Below are positions 1-64,000 of a stretch of DNA of 64,000 bases, piece after piece. Numbering within the stretch: the first letter of the stretch is position 1; each line of letters begins with the position of its first letter. The DNA comes from Halapricum salinum (GTDB lineage: Archaea > Halobacteriota > Halobacteria > Halobacteriales > Haloarculaceae), in the NCBI RefSeq assembly GCF_004799665.1, contig NZ_CP031310.1, forward strand, positions 674,887-738,886, read 5' to 3'. Made by a program: the position numbers and the translations under genes. Under the pieces are notes generated by a model that did not search any database, had not been told where the DNA came from, and worked only from the letters and a program-made list of their open reading frames with translations.

Positions 1-48
1 TATCTCCCCGTGGCCGCCCAGCACCTGCCAGTGCCTCCAAGATATGAA

Positions 49-58
49 AACCTAATAC
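49..58 (+). promoter_or_regulatory. TATA-like promoter of gpmI
   Basis: An A/T-rich box (aacctaatac) lies 24-33 bases before the gpmI start codon. That is the spacing of an archaeal TATA box for a transcript starting at or next to the ATG, so gpmI is probably leaderless. Seen by eye only. Confidence 0.45.
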
Positions 59-81
59 GCCTCCGAGTACATTTTTTAGAT

Positions 82-1602
82 ATGGACATCGGACTCGTGA
101 TTCTGGACGGCTGGGGACTCAACGACGACGAAACCGTACGCGACGCCGTCCGCGCGGCGGACACACCGAACTTCGACACGTACTGGAACGCTGGTGCGCA
201 CAACCGCCTCGACGTCTCGGGCCGGCGGGTCGGTCTCCCCGAGGGCCAGTTCGGCAACAGCGAGGTGGGCCACCTCAACATCGGGGCGGGCCGCGTGGTC
301 AAACAGGATACGACGCGGATCACCGACGACATCGAAGACGGCACCTTCTTCGAGAACGACGAACTCGTCGCCGCGATGGACTACGCCGACGAGCACGACG
401 GCCAGGTCCACCTGATGGGGCTCGTCTCCGACGGCGGCGTCCACTCCCGACAGACTCACCTCCACGCGCTGATCGAGATGGCCGCCGACCGCGGCGTCGA
501 GGCCGTCACCCACGCCTTCATGGACGGCCGTGACACCTCCCCGAAAGGCGGGGCGGGCTACCTCGTCGAGTTGCAGGACGTGATCGACGAGCAGGGGACT
601 GGCGACGTGGCGACCGTCACGGGTCGGTACTACGCGATGGACCGTGACCAGAACTGGGAGCGCACCAAGCGTGCCTACGACGCGATCGTCTCCCGGGAGG
701 GTGACCACCACGCCGAGACGGCCGTCGAAGCAGCCAACGAGTCCTACGAGCGCGAGACGACCGACGAATTCATCGAGCCGACGACGATCGAAGGCGGGGA
801 GACGCTGGACGACGGCGACGCGGTGATCTTCTTCAACTTCCGCTCGGACCGCGCCCGGCAGCTGACACGGATGCTCAACAACGTCCGATCCGACGATTGG
901 GAGTACGAGCTGTCGCCGCCGGAGACCCACTACGTCTGCATGACCCAGTACGACAAGACCTTCGACCTCCCGGTGGCCTACCCGCCGAACCAGCCCGAGA
1001 ACACGCTGGGTGAGGTCGTCTCGGCGGCCGGACTGACCCAGCTCCGCCTCGCCGAATCCGAGAAGTACCCCCACGTCACGTACTTCCTGAACGGCGGCCG
1101 CGAGGTCGAGTTCGAGGGCGAACACCGCGAGATCGTCGAGAGCCCGGACGTGCCGACCTACGACCTCCAGCCCGAGATGTCCGCCGAAGAGGTCACCGAC
1201 ACCGCCATCGAGTACATCGAGACGGAGGATCCGAACGTGCTCGTGCTCAACTACGCGAACCCAGACATGGTGGGCCACACCGGCGACTTCGACGCTGCGG
1301 TCGCCGCCGTCGAAACCGTCGACGCCGAACTCGGCAAGCTCGCGGAGGCGATCATGGCCGCCGGCGGCCACCTCCTGATCACGGCCGACCACGGCAACGC
1401 CGACGACATGGGCACCGAAGACGATCCCTACACGGCTCACACGCTCAATCCGGTCCCGATCATCTACCTCGACGACGAGGGGGCCGACGGCGGGCGCACA
1501 GTCAGAAGTGGCGGGACGTTGGCGGACATCGCGCCGACGATGCTCGAACTCCTGAGGATCGACAAACCGAGCGAGATGACCGGCGAGAGTCTGCTAGAAT
1601 AG
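82..1602 (+). CDS. gpmI: 2,3-bisphosphoglycerate-independent phosphoglycerate mutase
   Basis: Interconverts 3- and 2-phosphoglycerate in glycolysis and gluconeogenesis, in the cytosol. The 506-residue length is normal for the alkaline-phosphatase-superfamily, two-metal enzyme. Visible motifs are the N-terminal metal site VILDGWG (Asp9), the phosphorylated serine in FGNSEVGH (Ser60), the substrate loop DGRDTSP (about 148-154) and the C-terminal metal sites PDMVGH and TADHGNADD. An upstream in-frame start at base 10 exists, but the family begins immediately before the first metal motif and a TATA-like box fits the ATG at 82. Its last nine bases overlap the convergent zinc-ribbon gene. Confidence 0.95.
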   Translation: MDIGLVILDGWGLNDDETVRDAVRAADTPNFDTYWNAGAHNRLDVSGRRVGLPEGQFGNSEVGHLNIGAGRVVKQDTTRITDDIEDGTFFENDELVAAMDYADEHDGQVHLMGLVSDGGVHSRQTHLHALIEMAADRGVEAVTHAFMDGRDTSPKGGAGYLVELQDVIDEQGTGDVATVTGRYYAMDRDQNWERTKRAYDAIVSREGDHHAETAVEAANESYERETTDEFIEPTTIEGGETLDDGDAVIFFNFRSDRARQLTRMLNNVRSDDWEYELSPPETHYVCMTQYDKTFDLPVAYPPNQPENTLGEVVSAAGLTQLRLAESEKYPHVTYFLNGGREVEFEGEHREIVESPDVPTYDLQPEMSAEEVTDTAIEYIETEDPNVLVLNYANPDMVGHTGDFDAAVAAVETVDAELGKLAEAIMAAGGHLLITADHGNADDMGTEDDPYTAHTLNPVPIIYLDDEGADGGRTVRSGGTLADIAPTMLELLRIDKPSEMTGESLLE

Positions 1603-2685
1603 CGGTTCACGGGAACCGATCGCACCGGCGATACCGCCGATGATGACGGGATAGGCGATACCCATGAGCAACAGCGCCGGGAGTAGTTCTGGCTGGATCG
1701 ACAGCGAGCCACCGCCGTAGTTGTTCGTCACGTCTACGGAGAAGACCGACAGCGCACCGAGCAGAGTCGCGGCCGCGTATCCGCCGGCCAGTGGGACGCC
1801 GACTGCGGCCCCGTCTTGCCACCGTTCGGGGGTCGGCCGCGCCCGGCGTACGACAGCCAGCCCGGCGAGATAAAGGACGACCATCGGGACGAGATAATAG
1901 AGGAAGTCGGGGACGGTCGTCGACGTGGAACTGTAGGCCTCGACGAGGTAGTTGGACGTCTGGCTCGTCATCCCTCTCGTGCTCGAGGTCGTCTCAGCGA
2001 TCTCGACCTGGTGGGCGTTGTAGAGAAACCAGCCCGCGAACTCTGTCACGCCGTAGTAGGCACTCTCACCCCGATCGGGGAACTCGACGATCAAGAGTAC
2101 GAAAAACAGGGCGAAATTGAGGGCGTACGCCGCGACGCCGGCCAGCACTGCCGGAACGACTGGCACACGTTCGAGAGAGGTACGCGCCGCCGCGAGCGAC
2201 TGCTGTGCCTGCCGATTCCTCTGGGTCCAGGCTGCTCGTCGCCCGGAAGTACCCGGCCGAGTCTCAGGTGTGCCGGATTGAGGATCGCGTGTCCCGGACT
2301 GCTGGGTCGGTTGCCCGCCCTGAGGCTGTTCGGTCGCCCGCTTGGAGGTGTCTCCAGCGGACCCCGACGCCGGCGCACCGACCGTCGGTTGCTGGGTAGC
2401 CGGCTCCGACGGCTGTTGGCTTGACTCGTGCTGTGTCTGCCCAGTTTCCCCCTGGCGGCCGGCCGTCGTCGACGACTCCGGGTGCGGTGGCAGGACCCGC
2501 TCACGGAGTTTTTCGATCTTGAGTCCGCACTCGGGACAGGCCGGGGGCTGTCCGTCGAGTTCGACCTCACAGCGCGGACAGTTCCAGTCCCGAACCACGT
2601 CCCTGAGCGTCCCGATCGGGAGGCCACAGGATCGACAGTAGTTCACGTCGTGCCCGATGTCGGTCTCACATCGAGGACACTCCAT
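1594..2685 (-). CDS. Zinc-ribbon membrane protein of unknown function
   Basis: A 363-residue protein with two N-terminal zinc ribbons: CxxC pairs at Cys3/Cys6 and Cys17/Cys20, then a second WNCPRC...CPEC unit at about 34-54. A Gln/Thr/Ser/Pro-rich, probably disordered stretch of about 100 residues follows. The C-terminal half has about four hydrophobic segments (roughly 175-200, 262-281, 297-315, 333-356). The ribbons should be cytosolic, tethered to the membrane by the helices. Haloarchaea encode many such proteins and no specific function can be given. The 3' end overlaps gpmI by nine bases, tail to tail. Confidence 0.85.
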   Translation of the reverse strand: MECPRCETDIGHDVNYCRSCGLPIGTLRDVVRDWNCPRCEVELDGQPPACPECGLKIEKLRERVLPPHPESSTTAGRQGETGQTQHESSQQPSEPATQQPTVGAPASGSAGDTSKRATEQPQGGQPTQQSGTRDPQSGTPETRPGTSGRRAAWTQRNRQAQQSLAAARTSLERVPVVPAVLAGVAAYALNFALFFVLLIVEFPDRGESAYYGVTEFAGWFLYNAHQVEIAETTSSTRGMTSQTSNYLVEAYSSTSTTVPDFLYYLVPMVVLYLAGLAVVRRARPTPERWQDGAAVGVPLAGGYAAATLLGALSVFSVDVTNNYGGGSLSIQPELLPALLLMGIAYPVIIGGIAGAIGSREPLF

Positions 2686-2707
2686 CGTCTATAATATACA
2701 GGAGCTG

Positions 2708-3952
2708 TCACTTAGGTCTGCTGCCGTCAGTCGGCGTCGAGCGGTCCGCGATGGGACGCGATCGACCCGACATCGACGGCCCCCCGATCCAGACGCCAAA
2801 TGTCAGTAGCGCGAATCCGCCGCCGGCGACCGCCAGCGCGTCGAAGGGGCCCACGAGGTCGGTGACCTGCCCGAGGCCGATCGCCAGCGGTGCGCCGGCC
2901 GCCGAGACGGCCATCGAGACGCCGCTGAGCGTGGTCGCCCGGCCGGTCGTCCCGATGCAGTCGTTGACGTGCTGTTTCAGGAGCGGGTCGAGCGCCCCGC
3001 GAACGCCCCGGAGCGCGAACAGCGCCGGCATCGCGACCAGCGGGAGGGCCAGACTGGCTATCGAGAGTGTCGCCATCCCCGCGACACCGATCGCGAGCCA
3101 GCCCCACAGGCCGACGTTCGTTCGGATCCAGTCGGCTCTCGCGCTCGCGAGTGCCGCGACGCCGGTGAAGCTGGCGTACAACAGTCCCAGATGGGGGACC
3201 GCGAGCCAGCGCAGACTGATCGGCTGGGTGAGTCGCGACATCGCGCCCAGTAGGCCGAGCGTGAGCGCGGCCCCCGCGACGATCCAGCGGAGCGAGGGGG
3301 CAGCGAGTTGCCCGAGGACCGAGCGCATCTCGCCGACGGTGAGTCGGTCGTCGGCGTCGACGGCGATCGTCGGCAACGCGAGTAGTGCCACGAGGCCGAT
3401 AGAGCGGACCGCAGCCGTCGCGAAGAACGGATAGGCGAGTCCGTAGGCCGCGATCGCACCGCCGACGATCGCCCCGACGGCGCTGGCGCTCAACTGCAAT
3501 GCTCGGCCCCGGCCCTGGACGCGGACGAACTGATCGCTGTCGAGCCGCCGGTCGAGCAGTTCGTACAGCCAGGCGTCGCGACTCCCGGACTTCAGCGTCG
3601 CCCCGAGCGCCCACAGGAGGTAGATCCCCGCCAACGGGAGGAAGGCGGTCGTCAGACCCATCGTGAGCACGCCCACGATGGTCAGAGCATGGCCGACGAC
3701 GAGGCTGTTTCGCCAGCCGATCCGGTCGCCGACGAAGCCGGTGGGGAGTTCGCCGGCGACGATCCCGATCCACCAGATCGCGTCCAGCGTCATGATCTGG
3801 CCGTAGCTCAATCCCCCTGATCGGAGGTAGACGACCCAGATCGGTGCCCACATGCCGACCGTGCCCGCAGTCATGTAGAGGTAGTAACCGCCGATCGGCC
3901 CCGGCGAGAGGCGACGACGAAGGGCGGCGAGTGACTGCTGGACATCAGTCAT
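2708..3952 (-). CDS. MFS transporter
   Basis: A 414-residue polytopic protein with about 12 hydrophobic segments and the layout of the major facilitator superfamily. The conserved loop between helices 2 and 3 is visible as GFVGDRIGWRN at about residue 73. The N-terminal helix starts GGYYLYMTAGTVGMWAPIWVVY. The substrate cannot be predicted; sequences of this kind are commonly annotated as drug or sugar efflux carriers. It lies 22 bases upstream of the zinc-ribbon gene start on the opposite coding order, so it is probably transcribed on its own promoter. Confidence 0.85.
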   Translation of the reverse strand: MTDVQQSLAALRRRLSPGPIGGYYLYMTAGTVGMWAPIWVVYLRSGGLSYGQIMTLDAIWWIGIVAGELPTGFVGDRIGWRNSLVVGHALTIVGVLTMGLTTAFLPLAGIYLLWALGATLKSGSRDAWLYELLDRRLDSDQFVRVQGRGRALQLSASAVGAIVGGAIAAYGLAYPFFATAAVRSIGLVALLALPTIAVDADDRLTVGEMRSVLGQLAAPSLRWIVAGAALTLGLLGAMSRLTQPISLRWLAVPHLGLLYASFTGVAALASARADWIRTNVGLWGWLAIGVAGMATLSIASLALPLVAMPALFALRGVRGALDPLLKQHVNDCIGTTGRATTLSGVSMAVSAAGAPLAIGLGQVTDLVGPFDALAVAGGGFALLTFGVWIGGPSMSGRSRPIADRSTPTDGSRPK

Positions 3953-4035
3953 TCGAGACAGTCGATGCTACGTCTCGTACCGGCAAAAGTGATTTCTGAA
4001 GCGTGTTTTGGTAGTTGAAGTGGTAGGTTGGTACC

Positions 4036-5028
4036 TTACCAGCGGTGATGAACGAAGTCGTGGACGTGCGCCTCGTAGATATCCCGGACCGCGCCGTGCG
4101 TCTCGTGAGAGAGAGGAGCGAGTTCGGCCGCCGCGATATTCTCGCGGACGTGCTCGGGCGAGGTCGAACCCGGGATCACAGTGGTGACGGCGTCGAAGTC
4201 CAGAACCCAGCGCAGCGTGAACTGGGCCATCGTCGCCTCGTCGGGGACGAGCCGGCGCATGTCTTCGACGGCGTCCAGGCCGGATTCGAACGGTACCCCG
4301 GCGAAGGTTTCGCCACCTTTGCGGCCGACACCGGCGTCGACGCCCTCCTCGGCGGCGATCCGGCGATGATCGTCTTCAGCGAGATTCTCGACGTCGTGGA
4401 TGGCATCCGCGAGTAGCCCCGACGCCAGCGGGACGCGGACGATAACCCCGACATCTTCGTGTTTCGCGCGTTCGAAGAAGCGTTCGGCCGGGCGCTGGCG
4501 GAGCGGGTTGAAGATGATCTGGACGGACTCGACGACGTCGTACTCGATGGCCTTGGTGGCTTCCTCGACCTTCTCGACGCTGACGCCCGCGTGGGCGATC
4601 TCGCCTTCGTCTTTCAGGTCTTCGAGCACCTCGAAGGTCTCGGGTTCGTAGAACGCCGCCGTTTCGGGACAGTGTAGCTGGAGCAGATCGAGCGTGTCGA
4701 CACCCAGGCGGGCTTTCGAGCCCGCGACGGACTCGCGCAGGCCGGCTTCGGAGTGGCGGCCGTCCTCGTCAGGCCGGGCTTTCGTCGCGACGAAGATCCG
4801 ATCCGCGTCCTCGCGATCCTCGAGGGTCTCGCCGATGAGTCGCTCGGCACGGCCCTCGCCATACACCTCGGCTGTGTCGACGAAGTTCGAGCCCGAATCG
4901 AGCGCGGTGTTGATCGATTCGGTGACATCCTCGTCGGCGACGTCGCCCCAGACCGGGCCGACGTTCCAGGTCCCGAGGCCGATCTCTGTCAAGTCCATGC
5001 CGGTCGAGCCGAGTGTGCGCCGTTGCAT
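4036..5028 (-). CDS. Aldo/keto reductase
   Basis: A 330-residue NAD(P)H-dependent oxidoreductase of the TIM-barrel aldo/keto reductase superfamily, close to the YajO/Tas-type subgroup. Visible features are the N-terminal LGSTGMDLTEIGLGTWNVG, the catalytic-tetrad segments NFVDTAEVYGEGRAERLIGE (Asp and Tyr) and VATKAR (Lys), and the DLLQLHCP segment with the catalytic His. The C-terminal cofactor-binding part includes VIPGSTSPEHVREN. It probably reduces aldehydes or ketones in the cytosol; the physiological substrate is unknown. It is monocistronic, with a hairpin-rich intergenic element upstream. Confidence 0.9.
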   Translation of the reverse strand: MQRRTLGSTGMDLTEIGLGTWNVGPVWGDVADEDVTESINTALDSGSNFVDTAEVYGEGRAERLIGETLEDREDADRIFVATKARPDEDGRHSEAGLRESVAGSKARLGVDTLDLLQLHCPETAAFYEPETFEVLEDLKDEGEIAHAGVSVEKVEEATKAIEYDVVESVQIIFNPLRQRPAERFFERAKHEDVGVIVRVPLASGLLADAIHDVENLAEDDHRRIAAEEGVDAGVGRKGGETFAGVPFESGLDAVEDMRRLVPDEATMAQFTLRWVLDFDAVTTVIPGSTSPEHVRENIAAAELAPLSHETHGAVRDIYEAHVHDFVHHRW

Positions 5029-5327
5029 ACTCGGACCGAAGGCCAGTGTCGTGAAAAAGGGTCATGCTACGTCCTCCCGCAACCACTTTTTACTGCGTCG
5101 GGTGACCTCACTGCGTTCGGTCACCACTCTCTGCTCACGAGCGCGGAGCGCCCGTTCGCACGGCTAGAGAGGGAGCAAAGCTCCCTCTGACCATGCGAGC
5201 GGGCGAACCCGCGAGCAGACAGAGGGACGCCGCGGCGTCCCTCTCGGCTTGCAAAAACCTGGGGAAAAGCACCTCCGCGCTCACTTCGTTCACGCGGAGT
5301 GAAACGGCTCCCTTCGGTCGCCGTATG
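5029..5327. other. Gene-free gap with hairpin-rich intergenic element A
   Basis: No gene is supported in these 299 bases. The stretch 5083-5268 starts with CCACTTTTT and ends with GCAAAAACCTGGGGAAAA. Between them are a perfect 9-bp-arm hairpin (5168-5188), a perfect 24-base palindrome (5221-5244) and further weaker repeats. The same boundary sequences recur at 9047-9120. The role is unknown. Any open frames through here are low-complexity artefacts. Confidence 0.7.
5083..5268. repeat. Intergenic element A (hairpin-rich, boundary motifs shared with element B)
   Basis: Bounded by CCACTTTTT (5083-5091) and GCAAAAACCTGGGGAAAA (5251-5268), with TCGGGT a few bases after the left boundary. It contains two perfect inverted repeats: arms AGAGGGAGC/GCTCCCTCT around AAA at 5168-5188, and 12-bp arms with no loop at 5221-5244. 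Element B (9047-9120) has the same left and right boundary strings but a different interior. Confidence 0.6.
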
Positions 5328-6191
5328 CTACGACTCCGCCGCCTCCCGAATCAGTCCAGCCAGATTGTCCCAGAACCCCTCTTCGTACTTCGTCGCCGAA
5401 TCGATCGTCGGCCGAGCGTTCGTCTCGTTGACGACGGCCCGATCGTCGGTCACCAGCAGGTCCACGCCGAGGTAGTCGACGTCTAAGACCTCGGCCGCGC
5501 GCTCGGCGAGATCGCGGAGTTCGGCGTCGAGGTCGACACCCGTCGCCTCGGCACCGCGGTGGACGTTGTGCTTCCACTGGCCGCGCTCGCGATCCTCGGC
5601 GGGCAATCGTCGTTCGACCGCGCCGGCGTACTCGCCGTCGACGAGCATGACCCTGTAATCGCGGGCGTCCGGAAGGTACTCCTGCAAGAGATACGACCGA
5701 TCCCCAGTCGCCTTGTAATCGTGCACGAGGTCGAGATAATCCGTGACGCCGAGCAGCGAATCCAGATCCATGACTTTCGCCACGCCAGTCCCACGTGTCG
5801 TCGAGTTGGGTTTGATCACGACTGGCGGGTCGAACTGCCGGGCAGCGGCCGCGACGGCCTCGTCACTCACGGGATTGGAGACGAACGTGGTCGCGGGGAC
5901 GGGAATCCCCGCCTGGGAGAGACGCGTGAGCACGTCGGCCTTGTTGCGCGACCGGAGGATCGCTTCGCGGCTGTTGACCCACGGCACGTCGAGGAAGGCG
6001 TCGATCACGCCGCCCTCCATGAGCCGCGAGGGATAGACGAAGCCGACGTCGGCGTCGGGAAGGTCGGGCTCCGAGAGCGAGAGAGTACGTTCCTCGGGCT
6101 GGACGGCGACGACCTCGATTCCGCGGTCGGCCAGCGGGTCACGCATGCGCTCGAAGGTCTCGGCCTGGGTCGTGACCGCGAGCCGGAGCAT
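5328..6191 (-). CDS. RimK-like ATP-grasp ligase
   Basis: A 287-residue ATP-grasp protein of the RimK/LysX type, which forms an amide or peptide bond by way of an acyl phosphate. The N-terminal Rossmann-like part (about 1-95) ends with NSREAILRSRNKADVLTRLSQAGIPVP. The ATP-grasp core then follows with VVIKPNSTTRGTGV (nucleotide lysine and glycine loop), DYRVMLVDG, GQWKHNVHRGA and the metal-binding VNETNARPT near the C-terminus. Haloarchaea have several of these and the substrate of this one is unknown; glutamate-ligase or tetrahydromethanopterin/F420-type modification are possibilities. An 81-bp palindromic element separates it from samp1 upstream. Confidence 0.85.
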   Translation of the reverse strand: MLRLAVTTQAETFERMRDPLADRGIEVVAVQPEERTLSLSEPDLPDADVGFVYPSRLMEGGVIDAFLDVPWVNSREAILRSRNKADVLTRLSQAGIPVPATTFVSNPVSDEAVAAAARQFDPPVVIKPNSTTRGTGVAKVMDLDSLLGVTDYLDLVHDYKATGDRSYLLQEYLPDARDYRVMLVDGEYAGAVERRLPAEDRERGQWKHNVHRGAEATGVDLDAELRDLAERAAEVLDVDYLGVDLLVTDDRAVVNETNARPTIDSATKYEEGFWDNLAGLIREAAES

Positions 6192-6231
6192 ACCCTCGCG
6201 TTATCGCCGCCGGGAGAAAAGCTACCCGTTC

Positions 6232-6312
6232 ATACGGTCGGTTGTAACGATTTACCAGTATGATCGCACGGCTCGTGCGGTCAATCAGGAACAGACTTAC
6301 AACCGACCGTAT
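6232..6312. repeat. 81-bp palindromic element with perfect 16-bp inverted ends
   Basis: ATACGGTCGGTTGTAA at 6232-6247 is the exact reverse complement of TTACAACCGACCGTAT at 6297-6312. The 49-base interior holds a second hairpin (GATCGCACG...CGTGCGGTC, nine pairs with one G-T wobble). The right arm ends on the first base of the samp1 stop codon. It could be a MITE-like element, a strong bidirectional terminator, or a structured RNA; no obvious target-site duplication flanks it. Confidence 0.75.
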
Positions 6313-6587
6313 CACCCACCGCTCACGGGCGGAAAGAGCGCGAGTTCGGCGTCTGCGTCGAGTACCGTCTCGTACCCCGCGGCAGTTTCGAAGGGATCAG
6401 CGCCGTCGACGAGCAGCCGGATGTGTTCGGCCAGTTCGCCGTCTTCGCGCACTTCGGCTTCGAGTTCGGGGTAGCGCTCGAACAGCGCGTCGAGGGCCTC
6501 GGCCACGGTCGCGCCCGAATCGAGATCGAGAACGACTTCCTTCTGGTCGGTGACCTCGGCCAGATTGGCGAACAGCTTCCAGTGCAT
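6312..6587 (-). CDS. samp1: Ubiquitin-like small archaeal modifier protein SAMP1 / MoaD-family protein
   Basis: A 91-residue beta-grasp protein. The start MHWKLFANLAEV and the end ELALFPPVSGG match what I recall of Haloferax SAMP1. The C-terminal diglycine is the site adenylated by the E1-like UbaA before transfer to protein lysines (sampylation) or use as sulfur carrier in molybdopterin synthesis. A start eight codons further upstream is possible, but the ATG at 6587 gives the family N-terminus. No E1 or JAMM protease lies in the window. A near-perfect palindromic element touches the stop codon. Confidence 0.9.
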   Translation of the reverse strand: MHWKLFANLAEVTDQKEVVLDLDSGATVAEALDALFERYPELEAEVREDGELAEHIRLLVDGADPFETAAGYETVLDADAELALFPPVSGG

Positions 6588-6624
6588 AGCTGGATGACGG
6601 CGACGCGACACAAAGAGCGTTCCG

Positions 6625-7773
6625 CTACGCCGGCGTCGTCGCTGCGGCTTCGACTTTCCGGAGAGCCTCCGGCGTCGCGAGCACGTAGATCGACTCCTCG
6701 GCGTCGAGAACGCGTTCGCGGTCGGGGATCGTCTCGACGCGCTCGTCGGCGACCACGCTAGAGACAGCGATCACGGTCACGTCGAGCGAGCCGACAGGTG
6801 CTCCATCGAGGGCGCTTCCAGCATCGATCTCGACGACGCCCAGCGTCTCCGTGGCCGCCCGGAGCAACGAGGCGAACTCCCGATCCGGCCTGGAGTCGAC
6901 CGACAGCGTCACGAGTCGGTAGCGCTCGCTGGAATCGAGTTTCGGTGTTTCGGCCGCGTCGATCGCGACCGTGACGATCTCGCCGGCGGTTCCCCGAACC
7001 TCGGCGTTGCAGATCCGTTCGCTGCCGTCACCGCGCCAGATCTGAACGATGTCACCCGCGCCGGCCGCGTAGGCCGGGTCGGCCCGGATCGCCATCGCCG
7101 CACTCTCTGGTGGGAGTGTGGGTCCGATCCCGGCTGCCCGGCGGCCCAGCGCGAGGTAGGTGACGGTCCCCTCGTCGTCGAGTTCGACGTCGACGTGGCC
7201 GACACCGTAGTCGGCCTTCAGGCGGGCGGTCAGGCGCTCGCGGAGCTCGGCGACGGTGAGTCGCCGCGGGAAGATGAACGACTCGCCGGCGATCTTCGTT
7301 TTGGTCTCCTCGGAGACGGGATCGTAGCCGACGATGTCGTCGATCTCCGCGGGCATCTCGACGGTGAGCACTCGCCCGACCGCCTTGACGACGCGTCCGA
7401 CTTCGCCGGAGATCGTCGGGACGCCGGTCGTGGCGAACACGTCGGCTGCGAGTCGGTCGCCGGCCCGCTGGCCGGCCGCGCTGGCGAACGCGCCCGCGGC
7501 GATGACGCCGATGTGATAGAGGACTGTCCCGACGTCGACGACCGCCTCCTCGTTGATCACTGTGCCGAGTGCGACCCGCGTGTTGAGATCGATCGCGATC
7601 ACGCTCAAACCGACGAGGACGACCAGCCCCAGCGGGGCTCGCTGGTCGGCGTACCAGCGATAGACGAACGCACAGATCCCGGCCACGAGACCAGCACCGA
7701 TCGCCAGGCCGCCGGCACGAGCGACCGTTCGCAGCACCTCGCCCGTCACTTCGATCGTCTGGAGGGCGATCAC
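6625..7773 (-). CDS. Membrane protein with C-terminal TrkA-C (RCK_C) domain, second of pair
   Basis: A 382-residue protein. Three or so transmembrane helices occupy about the first 110 residues (LAIGAGLVAGICAFVYRW; LGLVVLVGLSVIAIDL; VLYHIGVIAAGAFASAAG). A conserved soluble region follows, ending in a RCK_C-like fold (about 315-375: VVEIDAGSALDGAPVGSL...ESIYVLATPEALRKVE). RCK_C domains bind small ligands such as nucleotides and regulate K+ channels and carriers; no pore-filter motif is visible here, so direct K+ conduction is not supported. It overlaps the upstream homologue by four bases (ATGA), so translation is probably coupled and the pair may form a complex. Confidence 0.8.
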   Translation of the reverse strand: MIALQTIEVTGEVLRTVARAGGLAIGAGLVAGICAFVYRWYADQRAPLGLVVLVGLSVIAIDLNTRVALGTVINEEAVVDVGTVLYHIGVIAAGAFASAAGQRAGDRLAADVFATTGVPTISGEVGRVVKAVGRVLTVEMPAEIDDIVGYDPVSEETKTKIAGESFIFPRRLTVAELRERLTARLKADYGVGHVDVELDDEGTVTYLALGRRAAGIGPTLPPESAAMAIRADPAYAAGAGDIVQIWRGDGSERICNAEVRGTAGEIVTVAIDAAETPKLDSSERYRLVTLSVDSRPDREFASLLRAATETLGVVEIDAGSALDGAPVGSLDVTVIAVSSVVADERVETIPDRERVLDAEESIYVLATPEALRKVEAAATTPA

Positions 7774-9005
7774 GCGACCACCTCCCCAAACCGGTCCAGT
7801 GCGGCACTCGTCCCGACGACGAACAACTCGTCACCGGCCGCCAGCGTCGTGGTCCCCGGTGGCGCGAACTGCCAGCCGCTCGCCGTCCGGACGACGAGAA
7901 CAGCGACGTCGTAGTTCTCTCTGGGCTTGGCGAGGCCGATGGAGATGCCGTCGAGCGCGCCGCCAGCCCGAACCGTCAGCCGCCGAAACCGCTTCCCGGA
8001 GCGGCGCAGCAACGAGAGTACCTCGTATTCGTGGCGTGTACCCTGGGACTCGACGACCAGCTTCGCGCTGTCGGTGCGGAGCAACGGACCCGCGTCCGTT
8101 CGCGAGACAGCGATAGTCGCCTGACCCTCCCCGCCGCTGGTCGTCGGTGCGCGGGACGGCGGCGGGGTCACCTCGGGCTCACCGGCCTCGCCCTTCGACT
8201 CGGTGGATGGCTCGGGCTGCGTCTCGGCGCTGGCTTCCGAGGAGCGCGCACTGACGATCTGACCTCGAACCTGTGCGCCGTCGGTGATCGCCGTGACGAC
8301 GTCGCCGCGGGCGAGTCCAGTCGGCACGAGGCCGTCGACCGAGACAGCACGTCGCCCCGATTCGACGCGGCGGGACAGGCCCGAAAAGGGTGGCGCGGCC
8401 GCGACAGTCGCCCGGCCGCGTTCGTCGATCGAAACCGTCACGTCACCGAGATCGAACTCGGTGCGGAGACGCTCGGCCAGCCGTGATTCGAGTTCGGACA
8501 CCTGCAGATCCGCGGGAAAGCGCCAGTCGGTGTCGCGGAGCTTCGCCCGGAGGTCATCGGGTAGCGGCGGGTAGCCTTCGATGTCCTCGATCTCGCCGAC
8601 GACGTGGATCCGAATCTCGTTGCGTCCGGCGACGACGTCGACCAGATCCGTCGAGAGCGTCTGCTCGCCGAGTTTGCGCAACGAGATTCGTCGCGGGACT
8701 GACGCACCGAGCTGGTCGCCCTTGGCGTGGGCGTACAGCGACATCATCATCACGACGAGCAGGCCGGTCATGATCGTCGGCGCGTTGGCCGAGTCCAGGA
8801 TCGTCGGGTCCGCCAGCGCGAGCAGCCCGCCGTTGATCCCCGCGAGCGCGACCGCGAGCACGACCACACCGAACCCCGGAAGGGTGACGTTCGTGATGTA
8901 CTTGAACAGAAACCCCAGTGTGCCCGCGACCAGCGACGGGATGATCCCGGTCAGCACGCCGAGGTAGATCCCGTAGATGATCGCGATAGGAAGCGAGGTC
9001 GCCAT
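7770..9005 (-). CDS. Membrane protein with C-terminal TrkA-C (RCK_C) domain, first of pair
   Basis: A 411-residue protein starting MATSLPIAIIYG, chosen because the 15 upstream in-frame codons extend into the intergenic element. Hydrophobic segments cover about 5-100. The cytosolic part begins with PRRISLRKLGEQTLSTDLVD, mirrored in its partner by a similar VGYDPVSEET-type region. A Glu/Pro/Ser-rich linker at about 260-300 precedes the RCK_C domain (about 335-400: LTVRAGGALDGISIG...LAAGDELFVVGTSAALDRF). It is coupled by an ATGA overlap to the second protein. The two look like diverged paralogues, likely sensing a ligand that controls a membrane process such as K+ or cation transport; this last point is inference. 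Confidence 0.8.
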   Translation of the reverse strand: MATSLPIAIIYGIYLGVLTGIIPSLVAGTLGFLFKYITNVTLPGFGVVVLAVALAGINGGLLALADPTILDSANAPTIMTGLLVVMMMSLYAHAKGDQLGASVPRRISLRKLGEQTLSTDLVDVVAGRNEIRIHVVGEIEDIEGYPPLPDDLRAKLRDTDWRFPADLQVSELESRLAERLRTEFDLGDVTVSIDERGRATVAAAPPFSGLSRRVESGRRAVSVDGLVPTGLARGDVVTAITDGAQVRGQIVSARSSEASAETQPEPSTESKGEAGEPEVTPPPSRAPTTSGGEGQATIAVSRTDAGPLLRTDSAKLVVESQGTRHEYEVLSLLRRSGKRFRRLTVRAGGALDGISIGLAKPRENYDVAVLVVRTASGWQFAPPGTTTLAAGDELFVVGTSAALDRFGEVVA

Positions 9006-9046
9006 ACGACTCAGCCTCGGCCGCCCGGGGTTTAGCTTCTGCGACA

Positions 9047-9120
9047 CCACTTTTTCCCGCTCGGGTATCCTCGGGCCTTCGGCCCTGTGGGTACCACTCG
9101 CGGCAAAAACATGGGGAAAA
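9047..9120. repeat. Intergenic element B (short copy)
   Basis: Starts CCACTTTTT (9047-9055), has TCGGGT shortly after, and ends GCAAAAACATGGGGAAAA (9103-9120), the same boundaries as element A with one base different in the right motif. The interior is a short imperfect hairpin (GGGCC-TTC-GGCCC). Confidence 0.6.
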
Positions 9121-9369
9121 AAGGCCGCTCGCGCTCGGTAGAGCGCTCGCGGTGGTCCACGGAGTGCAGCGACGTGGACGTCGTCAGAGCGAAGCTCTGA
9201 CGGAAAAACGCCTCGCGTTCGCTCGGCGTATGCTCGCCACTACGCCTGCTCGCTCAGCCACACGCAACCACTGTTTCCTCCGTCAGAGGGCGTCATAGAA
9301 TAGTACTCACACCGTGGAAAGCCACCCGCATAAATTTAGGCCGTGCGAAAAATTGTTTGATGTCTGAAA

Positions 9370-9378
9370 GATATAAGA
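9370..9378 (+). promoter_or_regulatory. TATA box of dpsA with an upstream TTTAGGCC half-site
   Basis: gatataaga lies 27-35 bases before the dpsA ATG, fitting a leaderless or very short-leader transcript. TTTAGGCC at 9335-9342 resembles one half of the TTAGG-N4-CCTAA operators seen at 10.4-11.0 kb, but the other half is missing, so control by the same regulator is only a suggestion. Confidence 0.5.
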
Positions 9379-9404
9379 GGACGGAGTGCGAACAGAAAAC
9401 TGTA

Positions 9405-9941
9405 ATGAGCACCCAGAAGACCGTTCGTCAGGAGGCAGGGACCGTCGAGGAGAACCCGCTCCGACTCGACAGCGAAAAGGCCGAACAGATCATCGAAGCG
9501 CTGAACACCGACCTCGCGGACGCGTACGTGCTGTACCACCAGCTCCACAAACATCACTGGAACGTCGAGGGTGCGGAGTTCCGCGACATCCACGTCTTCC
9601 TGCAGGAAGCCTACGAGAACGTCGAGGCGGCCGCCGACGAGGTCGCCGAGCGTCTGCAGGCGATCGGTGGCGTCCCCCACGCCAGCATGGACGCCCTCTC
9701 GGAACACGCGACCGTCGAGCCCGAGGACGAGGACGTCTACGACATCCGGACCTCGCTCGAAAACGATCTGGAGATATACGGCGACATCATCGAGAGCTAC
9801 CGCGATCACATCGAACTCGCTGAAGGGCTGGGCGACCACACGACGGCGCACCTCCTTCGCGAACAGCTCGAAGTCATCGAAGAAGACGCCCACCACTTCG
9901 ATCACTACCTCGAAGACGACACGCTCGTCACCGGCAACTGA
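9405..9941 (+). CDS. dpsA: DNA-protecting ferritin-like protein DpsA
   Basis: A 178-residue Dps-family protein. It oxidises Fe(II) with peroxide and stores the iron in a 12-subunit cage, protecting DNA and sequestering iron. The helix with LYHQLHKHHWNVEGAEF (about 43-59) carries the first ferroxidase ligands, followed by the Asp/Glu pair in the next helix (HVFLQEAYENVEAAADEVAERLQAIGG). The start MSTQK and the end HYLEDDTLVT closely match Halobacterium DpsA as I recall it. An upstream in-frame start at 9357 overlaps the TATA box and is rejected. It is transcribed alone, next to a metal-responsive regulator locus. Confidence 0.95.
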   Translation: MSTQKTVRQEAGTVEENPLRLDSEKAEQIIEALNTDLADAYVLYHQLHKHHWNVEGAEFRDIHVFLQEAYENVEAAADEVAERLQAIGGVPHASMDALSEHATVEPEDEDVYDIRTSLENDLEIYGDIIESYRDHIELAEGLGDHTTAHLLREQLEVIEEDAHHFDHYLEDDTLVTGN

Positions 9942-9966
9942 GCGGCACGCAGTAAAAACCGCCCTT

Positions 9967-10275
9967 CTATTCGACGTTCGGCGCGGTTTCGTCGGTCCGA
10001 CCCGGAAGCGCCAGTTCGATCTCCAGTTCCGGTTCGTCGACGCCCTCGAAGTCGATTTCGAGTTCGACCGGCTCGCCGAACGCGAACGGGAGTTTCCACT
10101 CGTCGGTCGTGATCGTCAGTTCGTCCTCGGTCTGCAGTTGCTCGCCGAGATCGATCAGGAACTGCCCGGCTTCGCTGGCGTCGAGCCGAAACGTCTCCTC
10201 GTAGTCTCGACCCTGGCGGATGAGCGTCCGCTCGTCGTCCCGATGCTCGACGTCGCCCGCCCCCGCATCGCTCAT
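9967..10275 (-). CDS. Amphi-Trp domain protein
   Basis: A 102-residue acidic protein with the core of the amphi-Trp family: LIRQGRDYEETFRLDASEAGQFLIDLGEQL then ELTITTDEWKLPFAFGEPVELEIDFEG, a short domain with alternating residues around one Trp. Function is unknown in the family; gas-vesicle or chaperone links have been proposed only by fold. The start at 10275 overlaps the stop of the 55-residue gene upstream (ATGA), so both are probably one operon under a TTAGG-N4-CCTAA operator, which suggests a role in metal or oxidative stress. It is convergent with dpsA. Confidence 0.8.
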   Translation of the reverse strand: MSDAGAGDVEHRDDERTLIRQGRDYEETFRLDASEAGQFLIDLGEQLQTEDELTITTDEWKLPFAFGEPVELEIDFEGVDEPELEIELALPGRTDETAPNVE

Positions 10276-10439
10276 CGTCGCACCTCGATCGTCGTGTCGC
10301 TGGCGATCCACCCGTCGGTGTTGTCCGATTCGAGAAACACGGACCTCCCGGGCGTGCTCTCACAGACGGCGATCTCCGGTCGCTCGTCCGACGCTCCTTC
10401 CACATCGGTACCAGGGCGTGACTGCGTCCCAACTGTCAT
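10272..10439 (-). CDS. 55-residue conserved-looking small protein under a metal-type operator
   Basis: Reads MTVGTQSRPGTDVEG... and ends GWIASDTTIEVRR. It is acidic, with one Cys (ICE-like EIAVCESTPGR segment) and one Trp, and no membrane helix. Support: haloarchaeal codon pattern, ATGA overlap with the amphi-Trp gene, and a perfect 14-base palindrome 10 bases before its ATG. I recall short haloarchaeal proteins with a similar VCES.PGR.VF...N.DGWIA pattern but cannot name a family. It is shorter than most gene-finder cut-offs and easily missed. Confidence 0.75.
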   Translation of the reverse strand: MTVGTQSRPGTDVEGASDERPEIAVCESTPGRSVFLESDNTDGWIASDTTIEVRR

Positions 10440-10448
10440 TGTCCATTT

Positions 10449-10462
10449 TTAGGCTAGCCTAA
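10449..10462. promoter_or_regulatory. Operator TTAGGCTAGCCTAA (SirR/DtxR-type palindrome)
   Basis: A perfect 14-base palindrome between the regulator stop and the 55-residue gene. TTAGG-N4-CCTAA is the form I recall for binding sites of haloarchaeal DtxR-family metal regulators (Idr/SirR-type). The flanking A/T runs probably contain the promoter, so binding would block transcription of the two-gene operon. Confidence 0.75.
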
Positions 10463-10488
10463 AGAAAAAGGATGCGGTTCGAACGATG

Positions 10489-10896
10489 TCAGGTCGTCTC
10501 CGACTGTTGGCGTCTCGAGTGCGGTCGCTCGGCGAAGTCCTCCGTGTCGAGGAGGGTCGTCGCAAGCCGATCGGTGACGGTCTTGCTGAGGACGCCCACG
10601 AATTGGTGTGCCTCGGCCTCGGTGTCGTCTAGTTCCAGTACCTCTTCGAAAAACTGGACCAGGACCACGTAGGTTTCGTAGTACTCGCCAGCGCGCGCCC
10701 GGCCAGTAGGTGTGAGCGTCGCGCCTTCGTAGGGCTCGTAGGTGAGCAGTCCCCGGTCAGCCATCCGCTGGAGCATCTCCGTGACCGCCGCTGGCGAGCG
10801 GTCTAACCGCTCCGCGATCCGGCCCGGAGGCAGCGGCGGCGACCGCGCTCGTTCCTCGCGGTAGAGCGCGAGGAGATAGCGAGACTCGTCGCTCAT
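10489..10896 (-). CDS. DtxR/SirR-family metal-dependent transcriptional regulator
   Basis: A 135-residue regulator. The N-terminal winged helix (about 1-60) has RYLLALYREERARSPPLPPGRIAERLDRSPAAVTEMLQRMADRGLLTYEPYEG, and the dimerisation/metal domain follows (VLVQFFEEVLELDDTEAEAHQFVGVLSKTVTDRLATTL; Glu and His residues are candidates for Fe/Mn ligands). No SH3-like third domain is present. In-frame codons extend to 11052, but MSDESRYLLAL is the usual family start. A perfect palindrome of its likely operator overlaps its promoter, so it is probably autoregulated. It probably represses the adjacent two-gene operon in metal-replete cells. Confidence 0.85.
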   Translation of the reverse strand: MSDESRYLLALYREERARSPPLPPGRIAERLDRSPAAVTEMLQRMADRGLLTYEPYEGATLTPTGRARAGEYYETYVVLVQFFEEVLELDDTEAEAHQFVGVLSKTVTDRLATTLLDTEDFAERPHSRRQQSETT

Positions 10897-10942
10897 CCCG
10901 CTGGCGCACCCGCGGGTACTCGGTCTCCGTCGCCCATACTTT

Positions 10943-10956
10943 TTAGGCCGGCCTAA
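10943..10956. promoter_or_regulatory. Operator TTAGGCCGGCCTAA in the regulator promoter
   Basis: A perfect 14-base palindrome 47 bases before the regulator ATG. On the minus strand it is fused to CCTAAAAAG, the likely TATA element. The same pattern as 10449-10462 predicts autoregulation. Confidence 0.75.
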
Positions 10957-10978
10957 TACCATTTGAGTGTTCCGGAAT

Positions 10979-10992
10979 TTTGGCGAGCCTAA
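10979..10992. promoter_or_regulatory. Imperfect third operator TTTGGCGAGCCTAA
   Basis: Matches TTAGG-N4-CCTAA except for one base in the left half, 36 bases upstream of the perfect site (start to start). It could give cooperative binding at the regulator promoter or reach the argF 3' region. It is a weak site on its own. Confidence 0.45.
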
Positions 10993-11052
10993 ATACTGGC
11001 ACGTCAGCGGCGAGAACCCAAAGACGATCAGGATGTCACTCGCGATCCGCAC

Positions 11053-11955
11053 TCACTCCTGCTCGCTCATCCACACCAGCAGCCCCTTCTGGGCGTGGAG
11101 CCGGTTCTCCGCCTGGTCCCACACGATCGCGTTCTCGCTCTCGATGGACTCGTCGGTGACTTCCTCGCCGCGGTGGGCCGGCAGGCAGTGCATCAGTTTG
11201 CGGTCGCCGATCAGGTCGGTCGTCACCTGGAACCCCTCGAACTCCGCGAGTTTCTCCTCGCGGCGGTCCTCCTGGCCCATGCTGACGAACACGTCGGTAT
11301 AGACGACGTCGGCGTCCTCGACCGCTGCTTCCGGGTCGTGGGTCGTCGCTGGAGCCTCACCAACCGCGTCGGCTCGGGCCAGCACCTCGTCGTCTATCTC
11401 GTAGCCCTCGGGCGTCGCCACAGTGAGATCCAGCCCGACCATCGCCGCGCCGAGGACGAACGACTGGGCGACGTTGTTGCCGTCGCCGACCCACGCCACA
11501 CGCACCTCCTCGAACCCGCCGAAGTGCTCGCGGATGGTCAGTAGATCCGCAAGCGTCTGGCAGGGATGGGCGTCGTCGGTGAGACCGTTGACGAACGGCA
11601 CAGTGGCGTACTCGGCCAGTTCCTCGGCGTCGTCGTGATCGAACAGCCTGGCCATGACGACGTCGACGTACCGCGAGAGCGCGCGGGCGGTGTCTTTGAC
11701 CGGCTCGCCGCTCCCGAGGTGGATGTCGTCGGGCCCCAGGAAGATAGCGTGGCCGCCGAGCTGGGTCATGCCGGTCTCGAAGGAAACCCGCGTGCGTGTA
11801 CTGGGCTTCTCGAAGATCATCCCGAGGGTCTGGTTATCGAACGGTTCGTCGCCGTGCCCGGCCGCCTGAGCGGCTTTGATGTCGGCCGCGCGGTCGAGCA
11901 CGGTTTCGAGTTCGGCTGGCGTGAGGTCGTCGACGTCGAGCAGGTGGCGTACCAT
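11053..11955 (-). CDS. argF: Ornithine carbamoyltransferase
   Basis: A 300-residue enzyme making citrulline from ornithine and carbamoyl phosphate. The carbamoyl-phosphate site FEKPSTRTRVSFE (about 49-61), the DDAHPCQTLADLLTI segment (about 126-140) and the ornithine-binding HCLPAHRGEEV loop (about 260-270) are all present. The start at 11955 is set by the family N-terminus MVRHLLDVDDL; the much longer open frame upstream is the shadow of argE. It is the last gene of the argW-argX-argC-argB-argD-argE-argF run, two bases after argE. Confidence 0.95.
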   Translation of the reverse strand: MVRHLLDVDDLTPAELETVLDRAADIKAAQAAGHGDEPFDNQTLGMIFEKPSTRTRVSFETGMTQLGGHAIFLGPDDIHLGSGEPVKDTARALSRYVDVVMARLFDHDDAEELAEYATVPFVNGLTDDAHPCQTLADLLTIREHFGGFEEVRVAWVGDGNNVAQSFVLGAAMVGLDLTVATPEGYEIDDEVLARADAVGEAPATTHDPEAAVEDADVVYTDVFVSMGQEDRREEKLAEFEGFQVTTDLIGDRKLMHCLPAHRGEEVTDESIESENAIVWDQAENRLHAQKGLLVWMSEQE

Positions 11956-11957
11956 TG

Positions 11958-13076
11958 TCAGTCCTCCAGTAGCGTCTCGGTGGCGTCGCGCAGGACCGCC
12001 ACCGAGTGGTCGTACTCCTCCAGGGGAAGGTGTTCGTTCGGGGCGTGATCGAGGTCCGAGTCGCCCGGACCGTAGGTGACCATCGGGCAGTCCCAGACCT
12101 TCGCGTAGACGTTCATGTCGCTGGTGCCGGTCTTGCGGAGCAGTCGCGGGTCGCCCCCGCGCTTGCGGATCGCCGCCCGGAAGGCCCGGCCCGGTGCAGT
12201 TCGGGGGCTCATCATCACCGGTTCGACCTGGTCGTCCCAGTGCACAGTTCCGTTTTCGAGGTGGCCGTCGGTGATTTCGCGGATCTCCTCGGTGGTATAC
12301 TCGGGCGGGACCCGGAGCTGGAGTCGCATCGTCGTCTCGACGGAGAGGCCGTCTTCGGAGACCCCGCCGTCGATACTTGTGGGTTTGGGCGTCACGCGCT
12401 CGAAGACGGGGACCCAATCGTCCGGTTCGAACTCCTCTTCGACCCGGTTCCACCAGTTGATCGCGTCCTGGATCGCGTTGTCGTCCGGTCGCGAGGAGTG
12501 GCCCGACTCGGAGGTGGCGACGTAGTTGCCACCCAGCAGGCCACGGTAGCCCAGCGTGATCCCCTCCCAGCCCGAGGGTTCGCCGTTGATCACGGCGTCC
12601 GGTTCCGAGTCGCGGTCGTCGACGAGGTGGAGCGCGCCGCGGGAGTCGACCTCCTCGCCGACGACGCCGACGAAGGAGGCCCCCGTCTCGACGGCGACGA
12701 CGGCCATCGCCGCCAGCGGCCCCTTGGCGTCGACGCTGCCCCGTCCCCACAGCACGTCTACCTCCTCGCTCGTATCCTCGTCGGTGGGTTCGCCACCGAA
12801 ACGGGCGTCCTCCCGGGGCAGCCGTTCGACCCGGACCGGGATGTCGCCCGGGACCGTGTCGATGTGGCTCGTCAGCAGTGCCCCGTCGTCGGCGGGCGCG
12901 CGGACGTTGCCGACGTCGTCGACCCAGACCTCCCGGTCGTGGGCCGCGAAGAACTGGACGAGTACCTCGCCGGCGTCTTCTTCTTCCGGAGTTACCGAGG
13001 GCGTCTCGACGAGGTCCACGAGCAACTGTCGGGCCTCGTCGGTCGGAACGGTCGTGGTGGGGATCGTGGTGCTCAT
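11958..13076 (-). CDS. argE: [Amino-group carrier protein]-ornithine hydrolase (ArgE/LysK family)
   Basis: A 372-residue M20-family metallopeptidase. It releases ornithine from the carrier protein ArgW. Metal-site motifs are LLTSHIDTVPG (about 67-77), WGRGSVDAKGPLAAM and GEEVDSRGALH (catalytic Glu); a further site residue is in TGTSDMNVY. Its position inside the carrier-type cluster supports the LysK-like role over a free N-acetylornithine deacetylase. It overlaps argD by one base (TAATG). Confidence 0.9.
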   Translation of the reverse strand: MSTTIPTTTVPTDEARQLLVDLVETPSVTPEEEDAGEVLVQFFAAHDREVWVDDVGNVRAPADDGALLTSHIDTVPGDIPVRVERLPREDARFGGEPTDEDTSEEVDVLWGRGSVDAKGPLAAMAVVAVETGASFVGVVGEEVDSRGALHLVDDRDSEPDAVINGEPSGWEGITLGYRGLLGGNYVATSESGHSSRPDDNAIQDAINWWNRVEEEFEPDDWVPVFERVTPKPTSIDGGVSEDGLSVETTMRLQLRVPPEYTTEEIREITDGHLENGTVHWDDQVEPVMMSPRTAPGRAFRAAIRKRGGDPRLLRKTGTSDMNVYAKVWDCPMVTYGPGDSDLDHAPNEHLPLEEYDHSVAVLRDATETLLED

Positions 13077-14206
13077 TACTCTGTCAGCAGGTCTTCGAGG
13101 GCGTCGACGACCTGATCTGCCTCCGATTCGGTGATCGTCAGCGGCGGGAGCAGCCTGATGACGGTGCGTCCCGCCGGCAGCGCCAGGATCTGGTGTTTCA
13201 TCGCGAGGTTCTTCAAATATCGGTTCGCCCCGCGCTTGACCTCGACGCCGATCATCAGGCCCTCGCCGCGGACGTCACGCACCTCTTCGCCGAGGGTGGC
13301 CTCGAGCTCGTTCACGAGGTAGTCGCCCACCTCGCCTGCGTGGGCGGGAATCTCCTCCTCGACCATCGTCGAGACGGTCGCGCCCGCTGCGGCCGAGATC
13401 ACGGGCCCGCCCGAGAACGTCGAGGCGTGGCTGCCGTAGTTCTCCGCAACCCAGTCTCTGACGAGGGTCGCGCCGACCGGGAAACCATTGCCCAGACCTT
13501 TCGCGGAGGTGAGCATGTCCGGGACGACGCCGGCCTGTTCGCAGGCCCACAGCGACCCCGTACGACCCATGCCGGTCTGGACCTCGTCGAAAACGAGGGC
13601 TGCACCGGCGTCTTCGGTGATCTCGCGGGCGGCCTGGAGGTAGTCGTGAGAAGCGGGGTTGATCCCGCCCTCGCCCTGGACCGGTTCGACGATGAAGGCG
13701 GCGGTGTCCTCGTCGACGGCCTCGTCGAGTGCTTCGGCGTTGTCGTAGGGGACGAACTCCACGTCGCCGATCAGCGGCTCGTAGGGCTTCTTGTACTTGT
13801 CTTTCCAGGTCGTCGCGAGTGCTCCCATCGTCCGCCCGTGGAACCCCTGCATCGTCGCGACGATCTTCGAGTTGCCGGTGGCGCTCCGGGCGAATTTGAG
13901 GGCCGCTTCGTTGGCCTCGGTGCCCGAGTTACAGAGCCAGGTGTTGTCGAGGTCGCCAGGCGCGGTCTCGGCCAACAGTTCGTACAGCGCCGTGCGCTCG
14001 GCGTTGGGGTAGGATGCCTGGACGTAGGTCAGTTTCTCGAACTGCTCGGTGACCGCCTCGTGTACAGCGGGGTGGCTGTGACCCAGCGGGACGCAGGCGT
14101 AGGACGCGCCCATGTCGAGGTACTCGGTGCCCGAGTCGTCGTAGACGAAACTCCCGTCGCCGCGTTCGATCTGGATCGGCTTTTCGTTGAAGACGAATCC
14201 GGTCAT
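13076..14206 (-). CDS. argD: [Amino-group carrier protein]-linked acetylornithine/semialdehyde aminotransferase
   Basis: A 376-residue class-III PLP aminotransferase (ArgD/LysJ). It aminates the glutamate semialdehyde carried on ArgW to ornithine. The PLP lysine is in LTSAKGLGNGFPVGA (about residue 230); the cofactor phosphate loop is NSGTEANEAALKFAR (about 95-110); FDEVQTGMGRTG carries the pyridine-binding Asp. It overlaps argB by four bases (ATGA) and argE by one. Confidence 0.92.
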   Translation of the reverse strand: MTGFVFNEKPIQIERGDGSFVYDDSGTEYLDMGASYACVPLGHSHPAVHEAVTEQFEKLTYVQASYPNAERTALYELLAETAPGDLDNTWLCNSGTEANEAALKFARSATGNSKIVATMQGFHGRTMGALATTWKDKYKKPYEPLIGDVEFVPYDNAEALDEAVDEDTAAFIVEPVQGEGGINPASHDYLQAAREITEDAGAALVFDEVQTGMGRTGSLWACEQAGVVPDMLTSAKGLGNGFPVGATLVRDWVAENYGSHASTFSGGPVISAAAGATVSTMVEEEIPAHAGEVGDYLVNELEATLGEEVRDVRGEGLMIGVEVKRGANRYLKNLAMKHQILALPAGRTVIRLLPPLTITESEADQVVDALEDLLTE

Positions 14207-15063
14207 GCATCTACCTCCTGTGTGTCGTCGACGTCGTCCGCGAGTGCACTCGCGTGGACGTGCGTGCCGCTTCCGTCGAGGGCAGACGTGATCGGCGCGT
14301 CGGCGTTGGCGTCGGCCACGACTGCCTCGGGAGCCCCCTCCGAGAGGGCCTCCTCGACGGCCATGATCTTCCGACCCATGAAGCCCTCCGCAGCGGCTTC
14401 GAGGGCGTCCCAGCCCTCGTCGGTCTCGACGCTCTCGATGAGGGTCGAGGAGTCGTCGGGATCTTCGTAGACGCCCTCGACGTCGGTCAGCAAGACCAGC
14501 GTCGCGTCGAGCGCGCCGGCGATGGCCGCCGCCGAGCGGTCGGCGTCGGTGTTGACCGGAATGATCTCGTCCTCGTCTTTTCCAGCCATAGGGGGAGCCG
14601 CCACGGGCGTGTAGCCGTCATCCAGCAGCGATCCGAGCAGGTCCGAATTCACCTGCTTGATCGTTCCGGAGTGGTCGCCGCGCTTGATCTTGCGCTTGCC
14701 GTCTTCGACGACGCGCACGGCCGACTTCCGGGGGCCGTACAGCAGTTTTCCGTCGACGCCGTTGAGTCCGACCGCGTCGACGCCCTGGGTCTGTAGCCCG
14801 GCGACCAACTGGGTGTTGAGGTGGCCGAAGGCCATCTCGAAGACCTCCATCGTGGCCTCGTCGGTGAACCGCCCGACGACGCCGCTGGGCGTCTCGACGT
14901 ACTCGGGTTCGATACCGAGACGTTCCAGGGTGTCGTCGACCTTCGTGGAACCGCCGTGGACGACGACCACGTCTTCGCCCTGCTCAGTGAGACTGGCGAC
15001 GTCCGCCAGCGCCCCTTCGGGATCGACCGCACGGGCGCCGCCGACCTTGACGACTACCGTCAT
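14203..15063 (-). CDS. argB: [Amino-group carrier protein]-glutamate/aminoadipate kinase (ArgB/LysZ)
   Basis: A 286-residue amino-acid-kinase-family protein that phosphorylates the carrier-bound acyl group. VVKVGGARAVDP at the start holds the phosphate-binding Lys; VVHGGSTKVDD, VGLNGVDG and VNTDADRSAAAIAGAL (nucleotide site) follow. LysZ- and ArgB-type enzymes are hard to separate by eye; the cluster content points to arginine synthesis, since haloarchaea are thought to make lysine by the diaminopimelate route. It overlaps both neighbours by four bases. Confidence 0.92.
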   Translation of the reverse strand: MTVVVKVGGARAVDPEGALADVASLTEQGEDVVVVHGGSTKVDDTLERLGIEPEYVETPSGVVGRFTDEATMEVFEMAFGHLNTQLVAGLQTQGVDAVGLNGVDGKLLYGPRKSAVRVVEDGKRKIKRGDHSGTIKQVNSDLLGSLLDDGYTPVAAPPMAGKDEDEIIPVNTDADRSAAAIAGALDATLVLLTDVEGVYEDPDDSSTLIESVETDEGWDALEAAAEGFMGRKIMAVEEALSEGAPEAVVADANADAPITSALDGSGTHVHASALADDVDDTQEVDA

Positions 15064-16097
15064 GGTGCCCCCACGGGGTGTAGACCCTGGAAGTCCAGAC
15101 CTGCGGTCTCCTCGATTCCCAGTGCGACGTTGGCGGCGTGGACGGCCTGGCCGGCCGATCCTTTCATCATGTTGTCGATGGCCGAGAACACGACCAGGCG
15201 CTTGTTTCCGGGGTCGAGTTCGAAGCCGACCTCGGCCTTGTTCGTGCCCGCGATGGCCTTCGGCTCGGGGTAGCGATAGACGCCACCGCCGCCCGCGACC
15301 ATCTCGACGAACGGCTCGTCTTCGTAGGAGCCGCGATACGCTTTCCAGAGGTCCCCCTTCGACACCGGGCCGTCGGGGAAGACGTGACAGGTCGCGCTCG
15401 CGCCGCGGATCATATCGACCGCATGCACGGTAAAGGAGACGTCGATACCGAGGAACTGCTCGATCTCGGCCTCGTGGCGGTGGCCCGTCGGCGCGTAGGG
15501 ACGGACGACGCCGCTGCGCTCGGGATGGCTGGAGGCTGCGCCGCCACCCGCGCCACCTTCCGAGGAGCCGACTTTCACGTCGACGACGACCTGCTCGTCG
15601 CCGGAGAGGATGTCGGCCTCGAACAGCGGCAACAGACCCATGATCGTCGCCGTGGCGTTGCAGCCACCGGAGGCGATCAGGTCCGCGCCTTCGAGGTTCT
15701 CGCGGTTGAGTTCGGGCAGGGCGTACTCGCTCTTCTCCAAGAGTTCGGGGCGGCTATGGCCGTCGTACCACTCGTCGTACTGTGCCTCCGTGTCGAGGCG
15801 GAAGTCAGCCGAGAGGTCGACGACGGTGTCGGCGGCGTCCTGGAAGGCGTCGATCTGCTCCATCGAGACGCCGTGGGGCGTCGCCGCGAACAGCACGTCG
15901 ACCGATTCGAGGTCCTCGGGATCGGAGAAACGGAGGTCCAGCTCCCGGAGGTTCGGGTGGGAGTGACCCACGGTCTTGTTGGCCTTCGAGCGGCTGGTCG
16001 CCTGTTCGATCTCGAACTCGGGGTGGCCGGCCAGCAGGCGGAGCAGTTCCCCGCCCGTGAAGCCCGTGCCACCGACGACGCTTGCGGAATACGTCAT
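15060..16097 (-). CDS. argC: [Amino-group carrier protein]-glutamyl-phosphate reductase (ArgC/LysY)
   Basis: A 345-residue NADPH-dependent reductase. It reduces the acyl phosphate on the carrier to the semialdehyde. The Rossmann loop VVGGTGFTGGELLRLLAGHP (about 7-26) and the catalytic Cys in ASGGCNATATIMGL (about residue 148) are visible, plus the conserved C-terminal AGTNKAEVGFELDPGNKRLVVFSAIDNMMKGSAGQAV region. It overlaps argX and argB by four bases each. Confidence 0.93.
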   Translation of the reverse strand: MTYSASVVGGTGFTGGELLRLLAGHPEFEIEQATSRSKANKTVGHSHPNLRELDLRFSDPEDLESVDVLFAATPHGVSMEQIDAFQDAADTVVDLSADFRLDTEAQYDEWYDGHSRPELLEKSEYALPELNRENLEGADLIASGGCNATATIMGLLPLFEADILSGDEQVVVDVKVGSSEGGAGGGAASSHPERSGVVRPYAPTGHRHEAEIEQFLGIDVSFTVHAVDMIRGASATCHVFPDGPVSKGDLWKAYRGSYEDEPFVEMVAGGGGVYRYPEPKAIAGTNKAEVGFELDPGNKRLVVFSAIDNMMKGSAGQAVHAANVALGIEETAGLDFQGLHPVGAP

Positions 16098-16972
16098 GTT
16101 GCGTCCTCCTGTGCCTGCGTCTCGAGCCAGTCGACGACAGTCCCCGGGACGTCGACCTCGGTCACGTCGTTGAGGGCTTTGAATTCCACCGTGTGGTTGA
16201 CCTCGTGGACGGTGTAGCCGGTCGGCTCACCGTTCTCGTCGACGCCAGTTTCCATGAGATCGATACCGAGAAGCCCCCCACCAACTGCTTCCGAGGCGCG
16301 TTCGACCAGGTCGAGCGCCTCGTCGTCCAGTTCGAACTCGGCGGTGTCGGCACCCTTCGCGGCGTTGGTCAGCCAGTGATCGGAGGAACGGACCATCGCG
16401 GCGACGGGTTCGCCGTCGGTCGCCAGCACGCGGATGTCGCGGCCGGGCTTGTCGACGAACTCCTGGACGTAGAAGATCTTGTGCTCGTAGTGACCCAGCG
16501 TCTCCTTGTGTTCGAGGACGGCTTCGGCCGCATCCCGGGTATCGAGTTTGGCCATCAGGCGGCCCCAGGAACCCACGACGGGCTTGAGGACGCAGGGATA
16601 GCCGAACTCCTCGACGATCTCGAGGGCGGCGTCCTTCGTAAAGGCGACTTCCGTGTTTGGCGTCGGGATATCCGCTTCTTCCAGTGCGAGACTGTTTTTC
16701 ACCTTGTCCGCACAGATTTCAGCGGTCTCGGGCGAATTGACGATCGGCACGTCGTAGGCTTCGGCGAACTTCGTGGCGTAGAGACTGCGGGAGGTCGCGA
16801 GACACCGGTCGAGTACGAGATCCAGGCCCTCGAACTCGCTCGGCGGGTCAGAGAGGGAAAACTGCTGGCGGCGAACGTCGATCTTTTCGATCTCGTGGTC
16901 GCGCTCGCGGAGTTCGTTCAACAGGAGCTTCTCGTCCTTGCGGATGCGCGAGTAGAGAAGTCCGATCTTCAT
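16094..16972 (-). CDS. argX: ArgX/LysX-type ATP-grasp ligase charging the carrier protein with glutamate
   Basis: A 292-residue ATP-grasp ligase of the LysX family. It joins the alpha-amino group of glutamate (or aminoadipate) to the gamma-carboxyl of the last Glu of ArgW. Core motifs are PCVLKPVVGSWGRL (about 127-140), GRDIRVLATDGEPVAAMVRSS, GIDLMETG and VHEVNHTVEFK (metal site). The start MKIGLLYSRIRKDEK at 16972 is the family start; a GTG at 17014 overlapping argW is possible but less likely. Confidence 0.93.
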   Translation of the reverse strand: MKIGLLYSRIRKDEKLLLNELRERDHEIEKIDVRRQQFSLSDPPSEFEGLDLVLDRCLATSRSLYATKFAEAYDVPIVNSPETAEICADKVKNSLALEEADIPTPNTEVAFTKDAALEIVEEFGYPCVLKPVVGSWGRLMAKLDTRDAAEAVLEHKETLGHYEHKIFYVQEFVDKPGRDIRVLATDGEPVAAMVRSSDHWLTNAAKGADTAEFELDDEALDLVERASEAVGGGLLGIDLMETGVDENGEPTGYTVHEVNHTVEFKALNDVTEVDVPGTVVDWLETQAQEDAT

Positions 16973-17010
16973 GGTGTCACCGTCCCGGGCGGGCCGCCCT
17001 CGAACATCGC

Positions 17011-17175
17011 TCACTCACCCCAGTCCTCTTGCAGTTCGGGTGCCGTGTCGAGTTCGACGGGATCGATCCCGACGACCTCCAGTTCGGCACCGCAGGTCGA
17101 ACAATCGACGATCTCTCCCACTTCGAGGTTCTCGTGCAAGGACACCTCGGCCCCGCACTCGACGCAGTCTGTCAT
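17011..17175 (-). CDS. argW: LysW-type amino-group carrier protein
   Basis: A 54-residue protein. It has a CxxC...CxxC zinc ribbon (MTDCVECG... and VDCSTCG...) and the invariant C-terminal tail EDWGE whose final Glu gamma-carboxyl carries the biosynthetic intermediate. It protects the alpha-amino group of glutamate and steers it through ArgX, ArgB, ArgC, ArgD and ArgE by electrostatic binding. It is the first gene of the seven-gene run, with its own TATA-like box. Confidence 0.95.
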   Translation of the reverse strand: MTDCVECGAEVSLHENLEVGEIVDCSTCGAELEVVGIDPVELDTAPELQEDWGE

Positions 17176-17200
17176 GGTATCCCCACCTCACGCGCGTATC

Positions 17201-17210
17201 TACTTAAAGG
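17201..17210 (-). promoter_or_regulatory. TATA-like promoter of the argW operon
   Basis: On the minus strand CCTTTAAGTA lies 26-35 bases before the argW ATG, so argW and the six following genes probably start from a leaderless transcript independent of argGH. Confidence 0.55.
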
Positions 17211-17316
17211 CGTCGAACCTATCAGGAAAAAGTATTGATCAGAGTGCCGACTAACGGCTATTTAGGCCGAATTAGCGCAACTCCAACGAAACAGTATACG
17301 TATTCTGGTATGTTAG

Positions 17317-17331
17317 GCCCCCGACGGGGGT
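17317..17331. terminator. GC hairpin after argH
   Basis: CCCCC-GAC-GGGGG about 30 bases downstream of the argH stop, with no T-run after it. It may end or process argGH transcripts before argW; archaeal terminators usually need a T-run, so the call is weak. Confidence 0.3.
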
Positions 17332-17361
17332 CGTCGGTGTCGGGGTCGCCCGTGGAACGTC

Positions 17362-18858
17362 TCAGACATAGGATTCGACCTCCGAGTCGAGTTCGGCAGC
17401 GGCGGCCGCGAGTGCGTCCTGGCGTTCGGCCAGCGCGGTACCGTCCTCGTCCAGGCGTTGCTGGGCGGTGTCGAGCGCTTCGGTGACTGCCTCGGGGGCC
17501 GGCCCGCCACGGGAGTCGCGCATCGCGACGGACTGTACGGGATCGAGCGCGTCTTCGACGGCCTCACGGTCGACGAACTGCGAGAGTGGCTCTCCGACGA
17601 TGTCCGCACAGACCGCATCCAGCGTCTCGTAGTCGGGAGCGTTCTCCTCCGGGCCGAGCGTCTCGGCCGCTTCTGCAACGACTTCGTGGGCCGTCCGGAA
17701 CGGCATCCCCGCCATCGCCAGCAGATCCGCTACCCCTGTCGCCGTCGAGAATCCTTCGCCAGCGGCATCTCGGAGCGTCTCGACTGGCCACTCGGCCGTC
17801 GTAACCGCCCCGGCAGCGACTTCGACGCTCTCGGTGACGCTGTCGATGGCGTCCCAGGCGTGACGACCCGCCCGCTGCAGATCACGGTTGTACGCGCGGG
17901 GCTGGCCCTTCAGATTGGTCAGCAAGCCGTTCAATCCGGCGGTGGCGTCGCCGGAACGTCCACGGACCAGTTCCAGCGTGTCGGGATTTTTTTTCTGGGG
18001 CATGATCGATGACGTCGAGGAGTACTCGTCGGCCAACTCGACGTGGCCCTTGCTGGCCATGACGATGACGTCCTCGGCGAGTCCCGACAGCGTGGTCGCC
18101 AGGTTGGCGAGCGCTGCGGTGACCTCGACGAGGAAGTCACGCGTCGCCGAGGCGTCCATGGAGTTCTCGGCCACCCCGGCGAACCCGAGCAGTTCCGCGG
18201 TACGCTCGCGGTCGACGTCGAACGGCGTCCCCGCGAACGCCGCCGATCCGAGCGGGTTCTGGTTCACGCGACCGTAGGCGTCGAGTAGGCGGCTGGTATC
18301 GCGCTGGAGTGCCTGCTCGTAGGAGGCGATCCAGTGGCCGACCGTCGTCGGCTGGGCCGGCTGGAGGTGGGTGTAGCCGGGCATCACGATGCCACGCGTC
18401 TCCAGGGCCATCTCGACGAAGCGCTGGCGGGCCTCGATCACGGTCGCGATCGTCGCCAGCAGGTCCGCGCGCATGCGATAGCGGATGCAGGCCGCGACCT
18501 CGTCGTTGCGCGAGCGGGCCGTGTGCATCTTGCCACCGGCTGGTCCGACGCGCTCGATGACCGCCGACTCGACGGCCTCGTGGACGTCCTCGCCGTCAGT
18601 GAGCGCGTCGTGGCCGTCGGCCTCGATCTCGTCGAGCGCCGCCAGAATCTCGCCCGTTACGTCGTCTTCGATGATACCCTGCTCTGCGAGCATCACGACG
18701 TGAGCGCGGTCGACGGCCAGATCGGCCGCGAAGATGCGCTCGTCGTCCGAAAGAGAAGAGAGGAACCCGCGGGCGGGACCGCCGCTGAAGCGGTCCCGGC
18801 GGACTACTGTTTCGTCCGAGGACTCACGACGTTCGCCCTCGCTGGGTTCCTCTGCCAT
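17362..18858 (-). CDS. argH: Argininosuccinate lyase
   Basis: A 498-residue fumarase/aspartase-superfamily enzyme splitting argininosuccinate into arginine and fumarate. The signature TSSIMPQKKNPDTLELVRG is present at about 270-288 with the catalytic Ser. The active-site loop AGGKMHTARSRNDEV (about 104-118) and GYTHLQPAQPTTVGHW (His base region) are visible. The N-terminus has an acidic/basic extension of about 25 residues. It starts three bases after the argG stop, so argG-argH form a tight operon. Confidence 0.95.
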   Translation of the reverse strand: MAEEPSEGERRESSDETVVRRDRFSGGPARGFLSSLSDDERIFAADLAVDRAHVVMLAEQGIIEDDVTGEILAALDEIEADGHDALTDGEDVHEAVESAVIERVGPAGGKMHTARSRNDEVAACIRYRMRADLLATIATVIEARQRFVEMALETRGIVMPGYTHLQPAQPTTVGHWIASYEQALQRDTSRLLDAYGRVNQNPLGSAAFAGTPFDVDRERTAELLGFAGVAENSMDASATRDFLVEVTAALANLATTLSGLAEDVIVMASKGHVELADEYSSTSSIMPQKKNPDTLELVRGRSGDATAGLNGLLTNLKGQPRAYNRDLQRAGRHAWDAIDSVTESVEVAAGAVTTAEWPVETLRDAAGEGFSTATGVADLLAMAGMPFRTAHEVVAEAAETLGPEENAPDYETLDAVCADIVGEPLSQFVDREAVEDALDPVQSVAMRDSRGGPAPEAVTEALDTAQQRLDEDGTALAERQDALAAAAAELDSEVESYV

Positions 18859-18861
18859 CGT

Positions 18862-20103
18862 TCACTCCTCCTGGCCGCCGTCGGTCGCCGCCTGCTTGGC
18901 CTTCAGGTCCTCGGTGACCTTCTTGGCGAGGCGGGACTGGAAGCCGTGGTACTTCGCGACGCCGGTGGCGTCCTGCTGGGTGATCCCGCCCGTGACGTCC
19001 GACTCGTCGAAGGAGGCCGCCGATTCACTGTAGACGGCGTAGTCGGACTCGCGCGAGACCGGACGACAGTGCCCGCCTTCGAGTTTGACGGTGACGGTGC
19101 CGTTCACGCGAGTCTGGGTCTCGTCGATGAACCCTTCCAGGGCGTCGACGATTGGCGCGTCGATCAGGCCCTGGTAGCCCTTCTCGGACCACTGCTGGTC
19201 GATCTGCTCTTTGAACGCGCGCTCTTCCTGAGTCAGGACGAGCCCTTCGAGTGCTTCGTGTGCGGTGAGGAGAACGGTGGCGGCGGGATGCTCGTAGTTC
19301 TCGCGCACCTTGAGTCCGAGCATGCGGTCTTCCATCATGTCCGTACGGCCGACGCCGTGGGACCCGGCCTGGGAATTGAGCTGTTCGATGAGTTCGACCG
19401 CGCCCAGATCCTCGCCCTCCAGTGCGACCGGAACGCCGTCCTCGAACTCGATCTCGACGAGCTCTGCCTCTTTGCCGGAGGGGTTCTCGGTCCACTTGTA
19501 GATGTCGTCCTCGGGGATCGTACTCGGATCTTCGAGTTCCGAGCCCTCGATGGAGCGACTCCAGAGGTTCGTGTCGATGGAGTAGCGACCACCGTCGCCG
19601 CCTTCGACTGGGAGGCCCTGCTCTTTGGCGTACTCGTTCTCCCACTCGCGGGTGAGACCGAGTTCGCGCACGGGTGCGATGACGTCCAGCTCGGAGTCGC
19701 GCCAGATCGCCTCGAAGCGAAGCTGGTCGTTGCCTTTCCCCGTGCAGCCGTGGGCGACCGCCGAGCAGCCCTGCTCCTCGGCGACTTCGAGGATCGACTT
19801 GGCGATGACCGGGCGTGCGAGGGCGGTCCCGAGCGGGTAGCCCTGGTAGTCGGCGTTGGCCTTGACGGCGCGGAGGCAGAGGTCGGCGAAGTCCTCGCGG
19901 GCGTCGACGACGAACTGCTCGACGTCGAGGGCCTCGGCGGTCTCTTCGGCCTCTTCGAACTCGTAGTCGGGCTGGCCGACGTCGACGGTGACGCCGATGA
20001 CCTCGTCGAAGCCGTACTCTTCTTTCAGTAGCGATACGCAGACTGTGGTGTCGAGCCCGCCCGAGAAGGCGAGCGCGACGGTTCCTGAGTGTTCACCTGG
20101 CAT
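18862..20103 (-). CDS. argG: Argininosuccinate synthase
   Basis: A 413-residue enzyme condensing citrulline and aspartate with ATP. The PP-loop VALAFSGGLDTTVC (about 9-22) binds ATP; AHGCTGKGNDQLRFE and SIDTNLWSRSIEGSELEDP are the family hallmark segments. It is transcribed first in the arginine region. Two GC hairpins lie in the 285-base upstream gap and may shape its leader RNA. Confidence 0.95.
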   Translation of the reverse strand: MPGEHSGTVALAFSGGLDTTVCVSLLKEEYGFDEVIGVTVDVGQPDYEFEEAEETAEALDVEQFVVDAREDFADLCLRAVKANADYQGYPLGTALARPVIAKSILEVAEEQGCSAVAHGCTGKGNDQLRFEAIWRDSELDVIAPVRELGLTREWENEYAKEQGLPVEGGDGGRYSIDTNLWSRSIEGSELEDPSTIPEDDIYKWTENPSGKEAELVEIEFEDGVPVALEGEDLGAVELIEQLNSQAGSHGVGRTDMMEDRMLGLKVRENYEHPAATVLLTAHEALEGLVLTQEERAFKEQIDQQWSEKGYQGLIDAPIVDALEGFIDETQTRVNGTVTVKLEGGHCRPVSRESDYAVYSESAASFDESDVTGGITQQDATGVAKYHGFQSRLAKKVTEDLKAKQAATDGGQEE

Positions 20104-20130
20104 TGTTGTTGATGTCGGGGTTCGGTTTTC

Positions 20131-20156
20131 CCGCCCAGAACCCGACGGGTGGGCGG
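20131..20156 (-). promoter_or_regulatory. Nested hairpin upstream of argG
   Basis: CCGCCC/GGGCGG arms enclose a second stem ACCCG/CGGGT, 28 bases before the argG ATG and followed on the minus strand by GGGAAAACC. A second small hairpin (GGGCC-TAAC-GGCCC) is at 20201-20214. If transcribed it would fold in the 5' leader; whether it regulates argG is unknown. Confidence 0.4.
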
Positions 20157-20388
20157 TAGCAAGCGCGTGAGACGAATCCGTCGTGGGAAGTAGTGTAGTA
20201 GGGCCTAACGGCCCCGTCGTCGTCGGCGTCGGATGCCAAAGAAAGAGGCAGACGCCCCGCTGGAAGCCTCGCGAGCACCAGCCGAGTCGATCTGCGTCAT
20301 GTACCCGTTGCTATCCCCAGAACAGTACTAATATCTTCCGAGACGCCCACCGCCGTGTGGCGTGTTCTCGTAGCACAGCAGAGCGGCA

Positions 20389-21165
20389 CTACCTGGTCGA
20401 CGTGCGGTTTCCGTGTCGATCAGAACCGCGGTCGCTTCCGGGGCCGCGATCGTTCGACGGACCCGTGTCATCGGAGGGGCCAGCATCGTCCGGCGGGCCA
20501 CCCATGCCGGGGCCGCGCGTCCAGTTGCCGGGGACGCCCTCGGGCGGGCCGCCGCGCGGGACGTCCGGGATTCCGTGGCCGACGCCACGCCCGACCATGC
20601 CGCGGGCGATCTGTGCGACGTCACCGCCGCGGAGGGCACCGGCCTGCGATCGCAGCGTCTCGATGGCCGTGACGTTCAGCCCGGCCGCGTTCCGAGCCTG
20701 TGGCGGGAGCGCCATCGCCGTCCGCTGACTGCGATTCAGCTGGCGTTCGACCTGCTGGATCTGGGCCGCCAGCGCGGCCGTCCGCGCCCGGTAGGCCTGC
20801 CGGTTCATCGTGCCGTCCTCGGCCGCCGCCGTGAGGTTCGCGCGGCGCTGCTGCAGTCGGTCCAGGCGCGATTCCAGTCGCTGGACGTGGGCCTCGACGA
20901 CAGCCGCCTTGCTCTCGTTGCTCTGGGCGGCCGCGATCGCCTGTCCGAACGCGCGGCCCTCGACAGCGCCGTCGATCTCGGCGTCGCCGACGCCGACGAC
21001 GCTCGCCATCTGTGCGCCCGGCTGGGCGGTCTCGTTTGCCTGACTCGTCTCGGGGGTCGCCTGCTGGGCGGACTGACCCGGGAGCGCCATGGCGGCCGCT
21101 GGCGTCACGAACAGCGCCGCGACGAGCATCACGAGCACCGGCCGGGGAAGCGGAGTCTCTCGCAT
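20389..21165 (-). CDS. Secreted coiled-coil protein of unknown function
   Basis: A 258-residue protein with a Sec-type signal peptide (RPVLVMLVAALFVTPAAAMA, about 8-27). A short conserved region (GVGDAEIDGAVEGRAFGQAIAAAQSNESKAAVV) precedes a helical, Gln/Arg/Leu-rich segment (about 85-150) that looks like a coiled coil. The C-terminal 70 residues are Gly/Pro/Asp-rich and disordered (GGPPDDAGPSDDTGPSNDRG). I do not recognise a function. It sits beside a membrane-anchored regulator on the same strand and may be its extracytoplasmic partner. TATA-like tttatag near 21195-21201. Confidence 0.7.
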   Translation of the reverse strand: MRETPLPRPVLVMLVAALFVTPAAAMALPGQSAQQATPETSQANETAQPGAQMASVVGVGDAEIDGAVEGRAFGQAIAAAQSNESKAAVVEAHVQRLESRLDRLQQRRANLTAAAEDGTMNRQAYRARTAALAAQIQQVERQLNRSQRTAMALPPQARNAAGLNVTAIETLRSQAGALRGGDVAQIARGMVGRGVGHGIPDVPRGGPPEGVPGNWTRGPGMGGPPDDAGPSDDTGPSNDRGPGSDRGSDRHGNRTSTR

Positions 21166-21298
21166 CGTATCTACACCTCGTACCGCTATCCCCCTATAAA
21201 CACGAGTTTCTCACGCCCGATTAAGCTGGATTAAGCGGCCTTCGAGACGGCCCCAGTCGTGCGGTTTCGATACTGGCGAGCGTGAAAGGACGAAACAG

Positions 21299-22384
21299 TT
21301 ATAACTCACTTTCCTCGGGATCGACGAGGACGTTCTCCCGGCCCAGCCGGAAGACGTCGATCTCGTCGTCTTCACGCAGACTCTTGACGACCTGGCTGGT
21401 CTTGGCGTCGGTCCAGTCGAACTCGCTGGCGACTTCCTGCTGTTTGACGCGGCCGCCGCGCTCGTCCAGCAGCCGGAGGACGCGCTCTTCGTTGCTCAGC
21501 AGTTCCTCGTCCGGCTGTGGATTCTCGCTGGCCGTCTCCGCGTCGGCTCGGTCGGCACCCGACCCGGGGGCGATCGCCTCCGTGTCGGCTCCGCCGCTGG
21601 AATCGGGAGTCGTGTCCTCGGCATCCGCAATGTCGAACAGGTCACGAGTGAACACGAGCCAGATCGTCCCGACCATCCCGACCGCGAGGAGAGCGGCAAA
21701 CGCCAGCAGCGCTATGGGGAACGACGACCCAGAGGAAGCGGGACTGGCCGTGACCTGCGGACCCGCAGCACCGAACTCGATGGGGCCGCGCCAGGTGACG
21801 GTCTGATCCCGGCGGTCGTCCGGTTCGGGTGAGACGGTCGTCGCGTCGTATCCGTCGGGCCAGGTAGCGGTCAGTCGGGTGTTCGATTCGAGGAAGAAGC
21901 CGGCGAGTGCGTCGCCCATCCGGATCGTCTCGCCGTCGACGGCGGCGAAGTTCGTCCACCGGAACCGGTAGGTGACGGTGCCGTACTGCTGGACCGACTC
22001 GATACTGGTCGAGACGGAGAGTCCGCGGATCGACATCTCGCGGCCGGTGGTGTTCTCGGCGGTCCTGGCAGTGCGTTCCATCCGGTCACGAAATGCAGAG
22101 AGGTACGCCGAGGTGTTGGCCTCGATGTCGGACTGTAGCGACTCGAAGGCGGCCGTCTCGTTGTCGGTCGTGAGTTCGACCCGGTAGGAGACCTCCCAGG
22201 AGGCGGTCCCGTTCTCGGCGAGGTCGATCCCGAGGACGACGCTGTCGGGATCGACTTCAGTCTGGGCGAACGTCTCCGAACCGAGACCCGACTGGTGGGG
22301 ATCGTCTATCGCGACAGCGACGCCGCTGAGGGTGCTTACCACGAGTGCGGCAACCAGGACTACGCGGGCGGCGTGACCAGTCAT
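21299..22384 (-). CDS. Membrane-anchored winged-helix regulator
   Basis: A 361-residue protein. It has a signal anchor (about 6-27), an extracytoplasmic domain of about 200 residues with several N-glycosylation sequons, then one transmembrane helix (FPIALLAFAALLAVGMVGTIWLVF, about 223-247). The C-terminal cytosolic part is a winged helix (NEERVLRLLDERGGRVKQQEVASEFDWTDAKTSQVVKSLRE). The topology implies a one-component sensor that binds DNA at the membrane. The start MTGHAARVV at 22384 gives a proper signal peptide. The family is common in haloarchaea and the ligand is unknown. Confidence 0.8.
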   Translation of the reverse strand: MTGHAARVVLVAALVVSTLSGVAVAIDDPHQSGLGSETFAQTEVDPDSVVLGIDLAENGTASWEVSYRVELTTDNETAAFESLQSDIEANTSAYLSAFRDRMERTARTAENTTGREMSIRGLSVSTSIESVQQYGTVTYRFRWTNFAAVDGETIRMGDALAGFFLESNTRLTATWPDGYDATTVSPEPDDRRDQTVTWRGPIEFGAAGPQVTASPASSGSSFPIALLAFAALLAVGMVGTIWLVFTRDLFDIADAEDTTPDSSGGADTEAIAPGSGADRADAETASENPQPDEELLSNEERVLRLLDERGGRVKQQEVASEFDWTDAKTSQVVKSLREDDEIDVFRLGRENVLVDPEESEL

Positions 22385-22481
22385 CGCCGGAGCGTACGAG
22401 CCCTCTCGGGAAAGGCGTAGTGGCCACCTCCGGGCTGGGATAGCCACAACACCTTTAGTTCTGCGGCGAGCACCGCCGAAT

Positions 22482-22661
22482 ATGGCCCTCGACGCAGAAG
22501 ACGTCCTGAAGATCGTCCTCGTCCTCGTGGTGATCTGGCTCGCCCTCGAAATCGTCGGTGAAGTTCTCGGTATTCTCGCCTGGGTCCTCGGCCCGTTCCG
22601 GCCACTGCTGGGACTGATCGTCGCCGTCCTGATCGTGCTGTGGCTGCTCGATCGGATCTGA
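22482..22661 (+). CDS. 59-residue two-helix membrane miniprotein
   Basis: Reads MALDAEDVLKIVLVLVVIW... and ends ...LWLLDRI. Two hydrophobic helices (about 8-34 and 41-56) are joined by a short loop with GPFRP. It resembles a conserved haloarchaeal miniprotein family of this length. It is divergent from the membrane-anchored regulator, sharing a 97-base promoter region. It is too short for most gene calls but has a clean start, stop and composition. Confidence 0.75.
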   Translation: MALDAEDVLKIVLVLVVIWLALEIVGEVLGILAWVLGPFRPLLGLIVAVLIVLWLLDRI

Positions 22662-22701
22662 GGACGAGTGCTTTATTCGATGACAAGGGCTACACAACCG
22701 C

Positions 22702-23202
22702 GTGTATAGTCTGAACGTCCCGCTACCGTCCTCAGTGACGCGACTGGCGAGCCGCTTGGCCCGTGATCTCCCGCGGGCGCGGGCTCGACCACGTGGCGAG
22801 CACACGCTGGTCGTCAAACGACTCGGAAGTGGCGACGGTGCACGGCTCGCGACGTCCGTCGACGAGCACCTCTCGGATGTCGCACCGTTCGAACTCCGCG
22901 TTCGAGAGGTAGACTCCTTCGAGACGGCGGCGACGGGGGGAAGTCCCGTGAGCTATCTCCGTGTCGAAAGTCAAGAATTGCGGCGGCTCCACGAGCGGCT
23001 CTGTTCGCACTTCGAACCAGTCGACGGGATCGAGGGCAACGACTACGTCCCGCACGTCACGATCGCTCGCGGCGGCGACCTCGCCAGTGTGCGACGACTG
23101 GCCGACAGGGAGATCGATTCGATTCGCTGGACGGCCGAGGAGCTGGTCGTCTGGGACAGCGAGCGGAATCTGGATGTGCGACAGTTTTCGTTGCCGCGGT
23201 GA
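22702..23202 (+). CDS. 2'-5' RNA ligase-like 2H phosphoesterase
   Basis: A 166-residue protein of the LigT/2H phosphoesterase superfamily. The two catalytic histidine motifs are HTLVV (His34) and HVTIA (His118), in the expected spacing for a bilobal fold. Family members act on 2',3'-cyclic phosphate or 2'-5' linkages in RNA; the substrate here is unknown. It starts with GTG at 22702 and no upstream ATG exists in frame. Confidence 0.8.
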   Translation: MYSLNVPLPSSVTRLASRLARDLPRARARPRGEHTLVVKRLGSGDGARLATSVDEHLSDVAPFELRVREVDSFETAATGGSPVSYLRVESQELRRLHERLCSHFEPVDGIEGNDYVPHVTIARGGDLASVRRLADREIDSIRWTAEELVVWDSERNLDVRQFSLPR

Positions 23203-23231
23203 ACGTCTGAGAGTCGTCGCGGGACAGTCGT

Positions 23232-24443
23232 CTAGCGCTGGTCGGACCCGCTCTGGGGGGTAGTTGTCTCGCCTAGCTCTTCGGGGAGGCGGCGACGGTT
23301 GATGTCGCCGCTCTCTTTGATGATGTTCAACGCGGTCAGCAGGTCCGAGCGGGTGAGCAGGCCGACGAACTCCTCGCCGTCGTAGACCAGCAGCCGGCCG
23401 ATGTTGTTGCGCTGGAGTCGTTCCATGGCGTCCATCGCGCTGGCGGTCGGCTCGATCGTGTGGAGATCGGCCGTCATCACTTCCTCGACGCGATAGGCCT
23501 CGCGTTCGACCTCCCGGACTGCGCGGGCGTCGTCGAGCGTCACGAGGCCGACGATCCCGCCGTCGCGTGCGACCGGATAGCCAGTGTGGCGCTGTCTGAA
23601 CATCTGCTCGATCAGATCGGCGACGGACATCTCCGCGTCGACGGTGTCGATCCGATCGGCCGGCGTCATGATGTCCTGGACCTGAAATCCCTCGAAGGCG
23701 GCTTTCATCATGGTCTGCTGGGCCTCGCCCGAGGCGCCGATGTAGATGAAGAAGGCGATCGCGACCATGAACAGCCCGCCCGGCCCGAACAGCCCGAACA
23801 GCCCGAGCAAGATCGCGAAGATCTTGCCGACCTCGGCGGCGATCTTGGTCGCGCGCGCATAGCCACGTCTGCGGGCCAGCAGCGCACGCAGGACGCGGCC
23901 ACCGTCCATCGGGAAGCCCGGCAACATGTTGAAGATAGCCAGCGCGAGGTTCATCAACGCGAGATATCCGAGGACGAACTTGGTGGCTGCGAGTGTGACG
24001 CCGCTGCCGGCAGGGACGGCGAGAAAAGCCCCATACGAGAGGACTGCGAGGGCGACGCTGACGAACGGCCCGGCGAGAGCGATGAACAGTTCGTGCTTCC
24101 AGTCTTCGGGCATCTCGTCGAGCTGGGCGATCCCGCCGAACAGCCACAGCGTGATCGAAGAGATCGGATACCCGTACCGGATCGCGACCAGCGAATGGCC
24201 CAGCTCGTGCAAGACGACCCCGACGAACAGACCCAGGGCGGCCGTCAGTCCGAGCACCCACCTGATCGCACCCTCTTCGAGCGGGCCGACGGGCAGCCCC
24301 GCCCCCCAGACGTCGTTGAGCAGGCCAACGGTCTGGCCGACCTGTGCACCGATGATCCAGGCGAAGAGCGGAAGCACGAGCAGGAACGTGAGATCGAGTT
24401 GAATCGGAATGCCGAACGCACTGCCGATCCGGAAACGTGCCAT
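23232..24443 (-). CDS. Site-2 protease (M50) with two CBS domains
   Basis: A 403-residue polytopic metalloprotease of the SpoIVFB-like, CBS-carrying type. The zinc site HELGH is at 79-83 and the third ligand in NMLPGFPMDGGR (about 168-179). About six transmembrane helices cover 20-245. Two CBS motifs (about 255-375) follow in the cytosol and probably gate cleavage according to adenine-nucleotide level. Likely role: intramembrane cleavage of a membrane-bound factor. Candidate substrates are unknown. A TATA-like CTTATG lies about 24-29 bases before the start. Confidence 0.9.
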   Translation of the reverse strand: MARFRIGSAFGIPIQLDLTFLLVLPLFAWIIGAQVGQTVGLLNDVWGAGLPVGPLEEGAIRWVLGLTAALGLFVGVVLHELGHSLVAIRYGYPISSITLWLFGGIAQLDEMPEDWKHELFIALAGPFVSVALAVLSYGAFLAVPAGSGVTLAATKFVLGYLALMNLALAIFNMLPGFPMDGGRVLRALLARRRGYARATKIAAEVGKIFAILLGLFGLFGPGGLFMVAIAFFIYIGASGEAQQTMMKAAFEGFQVQDIMTPADRIDTVDAEMSVADLIEQMFRQRHTGYPVARDGGIVGLVTLDDARAVREVEREAYRVEEVMTADLHTIEPTASAMDAMERLQRNNIGRLLVYDGEEFVGLLTRSDLLTALNIIKESGDINRRRLPEELGETTTPQSGSDQR

Positions 24444-24760
24444 GCTCGTGGATTGTCACGGAACCCCCATAAGCACGTGTGTCGAGTCGTCGACTCTCGA
24501 CAACTCGTATATAGTTTCGAAGCGTTTTCTGACAATAGAACGTGTCTAGACACCAATAACAGCCGTTTCAAATTATCTCGATTGATATTTTCGGAGAGTA
24601 TCTTAAGTAAGGGAAGTTGGTATCCGCAACTACCGGTCGCCGGGGATAGGGCGACCATGAACAACCGTGATCGACATCGTTTCACACGGCTGCGGCGCTG
24701 GCTGGTGGCCCACAGAGGTCCACGAGCGACTGTGAGACGAGCGTCATCACAGAGAGACGC
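24444..24760. other. AT-rich divergent intergenic region
   Basis: These 317 bases are clearly AT-richer than their surroundings. They hold the promoter of the M50 protease (minus) and, rightward, a tatata box at 24509, a palindromic GTCGAG-N-CTCGAC region near 24482-24502 and a 7-bp-arm hairpin (GGTCGCC/GGCGACC, 24635-24656). A 35-codon frame (24657-24764, MNNRDRHRFTRLRR...) starts right after the hairpin and overlaps the next gene by ATGA; it is very Arg-rich and I do not call it a gene. Confidence 0.5.
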
Positions 24761-25381
24761 ATGAAACGACACCCAGAGCGGGACGAGAAGACGGGCATAG
24801 ACAGACGAACGTACTTGCAGATCGCGGGTGGGGCCGCGATCGTCGGTGGAGCAGCCGGCTGTCTGGGTGGAGCACGGGCCGAAGAAGTCCGGTATGGCTA
24901 CGGTGGCGAGCGATACGTGCTCGACTCGACAGCGCTCGACGCGGAGTCGCTCAACCTCACAGCCGAGAGCGAGCCGAACGACGCCTGTGCCGACGCGAAT
25001 CCGATCGAACTCGACACGGACATCAGTGGAACGCTGGAGACGGCCGGCGTCGACTGGTACTCGTTCGACCTGAGCGCCGACACGGCCTTCGAGGTCGTCT
25101 TCGATCGCATCCCAGAGACCGGCGTCACCGGCGTCGTGGTCTACGGGCCCAACTGTGAGTTCATGCAGTTGCGCCAGGTCGGAACCTCGCAGTCGGTCCG
25201 ACTGGCCGCGACCGCGAGCGAGGCCGGCACCTACACCGTCGAAGTGACGGACATCAACAGTGCCGACGGCGAATATACGGTCGCGGTCGACACCGGGTCG
25301 TACAACACGCCGACGCCGACACCCGAAGACGACTACGGCGAGGCTGGCTTCGGCGAGGCCGGCTACGGGGGCACTGCGTAA
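24761..25381 (+). CDS. Tat-exported lipoprotein with a pre-peptidase-like beta domain
   Basis: A 206-residue surface protein. The twin-arginine signal DRRTYLQIAGG (Arg15-Arg16) and the lipobox AAGC (Cys34) indicate Tat export and lipid anchoring outside the cell. The rest resembles a PPC-type beta sandwich (about 75-185: ESEPNDACADANPIELDTDISGTL...VDWYSFDLSADTAFEVVF...GTYTVEVTDINSADGEYTVAV). It ends with a Thr/Pro stretch and a Gly/Tyr/Glu-rich tail. PPC domains occur at the ends of secreted enzymes as binding or spacer modules. Likely a surface component of the adjacent polysaccharide locus; function unproven. Confidence 0.75.
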   Translation: MKRHPERDEKTGIDRRTYLQIAGGAAIVGGAAGCLGGARAEEVRYGYGGERYVLDSTALDAESLNLTAESEPNDACADANPIELDTDISGTLETAGVDWYSFDLSADTAFEVVFDRIPETGVTGVVVYGPNCEFMQLRQVGTSQSVRLAATASEAGTYTVEVTDINSADGEYTVAVDTGSYNTPTPTPEDDYGEAGFGEAGYGGTA

Positions 25382-25523
25382 GCGCCAGCCCCATCGGTCG
25401 TACCCACAGCTGGACCCAGCGGCGTACCTGGTTCCGGCTGTGGTTCGGTACGTATGTGTTAGAGAACAACAATCAAACGATCACGATACATATCCTGACG
25501 ACGTAGATAACCCACAACCACCC

Positions 25524-25817
25524 ATGACAGACAATCACAACTACAAGACACCTGCACAGGGGACACTCGACTGGCACGTCCCGCTCAACGATAACTTCGC
25601 GTCACTCGACATCGACGTCGAGATCCGTGATACGGACGCGAACAAGGAGAACTACGAACCGAAACAGAACGCCAAGTTCCTCGCGACCGACACCGGCGAC
25701 GTCTACCTCGGTGACGGGAGCGCCTGGCAACAGCTCGGCTCGATGACGAACGTGAACGTGGGGTCGACGGCCCCATCGAATCCGTCTGAAGGCGATCTCT
25801 GGATCGACACGAGCTAG
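25524..25817 (+). CDS. Small tail-fibre-like protein preceding the beta-helix lyase
   Basis: A 97-residue protein starting MTDNHNYKTPAQGTLDWHVPLNDNF. It contains FLATDTGDVYLGDGSAWQQLGS and ends with NPSEGDLWIDTS. These patterns (GDGSAW, SNP.EGDLW.DT) are typical of phage tail-fibre and structural-protein segments and are also seen in some haloarchaeal surface proteins. No signal peptide and no cysteines. It ends four bases before the beta-helix gene, so the two are one operon. The function is unknown; a structural partner or adaptor of the lyase is the best guess. Confidence 0.65.
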   Translation: MTDNHNYKTPAQGTLDWHVPLNDNFASLDIDVEIRDTDANKENYEPKQNAKFLATDTGDVYLGDGSAWQQLGSMTNVNVGSTAPSNPSEGDLWIDTS

Positions 25818-25821
25818 GATC

Positions 25822-27687
25822 ATGGCCGAGTACTACCTCGCGCCGGACGGCGACGACGCCAATCCCGGGACAGAGACCCAGCCGTTCGGAACGCTCCAGA
25901 CACTCCTGAGTTCGCTCTCGGCTGGCGACACGGGATACGCCCGCGGCGGGACCTACTATCCGACGGGCTACGCCGATGGCTCCGCCCAGGAGGGGACGTC
26001 CGGCTCGCCCATCCGACTGGAGGGCTACCCGGGCGAAGATCCAGTCTTCGACTTCGGCAACGACACCTACGGCGGGCTCCGGCTGTGGAACTGCGCCTAC
26101 TGGGAGCTCCGGAACTTCACCGTCCGCAACGCCCCGAGCTACGGGGTCTACCTCTTCGGCGGCACCCAACACTGCCTGCTGGAGGACCTCACGGTGATCG
26201 GGTCGGGCGGCGATTCCAGCGCCAGCGGTGCCGGGATCAACCTCTACAACGCCCCCGACACGACCGTCCGCAACTGCGTCTCCCGGGACAACTACGATCC
26301 CTCGAGCGGCGGCGGCAACGCCGACGGCATCGCCGCCGAGTCCTCGCCGCGCTGTGTGATCGAAGACTGTGTGAGCCACGGCAACTCAGACGACGGGTTC
26401 GACCTCTGGAAGGCAGAGGGCGAGACGATCCGCCGATGCGTGGCCTACGACAACGGCTGGGATCCGGACGGCAACACCGCCGGCGACGGCAACGGCTTCA
26501 AACTCGGCGGCGGATCGACCAGCGGCGGCCACCGCATCGAGCGGTGTGTCTCCTACCAGAATCGCTCGCGCGGGTTCCACTACAACGAGGCGAACATCCC
26601 CGTCGAACTGTTCAACTGCACCGCCTGGGACAACTCGACGAACTACTGGTTCGCCGAGGTCGAACACGTCCTCCGGAACAACCTCTCCTACCAGGGGTCG
26701 GTCTCGATGAGCAGCGCCACCGACCACCAGTTCAACTCCTGGAACCTCGGGATCGACGACCCCTCCTTCGAGAGTACCGACCCGACGAGTTCGGACTTCC
26801 TCCGGCTCTCGCCGGACAGTCCCGCTATCGACGCCGGGACCGACGTCGGTCTCGACTTCGCCGGCGACGCCCCTGATCTCGGTGCCTACGAGACCGACGG
26901 CGGGACAGATAGCGGGACGGCGACGAGCCCGACGCTGAAGGTCGCGACGGCCGACGGCAGCGGCGGCGTCGGGTTCCAGACGGCGACGGCGCGATACTAC
27001 GACGGCAGCCAGTGGGTCGCCCCGCCAGTCTCCTACTACGACGGCAGCCAGTTCGTCACCGTCGCCGAGGGCGAGACGAGTGACAACAGTGGAGGTGGCT
27101 CGACCGACCCGAACCTGGTCGAGAGCTTCGAGAGCGGCGACCTCTCGGCGTACAACGGCGACACCGGGGCCTTCGCCGTGGCGTCCGACCGGGCCACCGA
27201 CGGCTCGAACGCGCTCGTCAGTACGGCGGGCCAGTCGGCCTGGCAGAGCATCCGCTCGACGAGCGGCCTGGAGACGTACGTCCCACACGGCTCGACGGTT
27301 GCGGTCGACGTCTACGTCACCGACAGCAGCGACTGTGCGATCGTGCGCTTCGGCGTCGGTGGCGCGAACAACTGGATCGGCGCCGGCTGGAACGGCAACA
27401 ACGGCGGTATCCAGGTCTCGGAAGCCGTCTCCGGCAGCTGGTCCCAGCTCACGATGGGATCGATGAGCGCAGTCCCCGGCGAGTGGATGACCTACGAAAT
27501 CGCCTGGGGCGTCTCCGCGGACGACGCCGTCGACGTCACCATCACCGACGCCGCCGGCGAGGAGATCGGATCGGCCAGTACGAGCGCCGACGCCAGCCAC
27601 CAGGGCGACGACGGCGTCGGCTTCGAGTACACCTTCCAGTACGGCGGCAGCGGGCCAGTGTACTTCGACAACATGCGTCTGGTCTAG
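25822..27687 (+). CDS. PL9-like right-handed beta-helix protein without signal peptide
   Basis: A 621-residue protein. Residues 1-345 form a pectate-lyase-like beta helix: the start YYLAPDGDDANPGTETQPFGTL, Ca-site motif NSDDGFDLW (188-196) and GNGFKLGG with the catalytic-type Lys227 match family PL9 as I recall it. Then come two copies of a YYDGSQ(W/F)V motif (about 393-415) and a C-terminal jelly-roll-like domain (about 428-621: ESFESGDLSAYNGDTGAF...FDNMRLV). Remarkably there is no Sec or Tat signal, unlike its paralogue at 49.3 kb. It may cleave uronate-containing polysaccharide. Confidence 0.8.
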   Translation: MAEYYLAPDGDDANPGTETQPFGTLQTLLSSLSAGDTGYARGGTYYPTGYADGSAQEGTSGSPIRLEGYPGEDPVFDFGNDTYGGLRLWNCAYWELRNFTVRNAPSYGVYLFGGTQHCLLEDLTVIGSGGDSSASGAGINLYNAPDTTVRNCVSRDNYDPSSGGGNADGIAAESSPRCVIEDCVSHGNSDDGFDLWKAEGETIRRCVAYDNGWDPDGNTAGDGNGFKLGGGSTSGGHRIERCVSYQNRSRGFHYNEANIPVELFNCTAWDNSTNYWFAEVEHVLRNNLSYQGSVSMSSATDHQFNSWNLGIDDPSFESTDPTSSDFLRLSPDSPAIDAGTDVGLDFAGDAPDLGAYETDGGTDSGTATSPTLKVATADGSGGVGFQTATARYYDGSQWVAPPVSYYDGSQFVTVAEGETSDNSGGGSTDPNLVESFESGDLSAYNGDTGAFAVASDRATDGSNALVSTAGQSAWQSIRSTSGLETYVPHGSTVAVDVYVTDSSDCAIVRFGVGGANNWIGAGWNGNNGGIQVSEAVSGSWSQLTMGSMSAVPGEWMTYEIAWGVSADDAVDVTITDAAGEEIGSASTSADASHQGDDGVGFEYTFQYGGSGPVYFDNMRLV

Positions 27688-27716
27688 GTCGGGACGCACT
27701 CTCTTCGGGCACGTAC

Positions 27717-29576
27717 TCAGGACACACTCCCTTCAGGCACGTACCACAACTCGTAGCCGCCGTTGTCGTAGACGCGAGCGGCGGTCGGATCGGCGTTCAA
27801 CCAGCGTAGATCCGACTGGCGGTAGGGAATCAGCGTCTCCCGCTGGGCGGGCGTGAAGTACGCGTCGGTGTAGAACACCCGGTCGAAGCGGTGGGTCGCG
27901 ATGTACGTCTCGTTGTAGCGTGTGCCGACCGTCGTGTTGACCGCGTCGTAGCCGAATCCCCTGGGCAACCCGGTCTGGTAGTTCGGCGGCCAGAGATTGG
28001 GGTCGACGCTGCCGCGGACGTACCACTCCATCTTGTGACTGATCGAGTAGGTTCGGATCGGCAGCGTCTGGTCGCCCTCCGTGAGGACGAACTCGCTGCC
28101 CTCGTACTCGGCGTCGGTGAGTTGCTCGTTGGGCCAGTAAGCCCCGTGTGCGCCCAGGAGGGCCGCGACGACGATCCCTGCACCGAGAATGGCCACTGCG
28201 AGGTACTGTCGCCGCGGCCGCCACTCGGTCGTTCGTGCGAGCAACAGCCCGTAGAGGAAGACGGCCATCACGATCATGTATCGCGCGACCCGGATCGGCT
28301 CGAACTCGATGAGATACACCAGCAAGAACGCGACGGCGAGTCCGAAGCCGACGCCGAACTGTGCCGTCGCGAACGCCTCCGGATACCGCGAGCGCCGCCG
28401 CAGCACCTCGGAGACGACGAACAGGCCGAACAGCCCCGCCACGACGAGGTAGACGAACACCATCCCGTACAGTTCGACGAATCGGACGAGGAGTTCGGCC
28501 ATCGAGAGCGGTGCCGAGGCGGCCTCCTCGGCGACGGCCTGGCCCGGCGAACTGCCCCCAGAGAGCCACGTGCCGACGATCTGCTCGATCGAGGTCCGGG
28601 TCTCCCGGAAGTTGATGTACCAGAGGTACGTCGCGGGGGCGACGACGAACGCCAGCGTCGGGCGGATCTTCCGGACCGACGCGCCCCGCAGCCACTCGTA
28701 GACGTACCCGAAGGCGGTCGTCGAGAGGATCAACACGACCAGAAAGCCCGCCGTCACGGGGTGGAAGAAGACGATCCCGATCCCGAAGACCACGAACAAC
28801 AGCAGATACGTGTGTGAGTTGCTCCGGCGGTACTGTTCGAGGATCGCGAGCACTATCGGAAAGAGAAAGAGCGAGAGAAACGAGGGGATGATCGTCGTCT
28901 GGAATATCGTGAACACGAGCGGCGTCGCCGCCACCAGCCCGTAGACGACCGTCTCCCGGCGGCCAGTCGCGACCCGGACGAGATAGCCCATCGAGAGAAT
29001 ATACATCGCGGTGAACGCGAACTCGACGACGTACTCCGCACCTTGCAGGGGAACCCCGAGCAGGACCAGCTCCGAGACGAGGGTGTGCTGCATGGGATAC
29101 CACGATCCCGCGGCGATCGTCCCCGTCTGGAGGATCCCCTTCACGTCGCCGATGTGGACGAGGATGTCCGACGCACCACGGCCGTACAGGCGGTAGCCGC
29201 GAGCCAGCGGCAGGAAGAAAAACAGCGCGTAGTCACCCAGTGCGAGCGCGACGGCGTGTCGCCAGTAGCCCGAGCTGTCGATCGCCGAGAGCAGCGCCAC
29301 GACAATCGAGACGACGAGCACGCCGTAGAAACACAGCCAGAACAACAGGGGAAACTGCGCGGTCAGCGACGTCTCGAAGTCGGGAGCCGGCTCGACGGTC
29401 ACGAACAGCCAGGTCGCGACGAGCAGGCCGAGGGCTGCGGCGACGAGCAGTCCCTCCTGAATTCGTCCAGACCGGGAGACGGGCACGCCGCTCACAGTCG
29501 GCTCCCCCTGCCCGAATCGCCGTCCATACCCGCTGTTCTCCACGGAGGCAGTTAACCCTTCGTTGCCGATCGCCAC
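27717..29576 (-). CDS. Polytopic membrane protein, GT-C or Wzy-like candidate
   Basis: A 619-residue protein with about 12-13 hydrophobic segments between residues 40 and 470, and a C-terminal soluble domain (about 470-619) that should face outside. The large loop DILVHIGDVKGILQTGTIAAGSWYPMQHTLVSELVLL resembles the first periplasmic loop of GT-C glycosyltransferases. It could be a polymerase, ligase or dolichol-sugar transferase. The GTG start at 29576 is uncertain; a GTG 11 codons later is possible. It is divergent from the amidotransferase gene with promoters in the 74-base gap. Confidence 0.65.
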   Translation of the reverse strand: MAIGNEGLTASVENSGYGRRFGQGEPTVSGVPVSRSGRIQEGLLVAAALGLLVATWLFVTVEPAPDFETSLTAQFPLLFWLCFYGVLVVSIVVALLSAIDSSGYWRHAVALALGDYALFFFLPLARGYRLYGRGASDILVHIGDVKGILQTGTIAAGSWYPMQHTLVSELVLLGVPLQGAEYVVEFAFTAMYILSMGYLVRVATGRRETVVYGLVAATPLVFTIFQTTIIPSFLSLFLFPIVLAILEQYRRSNSHTYLLLFVVFGIGIVFFHPVTAGFLVVLILSTTAFGYVYEWLRGASVRKIRPTLAFVVAPATYLWYINFRETRTSIEQIVGTWLSGGSSPGQAVAEEAASAPLSMAELLVRFVELYGMVFVYLVVAGLFGLFVVSEVLRRRSRYPEAFATAQFGVGFGLAVAFLLVYLIEFEPIRVARYMIVMAVFLYGLLLARTTEWRPRRQYLAVAILGAGIVVAALLGAHGAYWPNEQLTDAEYEGSEFVLTEGDQTLPIRTYSISHKMEWYVRGSVDPNLWPPNYQTGLPRGFGYDAVNTTVGTRYNETYIATHRFDRVFYTDAYFTPAQRETLIPYRQSDLRWLNADPTAARVYDNGGYELWYVPEGSVS

Positions 29577-29650
29577 CTTTGGGCGGACATTAAAGCCCTC
29601 GCTGTCGTAGCTGTGGCCGTGAGAATCTCCGAACGTCGAGGTCGGGAAGC

Positions 29651-31309
29651 GTGATCGACGTCGTCTCCACGTCGTACCGCGAGTGGAACGAGTTCGACGG
29701 CGTCACCGTCTGCGGGTTCGCCTTCGACGGCGAGACGCTGCTCTCCGAGCAGTCGCTGTGTACGCACTTCGCCGACGTGGAGACGCTTTCGGGGTTCGCC
29801 GACGCGCTGGACGCGCTCGACGGCTTCTTCGCAGTCGCCCTCGAAGGAGAGGATGGACTGTTCCTGGGTGTCGATCACGTCCGCTCGATCCCGCTTCTGT
29901 ACGCGCCCGAGGCCGGCCTCGCTGGCGACGACGCCGCAGGGATTCGCAAGCGACTGGGCGACCCGCCGAACGACCCGCTCGCCGAGAGCGAACTGCTCGC
30001 CGGTGGTACGGTACTGGACAACCGGACGCTCGTTTCCGACCTGTTCACGGTCCGCCCGGGCGAAGCGGTCGAACTACGTGACGGCGAGGCCGAGACCGAA
30101 CGGTACTTCGAGTACTGTCCGACCGGCGGGACGGGCGTCGGTGACCGCGAGGCTCGCGAGCGCCTGCACGAGGCCCTCGACACGTCGTTCGATCGCTTCG
30201 TCGACTTCGTCGGAGATCGGCAGGTCGCCCTCTCGCTGTCGGGCGGGACAGACTCGCGGCTGCTCGCGACGGAACTCGCCCGCCGTGACTGTGACGTGCT
30301 CGCCTATTCGTTCGGTCGGCCCGACTGTGCGGACGTGACGGTCGCAGCAGAGATCGCTGCGGCACTCGACATCCCCTGGACGTTCGTCGAGTACACGATG
30401 GAGGGCTGGCGCGAGTGGTACTGCTCGCCCGAGCGCGAGGCGTTCGTCGCGGCGACGACCACCGACGACAGCATCCCCAACTACGGGCTCATGCCGGCGC
30501 TCGCCCACCTCCGGGAAGTCGGGCTACTCGACGACGACGCCGTCTGTACCGCGGGCCAGACCGTCGTCGGGATGAGCGAGAACGTGCCCGACCAGTTGAC
30601 GGTGCCGGAGCCGACAGTCGACAGTCTCCGCGACGCAATCGTCGACTACTGGGCGCGCTGGCAGTGGGACAACCCGGCGTTCGATCGGGCCGTGCGCGAA
30701 CGGATCGCCGACAGCGTCAGCGCCGAGGTGACGTCCCTGGAGTCAGGATTCAGCCAGTTCGAGCGCTGGAAGATGGCCGACCGCCACGTCAAGTACTTCA
30801 TCGCAGAGGCCCGCCAGTACGACTTTCACGGACTCTCGTGGTGGTACCCGCTGTGGGATCGCGAGCTGGTCGCGGCCTGGGAGGCGACCTCCTTTTCCGA
30901 TCGCCGCGGCAAGCAGTTGTACACGGCGGTCGCCGACGAGCGGTTCACCGACGTCGCCGGCGTCTCACCTGCAGCGGCGGCCGGGACCGTCGCCGGGACG
31001 GCCGCACCGTCGCTCGCCGGCCGGGCGTTCGACAGCGTCGCCGAGACCCTGGCGGACAGTCCGATCGCCCCCCTGATCGCACCCGTCTACTGGTGGCTCC
31101 AGCGCCGACGATCGACCTACGGCGACCACCCGCTGGCGTGGTACGGCATGATCCCGCCGGACCTGTTCGCCAGACTCTACAGCGGGCGCGAGGACGTCCA
31201 CACCCTGCAGACGCTGGACGCCGTCGACCGAGCCTCGTTTCTGGACGGGACCGTGACCGATCCACCGAAAGACGGCGTGCTGTCGCTACCGTACGACGGA
31301 CGCGAGTGA
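29651..31309 (+). CDS. Asparagine-synthetase-family amidotransferase lacking the catalytic N-terminal Cys
   Basis: A 552-residue protein. The N-terminal Ntn-like half (about 1-150) starts MIDVVSTSYREWNEFDG, so the Cys nucleophile of glutaminases is absent. The synthetase half contains the ATP pyrophosphatase loop SGGTDSR (197-203). Thus it can adenylate a carboxyl but would need ammonia from elsewhere, or act as a ligase with another amine. In sugar loci such proteins are thought to amidate carboxylates, but this one is unassigned. GTG start; TATA-like ACATTAAAG at 29587-29595. Confidence 0.75.
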   Translation: MIDVVSTSYREWNEFDGVTVCGFAFDGETLLSEQSLCTHFADVETLSGFADALDALDGFFAVALEGEDGLFLGVDHVRSIPLLYAPEAGLAGDDAAGIRKRLGDPPNDPLAESELLAGGTVLDNRTLVSDLFTVRPGEAVELRDGEAETERYFEYCPTGGTGVGDREARERLHEALDTSFDRFVDFVGDRQVALSLSGGTDSRLLATELARRDCDVLAYSFGRPDCADVTVAAEIAAALDIPWTFVEYTMEGWREWYCSPEREAFVAATTTDDSIPNYGLMPALAHLREVGLLDDDAVCTAGQTVVGMSENVPDQLTVPEPTVDSLRDAIVDYWARWQWDNPAFDRAVRERIADSVSAEVTSLESGFSQFERWKMADRHVKYFIAEARQYDFHGLSWWYPLWDRELVAAWEATSFSDRRGKQLYTAVADERFTDVAGVSPAAAAGTVAGTAAPSLAGRAFDSVAETLADSPIAPLIAPVYWWLQRRRSTYGDHPLAWYGMIPPDLFARLYSGREDVHTLQTLDAVDRASFLDGTVTDPPKDGVLSLPYDGRE

Positions 31310-31327
31310 TCTCTGCGTTCGTCTCGA

Positions 31328-32455
31328 TCAGCAGACGCCGTGGCGTTCGTAGAACCGCCGGACCCGGGCGTCGGCGAGTAGCGGGCCGTGGACCTGCAGG
31401 CTCTCGACGCCGACGAGGTTGTTCAGTTCGAGCACCCGAAACGTTTCCTCGCCGGTGACGACGAGATCCCAGCCGAGATATGGGAGATAGGGCAGGTCGG
31501 CCGCGATGGCCGTGACGCGCTTGCGGATGCGGTCCCATCCCGGAACAGTCGTCCCCTCGATCCGCGCGTCGCTCTCGGGATGACTTGCGAACCACGGACG
31601 CTCGGTCGGGTCGATGGTCGTCGCCTCGCTCAGCCGGCCGGTCTCCAGGTCGATCGCAGCGGTGAGTCCGCCCTGCGAACAGTTGTCCGCCGGTGCCGAT
31701 TCGGCAGTCCCGATGCGGTGGATGGACGCGGCGACGAACGCCTCGCCGTCCTCATGCACGGTCAGAACTCTGACCGTGTTCGTCGCGTCGGGATAGAGGG
31801 CGTCGGCGTACTTGGCCTGCTCGACGAACCCGGCGACGAGATAGCCGTCGAGGTCGCTCATCCGCCGGCGGAATTCCCGGTCGGTCACGAGTTCGTCGTT
31901 CAACCGGTAGCTGTCGTCCTCGCGGCTCGCGAAGTCGATTCCCTCGCCACGCCCGCCGAAGACGGGCTTGAGGACGATCTCGCCTTCCTCGTCGATCCGG
32001 TCGGCGACGAACTCGGTGGCCGGGGTCGCGTTGGCGACCCGGGGGGTGGTCATCTCGACGCCGTCTTCGGTTGCGACGCGATCGGCCGGGAACGCGCGGC
32101 CGTCGATCACGACGCCGTGGACGGGCTGGCGTTCGGCCTCGAAGGGAGACAGCAGCCAGTGGCCAGCAAGCTTGTTCTCGACGAGGTGGCGCCAGTGGCC
32201 GTTGATCTCCCTGGTCCGAACGTGCTGGCGCGTCGAGAGATAGGCGTCCACGCTGTGGGTCTCGAAGTCGTAGAGCCCGTCTGCAGAGGGCACGAATCCG
32301 CGCCGCCAGAGCCACGCGCGACGGCCGAGCGACAGGGCTGGCGAGTTCGCCCTGCGGGCGTACCGGGCCATCGCCACCTGTTCGCGGGCGGCGTGATACA
32401 GCGGTGCGGCGAGATTCTGCCGGAGTGCATTCCCGACAACGGATCCGAGTGTCAT
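31328..32455 (-). CDS. Sugar-transfer-associated ATP-grasp protein
   Basis: A 375-residue ATP-grasp protein resembling the family named 'sugar-transfer associated ATP-grasp' (PF14397). Visible core: EIVLKPVFGGRGEGIDF (about 168-184), GYLVAGFVEQAKYADALYPDATNTVRVLTV, ASIHRIGTAES, and the metal site LPYLGWDLVVTGEETFRVLELNN near the C-terminus. It probably attaches an amino acid or similar acyl acceptor to a sugar by way of an acyl phosphate. Start taken as MTLGSVVGN at 32455; a GTG three codons earlier exists. It is convergent with the amidotransferase. Confidence 0.8.
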   Translation of the reverse strand: MTLGSVVGNALRQNLAAPLYHAAREQVAMARYARRANSPALSLGRRAWLWRRGFVPSADGLYDFETHSVDAYLSTRQHVRTREINGHWRHLVENKLAGHWLLSPFEAERQPVHGVVIDGRAFPADRVATEDGVEMTTPRVANATPATEFVADRIDEEGEIVLKPVFGGRGEGIDFASREDDSYRLNDELVTDREFRRRMSDLDGYLVAGFVEQAKYADALYPDATNTVRVLTVHEDGEAFVAASIHRIGTAESAPADNCSQGGLTAAIDLETGRLSEATTIDPTERPWFASHPESDARIEGTTVPGWDRIRKRVTAIAADLPYLPYLGWDLVVTGEETFRVLELNNLVGVESLQVHGPLLADARVRRFYERHGVC

Positions 32456-32504
32456 TCCTCTCACCGAGGTGCGAAGCGGTGTTGAAGGTCACGGTCACAG
32501 GAGG

Positions 32505-32514
32505 CAGTTTAATG
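32505..32514 (+). promoter_or_regulatory. TATA-like promoter of the first GNAT
   Basis: cagtttaatg lies 33-42 bases before the ATG at 32547, consistent with a short-leader transcript. Seen by eye. Confidence 0.4.
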
Positions 32515-32546
32515 GCCGCTGGCCGTCTCCATCTGGCAACTCACGC

Positions 32547-33674
32547 ATGGATATCGAGCCGATCGGAACGGACGCCGGCGGCTACACCTACCGTCCGTAC
32601 GAACCCGGGGACGAGGAGGCGATCGTCGACCTCCACAACGCGGTCTGGGACGGCGGGCGGACGCTGGCGTGGTTCCGCTGGAAGTACGTCGAGACGCCCG
32701 CCGTCGAGCACGTCCCGGTGTTCGTCGCCGAGCACGAGGGCGAGATCGTCGGTGCGCTGGGGTTGGCCGCCTATCAGATGTGGGGCGACGGCGAGGGCGG
32801 CCTGGGCGTCCTCGGGAGCGACCTCGTCGTCGCGGAGTCACACCGCAGGCGAGGGATCTTCACGTCGCTGTACCGCGACGGGACGGGTCGCTACCGCAGG
32901 GGAAAAGGCGTCCCCGACGCGGAGTGTCCGGACTTCTTCTTCGGGTACGCCAACCCCTCCTCACACCCGGGGATGCGGAAACTCGGCGCGGTCGACGTCG
33001 AGCCCCGTCGCTCGTTCTACCAGGTTCGACGACCCCGGTACTACGTTCGGGATCAGTTCGGGTCGACAGTTGCACGCGTCCTGGGACCCGTCGTCGACGC
33101 CGGCGCGCGCCGCTGGCTCCGGCGTCACGATCCGACACCGTCGGCCGGCGTCACGGTTCGACGTCACGAGGACGTCCCTGCCGAGACGCTGGCGACGCTC
33201 GCGGACGCCGCACGACCTACTGGCGTCTCGCCGCTGGCCGACGAGCCGTTCTATCGCTGGCGTTTCGACGGACCGCGCTGGCGACCCGACGGGACCTACG
33301 TCGCCAGTCGCGACGAGCGACCGGTCGCCGCGACGATCACCCGGACGACCACCGAAGCATCGACTGGCGCGGAGACGGTCTCACTGATCCACACCGTTCC
33401 ATTCGGTCGGAGCGACGACCGTGACGAGGGTGTTGCTGCGATCCTGAATCGCGTCGCCGCCGACAGCCCCGACGCGGCGTTCCTCCGGGCGTGGAACCCC
33501 GTCTACCCGGAGCGCCTGCTCCGCGAGCGTGGATTCCTCTCCGATCAGCGTCGCCCGCTCTCGTGGGCCACTGGTTCGGACCTCCACCTCGTCGCCTTCG
33601 ACCTGCCCGAGAGTCGCTATTCGAGGTCGAACTTGGAGGGCAGCGGCCCTGCACTCTGGTCGCTCGATAAGTGA
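32547..33674 (+). CDS. GNAT-family acyltransferase, first of tandem pair
   Basis: A 375-residue protein. The N-terminal GNAT domain (about 10-150) begins YRPYEPGDEEAIVDLHNAVWDG, has the substrate-binding WFRWKYVETPAVEHVPVFVAEHEGEIVGALGL and the acetyl-CoA loop VVAESHRRRGIFTSLYRD. A second, degenerate GNAT-like half follows. It likely acylates an amino sugar or another donor in the locus. It is homologous over the full length to the next gene, so the two arose by duplication. Not FemAB-like. Confidence 0.8.
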   Translation: MDIEPIGTDAGGYTYRPYEPGDEEAIVDLHNAVWDGGRTLAWFRWKYVETPAVEHVPVFVAEHEGEIVGALGLAAYQMWGDGEGGLGVLGSDLVVAESHRRRGIFTSLYRDGTGRYRRGKGVPDAECPDFFFGYANPSSHPGMRKLGAVDVEPRRSFYQVRRPRYYVRDQFGSTVARVLGPVVDAGARRWLRRHDPTPSAGVTVRRHEDVPAETLATLADAARPTGVSPLADEPFYRWRFDGPRWRPDGTYVASRDERPVAATITRTTTEASTGAETVSLIHTVPFGRSDDRDEGVAAILNRVAADSPDAAFLRAWNPVYPERLLRERGFLSDQRRPLSWATGSDLHLVAFDLPESRYSRSNLEGSGPALWSLDK

Positions 33675-33753
33675 TCTCGAATGCTGATCTCGACCACACA
33701 GCTATGGGACAGGGAGTCGTTAGTTGTCCCATCCGACTGGAAAATCGTTCTAC

Positions 33754-34866
33754 ATGACAGACTCCGAATATACGATCCGACCGATAGAGCCGGACGACGG
33801 GGACGAGTTCATCGAGATCTTCAACCGGACCTGGTCGGCCGCAAAGACGAGCGAGTGGTTCGAGTGGCGCTACCTCGACAATCCCTACGTCGAGGAGATC
33901 CCGGGCTACGTCGCCGAACACGAGGGCGAGATCGTCGCCACCCGACCCTACAAGGCGATCACCGTCCGGTCGGGTGACGTCGAACGACTGGCCTTCCACG
34001 GCGTCGACTCGATGACCCTGCCCGAGCACCAGCGAAAGGGGTTGTTCACGCGGCTCAACGAAGCGGCGATCGAGGACTTCACGGATCGACCCGAGGGCGA
34101 ACGCCCGGCGTTCGTCTTCACCCACTCCAACGAGAATTCCAAGCCGGGCCACCGGAAGATGGGCGTCAGGTACTTCGGCGAGATGGTGCGACACACGCGC
34201 GTCCAGCGTGCCGGGTCGTACGTCCGCGACCAGATCGGTGGTCTCCCAGGTCGAGTCGGCAGTGGCGTCGCGAACGCGCTCAACAGGGCCTATCTCCGGT
34301 CGCGTGACCGTCGCACCCCCTTCGAGACGGAACAGTTCGACGTCGAACGCCACGAGTCGGTCCCCGTAGCGACGCTCGCGGGGATCGCCGAGTCGAACCG
34401 ACCCGACACCGCCCACGTCGTGTTCGACGAGGCATTTCACGACTGGTACTTCGCCGAGCCAGACAACCAGCCCGAGGCAACTTACGTCGTCCGGTGGGAC
34501 GGCCATCCGATGGCGGGCGTGGTCCTCGGCCGCGACTACGACGAGCGCAACGACACGACGATGGTGCGGATCCGCCACGCCGTGCCCGCCGCCAGTACGC
34601 CGGAGCACGCCGCGGCGTTTGCGGCCGCGTTCGAGGTCCTGCTGGGCGACTATGGGGACGTCGATCTGCTCCGGACGCAACTGGACGTCGTCCCCGAGTC
34701 GGTGTTGCAGGCGTACGGATTCGTCCCCGACGACCGCTTCCCGATGTCGACACTGGCCGATCGCGCGGGCCTGACCTTCGGGTTGCGGCCGATCCCCGAG
34801 GAGTCCTGGAAACTCGACGGGCGGCCGATCCAGAGCGCCGAGTCGACCCTCTGGACGATTGCCTGA
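33754..34866 (+). CDS. GNAT-family acyltransferase, second of tandem pair
   Basis: A 370-residue protein with the same layout as its neighbour: YTIRPIEPDDGDEFIEIFNRTW, WFEWRYLDNPYVEEIPGYVAEHEGEIVATR, the CoA loop TLPEHQRKGLFTRLNEAA, and FTHSNENSKPGHRKMG. Start ATG at 33754 chosen over a TTG at 33724. It may acetylate an amino sugar; which of the pair does so cannot be said. It lies 80 bases from the preceding gene, so it may have its own promoter. Confidence 0.8.
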   Translation: MTDSEYTIRPIEPDDGDEFIEIFNRTWSAAKTSEWFEWRYLDNPYVEEIPGYVAEHEGEIVATRPYKAITVRSGDVERLAFHGVDSMTLPEHQRKGLFTRLNEAAIEDFTDRPEGERPAFVFTHSNENSKPGHRKMGVRYFGEMVRHTRVQRAGSYVRDQIGGLPGRVGSGVANALNRAYLRSRDRRTPFETEQFDVERHESVPVATLAGIAESNRPDTAHVVFDEAFHDWYFAEPDNQPEATYVVRWDGHPMAGVVLGRDYDERNDTTMVRIRHAVPAASTPEHAAAFAAAFEVLLGDYGDVDLLRTQLDVVPESVLQAYGFVPDDRFPMSTLADRAGLTFGLRPIPEESWKLDGRPIQSAESTLWTIA

Positions 34867-34946
34867 CAGGAATCGAGGTCGGCGACGAGCACCCGACCTG
34901 CTCGCGTGGGACTACTGTTTTGTATCTCGCCTCCGTTGACCGGCCA

Positions 34947-35786
34947 ATGGCCTACAAGGACTACCTCGCGGGGAAGAAGGTCATCCTCACCGTGGCGACG
35001 ACCGGCGGGGTCCACGGGAAAGAGACCAACCCGAACGTCCCGGAGCAGCCCGAGGAAATCGCCTCGGAGGCGCGCCGCTGTGAACAGCTGGGGGCGGCGA
35101 TCGTCCACGTCCACGGCCGGGACGAGCACGGCGAGAACAGCGCCGCGCACCTCCAGCAGGTCGACGACGCGATCCGCGAGCGCTGTGAGAACATCATCGT
35201 CCAGAACACGACCGGCGGGCAGGCGCCCTACGAGGAACGGGTCAAGGGGATCCGGACCGACCCCCGGCCGGAGATGGCCAGCCTCGACATGGGGCCGTTC
35301 AACCGCGGCCAGCACCTGACGACGACCCACACCCGCCACAACGTCGAACGCCTCGCCCGGGAGATGGTCGCACACGACATCAAACCCGAGATCGAGGTGT
35401 TCAACAACGGCCACCTCAACGAGCTCCACGGCCTCATCGAGAAGGACATTCTCGAAGAGCCCTATTACGTCAACCTCATCTTCGGCCGCGGGACCTTTGC
35501 GCCCCCTTCGCCGGAGAACGTGATGAACGCGGTCCGGAACCTCCCGGAAGGGACGATCTTCAACGTGCTGGCGACGGGGCCACACCAGTTGCCCCTGACG
35601 ACCCAGAGCGTGCTGCTCGGCGGGCACGTCCGGGTCGGCATGGAGGACAACCTCTACTTCCGGCGGGGCGAGCAGGCCCGGGGCAACGCTCAGCTGGTCG
35701 AGCGCACAGCCGAGATCATCGAGTCGCTGGGGTGTGAGCTGGCGACGCCCGACGAGGCTCGCGAACTGCTGGGTCTCGCCCGCTGA
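34947..35786 (+). CDS. BKACE-family beta-keto acid cleavage enzyme (DUF849)
   Basis: A 279-residue TIM-barrel protein of the 3-keto-5-aminohexanoate cleavage family, which condenses a beta-keto acid with acetyl-CoA. The metal site [12 protein letters not shown] (about 50-61), the [20 protein letters not shown] segment, [10 protein letters not shown] (about 151-160) and NLIFGRG are present. The family acts on many substrates and this one is unassigned. Its place inside the locus is odd, and it may be an independent insertion rather than part of glycan synthesis. Confidence 0.88.
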
Positions 35787-35869
35787 GTGACGAGACATCT
35801 GGTGACGCCTCCTGGGCCTTCCGGGATCAGCTGAGGTACGTTGATACGTCTGGCGCACGACGTTGTGGT

Positions 35870-36118
35870 ATGACCTGCCCACACCTGTCCTACCGCACGG
35901 AGGCCGGGGGCAAATCCTTCGATCACGAGCGCGCCTACTGTGCCGTCATGGAGGCGTTCTGCACGCCGATGCAGGCCGACGTCTGCAACGATCGGTTCGC
36001 GTTCGACCACCGAGATCACTGCGAGATCTTCCAAGAGCACGAGGCGGAGGAGTACCCGGTCGGAGAGACGACGCGCCCGCCGGAAGTCGAGGTGCTGAAA
36101 CCCGATCGAGAGGGCTAA
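35870..36118 (+). CDS. Small Cys/His-rich protein
   Basis: An 82-residue protein starting [24 protein letters not shown]. Cysteines at 3, 24, 31, 39 and 50 with several His (5, 19, 46, 49) suggest metal binding. Similar short proteins are widespread in haloarchaea and have no known function. Its TAA stop overlaps the convergent flippase stop by three bases (CTAA). Confidence 0.75.
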
Positions 36119-37623
36119 CCACCCAGTGCCGAGCCGACCGACCTGACGTTCTGTTCGATCTCCCAGCCGGCAACGCGGACGAGCACCGCGGCGACGAGCA
36201 GATAGACGATCCCTCCGAGCGCGACCAGCCCGAGCAGTTCGACCAGCGGCGAGTCGACGACGACCGTCTCGCGGACGGCCCAGACGACCGCCCCCATCGT
36301 CCCGGCGGCGACGATCGGGTAGCTCACTTCCCTGAAAAAGCGTCGGAGTCGCATATCTAGCAGCCGCCGCGAGATGAGCAGATCCAGCGGCAGCGCCCCC
36401 AGGCCGAAGGCGGCGACGACTGCTGCACCCGTCCCGACCAGTCCGTACTCGGTGGTGGCCGGAACGATCAGCACTGCCATCACGATCACCCGGACGGCAC
36501 CGATCTTCGCCGCGAAGTCCGGCCGCCCCATCGCCAGCCAGACCGGACCGAACGAGCCAGCCATCGAGAGGAGCAATCCGTAGACCGCGAGGATCTGCAG
36601 TGCGGGGATCATCGGAATCCACTGGGGGCCGAGGATCGCCTCGACGAACGGCGGGGCGACGACGAAGACCCCGACCCCCGCGGGGAACGTGAACGCCGTC
36701 ACGAGCTGCAGCGTCCGGAAGTACGCCTCCCGCACGGCCGCCACGTCGTCCTGCAGTTTCGAGTACGCCGGGAACATCACCGTCCCGATAACTCCTGTGA
36801 CTTCAGTCGCAGGTGTGAGTGCGAGCCGATAGGAGAGGCGATAGAACCCCAGCGCGGTGGTCCCCAGCAGCGCCCCGACGACGAAGTCGTCGCCCTCGTC
36901 GGCCAGGAAGTAGACGATGCCACTGGCGAAGATCCACTTGCCGAACCCGAACATCTCGCCGGCGGCCTCGCGGTCGAACGACGGACGCGGCCGGTAGTCG
37001 TGGACGACGAACGAGACCAGCAGGTTCGAGATCTCCGCGAGGACGCGGCCGACGACCAGTGCCCAGACGTTCCCCCACGCGAACGCGAGCGTGATCGTCA
37101 CGGCCACGTAGACGAGCGTCGTGCTGGAGAGGTGAACGAACTGCTTGTGAAACTCCAGGTCCTTCTGGAAGTAGACGACGCCGGGATTCTCCAGACCCTG
37201 GAGGATCGGGACGACGGCGATTACCTGGATGATCGGCTCGACCTCGGGCGCACCGAAGAACTGTGCGGCCGGGCCAGCGACCACGAACAGGACGGCAGCC
37301 AGCAGGAAGCCACGGGCGATCTGTAGCGTCCAGGCAGTGTCGAGATAGCGGTCGACGTCGTCCTCGCGGTTCTGGATGAGCGCGCTCGTGAACCCGAGCT
37401 GGGAGAACCGCTCCAGGCCCGTGAGGATGAGCAAGGCGACGCCGATCAGCCCGAAGGCCGCGGGGCTGAGCAGCCGCGCGAGCACCAGCAGCGCGACCAG
37501 TTCGAGGACGCGCTGACTGATGTTCGTGACCGAGAGCCAGACGCCCGACCGGGCGGTCCGGGTCGCGAGGTCGCCCGTCGGAATCACAGCGCGCATCGCA
37601 GCACGCAAGCGGTTTCGTATCAC
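36115..37623 (-). CDS. Wzx-like polysaccharide flippase
   Basis: A 502-residue polytopic protein of the MOP (polysaccharide transporter) superfamily with about 14 hydrophobic segments. The start [37 protein letters not shown] is typical of Wzx/RfbX-like proteins. It should flip lipid-linked sugars to the outer face of the membrane. GTG start at 37623; it lies six bases from the amidotransferase upstream and forms the last gene of a GT4-amidotransferase-flippase operon. It is convergent with the Cys-rich gene. Confidence 0.9.
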
Positions 37624-37629
37624 GAGTGA

Positions 37630-39486
37630 TCAGTCATCGATGAACCGCTGGTACCACAACTCGAGCCAGACCAGATCCCACAGTCGGAACCCGTGGTCGG
37701 CCCGCCCGGCGACGTGTTCGTCGAGCAGCCCCTGCAGGGCGTCCCGGTCGAAGGGCTCGCGCTGACCCAGTCGTTCGAGGTGCTCGCGGGCGAATCCCCG
37801 TAGCTCGCCGCGGAACCACTCGGTGATCGGGACGCCGAAGCCCTGCTTTGGTTTGTTGCGTACCTCCTCGGGAATCTCGGCCTCGAAGGCGCGTTTCAGG
37901 AGCCACTTGCCCTCGCCGTCGCGGCGTTTGTACTCCGCCGGCACGCTGGCCGCGAACTCGACCAGTTTGTGATCCAAGAAGGGTGAGCGACCCTCGACGG
38001 AGTGGGCCATCGTCGCCCGGTCGGCCTTCACGAGCAGGTCGTCCGGGAGGTAGGTCTCGATGTCGACCGAGAGAAGTCGGTCGAGCCGGGTCGGGCCGTC
38101 CGCGCGGTCGAACGCCGCACGCATCCGCGCGAGGTCGTCCTCGTGTTCAGGTCCCTGCCAGACTTCCCGGAGGTCGTCTTCGAGTGCGTGGCAGATGAAC
38201 TCGGCGTAGCGTTCGACCTCGTCTCCCGCGGCCGCCCGGAGGAAGCGCCGGCCGTGCTGGACCGGGGTCTGTCGCTGGAGCCCCGTCGGCAAGTCGGCCG
38301 CGAGGTCACGGGCGTACTCCCGGAGCCGGCCCGGCGCTCTGCTGGCCAGCCCGGCAAGCCGGTCGTAGCGATAGCGGTCGTAGCCCGCGAAGTTCTCATC
38401 GCCGGCGTCGCCGTTGAGCGCCACGGTGATGTCGTCGCTGGCGACCTGCGCGACGTAGTAGGTTGGCAGCGCCGAGGGATCGCCAAACGGTAATTCGAAC
38501 TCCTCGACCAGTTCGGGCAGCACGGTCGCGGAGTCGGTCGTAACGGTGAACTCGTGGTGGTTAGTGTCGTAGGCCTCGGCGACGACGCGGGCGTGTTCGA
38601 GTTCGTCGAACGCGGTCTCGTCGAAGCCGATGGAGTAGGTCTCGACGGACCGATCCGTGAGACTGTCCATCAGCGCAGCCACGATGGTCGAGTCGATCCC
38701 ACCAGAGAGAAACAGGCCGACGGGGACGTCAGAGCGCATTCGCAGGCGGGTCGACTCCCGGAGTTCGTCCCGGAGGCGGCGAGCAAGCGATGCGGGCGAG
38801 GCGTCGTCGAGCTGGTCGGCGTAGGAGAGCGACCAGTAGCGCTCGGTTTCGAGGCCGTCCTCGTCGACGAGCATGTAGTGGCCCGGTTCGAGCGTCGCGA
38901 TTCCCTCGAAGCCGGTCGCGGGCGCGGGGACGTAGCCGTAGGTCAGGAACTCCCGGATCGCGGGCAGGTCCGGTTCGGCCTCGACGGCGCTGTCGCTCAA
39001 AAGGGTTTGAATCGTCGAGCCGAACCACAGGGTCCCGTCGTCGTAGCGGTAGAACAGCGGTTTCTGGCCGAGTCGGTCTCGGGCGACGAACAGCCGCTCG
39101 CGCTCGTGATCCCAGATGGCAACGGCGAACATCCCGCGGAAGCGTTCGAGGCAGTCGACGCCGTACTCCTGATAGGCTGCGAGGACGACCTCGGTGTCGG
39201 TCCCGGAGTCGAAACTGTAGCCGTCGAGGTCCTCGCGGATCTCCTGATAGTTGTAGACTTCGCCGTTGAAGACGATGGTTGCGCTGCCGTCGTCGGCGTG
39301 CATCGGTTGCGCGCCGGCGTCCGTGAGGTCCAGAATGGCGAGCCGTCGGAAGGCCAGACAGACGGGGCCGTCGGCGTAGACGCCCTGTTGGTCGGGCCCG
39401 CGCTGGGGCATGCAGGCGGCCATCGATTCCCCAAGTTCGGCGGGCGGGTCGGTCTCGAAGTCCAGCTTCCCGCCGATTCCACACAT
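37630..39486 (-). CDS. asnB: Glutamine-hydrolysing asparagine synthetase-like amidotransferase
   Basis: A 618-residue enzyme with a complete glutaminase domain: MCGIGGKLDF (Cys2 nucleophile), RRLAILDL (Arg48), NGEVYNY (74-80), SGTDTEV. The synthetase domain has SGGIDST at 261-267, then YSIGFDE and the C-terminal LPDDLLVKADRATMAHSVEGRSPFLD segment. Classic asparagine synthetases and polysaccharide-locus amidotransferases look alike; the setting between a GT4 and a flippase favours amidation of a uronic acid or amino-sugar substrate. It overlaps the GT4 by one base (TAATG). Confidence 0.88.
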   Translation of the reverse strand: MCGIGGKLDFETDPPAELGESMAACMPQRGPDQQGVYADGPVCLAFRRLAILDLTDAGAQPMHADDGSATIVFNGEVYNYQEIREDLDGYSFDSGTDTEVVLAAYQEYGVDCLERFRGMFAVAIWDHERERLFVARDRLGQKPLFYRYDDGTLWFGSTIQTLLSDSAVEAEPDLPAIREFLTYGYVPAPATGFEGIATLEPGHYMLVDEDGLETERYWSLSYADQLDDASPASLARRLRDELRESTRLRMRSDVPVGLFLSGGIDSTIVAALMDSLTDRSVETYSIGFDETAFDELEHARVVAEAYDTNHHEFTVTTDSATVLPELVEEFELPFGDPSALPTYYVAQVASDDITVALNGDAGDENFAGYDRYRYDRLAGLASRAPGRLREYARDLAADLPTGLQRQTPVQHGRRFLRAAAGDEVERYAEFICHALEDDLREVWQGPEHEDDLARMRAAFDRADGPTRLDRLLSVDIETYLPDDLLVKADRATMAHSVEGRSPFLDHKLVEFAASVPAEYKRRDGEGKWLLKRAFEAEIPEEVRNKPKQGFGVPITEWFRGELRGFAREHLERLGQREPFDRDALQGLLDEHVAGRADHGFRLWDLVWLELWYQRFIDD

Positions 39487-40730
39487 TACCGGCCGTTCTC
39501 CCGGTCCCGACTTAGTTCGTCCGGCTGGGACCCGTCCTCGTCGACGTCCCTCGCCGTCCGCTCGCCGACCTCGAGGACGCGGTCGTACACCGCCTCGAAG
39601 CCCGCGACCATCGAGGTCACGTCGAACCCCTCCCGGGCGCGCTCGTGGGCCGCCGCGCCGAGGTCGTTCGCGAGGTCTGGGTGGGTCACCACCAGTCGCA
39701 GGGCGCTGGCCATCGCCTCGCTGTCGCCGGGATCGAAGAACAGCCCCGACTCGTAGGCCTCCAGTAGTTCGCTGTTACCGTCGACGGGCGTCGCCACGCA
39801 GGGCAGGCCCGCCGCCATCGCCTCCAGCAGCGCGCCCGGCAACCCCTCGTAGTGCGAGGGGAAGACGAAGACGTCCATCGCGGCCAGACAGTCCGGGACG
39901 TCGTCACGAATCCCCGCGAAGTGGACCGACGTCTCGATGTCCAGCTGTGCCGCTTGCGCTTCCAGCGCCGACCGCTCGGGTCCGTCACCGACGATCAGCA
40001 GGTGTGCGTCGGGCACGTCCTCCCGAACCGTAGTCCAGGCGTCGAGCAGTTCGTCGTGGCCCTTCCGGTCGATGAGTCGGCCGACTGTGCCGACGACCGG
40101 CGCGTCCTCGGGAATGCCGAGCGACGCACGAGATCCTGCGGGCGGGTCGTGGCCGAACCGCGAGAGATCACGGCCGTTGTTGACGACGCTGACTCGATCC
40201 TCGGGCGTCCAGTAGCGCTGGACGAACCGCTTGCCTGACTGGGAGTTCGAGACGACGTGATCCGCGAATCTGGTAGTGAGGTTATCCAGCCGCTGGGCCA
40301 GGTCGTGCTCGCCCGTCGGGACGAGCCGAACGCCAGTGATGACCTTCGTGTCGGGTGCGACGACGCCCGCCGCCCGGGCGATGAGGTTGTCGTAGGTCAG
40401 AAACGACTGGATGATATCGGGTCGCTCGCGCCGGACGATCCGGAGGAATCTGAGGGGCGCGGTGACGTACTCGCGGGGGTTCGCGGCCCCTTCGACCGCG
40501 AAGGCGTGGGTCTCGGAGGTGACGCCCTCGACGCCGAGCGTGCGAAGGGTCACTCGGTCGTCGAGGCGGTCGGCGAGGGGGTTCTGCTCGAAGATAGTCC
40601 AGACGGTGACGTCGTAACGGTCGTGGTCAAGACCGTTGGCGAGGTCGACGAGCGTGCGCTCGGCCCCACCGACCGACAGCGCAGTGACGAACAGCCACAG
40701 ATCCACCCTGTCTTCGCGCCCCGGTTTCAT
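39486..40730 (-). CDS. GT4-family glycosyltransferase, first gene of the operon with asnB
   Basis: A 414-residue GT-B glycosyltransferase. The N-terminal LFVTALSVGGAERTLVDLANGL is the acceptor-side loop; VVGTVGRLIDRKGHDELLDAW begins the second Rossmann domain; the donor E-x7-E motif appears as SHYEGLPGALLEAMAAGLPCVATP. It probably transfers a hexose from a nucleotide sugar. Start at the ATG at 40730; 27 further in-frame codons upstream do not look family-like. It is divergent from another GT4. Confidence 0.9.
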   Translation of the reverse strand: MKPGREDRVDLWLFVTALSVGGAERTLVDLANGLDHDRYDVTVWTIFEQNPLADRLDDRVTLRTLGVEGVTSETHAFAVEGAANPREYVTAPLRFLRIVRRERPDIIQSFLTYDNLIARAAGVVAPDTKVITGVRLVPTGEHDLAQRLDNLTTRFADHVVSNSQSGKRFVQRYWTPEDRVSVVNNGRDLSRFGHDPPAGSRASLGIPEDAPVVGTVGRLIDRKGHDELLDAWTTVREDVPDAHLLIVGDGPERSALEAQAAQLDIETSVHFAGIRDDVPDCLAAMDVFVFPSHYEGLPGALLEAMAAGLPCVATPVDGNSELLEAYESGLFFDPGDSEAMASALRLVVTHPDLANDLGAAAHERAREGFDVTSMVAGFEAVYDRVLEVGERTARDVDEDGSQPDELSRDRENGR

Positions 40731-40861
40731 TACCGCCACAGAGACGGCCCGACTGAAAATAGGTGCCGGTCGGTTCGTCGGTGGGCCGCGACGCTTCTCA
40801 TCGCTGTTCACGGTCGCGCCGCGGGGGGAACTGTCATTAGGTGGCCAGTCGACGTCTCGCT

Positions 40862-41995
40862 ATGGACGTCACGCAGATCACGCACCTCTATCACCCCTCT
40901 TTCGGCGGGATCGAGAACTACGTCGCCCGCCTCAACGCCGCGCTGGAAGCCGACGGCCACACCGCGCGCACGGTCACGACCGACCAGAGCCTCTCGCCGG
41001 CCGACGACCCCGCCGACTGGCCGGGCGTGACCTACTGCGAGACGACGTTCTCCATCGTGCGCAATCCCTTCTCGATCGAGCTCTATCGCCATCTGAAGCG
41101 GGACAAGAGCGACGTCTATCACCTCCACAGCCCCTGGTTCTTCCCGAGTCTCGAAGCCGTCCTCGCGCTGCCCGACGACGCCGCGATCACGATGACCATC
41201 CACGGCGTCCACGTCCCACACACCTCGCTCCTGTCCCGGGTCCTCGATACGGCCTACAAACCGATCGCCCAGTTCATCCTCGACAAGGTCGACCGGATCT
41301 TCGTCCTCGGGCCCGCAGAACGTCGCCGGCTGACCGACCGCTTCGACGTCTCCGACGAGCAGGTCGTCGTCGTCCCCAACGGGATCGATCCCGACGCCTA
41401 CGACGTGCCCGACGAGCGTGTCGACGAGTTCCGCGAGCAGTACGGACTCGATCCCGACCGCCCGACGATCCTGTTCGTCAGCCGGCTCATCCCTGCCAAA
41501 CAGCCCGAGATCCTGCTCGACGCCGTTCGAGACCACCTTGAGGAAGACGTGCAGGTACTGGTGATCGGCAAGGGCGACGACGAGTACGCCGGCTCGCTCC
41601 TCGGGCGCGCCGACGAGCGCACTCGCTTCCTCTCGAACCTCTCGTTCGGCGACCTCAAGGCCGCCTACCACGCCGCGGACTGCTTCGTCGCCCTGGGCAC
41701 CTCCGAGGGACTTTCGACCGTCCTGCTGGAGGCCATGAACGCCCGCCTGCCCGTAGTCACGACGCCAGCCGGGGCCAACGCTGACGTCGTCTCCGGGCCC
41801 GAACACGGCCGCGTCGTCGAGATGCATCCCGACCCGCGCGAAGTGGCTGCTGCGATTCTGGAGATTCTCGCAGACGAGGACGAACGCCAGGCGATGGGCG
41901 AACGCAACCGCGATCTCGTCCGCCAGGAGTACGCCTGGGAGGTCGTCTACGAGCGAATCAGGGAGACGTACGAGGAACTACTCGACGAGCAGTAG
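40862..41995 (+). CDS. GT4-family glycosyltransferase
   Basis: A 377-residue GT-B enzyme. It starts MDVTQITHLYHPSFGGIENYV (GG motif at the acceptor loop). ILFVSRLIPAKQPEILLDAV opens the donor domain and GTSEGLSTVLLEAMNARLPVVTTPAGANADVV holds the E-x7-E donor motif. The sequence does not overlap other genes and is probably monocistronic. TSEGLSTVLLEAMN resembles capsule and archaeal S-layer glycan transferases; sugar specificity unknown. Confidence 0.9.
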   Translation: MDVTQITHLYHPSFGGIENYVARLNAALEADGHTARTVTTDQSLSPADDPADWPGVTYCETTFSIVRNPFSIELYRHLKRDKSDVYHLHSPWFFPSLEAVLALPDDAAITMTIHGVHVPHTSLLSRVLDTAYKPIAQFILDKVDRIFVLGPAERRRLTDRFDVSDEQVVVVPNGIDPDAYDVPDERVDEFREQYGLDPDRPTILFVSRLIPAKQPEILLDAVRDHLEEDVQVLVIGKGDDEYAGSLLGRADERTRFLSNLSFGDLKAAYHAADCFVALGTSEGLSTVLLEAMNARLPVVTTPAGANADVVSGPEHGRVVEMHPDPREVAAAILEILADEDERQAMGERNRDLVRQEYAWEVVYERIRETYEELLDEQ

Positions 41996-42057
41996 CACCG
42001 CTACCGGGCTGAAATACGTGAAAAGTGTGGTCTCGTCTGCCGTGAAGCGAGAAGAGA

Positions 42058-42252
42058 TTAGTTTCGAACGACGTTGGTCGCGCGCGGACCCTTGGGGGCC
42101 TGCTCGATGTCGAATTCGATGTCCTGTCCTTCCTCGAGGTCCGGTCCGCCAACGTCTTCCATGTGGAAGAAAACGTCCTCGTCCGCGTCCTCAGTCTCGA
42201 TGAAACCGTAACCGCCTGTGTCGTTGAAGAAATCAACCGTTCCGTTTGCCAT
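42058..42252 (-). CDS. cspA: Cold-shock domain protein
   Basis: A 64-residue single cold-shock domain: MANGTVDFFNDTGGYGFIETED contains the RNP1-like GYGFIE, then EDVFFHMEDVGG (RNP2 FFH) and ...PRATNVVR. It binds single-stranded nucleic acids as an RNA chaperone. A TATA-like box 25-34 bases before the ATG points to a leaderless or very short leader transcript. It is unrelated to its glycan neighbours. Confidence 0.95.
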   Translation of the reverse strand: MANGTVDFFNDTGGYGFIETEDADEDVFFHMEDVGGPDLEEGQDIEFDIEQAPKGPRATNVVRN

Positions 42253-42276
42253 TGCCTTTGTTTGGAAGGGCGAGGG

Positions 42277-42286
42277 GTATGTAAGG
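42277..42286 (-). promoter_or_regulatory. TATA-like promoter of cspA
   Basis: On the minus strand CCTTACATAC lies 25-34 bases upstream of the cspA start at 42252. Confidence 0.4.
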
Positions 42287-42323
42287 CTTCTGAGGGTCGC
42301 GTTACCACGACCACCGATCCCCG

Positions 42324-43088
42324 CTACTCGGCGAGCCACGTCCGCAGGTACGCGAGACTCCGGTAGACGTTGCCGACGGTCGCGACTGCGGCGGCAGCGG
42401 GCGTCGGCCCCAGCCGCACGGGAAGCAGCGTCTCGACGACGCGCTCCGAAAACGGGGTGTCCCACTTGCGGTCGTACTGCAGGTCCGCGGGGCCGAACCG
42501 AGCCATCTTCCGCCAGTAGTCCCGCAGCGAGGTGGCGTACCAGTGCGTGACGGTCGCGTCCGGCTCGTAGAGGACGCGATAGCCCGCCTCCAGCGCACGG
42601 CGCGCGAGGTCGGTCTCCTCGTGGCCCCACAGGAACTGCTCGTCGAAGCCGCCGACGGTCTCGAACACTTCGCGACGGAAGGCCATGTTACAGCCCGTCA
42701 GGCCGGTCGACCCGCGGCGGAACGACGCCGGGACGGCCCGGACGTAGTGGCGGCGGTCGCCCTGATCGTAGCTCCCGACGAACCGCGAGATGACGCCGTC
42801 CCCGGGGTGGATGACGCGCCCGGCGACGATGGGGTTGGCCTCCAGGGCGTCGACCATTGCGGGAAGGTAGTCGGCGTGGGGGATCGCGTCGTCGTCGAGA
42901 AAGACCAGCCGATCCGAGCGAGCGGCCTCGATCCCGGCGTTTCGGGCGACCGAGATCCCCTTGTCGTCCCGGAGGATCACCTCGTAGTCGTCGAACGCCT
43001 GGGCTTCCAGAATGCGCAGGCAGTCGATCTGCTCGCGTGGCGCGAGCGAGCAGACGATCACGCTGACTGCGGGTGCGTCGTCGGTCAC
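42324..43088 (-). CDS. GT2-family glycosyltransferase
   Basis: About 254 residues from a likely GTG start at 43088 (TDDAPAVSVIVCS). The GT-A fold is clear: VSVIVCSLAPREQID, RNAGIEAARSDRLVFLDDDAIPHADYL (DxD-type metal site), GCNMAFRREVFETVGGFDEQFLWGHEETDLARRAL (ED motif). The family member probably adds a hexose or rhamnose. An open frame continues upstream to 43301, overlapping the divergent YdjM-like gene, with a TATAT sequence near 43150 that suits the shorter start. The N-terminus is uncertain. Confidence 0.75.
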   Translation of the reverse strand: MTDDAPAVSVIVCSLAPREQIDCLRILEAQAFDDYEVILRDDKGISVARNAGIEAARSDRLVFLDDDAIPHADYLPAMVDALEANPIVAGRVIHPGDGVISRFVGSYDQGDRRHYVRAVPASFRRGSTGLTGCNMAFRREVFETVGGFDEQFLWGHEETDLARRALEAGYRVLYEPDATVTHWYATSLRDYWRKMARFGPADLQYDRKWDTPFSERVVETLLPVRLGPTPAAAAVATVGNVYRSLAYLRTWLAE

Positions 43089-43211
43089 GGTCGACCTCGT
43101 GTCGTCACAGACGTCGTCGGCATGTCGATACAGGGCCTTCGTCGCCAGCGCATATAATGGCAGGCCCCAGCGGTCACGACGCTTATCCTCGCTGGACGCC
43201 TCCGAGAGGCT

Positions 43212-43769
43212 ATGTGGCCCTGGGGACACCTCGCTTTGGGATACGTGCTGTACTCGCTCGGTCGCCGAGCGGGCCGACGAGCACCCCCTACGGACCAGCA
43301 AACCCTCGCACTCGCGCTCGGGACCCAGCTTCCGGATCTAATCGACAAGCCGCTGGCGTGGTGGGTCCCGATCCTTCCGGGCGGGCGAACGCTCGGACAC
43401 TCGCTGGTGTTCGCGGTCCCGCTCGTGCTCGTCCTCGGCTGGGTCGCCCACCGACGTGGCCGACGCTCCTGGGTCGTCGCCTTCGCCGTCGGCTACGCGA
43501 GTCACCTCGCTGGCGACCTGTATCTGGCCGTCGCGTGGGGCAACTACTACGAACTGAACATCCTCCTGTGGCCGCTGACGCCGACCGTGCTCTACGACGC
43601 CCAGCCCAGCGTCCTGTGGCACCTCTCGTCGATCACGCTGACCCCGCTGTTCCTCGCGGAACTGGCACTGGGCGCGTTCGTCGTCGCGCTCTGGCTGGCC
43701 GACGGTCGTCCCGGAATCGGGTCTGTTCGGCGGCTGCTCCGTCGGGCGGGCCCCACTCCGAGCAAGTGA
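43212..43769 (+). CDS. YdjM-like membrane-bound metal-dependent hydrolase
   Basis: A 185-residue protein of the LexA-regulated/YdjM-like metal-dependent hydrolase family (PF04307). It has conserved WPWGHLALGYV, GTQLPDLIDKPLAW, GRTLGHSLVF and GYASHLAGD with the His/Asp metal ligands, and four hydrophobic segments. Probable phospholipid- or lipid-linked substrate at the membrane. Not an obvious part of the glycan pathway. Confidence 0.85.
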   Translation: MWPWGHLALGYVLYSLGRRAGRRAPPTDQQTLALALGTQLPDLIDKPLAWWVPILPGGRTLGHSLVFAVPLVLVLGWVAHRRGRRSWVVAFAVGYASHLAGDLYLAVAWGNYYELNILLWPLTPTVLYDAQPSVLWHLSSITLTPLFLAELALGAFVVALWLADGRPGIGSVRRLLRRAGPTPSK

Positions 43770-43816
43770 CGACGGGGATTGGCAGTTTTTTGTACCGGTG
43801 GCGTCTCCCCACAGGT

Positions 43817-44800
43817 ATGGATATTCTCGTCACCGGCGGTGCGGGCTTCATCGGCGGCCACCTCGCCGAGCGGTTCGTCCGCGACGGCCACGACGTCGTC
43901 GTGCTCGACAACTTCGACCCTTACTACGATCGGCGGCTGAAAGAGCACAACGTCAAGGTGGCCCGCGAGGCCACCGAAGCGAGCGAGGGCACCTACGAAC
44001 TCGTCGAGGGCGACGTCCGCGACGAGAATCTGGTCGCCGACCTCGTCGGCGGTGTGGACTACGTCTACCACCAGGCCGCCCAGGCGGGCGTCCGGGCGAA
44101 CATCGAACCCCGGAAGTACCACACCGTCAACGTCGACGGGACGCTGAACGTCCTCGACGCGGCGCGTGAGACCGACCTCGAACGGATCGTCTTCGCCAGT
44201 TCCTCCTCGGTCTACGGCAAAGCCCGCTATCTCCCCTACGACGAGGCGCACGTGACCGAGCCCGTCAGCCCCTACGGTGCCTCGAAACTCGCCGCCGAGC
44301 GCTACGGCCTCGTCTACGGCGACCGCTACGACGTCCCGTTCGTCTCGCTGCGGTATTTTACCGTGTACGGCCCCCGGATGCGCCCGAACATGGCCATCTC
44401 GAACTTCGTCTCCCGCTGTACGAACGGCGATCCCCCAGAAATCTACGGCGACGGCTCGAAGACGCGGGACTTCACCTACATCGAGGACGTGCTGGACGCC
44501 AACCGGACGCTCCTGCACGAAGACGCCGCCGACGGGGAGATCCTGAACATCGGGAGCACCGACACCATCTCGATCGAGCGACTGGCCGAAACGGTGCGAG
44601 ACGAGCTCGCGCCCGACCTCGATATCGTCTACAGCGAGGGCTACGATATCGACGCCGAGCACACCCACGCCGACATCTCGAAGGCCAGCGAGCTGCTCGG
44701 CTACGAACCCTCTCGAACGATCGAGGAGGGCGTCCGGGAGTTCATCGCATGGTATCGCGACAATCGCGCGTGGTACGAGCCACTGGTTCGGGGCGAGTAG
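43817..44800 (+). CDS. NAD-dependent nucleotide-sugar epimerase
   Basis: A 327-residue short-chain-dehydrogenase of the UDP-sugar epimerase type. NAD loop MDILVTGGAGFIGGHLAERF, catalytic SSSSVYGKARYLPYDE with PYGASKLAAERYGLVY (Tyr-x-x-x-Lys), and LRYFTVYGPRMRPNMAISNFV. The RPNMA segment resembles UDP-glucuronate 4-epimerases, which fits a uronic-acid-containing polysaccharide and the nearby PL9-like lyases. A TATA-like run lies just before it. Confidence 0.88.
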   Translation: MDILVTGGAGFIGGHLAERFVRDGHDVVVLDNFDPYYDRRLKEHNVKVAREATEASEGTYELVEGDVRDENLVADLVGGVDYVYHQAAQAGVRANIEPRKYHTVNVDGTLNVLDAARETDLERIVFASSSSVYGKARYLPYDEAHVTEPVSPYGASKLAAERYGLVYGDRYDVPFVSLRYFTVYGPRMRPNMAISNFVSRCTNGDPPEIYGDGSKTRDFTYIEDVLDANRTLLHEDAADGEILNIGSTDTISIERLAETVRDELAPDLDIVYSEGYDIDAEHTHADISKASELLGYEPSRTIEEGVREFIAWYRDNRAWYEPLVRGE

Positions 44801-44873
44801 CCGGGATAGATCGACTGCCCGAACCCCGCGCCGAACGCTTATCCCCCAGTCCATCGAACACCGCTGACAACAG

Positions 44874-45977
44874 ATGTCTTCGACGCTCTCACTCGACGTT
44901 CACGCCAGCGCGGCGACGCTGCCGCCGGCCTGGAACGACGTCGTCGCCCGCTCGCGCCTCGGAACGGTCTTCGCCCGAACGGAGTGGCTCCGCGCGGTCG
45001 AGCGCGGCACCGGCGCCGAACCCAGACACGTCGCCGTCTCGCGGGACGGGACTCTCGTCGGGATCTGCCCTAACTTTGTCTCCGAGCTCGACCTCCCGGT
45101 CTCGCTGCCCGCGGGGCTCAGACCGCGCGAACTCGTCTCGGTGTCGCCCGGCTTCGGCGGTCCGATCGTCACGGGCGACTACGACGCGGTGTTCGACCGG
45201 CTGCTGGAGGGCGTTCGAGCGGCCGCGACCGGCGGCGTCTGGGACCACCGGATCCGGGCGCTCGATGGCGACGTGAGCCAGTATTCCGAGCAGCTGGACG
45301 CTCGTGGCTACGTCCCGTCGGTGCCGACCTGCCAGCTTGTCGTCGATCTGACCCAGCCACTGGACGCCATTTTCGAGTCCTGGGACAAAGACCGACGCCG
45401 GACCGCCCGCAAGGCCCGCGAGGCCGGCATGTCCGTCAGCCAGCCCGACCCGACCTCTGGTGAGCGCGAGGCGTTCTACGACGCCTACGCGGCGATGATC
45501 GACCGCGTCGACGGCGTCCGCTTCGCGCCCGCGTTCTTCGACGCGCTGTTCGAAGCGCTCGGCGATCGGATCGTCCTCTTCAGGGCAGACCTCGACGGCG
45601 AGGCCGTGGGCTGGCACTGCTATCTCCGGGACGACGAGCAGGACGACCTCCATCACTTCTTCTCGGGACTGCGCGAGGAGCACTTCGGCCACCACCCATC
45701 CAGTCGGCTCCACGAGGCCGCCATGGAGTGGGGCCGCGAGCAGGGCTTTTCGACGTACAACTTCGGCGAGTCAAACGCCGACGTCACCGAAGGGGGCTTT
45801 CGCTACAAGTCCCAGTACGGCGGTGAGGTGCTGCCGGTACTGACGTTCGAGCGGGGGCTCGCACGCGGGCGCTGGGCGGTCTACCGCGCCGCGCGGCGGG
45901 CCTATCGAACGCTCGGCGCCCGCTCGGAACGCCGTGTTCGGCTGGCCGGACGGACGCCGGACCCGGGCGAGACATGA
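44874..45977 (+). CDS. FemAB-like aminoacyl/acyl transferase
   Basis: A 367-residue protein with two GNAT-like folds of the FemAB type. Visible: PAWNDVVARSRLGTVFARTEWLRAV, QLVVDLTQPLDAIFESWDKDRRRTARKAREAGM (typical linker KDRRR...KA), and the C-terminal HHPSSRLHEAAMEWGREQGFSTYNFGES...GFRYKSQYGG. Peptidoglycan homologues use aminoacyl-tRNA donors, while exopolysaccharide-locus members are uncharacterised. Overlaps the next gene by four bases (ATGA). A second FemAB-like gene lies at 54.7 kb. Confidence 0.85.
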   Translation: MSSTLSLDVHASAATLPPAWNDVVARSRLGTVFARTEWLRAVERGTGAEPRHVAVSRDGTLVGICPNFVSELDLPVSLPAGLRPRELVSVSPGFGGPIVTGDYDAVFDRLLEGVRAAATGGVWDHRIRALDGDVSQYSEQLDARGYVPSVPTCQLVVDLTQPLDAIFESWDKDRRRTARKAREAGMSVSQPDPTSGEREAFYDAYAAMIDRVDGVRFAPAFFDALFEALGDRIVLFRADLDGEAVGWHCYLRDDEQDDLHHFFSGLREEHFGHHPSSRLHEAAMEWGREQGFSTYNFGESNADVTEGGFRYKSQYGGEVLPVLTFERGLARGRWAVYRAARRAYRTLGARSERRVRLAGRTPDPGET

Positions 45978-46981
45978 CCGGCTGGCGCTGGCGAGCGGGA
46001 CGAGCGGTCCACCATCGCCTGCCGGCCGCAGGTGGAAGCAGTCGTTCGTACCAGCCACCGACGGGGGCGCCGATTCCCGCCAGCGACGCCCGCGCGGCGA
46101 CCGCCCCGCCGCCGATCGACCCCCAGCCCGCCGCCACGAATCCGATCCTGACCGCGAGTGATCTGGGAACCGATATCGAGTTCGTCGCCGACCCGTTCCT
46201 CTATCTCGACGACGACTGGCATCTGTTCGTCGAGGTCTACCGGCCCGCCGTCGACCCGCCCGCAGCCATCGCGCACCTCCAGAGCAGCGATCGCGGGCGC
46301 TCGTGGACCTACTCGGGCGTCGTCCTCGACCCCGGCGTCCACCTGGCGTTCCCCTTCGTCTTCGCCTGGGACGGCGAGCGCTACATGCTCCCGGACCCGT
46401 GGTCCGAGCGGCCGGGCGTCCCCGCGGATTTCACACTGTATCGGGCCAGCGACTTTCCGACGGCGTGGGAGCCGGTCGCGACGCCGATCTCACCCGAGCA
46501 GGAGTTGCACGATTGCGTCCTCCTCCGACACGAAGGACGCTGGTGGGCGTTCGCGGGCGAGGGTGGCGAGCTCTACGCCTTCTACGCCGACACGCTCGAA
46601 ACGGACGACTGGACGCCCCACGCGGACAATCCTGTCGTGACGAATCGCCCCGAGGCTGTCCGGCCTGCGGGACGACCGATCGCTCGCGAAGACGGCTTCG
46701 TCCTCCTCTTTCAGGACTGCGCCCGGCGCTACGGCGAGCGCGTCTGGGCCTACGAGATCACCGAGCTGTCGCCGTCGACCTACCGCGACGAGCGCGTCGG
46801 AAGCGGCCCAGTGGTCGGGCCTGCAGGCGGAATCGGCTGGAACTCGGGGCGGATGCACCACGTCGACGCCTGGCTGTTCGAGGATCGCTGGCTCTGTGCC
46901 GTCGACGGGAACGTCGGCCTGGGTAAGCCGCTCTTCGGCGATCACTGGGCGATCGGACTCTACGAGCAGCGGCTGGCGTGA
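45974..46981 (+). CDS. GINT1_N-like beta-propeller protein
   Basis: A 335-residue protein. The conserved FVADPFLYLDDDWHLFVEVYRP, VVLDPGVHLAFPFVFAWDGERYMLPD and HEGRWWAFAGEGGELYAFYADTL resemble the N-terminal domain of plant glucosamine inositolphosphorylceramide transferase 1 (GINT1) and GH43-like propellers. In glycan loci this fold often sits beside transferases. No glycosyltransferase domain is attached. It is translationally coupled to the FemAB-like gene. Function unknown: sugar-binding or hydrolytic. Confidence 0.75.
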   Translation: MTGWRWRAGRAVHHRLPAAGGSSRSYQPPTGAPIPASDARAATAPPPIDPQPAATNPILTASDLGTDIEFVADPFLYLDDDWHLFVEVYRPAVDPPAAIAHLQSSDRGRSWTYSGVVLDPGVHLAFPFVFAWDGERYMLPDPWSERPGVPADFTLYRASDFPTAWEPVATPISPEQELHDCVLLRHEGRWWAFAGEGGELYAFYADTLETDDWTPHADNPVVTNRPEAVRPAGRPIAREDGFVLLFQDCARRYGERVWAYEITELSPSTYRDERVGSGPVVGPAGGIGWNSGRMHHVDAWLFEDRWLCAVDGNVGLGKPLFGDHWAIGLYEQRLA

Positions 46982-47031
46982 CGCAAGCGACGACCGACAC
47001 CTTTTCGCGCCGGCCATCGTAGAGGCAGTCA

Positions 47032-48003
47032 ATGGGAACGGGCGACTCCTCGACGGCCAGCCTGCCAGCCGACCTTCTGCTCGTCGTTACGCTGGCGCTG
47101 TCGGTCGTCGCGGCGTGGCTGCTGGACGCGCCCGAGGCGATCCGGCTCGTGCTGGCGGTGATCGCCGTGTTTCTGCCCGGCTACGCGCTGATCGCGATGT
47201 TGTTCCCCCGTCGCCGACTCGGAACCGACGAGTCACCCGGGACGCTCGCCGAGCGCGTCGAGCAGCTGGACGCCTTCGACCGGGTCGCGCTCTCGGTCGC
47301 GGCGGGACTTGTCGTCACGCCGCTTCTGGGGATCGCACTCGATTTCACGCCGTGGTCGCTTCGTGAGGGACCGACGATTGTGACCATCGCCGGCTTCGTC
47401 GTCGTGACCGCCGCCGTCGCCGCAGTGCGCCGGCGTCGACTTCCCCCCGATCAGCGATACGCCCCGACGACGCGGTGGCGAGACGTCGTCGCCGATGGCG
47501 ACCTCCTGTCCGGACAGGCGATCGTCACAGGAGTGGTCGCGCTCGCGGTCCTCGTGGCCGCTGGCGGCGTCTTCGGCGTCGTGGCCACCGACCAGCAGGG
47601 CGAACGATTCACCGAGTTCGCCGTCCTCGGTAGTGAAGACGGCCAGCCCGTCGCCGCGTCCTATCCCGACTCCGTGACCGCTGGCGAGGAGGTGTCGATC
47701 CGGCTGGAGATCACCAACCACGGGGGGGGCCAGCAGACCTACACCGTCGTCCCGCGCCTGGAGAACGTGACGCGATACGGCAATCAGACCGCCGTCCTGA
47801 GGCACGAGCGCTTCGAGTCCGTGACGATCACGGTCGACGAAAACGAGAGCGTCCAGTTCGAGCACACAGTTCGACCGACGATGACCGGCGAGGGCCACCG
47901 GCTGACGTTCCTGCTCTATCGGGGTGCCCCGCCCGAGCAGCCACGGACGGGCAACGCCTACCGGTGGACCCATATCTGGCTGGACGTGGCGCCAGCGGAG
48001 TAG
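47032..48003 (+). CDS. DUF1616 membrane protein
   Basis: A 323-residue protein. Four or so transmembrane helices lie in the N-terminal 190 residues (ADLLLVVTLALSVVAAWLLDAPEAIRLVLAVIAVFLPGYALIAMLFP and later), followed by an outward-facing beta-rich domain (ERFTEFAVLGSEDGQPVAASYPDSVTAGEEVSIRLEITNHGG). The FLPGYALIAMLFP loop is the family mark. DUF1616 proteins are tied to archaeal glycosylation and sortase-linked surface systems by gene context; enzymatic role unknown. Confidence 0.85.
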   Translation: MGTGDSSTASLPADLLLVVTLALSVVAAWLLDAPEAIRLVLAVIAVFLPGYALIAMLFPRRRLGTDESPGTLAERVEQLDAFDRVALSVAAGLVVTPLLGIALDFTPWSLREGPTIVTIAGFVVVTAAVAAVRRRRLPPDQRYAPTTRWRDVVADGDLLSGQAIVTGVVALAVLVAAGGVFGVVATDQQGERFTEFAVLGSEDGQPVAASYPDSVTAGEEVSIRLEITNHGGGQQTYTVVPRLENVTRYGNQTAVLRHERFESVTITVDENESVQFEHTVRPTMTGEGHRLTFLLYRGAPPEQPRTGNAYRWTHIWLDVAPAE

Positions 48004-48007
48004 GACC

Positions 48008-48277
48008 TCACGCCCCGCCCGCGACGATCTGCTGGATCTGCCAGCCGACGAGTACGACGAATCCCAGCCCGAGCAGAACCCCGGCGACCCTGACGCGGCG
48101 TCGCCAGGCCAGCTCCAGCCCCTCGGCGACGGTGAGTTCGGCGATCAAAAAGTAGCCGATCAGCGCGATGACGTAGAACTGCGTGAGCGAAAACTGTCCG
48201 AGAGAGACGAGCACGAGGATCGTCGCGAGCATCCACGCGACGTGATAGCGGACGAACTGCAGGCGCGACTCGGCCAT
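48008..48277 (-). CDS. Small three-helix membrane protein
   Basis: An 89-residue protein starting MAESRLQFVRYHVAWMLATILVL. Three hydrophobic stretches (about 14-26, 30-46, 65-83) separated by basic turns (AWRRRVRVAG). I do not recognise a family. It is convergent with the DUF1616 gene, four bases apart. A longer open frame extends upstream but lacks haloarchaeal codon composition there. Confidence 0.65.
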   Translation of the reverse strand: MAESRLQFVRYHVAWMLATILVLVSLGQFSLTQFYVIALIGYFLIAELTVAEGLELAWRRRVRVAGVLLGLGFVVLVGWQIQQIVAGGA

Positions 48278-48393
48278 ATCGAAGTCTCTGCCCGGAGCCG
48301 ACAAGGGTCTTCCCCTAACCGCAGCCACCAGTTGCGACCAGGCGCTTGCCCCAGTCGAAAGCGGTTTCGTCGGGCAGGCTGAATGACAGCAGT

Positions 48394-49338
48394 ATGGAGA
48401 CGCCGCTGGTGAGCGTCGTCGTCCCGACCTACAACCGGCCGGAAAAACTCCGCCGGGCGGTCGAGACGGTCCGCGCCCAGACCTACCGCCCCATCGAGCT
48501 CGTGGTCGTCGACGACCACTCCGCCGAGCCAGCGGCCGACGCCCTCGACGAGATCGCCCTCGACGACATCTCACTGACGGTGATCCGCCACGAGCAGAAT
48601 CGCGGCGGCAACGCTGCCCGCAACACCGGAATCCGCGAATCGACCGGCGGGTTCGTCGCGTTTCTCGACGACGACGACCGCTGGGAGCCCGCGAAGATCC
48701 AGCGCCAGGTCGAGACTTTCGAGGCCAGTCCCGATTCGGTGGGCTTCGTCTACACCGGGTCGCGGTACGTCTACGACGACGGCGAGCGCGTCATCTGCAA
48801 CGATCTCAGCGGGGACGTCACGCGGGCAATTCTGGAAGGAGCAAGCGTCGCCGAGTTCTCGGCGGTGATGGTCCGCGCGAGCGTCATCGAGGCGGCCGGG
48901 CTGCCCGACGAACGCTTCCCGAGCTGGCAGGACCAGGAGTGGTTCCTTCGGCTGTCGCTGCACTGTGCGTTCGCGGCGGTCGAGGAACCCCTGACGATCC
49001 GCCACTGGGACCACCCGGGTCGGATCGGCCAGAACTTCCAGAAGCGCCGCGACGTCTCGTTTCCGCTGTTCGTCGAGAAACACCGCGACCTCGCCGCCGA
49101 GTACGACCTGGAGCAGCGGTTCGTCGCCTCGCTGCTGGAGACGCTGGTCATCGACGCGGCCCAGAATGGCTACTACGGCGACGCCCGCCGGCTGGCGGTT
49201 CGAGCGATCCGCACGGATCCGACGCTGCCGACACCGTGGCTGTACCTGCTGTCGTGTCTCGGTGGCCGGGTGACCTATCGGCCGGCCCAGCGGCTGATGG
49301 CGCTGGTCCAGTCGAGTGGAGGCCGCGACGGTGACTGA
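48394..49338 (+). CDS. GT2-family glycosyltransferase
   Basis: A 314-residue GT-A enzyme. METPLVSVVVPTYNRPEKLRRAVETV, NRGGNAARNTGIRESTGGFVAFLDDDDRWEPAKIQRQ (DDDD metal site), AVMVRASVIEAAGLPDERFPSWQDQEWFLRL. It overlaps the second beta-helix lyase gene by eight bases, so the two are one operon. It probably adds one sugar of the repeat unit. Confidence 0.9.
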   Translation: METPLVSVVVPTYNRPEKLRRAVETVRAQTYRPIELVVVDDHSAEPAADALDEIALDDISLTVIRHEQNRGGNAARNTGIRESTGGFVAFLDDDDRWEPAKIQRQVETFEASPDSVGFVYTGSRYVYDDGERVICNDLSGDVTRAILEGASVAEFSAVMVRASVIEAAGLPDERFPSWQDQEWFLRLSLHCAFAAVEEPLTIRHWDHPGRIGQNFQKRRDVSFPLFVEKHRDLAAEYDLEQRFVASLLETLVIDAAQNGYYGDARRLAVRAIRTDPTLPTPWLYLLSCLGGRVTYRPAQRLMALVQSSGGRDGD

Positions 49339-50722
49339 GGACGACTACTCCCGGCGGAGATTTCTCAGCGCGATCGCAGCCGGGACGGCGACCGGGCTGG
49401 CGGGCTGTTCGTGGTCGGACGGCCCGACGAACACGCCGATCGGCGAGACGCCGACTGCGGCACCGATCCCGACGACGGCGGAGCCGCCGCTCTCCCCGAC
49501 ACCCACACCCGAACCGACACCCGGCCCGACGCCGACGCCGGAACCCACACCCGAGCCGACGCCAACGCCCGAGCCGACGCCAACGCCCGAACCGACGCCA
49601 ACGCCACAGACGAAGCTGTACGTCGCGCCGGACGGTCGTCCGGGGGCGGCCGGGACCCGCGAAGATCCGCTCGACGACGTCCCGAGAGCGCTCAGATGGG
49701 CGGAACCAGGTAATTCAGTCGTCCTCCGAGGTGGGACCTACAGACCCACTCGACCGGTCGACGTCCGCGGGCTGGGCGGTGACGACGGTGAGCCAGTCAC
49801 CCTCCGGGCGGCATCGGGCGAACGGCCGATCTTCGACTTCGAGCGTTTGGACGTCGGGGGTTTCCGCTTTCGGGATTGCCACTGGCTCGATATTCGCGGG
49901 ATCGAAATCCGCCGTGCACCGAGCCGGGGGCTGTTCGTCGAGGCGGGATCGACGCACGTCACAATCGAGAACGTGACCGTCCGAAATTCAGGCGGCGATC
50001 CCGACGCCAGCGGCACGGGCCTGTTCGTCTTCAACTCCGAAGCGGTCACGATTCGAAACGTCGTCTCTAGCGGCAACTACGACCCGTCCTCTGGCGGCGG
50101 GAACAGCGACGGGATCGACGTCGAGGCCTCGCCCGGAACGCTGGTCGAACAGTGCGTTGCCGCCGGCAACAGCGACGACGGGATCGACCTCTGGGCGACG
50201 ACCGACGTCACGGTCAGAAACTGCGTCGCCTACGACAACGGCTGGAAACCCGACGGGTCGAGAGGCGGCAACGGCGACGGGTTCAAACTCGGTGGCGGTG
50301 GTGACAGTGGCGACGCGCTGGTCGAGCGCTGTGTGGCCTACAACAACCGATCGCGTGGCTTCGACGACAACAGCGCGACGCGGAAGCTCACCCTTCACAA
50401 CTGCACGGCCTGGAACAACCCCGTCAACTTCCGGCTGGGTTGTGTCTTCGACGCCATGCCGCCGCGCTGTCCGGCCCACCGGCTGCGCAACAACCTGAGC
50501 CACGAGGGGCTGGCGGTGCTCTCGCCGCTGGTCGACAGTCGGCGCAACTCCTGGGACCTCGACATCGACGATCCCGAATTCGCCTCGGTCGACCCGCGAG
50601 ACGAGTCGTTTCTCCGCCTGCGCACCGACAGCCCGGCCGTCGACGCGGGCGTCGACGTCGGGCTTCCATACAGCGGTTCGGCACCGGACCTGGGAGCGTT
50701 CGAGTTCGAATCCGGTCGGTAG
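49331..50722 (+). CDS. Tat-exported PL9-like beta-helix lipoprotein
   Basis: A 463-residue protein from a GTG at 49331 (a GTG at 49316 is also possible). Signal SRRRFLSAIAAG with lipobox LAGC (Cys26) predicts Tat export and lipid anchoring. A Pro/Thr/Glu repeat linker (about 54-95) leads to the beta helix. Ca-site motif NSDDGIDLW at 280-288 and FKLGG with Lys319 parallel the 25.8-kb paralogue. This one lacks the C-terminal jelly roll. It likely cleaves or edits surface polyuronate. Confidence 0.8.
   Translation: MTEDDYSRRRFLSAIAAGTATGLAGCSWSDGPTNTPIGETPTAAPIPTTAEPPLSPTPTPEPTPGPTPTPEPTPEPTPTPEPTPTPEPTPTPQTKLYVAPDGRPGAAGTREDPLDDVPRALRWAEPGNSVVLRGGTYRPTRPVDVRGLGGDDGEPVTLRAASGERPIFDFERLDVGGFRFRDCHWLDIRGIEIRRAPSRGLFVEAGSTHVTIENVTVRNSGGDPDASGTGLFVFNSEAVTIRNVVSSGNYDPSSGGGNSDGIDVEASPGTLVEQCVAAGNSDDGIDLWATTDVTVRNCVAYDNGWKPDGSRGGNGDGFKLGGGGDSGDALVERCVAYNNRSRGFDDNSATRKLTLHNCTAWNNPVNFRLGCVFDAMPPRCPAHRLRNNLSHEGLAVLSPLVDSRRNSWDLDIDDPEFASVDPRDESFLRLRTDSPAVDAGVDVGLPYSGSAPDLGAFEFESGR
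49551..49604 (+). repeat. Three 18-base in-frame repeats encoding the Pro/Thr linker
   Basis: ccgagccgacgccaacgc occurs at 49551-49568 and 49569-49586, and once more with one base change at 49587-49604. They encode Pro-Glu-Pro-Thr-Pro-Thr units of the linker in the lipoprotein; length could vary between strains. Confidence 0.85.
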
Positions 50723-50723
50723 G

Positions 50724-50733
50724 TTTTATTCCC
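50724..50733 (+). promoter_or_regulatory. TATA-like promoter upstream of the 50.8-kb gene
   Basis: gttttattcc lies 25-34 bases before an ATG at 50758 that opens a 15-codon frame ending in TAG at 50803-50805, immediately abutting the ATG of the next gene at 50806. A leaderless transcript would thus begin with a tiny upstream frame. Confidence 0.4.
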
Positions 50734-50805
50734 CGCTGGCCGTTGCCTCTACCAACGATGCAGCAAGTGTGGGCGCAGTCGATCGGGGACAGGTGGTTCG
50801 CGTAG

Positions 50806-51603
50806 ATGGTGGCACGCGACGCGGGCCGACAGACCAGCAGCGTTCGGGCGTGGTACGCGAGCCGCCCCTATCGACTGACTGCTGTAGGACTGTTCCTGCT
50901 GGGGAGTGCAGCGGGTGCCCTCGCGATCGTCGGACCCTCCGACGGACCGAGAGACGTGTTGACGGCGTTCGCGGGCGTCGGGCTGTTCGGCGCACTGCTG
51001 TTGTTTTTTCTCCGTCCCAGCGCGACGAGTGCGACCGATCCGGTCGAAGAAGTCTACAGAGCCTACGCCGCAAACGCCGACGCGCTGGCTCGAAACGTTG
51101 ATCTCGGCGAGCGCCGCGTCTACGCCCCGACGACCTACGCGACCGAGGGATTCACTGCAGTCGCGCTGACCGTGCCCACCGAGGAGCGCGAGCGGGTTTC
51201 GATCGATCGGAATCGCCGACCGGTGTTCGGCACAGCCGATCACGATGACTGGTCGGCGATCACGCTCTATCCGACGGGGGCAGCGCTGTTCGACGCCTTC
51301 GAGGGGATGGTCGTCGCCGACCTCTCGACGGATCCGGTCGAACTGGCCACCCAGCTCGCCGACGGTCTCGTACTCGGTCTCGAACTGGTCGAAGCCGTCG
51401 AGCCGGACGTCGACATCGAGACCGGGACGGCGACAATCGACGTCGTGGACCCACGATTCGGGTCGTTAGAGCAGTTCGACCACCCGGTCGCGTCGTTTCT
51501 CGCCGTCGGCTTCGCGCTCAGTCTGGACGTTCCCGTGACTGTCGAAACCGAGTCAGACCGCGTCGTCTGTCGGTGGCCATCCGACGAGGTGGGCGATGAC
51601 TGA
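50806..51603 (+). CDS. Two-helix membrane protein of unknown function
   Basis: A 265-residue protein. Two transmembrane helices (about 24-43 and 50-68) are followed by a soluble domain of about 190 residues that by the charge pattern should be cytosolic (STDPVEEVYRAYAANADALARNVDLGERRVYAPTTY...HPVASFLAVGFALSLDVPVTVE). I do not recognise the family with certainty; similar proteins recur in haloarchaeal surface-glycan loci. It overlaps the GT61 gene by eight bases, suggesting joint expression. Confidence 0.75.
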   Translation: MVARDAGRQTSSVRAWYASRPYRLTAVGLFLLGSAAGALAIVGPSDGPRDVLTAFAGVGLFGALLLFFLRPSATSATDPVEEVYRAYAANADALARNVDLGERRVYAPTTYATEGFTAVALTVPTEERERVSIDRNRRPVFGTADHDDWSAITLYPTGAALFDAFEGMVVADLSTDPVELATQLADGLVLGLELVEAVEPDVDIETGTATIDVVDPRFGSLEQFDHPVASFLAVGFALSLDVPVTVETESDRVVCRWPSDEVGDD

Positions 51604-52963
51604 TCCCCGGGAACGGCGGTCGCTTCGACGGTGGCTCGGAGACGTGGTCGGACACACCTATCGCGAGCGTGGCCTGCTGGGGTTGCTCGCCCGCGGCCCG
51701 CGGTTCGTCCGGGACGACCTCCTTGGCGAGCGTCTCCGATGGTGGCTGCTCGTCCACCCACTCCGGGGCCGACTCCTCGATCGCGGGACGCTGCGGTCAC
51801 GCGCCAGCGAGGCCGAGCGGCTCTGGGACGGAGCGCAGCAAGAGCCGGTCACGGTCGAGGCCCCCACGGGGACGGAGGTGCCGAAACCCCTGGCCGAGAC
51901 CACCGGAACGTACGACCCGGAACGACCGTTCGTCGCCGAGGTGGAGGACGCACGAGTGCTCGGCGAGCGTGGGATCGGACTGGTCGACGACGAAGTCGTG
52001 CTGGAGACGACCAACGCCAGCAGGATGTACCTCTACTTCGCGCTGGAGAATCTCTACGACGCGATCGAGGCCGGCCGGTCGACGCGTGACGCATACCGAT
52101 CCTACCGTGCGGTGGTGCACGGGGCGTCGTCGCTCGAATTGCCCGACTCCATCGATGGAACGCCTCCCGAGACGGCCGCCATCATGCTCCCACACTGGCG
52201 AAGCTACTACCACTGGGTGATCGAGTACCTGCCGCGACTCAGAATGCTCGAACGCTACGAGACCGAAACTGGGCGGCGGCCGACGCTGTTGGTCCCGCCG
52301 GAGCCGAAACCCTGGATACGCGAGACCCTGCGACTGTGTGGGTGGGGGCCGGACGACTGTACCGAGTGGATCTGGCCCGAGGCACGGATCGAGCGCCTGG
52401 TCGTGCCGAGCCATCGCAACCAGTTCGTGTCACCCCACGACAGCCACTTCGGCGACGACTTCAACCCCGCCCCCGAGGACGCCCGCTGGGTCGCCGAGCG
52501 GATGCGCTCGAACGTCGACGGACTCGACCCGGGCGAGGGCAACCTCGACGCCGGGGCGTTCTCCTCGCGAGTCTACGTCTCCAGACGGGACACCGGAACG
52601 CGGCGTGTCGCGGACGAGGCGGCCGTTCTCGACGCGCTCGAACCGCTCGGCTTCGAATCCTACGCCCTCTCGGAGCTGTCGATTCCCGACCAGATACGGC
52701 TGTTCGCCCACGCTGACGCCGTCGTCGGACCTCACGGAGCCGGACTCGTGAACCTGATCCACTGTGAGGACGCGGCCGTGTTCGAGTTCTTTCCCGACGA
52801 TCACGTCCAGCCCTATTACTTCTCTCTCGCCCGCCAGCTCGGGTTCGAGTACGACTGTGCCGTCTATCCCTCGCGAGACGACGAGACGGTCGTCGATCCC
52901 GAGGACCTCCGCGAGCGCGTCGCGGCGTTTCTCGATCGCTCGGGGCTCATCGAGCGGTCGTGA
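51596..52963 (+). CDS. GT61-family glycosyltransferase
   Basis: A 455-residue protein. The DUF563/GT61 core is visible: IMLPHWRSYYHWVIEYLPRLRML, YVSRRDTGTRRVADE, and VVGPHGAGLVNLIHCEDAAVFEFFP. GT61 members transfer xylose or N-acetylglucosamine and are common in exopolysaccharide loci. It starts eight bases inside the end of the two-helix membrane-protein gene. It is convergent with the GT4 of the FemAB operon, three bases apart. Confidence 0.88.
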   Translation: MTDPRERRSLRRWLGDVVGHTYRERGLLGLLARGPRFVRDDLLGERLRWWLLVHPLRGRLLDRGTLRSRASEAERLWDGAQQEPVTVEAPTGTEVPKPLAETTGTYDPERPFVAEVEDARVLGERGIGLVDDEVVLETTNASRMYLYFALENLYDAIEAGRSTRDAYRSYRAVVHGASSLELPDSIDGTPPETAAIMLPHWRSYYHWVIEYLPRLRMLERYETETGRRPTLLVPPEPKPWIRETLRLCGWGPDDCTEWIWPEARIERLVVPSHRNQFVSPHDSHFGDDFNPAPEDARWVAERMRSNVDGLDPGEGNLDAGAFSSRVYVSRRDTGTRRVADEAAVLDALEPLGFESYALSELSIPDQIRLFAHADAVVGPHGAGLVNLIHCEDAAVFEFFPDDHVQPYYFSLARQLGFEYDCAVYPSRDDETVVDPEDLRERVAAFLDRSGLIERS

Positions 52964-52965
52964 GA

Positions 52966-54084
52966 TCAGCGATCAGCCTTTCCCGTGAGATCAGCGATCA
53001 GCGACTCGTACTCCCCGAGGACGCGGTCGCTGGCGAAGTTCTCGGCTCGCTCGCGAAGCAGATCCGGATCCGGCGGCTCGTCGAGGCTCGCAGCCAGCGC
53101 GTCGGCCAGCGCGGCGGCATCACCTACTGGAACGAGCCGCCCCCACTCCTCCTCGCCCAGAATCTCCCGGGGGCCGCTCGGACAGTCCGTCGAGACGACG
53201 GGACAGCCACACGCGAGTGCCTCGACCAGCACCGTCGGCAGCCCCTCGTAGGTCGAGGACAGGGCGAACACCGACGCCCGGGCCATGTACGGCGCGGGGT
53301 CGACGTACCCCGGGAAGGCGACGGCGTCTCCGAGGCCGCGCTCGCTGACCAGCCGCTCGACGCGCTCGCGTTCGTCTCCGGTGCCCGCGAGGACGAGTCT
53401 CGTCTCCGGCCGCCGGTCGTGCAGGCGGTCGAACGCAGCCAGCAGGGTCGGCAGGTCCTTCTCGGGCGCGAAGCGGCCGACCCACAGCACCACGTCGAGA
53501 TCCGGATCGTCGAGCCACGGAACGATCACATCTCCGTCGGCTCGCTGGCGAATCGTCTCGACTGGCACGGGATTGGGGAGGACGACGACCTGATCGGGAT
53601 CGACGCGGGTCCGCTCGCGAATGCTCTCGGCGACCCCCTCGGAGACGGCGATCACCCGATCCGCGAGGGGATAGATCCAGCGAGCGAGGTGGTTGGTCAC
53701 GTCGCGTTTGCCCCCCATCTCCATCCCGACAGTGGTGTGCTCGACGATCGCGACGGGTGTTCCGCTGGCGGAGAGTCGCGCCGCGAGCGTCGCGACGACG
53801 TTGGCGTAAGTCATCGCCGAGAAGAGGATCCGGGGGCGCTCGCGCCGGAGATACCGGGCGAGCGAGGGGATACTGGCGACGATCCCCAGGCCCGGAATCG
53901 CTGGCGTCGCTAGCTCGACTACCGCGACGCTGTCGTCGACTTCCGGGCGCAACTGCCCGCCGGGGTAGGAGACGAGCAGGGCGACATCGTGACCGCGCTC
54001 GGCCAGCCCGTTCGCGAGGTCGACGGTCACGCGCTGGGCTCCGCCGGGTGTCAACTCCGGCAGGTAGATCGCGACGCCGGCCAT
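52966..54084 (-). CDS. GT4-family glycosyltransferase in the FemAB operon
   Basis: A 372-residue GT-B enzyme. MAGVAIYLPELTPGGAQRVTVDLANGL, VLWVGRFAPEKDLPTLLAAF and the donor motif SSTYEGLPTVLVEALACGCPVVSTDCPSGPREIL. It is the third gene of the FemAB/C-Ala/GT4 operon: its ATG shares one base with the C-Ala gene stop (TGATG). It probably builds the glycan to which the two upstream proteins add something. Confidence 0.9.
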   Translation of the reverse strand: MAGVAIYLPELTPGGAQRVTVDLANGLAERGHDVALLVSYPGGQLRPEVDDSVAVVELATPAIPGLGIVASIPSLARYLRRERPRILFSAMTYANVVATLAARLSASGTPVAIVEHTTVGMEMGGKRDVTNHLARWIYPLADRVIAVSEGVAESIRERTRVDPDQVVVLPNPVPVETIRQRADGDVIVPWLDDPDLDVVLWVGRFAPEKDLPTLLAAFDRLHDRRPETRLVLAGTGDERERVERLVSERGLGDAVAFPGYVDPAPYMARASVFALSSTYEGLPTVLVEALACGCPVVSTDCPSGPREILGEEEWGRLVPVGDAAALADALAASLDEPPDPDLLRERAENFASDRVLGEYESLIADLTGKADR

Positions 54085-54746
54085 CAGACCGCGAACCCGG
54101 CCTCAGCGCCGAGTCGATCCCGGACCGTTTCGGCCGCGTCGGCCAGTTGCTCGGCCTCGCCGCCGCCGGTCGCGAACTCCGCGCCGCCGCCCGCACCGCC
54201 GCCGGCAGCCTGGGCGACCTCACGGGCGATCTCGTCGGCCTGCTGGTCGAGGTCCGAGCCGACCGCGACCGCGAGCGAGCCGTCACCGCTGGCAGTGACG
54301 ATGGTCACGCCGAGGCTGTCGGTGAGCGCCGCTTTGGCCAGCGCCTCGGCGTCTTCGAGCACACCGTCCGAGAGGTCGATCACGGTGACGTGTGGCTCGT
54401 CGGTCGCCGGCGGCTCCGAGCGACGGGCCGCCCACCAGCGAGCGACCCACGCCGAGCGGTTTTTGTCGAGTGTGCTGGTTAGCTCTCGGACCTTCGTATC
54501 GAGCGATTCGACGCGATCAGGGACCTCCTCGGGCCGGGCGTTCAGCAGCGTCGCGGCCCGTTCGAGTGCACTCGGATCGGTCGTCGCAACCGATTCGGGC
54601 GTGTGGCCCTCCTGCGGGGCGGCCCACTGCTGGCTGAGCGTGAGGCTCTCCCTGATCGTCTGTTCACGCCGTCGATAGTAGACGACGGCGGCGACGAGCG
54701 CGAGCGCGAGTACGAGCGTCTGGAATCTGTTTCGGGACATGGTCAT
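54084..54746 (-). CDS. Membrane-anchored alanyl-tRNA synthetase C-terminal (C-Ala/DHHA1) domain protein
   Basis: A 220-residue protein. One transmembrane helix (about 8-24) is followed by YYRRRE, so the rest should be cytosolic. Residues about 60-97 (LERAATLLNARPEEVPDRVE...) match the linker helix that precedes DHHA1 in alanyl-tRNA synthetase. DHHA1 covers about 118-212, with the glycine-rich AGGGAGGGAEFATGGG (181-196). No catalytic, editing or DHH domain. In AlaRS this region binds the tRNA elbow. The start at 54746 overlaps the FemAB stop by four bases (ATGA). A role in tRNA delivery is inference. Confidence 0.8.
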   Translation of the reverse strand: MTMSRNRFQTLVLALALVAAVVYYRRREQTIRESLTLSQQWAAPQEGHTPESVATTDPSALERAATLLNARPEEVPDRVESLDTKVRELTSTLDKNRSAWVARWWAARRSEPPATDEPHVTVIDLSDGVLEDAEALAKAALTDSLGVTIVTASGDGSLAVAVGSDLDQQADEIAREVAQAAGGGAGGGAEFATGGGEAEQLADAAETVRDRLGAEAGFAV

Positions 54747-55777
54747 TCGTGGATGAAGCGCTTGAGTTGCGGGCCGACGACGGGGTTGGTGACGACGGGG
54801 CTGAGTCGCTCTGCGATGGCTGCGGCGCGACCGTATCCCTCCAGCGAGGCGCGATTGGCACGATGGGGCGGCGTGACGAAACTCGACAGCGGCGAGGCCG
54901 TGCCACCGAACTGGCGCTTGAAGCCGTGGACGCCCGTTCCGGGGCGCGAGCGGCCGAAGTCGACGACGTCGATCCCGGTCGCGCAGGCGTCCTCGATGGC
55001 CGCGGCGTACAGCCGGTAGTTGGGATGATACTCCCAGGCGTCTTCTCGAGAGGCGTTCGACCAGATCATCCGGGTGTCGTCGAAGTCGAGCATGAGGATC
55101 CCGCCGATCGCGTCGCCGTCGTGTTCGACGACGAAGACCGCCAGGTCGTCGCCCAGTTCGCCCGCGAGGTCGACGAAGAAGTCCTCGGGAAACTGCGGGC
55201 TGCCGAGCCGACGCATCGTCGCCAGGTAGAGCGGATAGTACTCGGTCACCGTGGCGGGCCTGACGGTCACGCCGGACTCGACGGCCGAGCGGACACAGCG
55301 GCGGGCCTCGCCGCTGAACGAGCGCTCGCGCACGGCGTCGAACGCCCGGTCGGTGTCGAGACGGATGACTTCGCCCGTGCGGACGGCTCCGTAGCCTGCC
55401 GGATTGTAGCCCGAGACACCGGTCCAGCCGGCGTCTTTGACGATTCGCGCGCCGAGTCGGCCGAGGCCGTTCGCGAGGTCTCGCAGGACGGCAACGGTAT
55501 CGACACCCTCGCCGAGCAGGGGAAAGCCGTACTCACAGAAGGGGTTGACCACTGTTCGGCCGCCGATGCCGGGGATCGCAAAGCCGGGGACGACGCCCAC
55601 TGGTTCGTCCTCGCCGCGTTCGGTGACGACCCGGAAGGCCGGTTCGTAGCCGAAGGCGTCGCCGACAGCCTGGTGCCACTCCCAGGTGTGAAAGACCGTC
55701 GCCGCCGGGTGGTCGGCGACGAACTCGCGCCAGCGGTCGCGGTCCTCGGCCGCGGCGGGCCGGCTCTCGTAGGTCAC
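54743..55777 (-). CDS. FemAB-like aminoacyl/acyl transferase coupled to the C-Ala protein
   Basis: A 344-residue GNAT-fold protein of the FemAB-related type. Start taken as GTG at 55777 (TYESRPAAAEDRDRWREFVADHP); a TTG at 55795 also exists. Features: ATVFHTWEWHQAVGDAFGYEP, VVPGFAIPGIGGRTVVNPFCEYGFPL, EARRCVRSAVESGVTVRP, VFVVEHDGDAIGGILM and VDFGRSRPGTGVHGFKRQFGG. FemA, FemB and MurM relatives transfer amino acids from aminoacyl-tRNA to lipid-linked sugars. It is the first gene of the three-gene operon. Confidence 0.85.
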   Translation of the reverse strand: MTYESRPAAAEDRDRWREFVADHPAATVFHTWEWHQAVGDAFGYEPAFRVVTERGEDEPVGVVPGFAIPGIGGRTVVNPFCEYGFPLLGEGVDTVAVLRDLANGLGRLGARIVKDAGWTGVSGYNPAGYGAVRTGEVIRLDTDRAFDAVRERSFSGEARRCVRSAVESGVTVRPATVTEYYPLYLATMRRLGSPQFPEDFFVDLAGELGDDLAVFVVEHDGDAIGGILMLDFDDTRMIWSNASREDAWEYHPNYRLYAAAIEDACATGIDVVDFGRSRPGTGVHGFKRQFGGTASPLSSFVTPPHRANRASLEGYGRAAAIAERLSPVVTNPVVGPQLKRFIHE

Positions 55778-56092
55778 GGCCGCTCCCCCGCGCAATGGCC
55801 CCGTTGCATACAGGCAGGATTCTCAGCAGACACACATAATCGTTGTCGTGGGTGGGTCGGCCGTTCGAATGGATTGTGGAAGTGGTGGGTAGTCTGGGCT
55901 ATCGAACCGTCGTTTCGACGAACGGTGTCGCGATCCGTGCTGCATAGAGGGCGCCAATGAAGAATGGGGCGACGCCCGAGTCGGACTATTCGATTTGGGA
56001 GATACGGCCACCGTTCCGAATACTCACCGATGTGCCCTTGATGCTGGGACTCCTGACTGCGAACTCGAAAAGTGAGTCGAGGACCTGCGATC
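55778..56092. other. AT-richer gap, no recognisable gene
   Basis: This gap of 315 bases between the FemAB operon and the serine hydrolase contains short open stretches on both strands without family features. Base composition drops compared with the left neighbour. It may contain remnants of a decayed gene. It probably includes the FemAB operon promoter at its left end. Confidence 0.5.
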
Positions 56093-57223
56093 CTACTGTC
56101 CGGGTCGCTCTACCTTCGAAATCGAACGCAGGGTTTGGAAGAGGAACATCATGCTCTTTCGCATATACGACCACTGGTTGAAGGTCCCGATCAGATAGAC
56201 GTCGATCGTGGGATTGTACACCATGAAGGCACTGCTCGCACCCAACCCGCCCCAGCAGTGGAAGCGTTTGAGAAACGGCAACGGGCGGATGCGGACGATG
56301 CCGTAGCCGTAATCGATTCCCTGCCATAGTTTGTTCCACTGCTGCATCTTCTGGAGCGTCTCCTCGGATACGAGCTCCCCCTCGACCAGGGCCCGATGGA
56401 ACCGGAATAGTTCTTCTGCGGTGTTCACCGTCTGCCCGCCGGCGTAGAACGCGCTCAACGAGGGCACGTCGTCCACATCGATTTTCTTCTCGTCGATGTA
56501 AAACGGGGCCGTGGGAAGCTCATTTTCGACAGCAGGGTCAGAGAACGGCGGTAAGTACGAATGCTCCATCTCCAACGGATCAAAAAGGAACTCCGCCAGA
56601 GCCTCGTGATACGGTTGCTCAGTTACGTTTTCGATGAGCAATCCGAGCAGGTTGTACCCGAACTCCGAATAGTAGCAGTCCTCCCCGGGCGAGAAATGCG
56701 ATTCCAGATTGTGTTTTGCCCACTCGATCGTCTCTTCCGGTTCCCATATCCGGTCGGGTTCCGCCATCATCTCGTCGAATAGCGTCTTCCCCTCGGGAGA
56801 TTCCTCCAATCGCGTGTTGAAGAACATCTTTCCGCCTTCGGGAAGTGAATGGGGCAGTCCGGACGTGTGACCGAGGAGATGACGGATGCGGATATCGTCT
56901 GTGTAGTCTGTGCCGTTGATCGTGTGAAGACCGTCCAGAAGTGACTCGGACAGGTACTCCGATATCGGGTCATCAAAGCTCAGTTGCTCGTCCTCGGCGA
57001 GCATAGCCACAATCGTCGAAGTAAATGTCTTGCCAATGCTGGCTGCGTAGTATGGTTGCTCTGGATCGGCTTCGATACCCGCCGTCTGGCCGGTGGCAAG
57101 GTTCCAGTGGAGATCACGACTGTCGGAATGGACCAACAGGTACGCGGAGTGGAGCTCGGAGTTGTCTTCGACGGCAGATTGTAACCTGGATTCCAGACGG
57201 GATTTAGCTTCTTGACATTCCAT
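56093..57223 (-). CDS. Beta-lactamase-family serine hydrolase
   Basis: A 376-residue class-C-like beta-lactamase/DD-peptidase-fold protein. The nucleophile motif SIGK is at 62-65; the second motif reads YSEFGYN (usually YxN with Asn third, here Glu, so activity could be altered); HLLGHTSGLP and HCWGG near the C-terminus are present. No signal peptide, so cytosolic. Coding DNA is AT-richer and codon use less GC-biased than its neighbours, suggesting recent transfer. It begins 12 bases after the AbrB-like gene. Confidence 0.82.
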   Translation of the reverse strand: MECQEAKSRLESRLQSAVEDNSELHSAYLLVHSDSRDLHWNLATGQTAGIEADPEQPYYAASIGKTFTSTIVAMLAEDEQLSFDDPISEYLSESLLDGLHTINGTDYTDDIRIRHLLGHTSGLPHSLPEGGKMFFNTRLEESPEGKTLFDEMMAEPDRIWEPEETIEWAKHNLESHFSPGEDCYYSEFGYNLLGLLIENVTEQPYHEALAEFLFDPLEMEHSYLPPFSDPAVENELPTAPFYIDEKKIDVDDVPSLSAFYAGGQTVNTAEELFRFHRALVEGELVSEETLQKMQQWNKLWQGIDYGYGIVRIRPLPFLKRFHCWGGLGASSAFMVYNPTIDVYLIGTFNQWSYMRKSMMFLFQTLRSISKVERPGQ

Positions 57224-57235
57224 AATGTTAGAATA

Positions 57236-57622
57236 TTAGATATTGAGAATATTAAACGGTGGTATGGTTCCCGACTTCGAAGAAAGTCTTCTACAAAAAC
57301 TCATACTCAGAGAGATTCTCGGGAAAGTCGGAGAATGAGTGGTTGCGTCGATAGTGGCCCGAACCGATGAGGACAAGGTGTCTCTGGGACTTTGCCGGCC
57401 CCTAGTAGAATGATCGTGTTCTACAGAACTATCGACCGGTTCGAGTTCGGAAAACGCGCCGAAATACTGCTCGACACGTTCAACAGAGAGTGTTCCGGCA
57501 TCGTCAACACGCCAACGGAGCGGGTCGCCCGCCGAAAGACTAGCCTCCTCTCTAACGGAGGTGGGAATCGTCACAGAATAGTCCTCACCGACCGTCGTTT
57601 CGACTTCGATCTCGCGAGACAT
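57236..57622 (-). CDS. AbrB-like DNA-binding protein with divergent C-terminus
   Basis: Start MSREIEVETTVGEDYSV at 57622. The first about 60 residues match the SpoVT/AbrB swapped-hairpin domain of haloarchaeal antitoxin-like proteins (IPTSVREEASLSAGDPLRWRVDDAGTLSVERVEQYFGAF). After about residue 65 (SELEPVD) the sequence diverges to a Ser/Thr-rich tail of 60-odd residues, consistent with a frameshift or fusion at the 3' end. No PIN-type toxin follows. It is probably an orphan antitoxin, possibly decaying. Confidence 0.6.
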   Translation of the reverse strand: MSREIEVETTVGEDYSVTIPTSVREEASLSAGDPLRWRVDDAGTLSVERVEQYFGAFSELEPVDSSVEHDHSTRGRQSPRDTLSSSVRATIDATTHSPTFPRISLSMSFCRRLSSKSGTIPPFNILNI

Positions 57623-57703
57623 ACGAGGCGGTCCGACCTGCGCGAAAAAGTACTTCATTCCGCGAAACACAGCCGAGCCGCTTTCCGAGAACCGACCCCT
57701 CCG

Positions 57704-58849
57704 TCAGGAGATGAACGCCTCGATCCGGTCCATCGCTTCCTTGAGATCCTCCAGCCCCGTCGCGTACGAAACCCGGAGGTGGCCCTCGCCGCCCTCGCCG
57801 AAGGCCGTGCCGGGGACCAGAGCGACTTTCTGCTCCTGAAGCAGCGCCTCGGCGAACTCGCCGCTGTCCTCCCACGGGCATTCCGGGAAGGCGTAGAACG
57901 CGCCTTTCGCGCGGAAGCACTCGATCCCCATGTCGTCGAACCGCGAGAGGACGAGCCGGCGACGGCGGTTGTACTGCTGGCGCATCTCCGCGACGGCATC
58001 CTCGCAGTTCTCCAGGGCCTCGATCGCCGCGAACTGCGCGGTGGTCGGTGCGGACAGCATCGTGTACTGGTGGATGCGGTTCATCGCGTCGATCGCTTCC
58101 GGTGGCCCCATCGCGTATCCGAGTCGCATCCCCGTCATCGCGTAGGCCTTCGAGAAGCCGTTGAAGACGACCGTCCGCTCGCGCATACCCGGGAACGTCG
58201 CGATCGAGGCGTGGTCGTGCTCGTAGGAGAGTTCGGAGTAGATCTCGTCGCTCAGGACCACGAGGTCGTGCTCGCGGGCGAACTCGGCGATCGGCTCCAA
58301 CTCCGCGGCGGTCATCGTCGCGCCTGTCGGATTGTTCGGGTAGCAGAGGATCAGCACGTCGGCTTCCTCGGCTCCGGCCTCGTACAGTGCGTCGACGGTG
58401 AGCTTGAACTCCGTCTCCTGTGTGGTCGGCACTGGCAGGGGATCGCCGCCGGCGAAGATGACGCCCGGGACGTACGAGACGTAGCTGGGCTGGACAACTG
58501 CGACGGTGTCGCCGGGATCGACGACGGCTCGCAGCGCCAGATCGACGGCCTCGCTCGCGCCCGAGGTGACGAGAATCTCCTCGTCAGGGTCGTAGTCGAG
58601 TCCGTAGCGCTCGCGCTGGTCGTCGGCGATCAGTTCGCGGAGTTCGCGCTTGCCGCGGTTGGCAGTGTAGGAAGTCTTGCCCAGTTCCAGGGAGGTGATC
58701 GCGGCCTCGCGGGCCGCCCAGGGCGCGGAGAAGTCCGGCTCGCCCACGCCCAGGGAGATGATGTCGTCCATCTCCTCGGCGAGTTCGAAAAAACGCCGGA
58801 TACCCGACGGCGGCACCGTCTCGACGCGATCGGAGGGCTCGATCGTCAT
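57704..58849 (-). CDS. Class I/II PLP-dependent aminotransferase
   Basis: A 381-residue fold-type-I aminotransferase of the AspC/branched-chain subgroup. It has the PLP lysine in NGFSKAYAMTGMRLGYA (about residue 236), YPNNPTGATMTAAELEP and SDEIYSELSYEHDH, and GAFYAFPE. Substrate not determinable (aspartate or aromatic). Its start overlaps the regulator stop by four bases (ATGA). Confidence 0.9.
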   Translation of the reverse strand: MTIEPSDRVETVPPSGIRRFFELAEEMDDIISLGVGEPDFSAPWAAREAAITSLELGKTSYTANRGKRELRELIADDQRERYGLDYDPDEEILVTSGASEAVDLALRAVVDPGDTVAVVQPSYVSYVPGVIFAGGDPLPVPTTQETEFKLTVDALYEAGAEEADVLILCYPNNPTGATMTAAELEPIAEFAREHDLVVLSDEIYSELSYEHDHASIATFPGMRERTVVFNGFSKAYAMTGMRLGYAMGPPEAIDAMNRIHQYTMLSAPTTAQFAAIEALENCEDAVAEMRQQYNRRRRLVLSRFDDMGIECFRAKGAFYAFPECPWEDSGEFAEALLQEQKVALVPGTAFGEGGEGHLRVSYATGLEDLKEAMDRIEAFIS

Positions 58850-59334
58850 GGCGAGATCGACAGGCGGTCGTCGTCGTCACCGTCGCCCATGACGATCCCC
58901 TGTTTCTTGTACGAATCCATGAGGTAGTGCGTCACTGTCTGGGTGATCTCGGGGATCGGCGCGATTTTGTCGCTGATGAAGTGGCTCACCTCGCGCATGG
59001 AGTCGCCCTCGACCTCCATGTCGAAGTCGTAGTCACCGCTCACGAGGCGGAGTTCCCGGACCTGTGGGAACTTCACGATGCGGTCTGCGATGTCGCTGTA
59101 GCTGGTCTCGCGATCGAGCGTGACGTTGAGTTCGACGATCGCGTGGACGCGCTCGCGGTCAGTCTCCTCGAAGTCGACGACAGCCTGGTAGCCGCGGATG
59201 ACTCCCGATTCTTCGAGGTGTTCAATCGTGTCCTCGACTTCCTCGGGGTCGGCGTCGGTGAGTCGCGCGAGGTCGTCGATGCTGTAGCGGGCGTTCTCCC
59301 GGAGCAACTCCAGGATCTCCTCGCTGGTGTCCAT
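58846..59334 (-). CDS. Lrp/AsnC-family transcriptional regulator
   Basis: A 162-residue regulator. The N-terminal helix-turn-helix (about 1-50) reads EEILELLRENARYSIDDLARLTDADPEEVEDTIEHLEESGVIRGYQAVVDFE, followed by a RAM/AsnC ligand-binding domain. It is transcribed with the aminotransferase and likely controls it in response to amino acids. It is divergent from the GT2 gene. Confidence 0.9.
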   Translation of the reverse strand: MDTSEEILELLRENARYSIDDLARLTDADPEEVEDTIEHLEESGVIRGYQAVVDFEETDRERVHAIVELNVTLDRETSYSDIADRIVKFPQVRELRLVSGDYDFDMEVEGDSMREVSHFISDKIAPIPEITQTVTHYLMDSYKKQGIVMGDGDDDDRLSISP

Positions 59335-59425
59335 ACCGGGTGAGAGGCCACCGCGGACAAAAGGATTTGCCCCTTCGTGTGATGGATTTGCGGGGTGACT
59401 CGCGAATGCTGACCCAGTAGGCGGT

Positions 59426-59433
59426 CTTTAAGA
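59426..59433 (+). promoter_or_regulatory. TATA-like promoter of the GT2-deacetylase pair
   Basis: ctttaaga 36-43 bases before the ATG at 59469. A TATA-type box at slightly more than the usual leaderless distance, so a leader of about ten bases is expected. Confidence 0.4.
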
Positions 59434-59468
59434 GAGTTCCCGACGTACTCAGATGTAGTAGGTGGGAC

Positions 59469-60527
59469 ATGACTGACTTTGCTGTTACGGGGATCGGAGA
59501 AACGGCAGTTCGACGGGACGTCGAGGTGGACCTCACGTCGGTCGACGAGACGCTTTTGGATGAGGCCGGCTCGATCATGGTCGCCATCCCGGCGTTCGAC
59601 GAAGCCGCGACGATCGCTGACGTCGTCGCGTCGGCAGCGATACACGCCGACACTGTGCTGGTCGTCGACGACGGGAGCAGCGACGAGACTGGCCGCGTCG
59701 CCAGCGAAGCTGGCGCGGACGTCGTCCGCCACCCCACGAATCGTGGGTACGGCGGCGCACTGAAGACGATCTTTCGGGAGGCCGCGCGGCGAGATCCCGT
59801 ACACCTCGTCGTCATCGACGCCGACGGTCAGCACGACCCCGACGACGTCGTGTCGCTGGTGGCCGCCCGCCTCGAAACCCAGGCCGACCTCGTGATCGGG
59901 AGTCGCTACGCGAACGTCGAAAGTTCGATTCCGGCCTACCGTCGGCTCGGCCTGTGGCTGGTCAACGGTGCGACCAACCTCAGCCTCGGCACGCGCGGGG
60001 ACGCCCGAATCACCGACACGCAGAGCGGCCTGCGCGCCTACGGCCCCCGTGCCTACCACTCGCTGGCGACCGACGCGACTATCGGCGAGGGAATGAGCGC
60101 GAGCACGGACATCCTCTATCACGTCGTCCGACGGGGCTACCGTGTCGTCGAGGTTGGTGTCACCGTCCGCTATGACCTGCCCGACACCAGCACGGAAAAC
60201 CCGCTGGTCCACGGTGCCGAGCTCATGGCCAACATCGCGCGACTGACTGCCAGCGAACGGCCCGGGACAGTCGTCATCTTGCCAGTCGTAATGGCATCAC
60301 TGCTCGGGATGCCATTCGCCCGCCGATTCAAGGGCTCCCCAAGCGAGCGGACGCGGCGCTGGACCGCCACCGCACTCGTGGGTGCGCTCGTCGGCCTCTG
60401 CACGTATCTCCTGCTGACCAGGCCACGTCAGGTTCCCGAGACGGCCGCTCCCCACGAGCTACAGGTCCGCCGGGTCGTTCGTGCAGCCGATCACCTCGAA
60501 CCGGACGTCGACGTCGCCAGGAACTGA
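59469..60527 (+). CDS. DPM1/AglJ-like GT2 glycosyltransferase
   Basis: A 352-residue GT-A enzyme with a nucleotide-sugar core (about 35-230): IMVAIPAFDEAATIADVV, DTVLVVDDGSSDETG, LVVIDADGQHDPDDVVSLVAARLET, GSRYANVESSIPAYRRLG, DTQSGLRAYGPRAY. Two C-terminal hydrophobic segments (about 262-283 and 300-318) anchor it. Haloarchaeal homologues charge dolichol phosphate with the first sugar or transfer a hexose. It is followed three bases later by the deacetylase. Confidence 0.88.
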   Translation: MTDFAVTGIGETAVRRDVEVDLTSVDETLLDEAGSIMVAIPAFDEAATIADVVASAAIHADTVLVVDDGSSDETGRVASEAGADVVRHPTNRGYGGALKTIFREAARRDPVHLVVIDADGQHDPDDVVSLVAARLETQADLVIGSRYANVESSIPAYRRLGLWLVNGATNLSLGTRGDARITDTQSGLRAYGPRAYHSLATDATIGEGMSASTDILYHVVRRGYRVVEVGVTVRYDLPDTSTENPLVHGAELMANIARLTASERPGTVVILPVVMASLLGMPFARRFKGSPSERTRRWTATALVGALVGLCTYLLLTRPRQVPETAAPHELQVRRVVRAADHLEPDVDVARN

Positions 60528-60530
60528 CGA

Positions 60531-61364
60531 ATGCCGGTACTCGACTGGCCGTCACGGCAACGCGCGTATCTCACACTCGACCTGGAGTGTGACTTCGGGA
60601 CGCTGCTGGCCGCGAACGTTCCCTCACCCGGCGCCAACAGCTACGCCGCGGCCGCCCACACCGACCGCCTCGCCGACCTGCTCGATCGCCTGTCGGTTCC
60701 GCTCACCTGTTTCGTCCAGACGGACCTGCTCGACGAGCGCCCCGAGACCGTCGAAGCCCTGCAGCAAGCGGGCGTCGAGGTTCGCTTTCACCCCCACTCA
60801 CACACCCACCGCCACCGCTCGCGGACGTCGATCGAATACGAAGTCGAGACCAGCACCGAGCGCTACCACGAGTTTTTCGGCGAGGAGCCTGTCGGCTATC
60901 GCTTCCCGAACGGTGACGTTCGGCGCGAAGACTACCGGCACCTCGCCGAGGCCGGCTACGAATTCGACGCCAGCGTCTTCCCGACCTGGCGACCCGGCCA
61001 CTTCGACAACACCGACCAGCCCAGGACGCCCCAGTACCTCCCCGAGTTCGACCTCTACGAAATTCCCTTTACCGTGTATGCCTCCTGGCTCCCGATCCCG
61101 ACGGCCCTGTCGTTCTGTCGGGTGTTCGGCCGGCCCTACACCGAACTGCTGGTCCGTCGACCGCCGCCGGTCGTGGTCTTCAACATCCACATGCACGACC
61201 TGGTGACGCCCCCGACCGTTCGAAATCTGCCACGGAAGTACCGGGCCGTGTATTCGCGCAACGACCGCGGGTTCGAGATGCTGGCGTCGATCCTGAAACG
61301 GCTGCAGGAGCAGGGGTATCAGTTCGGACACGTCGACGACGTCCACGACACGTTGCGTGAGTGA
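60531..61364 (+). CDS. Polysaccharide deacetylase (NodB-like)
   Basis: A 277-residue CE4-type enzyme. The NodB-like motif 1 is LTLDLECDFG (Asp17) and the metal site HPHSHTHRH (about 88-96). It resembles exosortase-type polysaccharide-locus deacetylases (LDLECD at motif 1). It removes N-acetyl groups from amino sugars. No signal peptide, so it probably acts on a cytosolic or lipid-linked substrate. Second gene of the GT2 pair. Confidence 0.82.
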   Translation: MPVLDWPSRQRAYLTLDLECDFGTLLAANVPSPGANSYAAAAHTDRLADLLDRLSVPLTCFVQTDLLDERPETVEALQQAGVEVRFHPHSHTHRHRSRTSIEYEVETSTERYHEFFGEEPVGYRFPNGDVRREDYRHLAEAGYEFDASVFPTWRPGHFDNTDQPRTPQYLPEFDLYEIPFTVYASWLPIPTALSFCRVFGRPYTELLVRRPPPVVVFNIHMHDLVTPPTVRNLPRKYRAVYSRNDRGFEMLASILKRLQEQGYQFGHVDDVHDTLRE

Positions 61365-61373
61365 GGCTGGCGG

Positions 61374-62147
61374 TCAGCCGGCCACCCAGGGTCCGACCGC
61401 GACGGCGAGTCCGACGAGGGTAGAGATCCCGCCGAAAGCAAAGTAGACGAGCCCTGCTCGCTTGCCCTCACTGATGAGTTCGCGCTCGGACTTGTCCGAG
61501 AGGATGAAATCTCCGGACTGGGTGGGTTCGTCGATCACGTAGTCGCGTTCGCCCCAGCCAGCCCGCTCCTCGCGGGCCGTCCCGAGCACGTAGATCTCCT
61601 CGCCGGGCTCGATGACCCCCTCGGAGTAGCGCCGGCGGTCGCCGTAACTCAGCGGGCCGATACTCCCCCGGGAGGCGTGGTCGATCGCGCCTTCCCTGTC
61701 GAGAAACCGCGTGATCATCTCCGGTGGTTCGTCCCCGGCCCCGACCTTCGTCTGTGTCGTCTCGACGTTCAGATGTCCGTCAGAAGCGAGTTCGACCTGA
61801 ACCTCGCCGGTGCCGTCGTCGACGAGAAACGGGACCGCCGTCGTATCCGCGTATTTGGTGTTCCAGCTCCCGCCGCCATCGCCGCTGCTCTCGTACTCCT
61901 CGACCTCGACGTAGGTCGCCAGCGACTCGGTCCGGGTGATCGGCGAGTTCAGGAGCGACTCTCCCTCGATCGACCGAGAAACACCCTTGATCTCGACCGT
62001 TCCGGGCCTGATTTCGCGGATCGGTGTCGTCTCGGTCTCGGCGATACGCTTGCTCTGGGCGCGCTGGGTGCGCCCCTTGTTTACCAGCAGGAGTCCAACG
62101 ACGACGAAGACCGCGCCGAACCCCGAAATAAAGAGCCGCTCGATCAT
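61374..62147 (-). CDS. GIDE-domain (MULAN-like) membrane protein
   Basis: A 257-residue protein. Two membrane segments at the ends (about 5-22 and 232-255) enclose a domain resembling the GIDE domain of the mitochondrial E3 ligase MULAN (VEIKGVSRSIEGESLLNSPITRTESLATYVEVEEY, then TAVPFLVDDGTGEVQVELASDG, GEEIYVLGTA). No RING finger is present. The start at 62147 is chosen because earlier in-frame codons run through the tRNA. Function in archaea is unknown. Confidence 0.7.
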   Translation of the reverse strand: MIERLFISGFGAVFVVVGLLLVNKGRTQRAQSKRIAETETTPIREIRPGTVEIKGVSRSIEGESLLNSPITRTESLATYVEVEEYESSGDGGGSWNTKYADTTAVPFLVDDGTGEVQVELASDGHLNVETTQTKVGAGDEPPEMITRFLDREGAIDHASRGSIGPLSYGDRRRYSEGVIEPGEEIYVLGTAREERAGWGERDYVIDEPTQSGDFILSDKSERELISEGKRAGLVYFAFGGISTLVGLAVAVGPWVAG

Positions 62148-62316
62148 GTATCGGCGCTGTTCTGCTGGCACCGACAAAAATCCGGGTGGCGTGCGGCAAC
62201 TCGGAAGTGTCGGAACCAGACGCGAGCAACCGCGCCAATCGATCGATGCGTCTCCGGAACGTGGATCAGAGATGAAGTGGCCGGGGAGGATTTTCGACCT
62301 GTCAAATTCTCGACAG

Positions 62317-62390
62317 TGGGCCAAACCGGATTTGAACCGGTGACCTCCCGGTTATCAGCCGAGCGCTCAACCTGACTGAGCTATTGGCCC
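62317..62390 (-). tRNA. tRNA-Ile(GAU)
   Basis: Folds as a full 74-base cloverleaf: acceptor GGGCCAA/TTGGCCC, D arm GCTC/GAGC, anticodon arm CTCGG-CTGATAA-CCGGG with anticodon GAU, T arm ACCGG-TTCAAAT-CCGGT, discriminator A. No intron. No CCA is encoded. Its own promoter is just upstream. Confidence 0.95.
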
Positions 62391-62424
62391 AGGCGAGCGC
62401 AACTTCACGTACCGGGCAGGTATG

Positions 62425-62433
62425 TTTAAGCGT
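62425..62433 (-). promoter_or_regulatory. TATA-like promoter of tRNA-Ile
   Basis: On the minus strand CGCTTAAAC precedes the tRNA 5' end by 35-43 bases, fitting archaeal tRNA promoters. Confidence 0.5.
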
Positions 62434-62469
62434 TACTTTTCGGCTCCCGTCCCGGGGACGGCTCCCGTG

Positions 62470-63123
62470 TCACTGTGGCCCATCCGTCTCGACGGCGCTG
62501 GTAACCAGCGTCTGCTCGGCCCGCCGGAGCAGTTCCCCGGCTGTACTGCTCGCACACCCCAGGCGGGCGGCCACGTCGTCGACGCTCCCGGCCCGAGGAA
62601 TTTCGTAGTAGCCGACGTCGACCGCGGCCTCCAGCGCGGCTCGCTGGCGGTCGGTCAGCCCAGCAGTGGCGGGCCGCTGCTCGAAGGGACGGACGTGCTC
62701 GATCTCGACGATGAGTTCGTCGACGAGAGCGTCGTGGAACTCGCTCAAGGCAGCCTGTTCGCCGACGGCCTCGAAGCGGGCCACACCGCTGGCCTCGAAG
62801 ACCACAGGTGGCAGAAAGGCCACCCGCGCCTGCCCGATCAGTTCCAGCACTGCGGCGTCGAGCCCGAACCGCTCCTGGATAGTGAACGCGTAGGTCCCGC
62901 CGTCGCCCTCGACGAGATGGGCCGTCTCGACGATGTCGACCGATTCGAGCAACTCTTCGACGACCGGGCGCGCGGCGTCGTACCAGACCAGCGACGTCAC
63001 CGACGCCGTCGGTCCCCAGCCCAGCAACTCCATCCGCGTTACGACTGAGCCCTTCAGAATTTTGCGATGTATCGGATGGGCTCGCTCGGCCGGATAGGTC
63101 ACCGCGAACGTGACTCGGCGCAC
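62470..63123 (-). CDS. Bat-type HTH transcriptional regulator
   Basis: About 217 residues. The C-terminal HTH (about 165-205: LTDRQRAALEAAVDVGYYEIPRAGSVDDVAARLGCASSTAGELLRRAE) is the bacterio-opsin-activator HTH of haloarchaea. The N-terminal domain (RRVTFAVTYPAERAHPIHRKIL...) is a sensor-like region. Start taken as the GTG at 63123, which a TATA box near 63150 places at the transcription start; GTG at 63144 would add seven codons. Target unknown. Confidence 0.85.
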   Translation of the reverse strand: MRRVTFAVTYPAERAHPIHRKILKGSVVTRMELLGWGPTASVTSLVWYDAARPVVEELLESVDIVETAHLVEGDGGTYAFTIQERFGLDAAVLELIGQARVAFLPPVVFEASGVARFEAVGEQAALSEFHDALVDELIVEIEHVRPFEQRPATAGLTDRQRAALEAAVDVGYYEIPRAGSVDDVAARLGCASSTAGELLRRAEQTLVTSAVETDGPQ

Positions 63124-63145
63124 GGCCGCCGTTCGCTCGGCCACT

Positions 63146-63155
63146 ATTTAAATGG
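63146..63155. promoter_or_regulatory. Shared TATA region between the Bat-type regulator and the hydrolase
   Basis: tatttaaatg is nearly symmetrical. It is 23-32 bases upstream of the regulator GTG at 63123 on the minus strand and about 53-62 bases before the hydrolase ATG at 63208 on the plus strand, so it could serve both. Confidence 0.45.
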
Positions 63156-63207
63156 CCGGACGAGTCCGGGGACACGCTCTCCCCGATCGCGTCGCTACGG
63201 AGCAGCG

Positions 63208-64000
63208 ATGGCAGTCGAGACGACCCGTCAGAAGAGTAGCGACGAGCGCGCGGCGACGCGGACAGTACAGACGCCGGAGGGGCGAACGGTCGCGTACGCG
63301 ACGTTCGGATCGGCGTCGGGAGCGCCGTTGCTCGCGTTCCACGGAACGCCTGGGTCGCGGCTGTTCGGTCGCCTGCTCGACACGCAGGCTCGCGAGCAGG
63401 ATGTTCGTGTGGTGGCGATCGACCGCCCAGGCTTCGGCCGGACGGAATCCGTTCCCGGGTTCGGGCCTGCCGACGTTCCCGACCTCGTCGATCCGGTTCT
63501 CGATTCACTCGGGTGCTCGCGGGTCGGCGTGCTCGGTTTCTCCGGCGGCGCGCCGTACGCGCTGGCGCTGGCTGCGGCGCGGCCCGACACGGTGCGGTCA
63601 GTAGACGTCGTCTCGGGGGCGGTCGCGCCGTCGCTCGTCGAGGAGCCGCCACGGCAGATGCGACTGCTCTCGGGGATGGCTCGGCGAACGCCGCGGGTGC
63701 TCGGCTGGCTGCTCCGGGGCCAGTCCTGGCTCGCTCGCCGCCGACCTGCGATCATTGCCAGCCAGTACACTGATCCCGAAGACGTCCGGGAGAGCGTCGT
63801 CGAAACCGTCGCTGCGGAGTTTCGTGAGGCGATGGCCGAGACGCGAGCGGGGACGATCCGTGAACTCCAGGCGGTCGGGACGACGTGGCCCGTCGATCTG
63901 GAGACGGTCGAGCCGTCGGTGCGGCTGTGGCACGGCGACCGCGACGAGAACGTCCCGATAGAGGGCGCCCGGCGACTCGAAACGCGCCTGCCGAACGCGA
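63208..64000 (+). CDS. Alpha/beta hydrolase (3' end cut by window)
   Basis: Starts MAVETTRQKSSDERAATRTV; at least 264 residues are visible before the window ends. It has the oxyanion loop FHGTPGSRLFG, DRPGFGRTE and the nucleophile elbow GFSGGAPYALAL (Ser in GFSGG), then the WHGDRDENVPIEGARRLE segment where the acid Asp lies; the catalytic His is past the edge. Substrate unknown. It is divergent from the Bat-type regulator, which may control it. Confidence 0.88.
   Translation, partial: MAVETTRQKSSDERAATRTVQTPEGRTVAYATFGSASGAPLLAFHGTPGSRLFGRLLDTQAREQDVRVVAIDRPGFGRTESVPGFGPADVPDLVDPVLDSLGCSRVGVLGFSGGAPYALALAAARPDTVRSVDVVSGAVAPSLVEEPPRQMRLLSGMARRTPRVLGWLLRGQSWLARRRPAIIASQYTDPEDVRESVVETVAAEFREAMAETRAGTIRELQAVGTTWPVDLETVEPSVRLWHGDRDENVPIEGARRLETRLPNA

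Follow-up and report, generated by a model that had tools for sequence, protein, structure and literature searches.

A membrane-anchored C-Ala domain coupled to a FemAB-like enzyme in haloarchaea: a candidate tRNA-delivery subunit for the aminoacylation of surface polysaccharides

The question raised by this locus is why a haloarchaeon should couple a FemAB-like gene to a membrane-anchored protein resembling the C-terminal (C-Ala) region of alanyl-tRNA synthetase (AlaRS). The window, a stretch of 64,000 nucleotides from Halapricum salinum, contains three overlapping genes on the minus strand (Table 1), and their open reading frames and junctions were found as originally predicted, with ATGA at the first and TGATG between the C-Ala gene and the GT4 glycosyltransferase gene at the second. 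The first gene product, described in the original prediction as FemAB-like, matches PF13480 with 77 bits and a part of the PF02388 (FemAB) profile with 29.1 bits against a cut-off of 24. Its reading frame encodes 350 aa from a TTG codon, or 344 aa if the GTG at 55777 is the start.

Table 1. Positions of the features of the locus within the window
Feature	Position	Strand	Basis or remark
FemAB-like gene (Acetyltransf_6, tandem GNAT, class A)	54743..55795	-	ORF calls, profile matches, alignments, model
220-aa C-Ala/DHHA1 protein with membrane anchor, putative tRNA holder	54084..54746	-	Pfam/TIGRFAM/PDB matches, model
GT4 glycosyltransferase gene	52966..54084	-	Overlaps C-Ala gene in window; place not conserved in relatives
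FemAB stop/C-Ala start overlap, ATGA, 4 bp	54743..54746	-	Most relatives have an 8-bp ATGAATGA-type overlap
Codon of invariant Lys293 (F-K motif)	54917..54919	-	Counterpart of Lys305 (catalytic) in FemX of W. viridescens
Predicted transmembrane helix, C-Ala residues 6-24, then RRRE positive flank, N-out/C-in	54675..54731	-	Hydropathy and charge
Linker helices, C-Ala residues 58-109, matching helical subdomain of AlaRS C-Ala	54420..54575	-	Profile, model, Foldseek
Globular alpha/beta DHHA1 subdomain, residues 119-216	54099..54392	-	pLDDT >90 for most of length
GG-rich loop (GGGAGGGAEFATGGG) of C-Ala protein	54159..54203	-	Counterpart of AlaRS C-Ala GG-motif
Polysaccharide deacetylase, NodB/CE4 type, without signal peptide	60531..61364	+	Same cluster; candidate source of free amine
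GT2 glycosyltransferase	59469..60527	+	Family adjoining deacetylase in relatives

The second gene product had been described as one N-terminal helix, a positive flank and a C-Ala/DHHA1 region devoid of catalytic or editing parts, and hydropathy and profile searches agree with this description. Its PF02272 (DHHA1) match of 27.7 bits lies above the Pfam cut-off of 25.9, below which most of the scanned homologues fall. Residues 57-207 cover only positions 745-896 of the 902 in the archaeal AlaRS profile TIGR03683, the profile searches found no catalytic or editing domain of AlaRS or AlaX in the protein, and the PDB sequence match is 2zvf (C-Ala), with an E value of 1.5e-6. The DHHA1-like fold anticipated for the 220 residues was recovered in the structure model, the best Foldseek matches of which are 3wqy (AlaRS with tRNA(Ala), E 2e-8) and 2zvf (E 5e-8). 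The protein is modelled as a helical linker followed by a globular DHHA1 subdomain of the C-Ala fold, preceded by a helix at residues 3-42. Since the single N-terminal hydrophobic helix has its positive flank on the C-terminal side, the C-Ala domain should face the cytosol. A split or truncated AlaRS was ruled out, as a complete AlaRS (1247 bits) is encoded elsewhere in the genome. Compared with the C-Ala of archaeal AlaRS, the anchored protein has the same helical linker and globular DHHA1 subdomain with a GG-motif, but it stands alone at the membrane, lacks the catalytic and editing domains, and its GG-motif is altered.

The pairing of the two genes is not peculiar to the window. A phmmer search with the C-Ala protein of the window as sole query found homologues in 11 other genomes, so that the anchored gene is present in 12 of 292 Halobacteria genomes, each time adjoining the same FemAB subfamily. 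These homologues share 26-54% identity and come from about seven genera. Among related loci found with a profile of the FemAB alignment, FemAB and C-Ala are paired in all 17 that could be tested, including the five (L052, L053, L056, L057, and L058) that were left out of profile building. The two genes lie on the same strand and overlap in 16 of the 17, mostly by 8 bp, and the FemAB tree agrees with that of C-Ala (Mantel r 0.81, 0 of 5000 permutations). No anchored C-Ala gene was found in the ~135 genomes that carry only more distant FemABs (<=224 bits), nor in ~240 other Halobacteriota genomes outside Halobacteria, where the matches listed sit in AlaRS-size frames. Within Halococcus, the module is present in four genomes, Halococcus thailandensis being one species that carries it, and absent from the other six. 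FemAB and the anchored C-Ala protein therefore form a real, conserved two-gene module of some haloarchaea.

The single coupled operon of three genes originally proposed survives in part: FemAB and C-Ala are coupled across genomes, and the C-Ala gene tracks its FemAB subfamily perfectly, but conservation does not extend to the GT4 gene. As a component of the module GT4 was rejected, because glycosyltransferases of this large family lie near many FemABs and those neighbouring the module differ among loci in family, position, and strand. The constant third partner is instead a cytosolic NodB-type sugar deacetylase. Its gene immediately precedes FemAB in 14 of the 19 loci and lies at most 8 kb away in every one, and the module deacetylases have no signal peptide. 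In the window it is 4.8 kb from FemAB on the opposite strand, which weighs against the reading preferred below. The deacetylase neighbour in L046 matches Pfam Polysacc_deac_1 with 94 bits, together with DUF3473. A FemAB-like enzyme paired with a polysaccharide deacetylase in an exopolysaccharide pathway is also seen in the XrtA/PEP-CTERM systems (TIGR03019 FemAB and TIGR03006 deacetylase), although the haloarchaeal proteins score under both curated cut-offs (110 of 260 and 210 of 276 bits, respectively), and the FemAB is thus a relative and not a member of TIGR03019. The HfsH/HfsK proteins of the Caulobacter holdfast are the same deacetylase/FemAB-like pair (PMC5362036). In contrast to the haloarchaeal module, no C-Ala partner has been described for these bacterial pairs, and their donor is not known. 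The earlier proposal did not include a deacetylase.

The reading preferred here, to which a probability of roughly 0.55 is assigned, is a two-subunit aminoacyl-tRNA-dependent transferase for the synthesis of haloarchaeal surface polysaccharides, working with the deacetylase and with the C-Ala protein as tRNA holder. In the cytosol, the deacetylase would N-deacetylate an amino sugar within a lipid-linked glycan precursor, and FemAB would then move the amino acid from an aminoacyl-tRNA onto the freed amine. The stand-alone C-Ala domain on its one membrane helix may keep the tRNA, most likely gripped at the elbow, on the side of the membrane where the acceptor lies; alternatively, it may orient FemAB there. 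What the analysis itself shows is gene coupling, co-inheritance, the predicted folds, the catalytic lysine, the predicted cytosolic topology, and the deacetylase linkage, and the deacetylase explains where the acceptor amine would originate. Binding of tRNA, a tRNA donor, an amino-sugar acceptor, and an amino acid, glycine or alanine foremost, are what we infer beyond this. For the fuller statement that archaeal surface polysaccharides receive N-aminoacyl amino sugars through the joint work of FemAB, the deacetylase, and a dedicated membrane-anchored tRNA-delivery subunit cut from AlaRS, the odds are judged even.

Among candidate amino acids, glycine is the one known to be attached to an amino sugar of a haloarchaeal wall, as N-glycyl-glucosamine in Halococcus morrhuae (PMC4187196). 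Attribution of this wall glycine to the module is not supported, as the module is found in the minority of Halococcus genomes given above, and H. morrhuae is not among the named matches. The identity "alanyl" is likewise not established: C-Ala can bind non-cognate tRNAs (PMC10485164), and the haloarchaeal wall example is glycine (PMC4187196).

The first alternative is that FemAB uses aminoacyl-tRNA through a helix of its own GNAT domain, and that the C-Ala protein has lost tRNA binding and is only a dimerising membrane anchor that brings FemAB to its lipid-linked acceptor. In AlaRS, C-Ala dimerises through its helical part (the title of 2zvf names a C-terminal dimerization domain), and both transmembrane helix and linker are conserved, with R27, P76, and W100 invariant in the family alignment. 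Moreover, class B FemABs beside a deacetylase (L103 and L104) do without a C-Ala protein, so it is not obligatory for the transfer chemistry, and FemX and related enzymes act without a separate tRNA-binding subunit, which counts against a tRNA holder. The GG-motif gives evidence in both directions. In the C. elegans AlaRS, the C-Ala GG-motif contacts the tRNA D-loop (PMC10485164). It is found in all 17 family members with two positions altered in most, AlaRS having GGGGGG-P-DFAQGGG and the anchored family GGGAGG-x-x-LA(T/A)GGG; FAQGGG becomes LA(T/A)GGG in most, and the Gln is thereby replaced. The family lacks the lysine that touches G18 of the tRNA in C. elegans, and a loss of tRNA contacts might be read from this; the reading is not conclusive, as haloarchaeal AlaRS is also without this lysine. 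On the other hand, few parts of the family are as well conserved as the GG-loop (G183, G186, G187, G194, and G195 are invariant), and the linker and globular part are less acidic than in haloarchaeal AlaRS C-Ala (net charge per residue -0.09 vs -0.15, p 2e-8), features that a mere anchor would not need. This alternative is considered unlikely.

A second possibility, judged still less probable, is that FemAB works as an N-acyltransferase with an acyl-CoA donor and puts an acyl group back on the deacetylated sugar, in which case the C-Ala-type protein would be a scaffold unconnected with tRNA. PF13480 is named as a GNAT acetyltransferase family, the related HfsK has been discussed as a possible acyltransferase with donor not known (PMC5362036), and the fold is compatible with an acyl-CoA donor, since the model also matches tandem GNAT enzymes that use acetyl-CoA, at Foldseek ranks 23-50. 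The first of these has an E value of 1.3e-9, compared with 2e-15 at the top, and ranks 1-22 are all tRNA-dependent enzymes. The top match is FemX (7z6a, TM 0.65-0.68), aligned over the full length as a tandem GNAT fold, and MprF also matches. Every PDB sequence match at E<0.01 is likewise aminoacyl-tRNA-dependent. Lys293 is invariant in both alignments, and its counterpart in FemX, Lys305, is catalytic (PMC12945691). The constant presence of an AlaRS-derived partner further argues against an acyl-CoA donor, a matter on which homology gives an indirect answer.

It is very improbable that the anchored DHHA1 domain is a sensor of a nucleotide (e.g., c-di-AMP) or of tRNA charging that regulates FemAB as c-di-GMP regulates its effector HfsK in Caulobacter (PMC5362036): DHH phosphoesterases and RecJ have a DHHA1 domain too and are weaker Foldseek matches of the model, but the sequence matches AlaRS profiles only (TIGR03683 and TIGR00344) and not GdpP/NrnA-type proteins, the GG-motif is of the AlaRS type, and no DHH catalytic domain (GdpP, NrnA, or RecJ type) matches a protein that consists of transmembrane helix, linker, and DHHA1.

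The proposed tRNA-dependent module resembles the FemABX enzymes (W. viridescens FemX, S. aureus FemA/FemX, and MurM) in its tandem GNAT fold, conserved catalytic lysine, and surface polymer pathway on the cytosolic side. It differs from them in being archaeal, in the absence of peptidoglycan, in an identity of ~15%, and in its separate AlaRS-derived membrane partner. The 350-aa FemAB is also too short for the coiled-coil arm that S. aureus FemA has. By sequence, its closest PDB relatives are Sbb17 and Sba18 of streptothricin-type antibiotics. In contrast to archaeal FemAB, the acceptor of these two and of the related Orf11 is a small molecule, and we know of no C-Ala partner for any of the three. 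The acylated amine of streptothrisamine sits on gulosamine. Enzymes of the Sbb17/Sba18 type act on streptothrisamine, and Orf11 uses Gly-tRNA to acylate its amine (PMC12945691). With MprF and LysX the module would share a transfer that depends on tRNA, takes place at the membrane, and serves an acceptor on the lipid side; in those two, unlike in FemAB/C-Ala, the transferase itself bears the membrane part or a synthetase fusion and the acceptor is a phospholipid.

In the literature searched, no report of a DHHA1/C-Ala protein paired with FemAB was found, nor does such a pair appear in the papers retrieved on tRNA-dependent transferases. If true, the proposal would be, to our knowledge, the first case of tRNA-dependent glycan aminoacylation in archaea and of a FemAB-fold transferase with a separate tRNA-holding partner. 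Aminoacyl-tRNA would then feed the construction of the archaeal cell surface as it does that of bacterial peptidoglycan, through a transferase that recruited a synthetase fragment as its membrane-bound tRNA holder. We know of no gene assigned to haloarchaeal N-glycyl-glucosamine, and the module would provide a first genetic entry point to the way amino acids reach haloarchaeal wall sugars. N-glycyl-glucosamine itself has been on record since 1979 (Steber and Schleifer, cited in PMC4187196). The proposal would also suggest a role for FemAB/deacetylase pairs that lack an assigned function in exopolysaccharide loci of bacteria (XrtA, HfsK/HfsH).

A minor observation concerns the 1015-aa FemAB reading frame of L039, which was considered as a fusion and rejected: its extra length is a spurious long upstream open frame, and the FemAB part starts near 11009.

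The original prediction placed three overlapping minus-strand genes in the window, encoding a FemAB-like enzyme, a membrane-anchored partner and a GT4 glycosyltransferase, and all three were found where it located them with these identities. The first product matches PF13480 (77 bits), PF02388 (29 bits) and TIGR03019 (110 bits, the cut-off being 260), and is related to FemABX but falls outside TIGR03019. The partner (220 residues) has a single N-terminal hydrophobic helix with a positive flank on its C-terminal side. As predicted, only the C-terminal region of alanyl-tRNA synthetase (AlaRS), termed C-Ala, is represented: the protein matches positions 745-896 of TIGR03683 (archaeal AlaRS, last 150 residues) and, in a sequence search, PDB 2zvf (E 1.5e-6). 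Because the genome has a complete AlaRS at another site (1247 bits), the protein is an additional, stand-alone C-Ala, which places this domain in a new architecture.

Coordinates of the genes discussed in the window
Feature	Position	Strand
Cold-shock domain ORF	42058-42630	-
Sugar-epimerase-domain ORF	43073-44800	
Second FemAB-like gene	44874-45974	+
GINT1_N-matching gene	45974-46981	+
GT4 glycosyltransferase gene	52966-54084	-
C-Ala gene	54084-54746	-
FemAB gene	54743-55795	-
Serine hydrolase gene (beta-lactamase fold)	56093-57500	-
Deacetylase gene	60531-61364	opposite to FemAB

The FemAB and C-Ala genes are a conserved module. With the window C-Ala protein as query, a short stand-alone homologue was found in 12 of 292 Halobacteria genomes; the other matches listed were AlaRS-size or AlaX-size frames. 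FemAB of one subfamily (class A) adjoins the C-Ala gene in all 12, and the C-Ala search alone led to a FemAB neighbour in 11 of 11 genomes other than the window's. The FemAB gene of one searched genome (G113) is broken at an N in the assembly (L049 9065-9152), with its C-Ala partner intact. A FemAB profile search found some FemAB in 147 Halobacteria genomes, the 12 module genomes scoring 258-592 bits vs at most 224 bits for all others, every one of which lacks the C-Ala protein. This profile was built from module members, so independent tests weigh more. Seven loci in the named genome collection lie outside the profile set, and the C-Ala gene is present in all five with enough downstream DNA (L052, L053, L056, L057 and L058). 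As expected of a gene that tracks with FemAB, the pair is present in 17/17 testable non-redundant loci. Among the carriers known by name are Halococcus thailandensis, Halocatena pleomorpha, H. marina, Actinarchaeum halophilum, Halobacterium bonnevillei and Halalkalicoccus paucihalophilus. The two genes are same-strand and overlapping in 16 loci, mostly by 8 bp (ATGAATGA type), and divergent in one (L045). Their distance matrices are concordant (r 0.81, 0/5000 permutations).

The distribution is patchy. The module occurs in about seven genera of six families, including one of five sampled genomes of the window's own genus and 4/10 Halococcus genomes, and no member was found among about 240 Halobacteriota genomes outside Halobacteria. 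This is most simply read as the module being transferred or lost as a whole.

In an AlphaFold2 model of the C-Ala protein (10-sequence alignment, mean pLDDT 80), an N-terminal helix is followed by linker helices at 58-109 and then by a globular domain at 119-216, most of which exceeds pLDDT 90. The predicted likeness to archaeal C-Ala was upheld: the best Foldseek match is A. fulgidus AlaRS with tRNA(Ala) (3wqy, E 2e-8), followed by 2zvf (E 5e-8), other C-Ala domains and RecJ/Cdc45 DHHA1. Most homologous C-Ala proteins scanned fail to reach the Pfam DHHA1 cut-off, a possible reason for the family having escaped notice. Conservation in the stand-alone family is highest in the GG-rich loop; in C-Ala of C. 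elegans this loop touches G18 of the tRNA D-loop (PMC10485164). The lysine flanking the loop is absent, which is uninformative because the haloarchaeal AlaRS sequences compared also lack it. Two motif changes in most members (GGGGGG to GGGAGG, FAQGGG to LA(T/A)GGG) suggest altered contacts, and the strongest rival to tRNA holding is that the C-Ala protein is an anchor only. Compared over the same alignment columns, acidity of the linker and globular part is lower than in haloarchaeal AlaRS C-Ala (net charge per residue -0.09 vs -0.15, p 2e-8) and the Arg/Lys content is higher (10.5% vs 7.1%, p 1e-6), both p-values being overstated because the sequences are related; this composition favours nucleic-acid binding.

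The FemAB model (AlphaFold2, 11 sequences, mean pLDDT 71) is weak at 74-90, 111-138, 304-329 and the C-terminus. Its top Foldseek matches are FemX, streptothricin aminoacyl-tRNA-dependent synthases and FemA, then MprF, A-PGS and relatives. Each of matches 1-22 is a tRNA-dependent enzyme or carries such an annotation, and the first acyl-CoA user has E 1.3e-9, vs 2e-15 at the top of the list. All PDB matches of the sequence profile at E<0.01 are aminoacyl-tRNA-dependent, and single-sequence comparison is weak (window FemAB vs FemX, E 0.014). Invariant Lys293 aligns with Lys305 of FemX, a residue believed to be essential to the chemistry of that enzyme (PMC12945691). FemABs without a C-Ala partner match the same PDB families, so tRNA dependence may extend to FemABs more widely.

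The GT4 gene, originally proposed as a component, is not conserved beside the pair. The recurring neighbour is a NodB-type polysaccharide deacetylase with DUF3473 (210 bits to TIGR03006), which in 14/19 loci is the gene immediately upstream of FemAB, in the same orientation; four further loci have it at another place within 5 kb, and L039 has it at a distance of 7.7 kb. No signal peptide was found in the deacetylases by hydropathy, so their expected site of action is the cytosol, the compartment that contains aminoacyl-tRNA. Other recurring neighbours are GT2, an FkbM methyltransferase, ATP-grasp, a DUF2206 membrane protein and a sulfatase-like protein; the window adds a flippase-like protein, an asparagine-synthase-like protein and several glycosyltransferases. 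The neighbourhood is a surface-polysaccharide cluster. At two loci (L103, L104), FemABs of another subfamily adjoin deacetylases without a C-Ala protein; the C-Ala subunit is thus peculiar to one subfamily and not generally required.

The simplest mechanism would be one in which deacetylation is followed by tRNA-dependent aminoacylation, with C-Ala as candidate tRNA holder. The deacetylase would take the acetyl group off a lipid-linked amino sugar, and the freed amine would be aminoacylated from aminoacyl-tRNA held at the membrane by the anchored C-Ala protein. Precedents exist for these steps. The same pair of enzyme types occurs in Caulobacter holdfast, where HfsK was proposed as a possible acylator of HfsH-exposed amines, its donor being unknown (PMC5362036). 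Orf11 of the BD-12 pathway glycylates streptothrisamine using Gly-tRNA (PMC12945691), and the PDB sequences nearest to the FemAB profile, Sbb17 and Sba18, have structures solved with streptothrisamine. N-glycyl-glucosaminyl bridges are known from the wall of Halococcus morrhuae, with 100 nmol glycine per mg vs 7 in H. salifodinae (PMC4187196). H. morrhuae is missing from the module carriers in the named collection, and we do not claim that the module makes this compound in that species. No description of the FemAB and C-Ala pairing was found in the literature searched.

Several other genes were observed. The serine hydrolase gene directly upstream of the window FemAB lies in a stretch low in G+C (52-57% vs about 67%), which was probably inserted recently and may have moved the deacetylase from this position. 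In seven loci (L042, L046, L052-L056) the class A pair has, ~2.5 kb away, an extra FemAB-like gene that belongs to another subfamily (32-41 bits); this subfamily also occurs in a different conserved Halococcus locus (L095-L098). In the same seven, from Halococcus, Halocatena and relatives, a carbamoyl-phosphate-synthase-like ATP-grasp gene lies ~1.6 kb downstream of FemAB beside the FkbM methyltransferase gene; since such enzymes can ligate amino acids, it could act in a later step or provide a route that needs no tRNA. The window's second FemAB-like gene, a more distant one that scores 107 bits with the class A profile, belongs to the same surface-polysaccharide cluster as the window pair and adjoins the sugar-epimerase-domain ORF. 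A further gene matches GINT1_N, the N-terminal domain of glucosamine inositolphosphorylceramide transferase 1 (135 bits), which is unexpected in an archaeon. The cold-shock ORF was called with an unusual 128-residue N-terminal extension, and its true start may lie further downstream.
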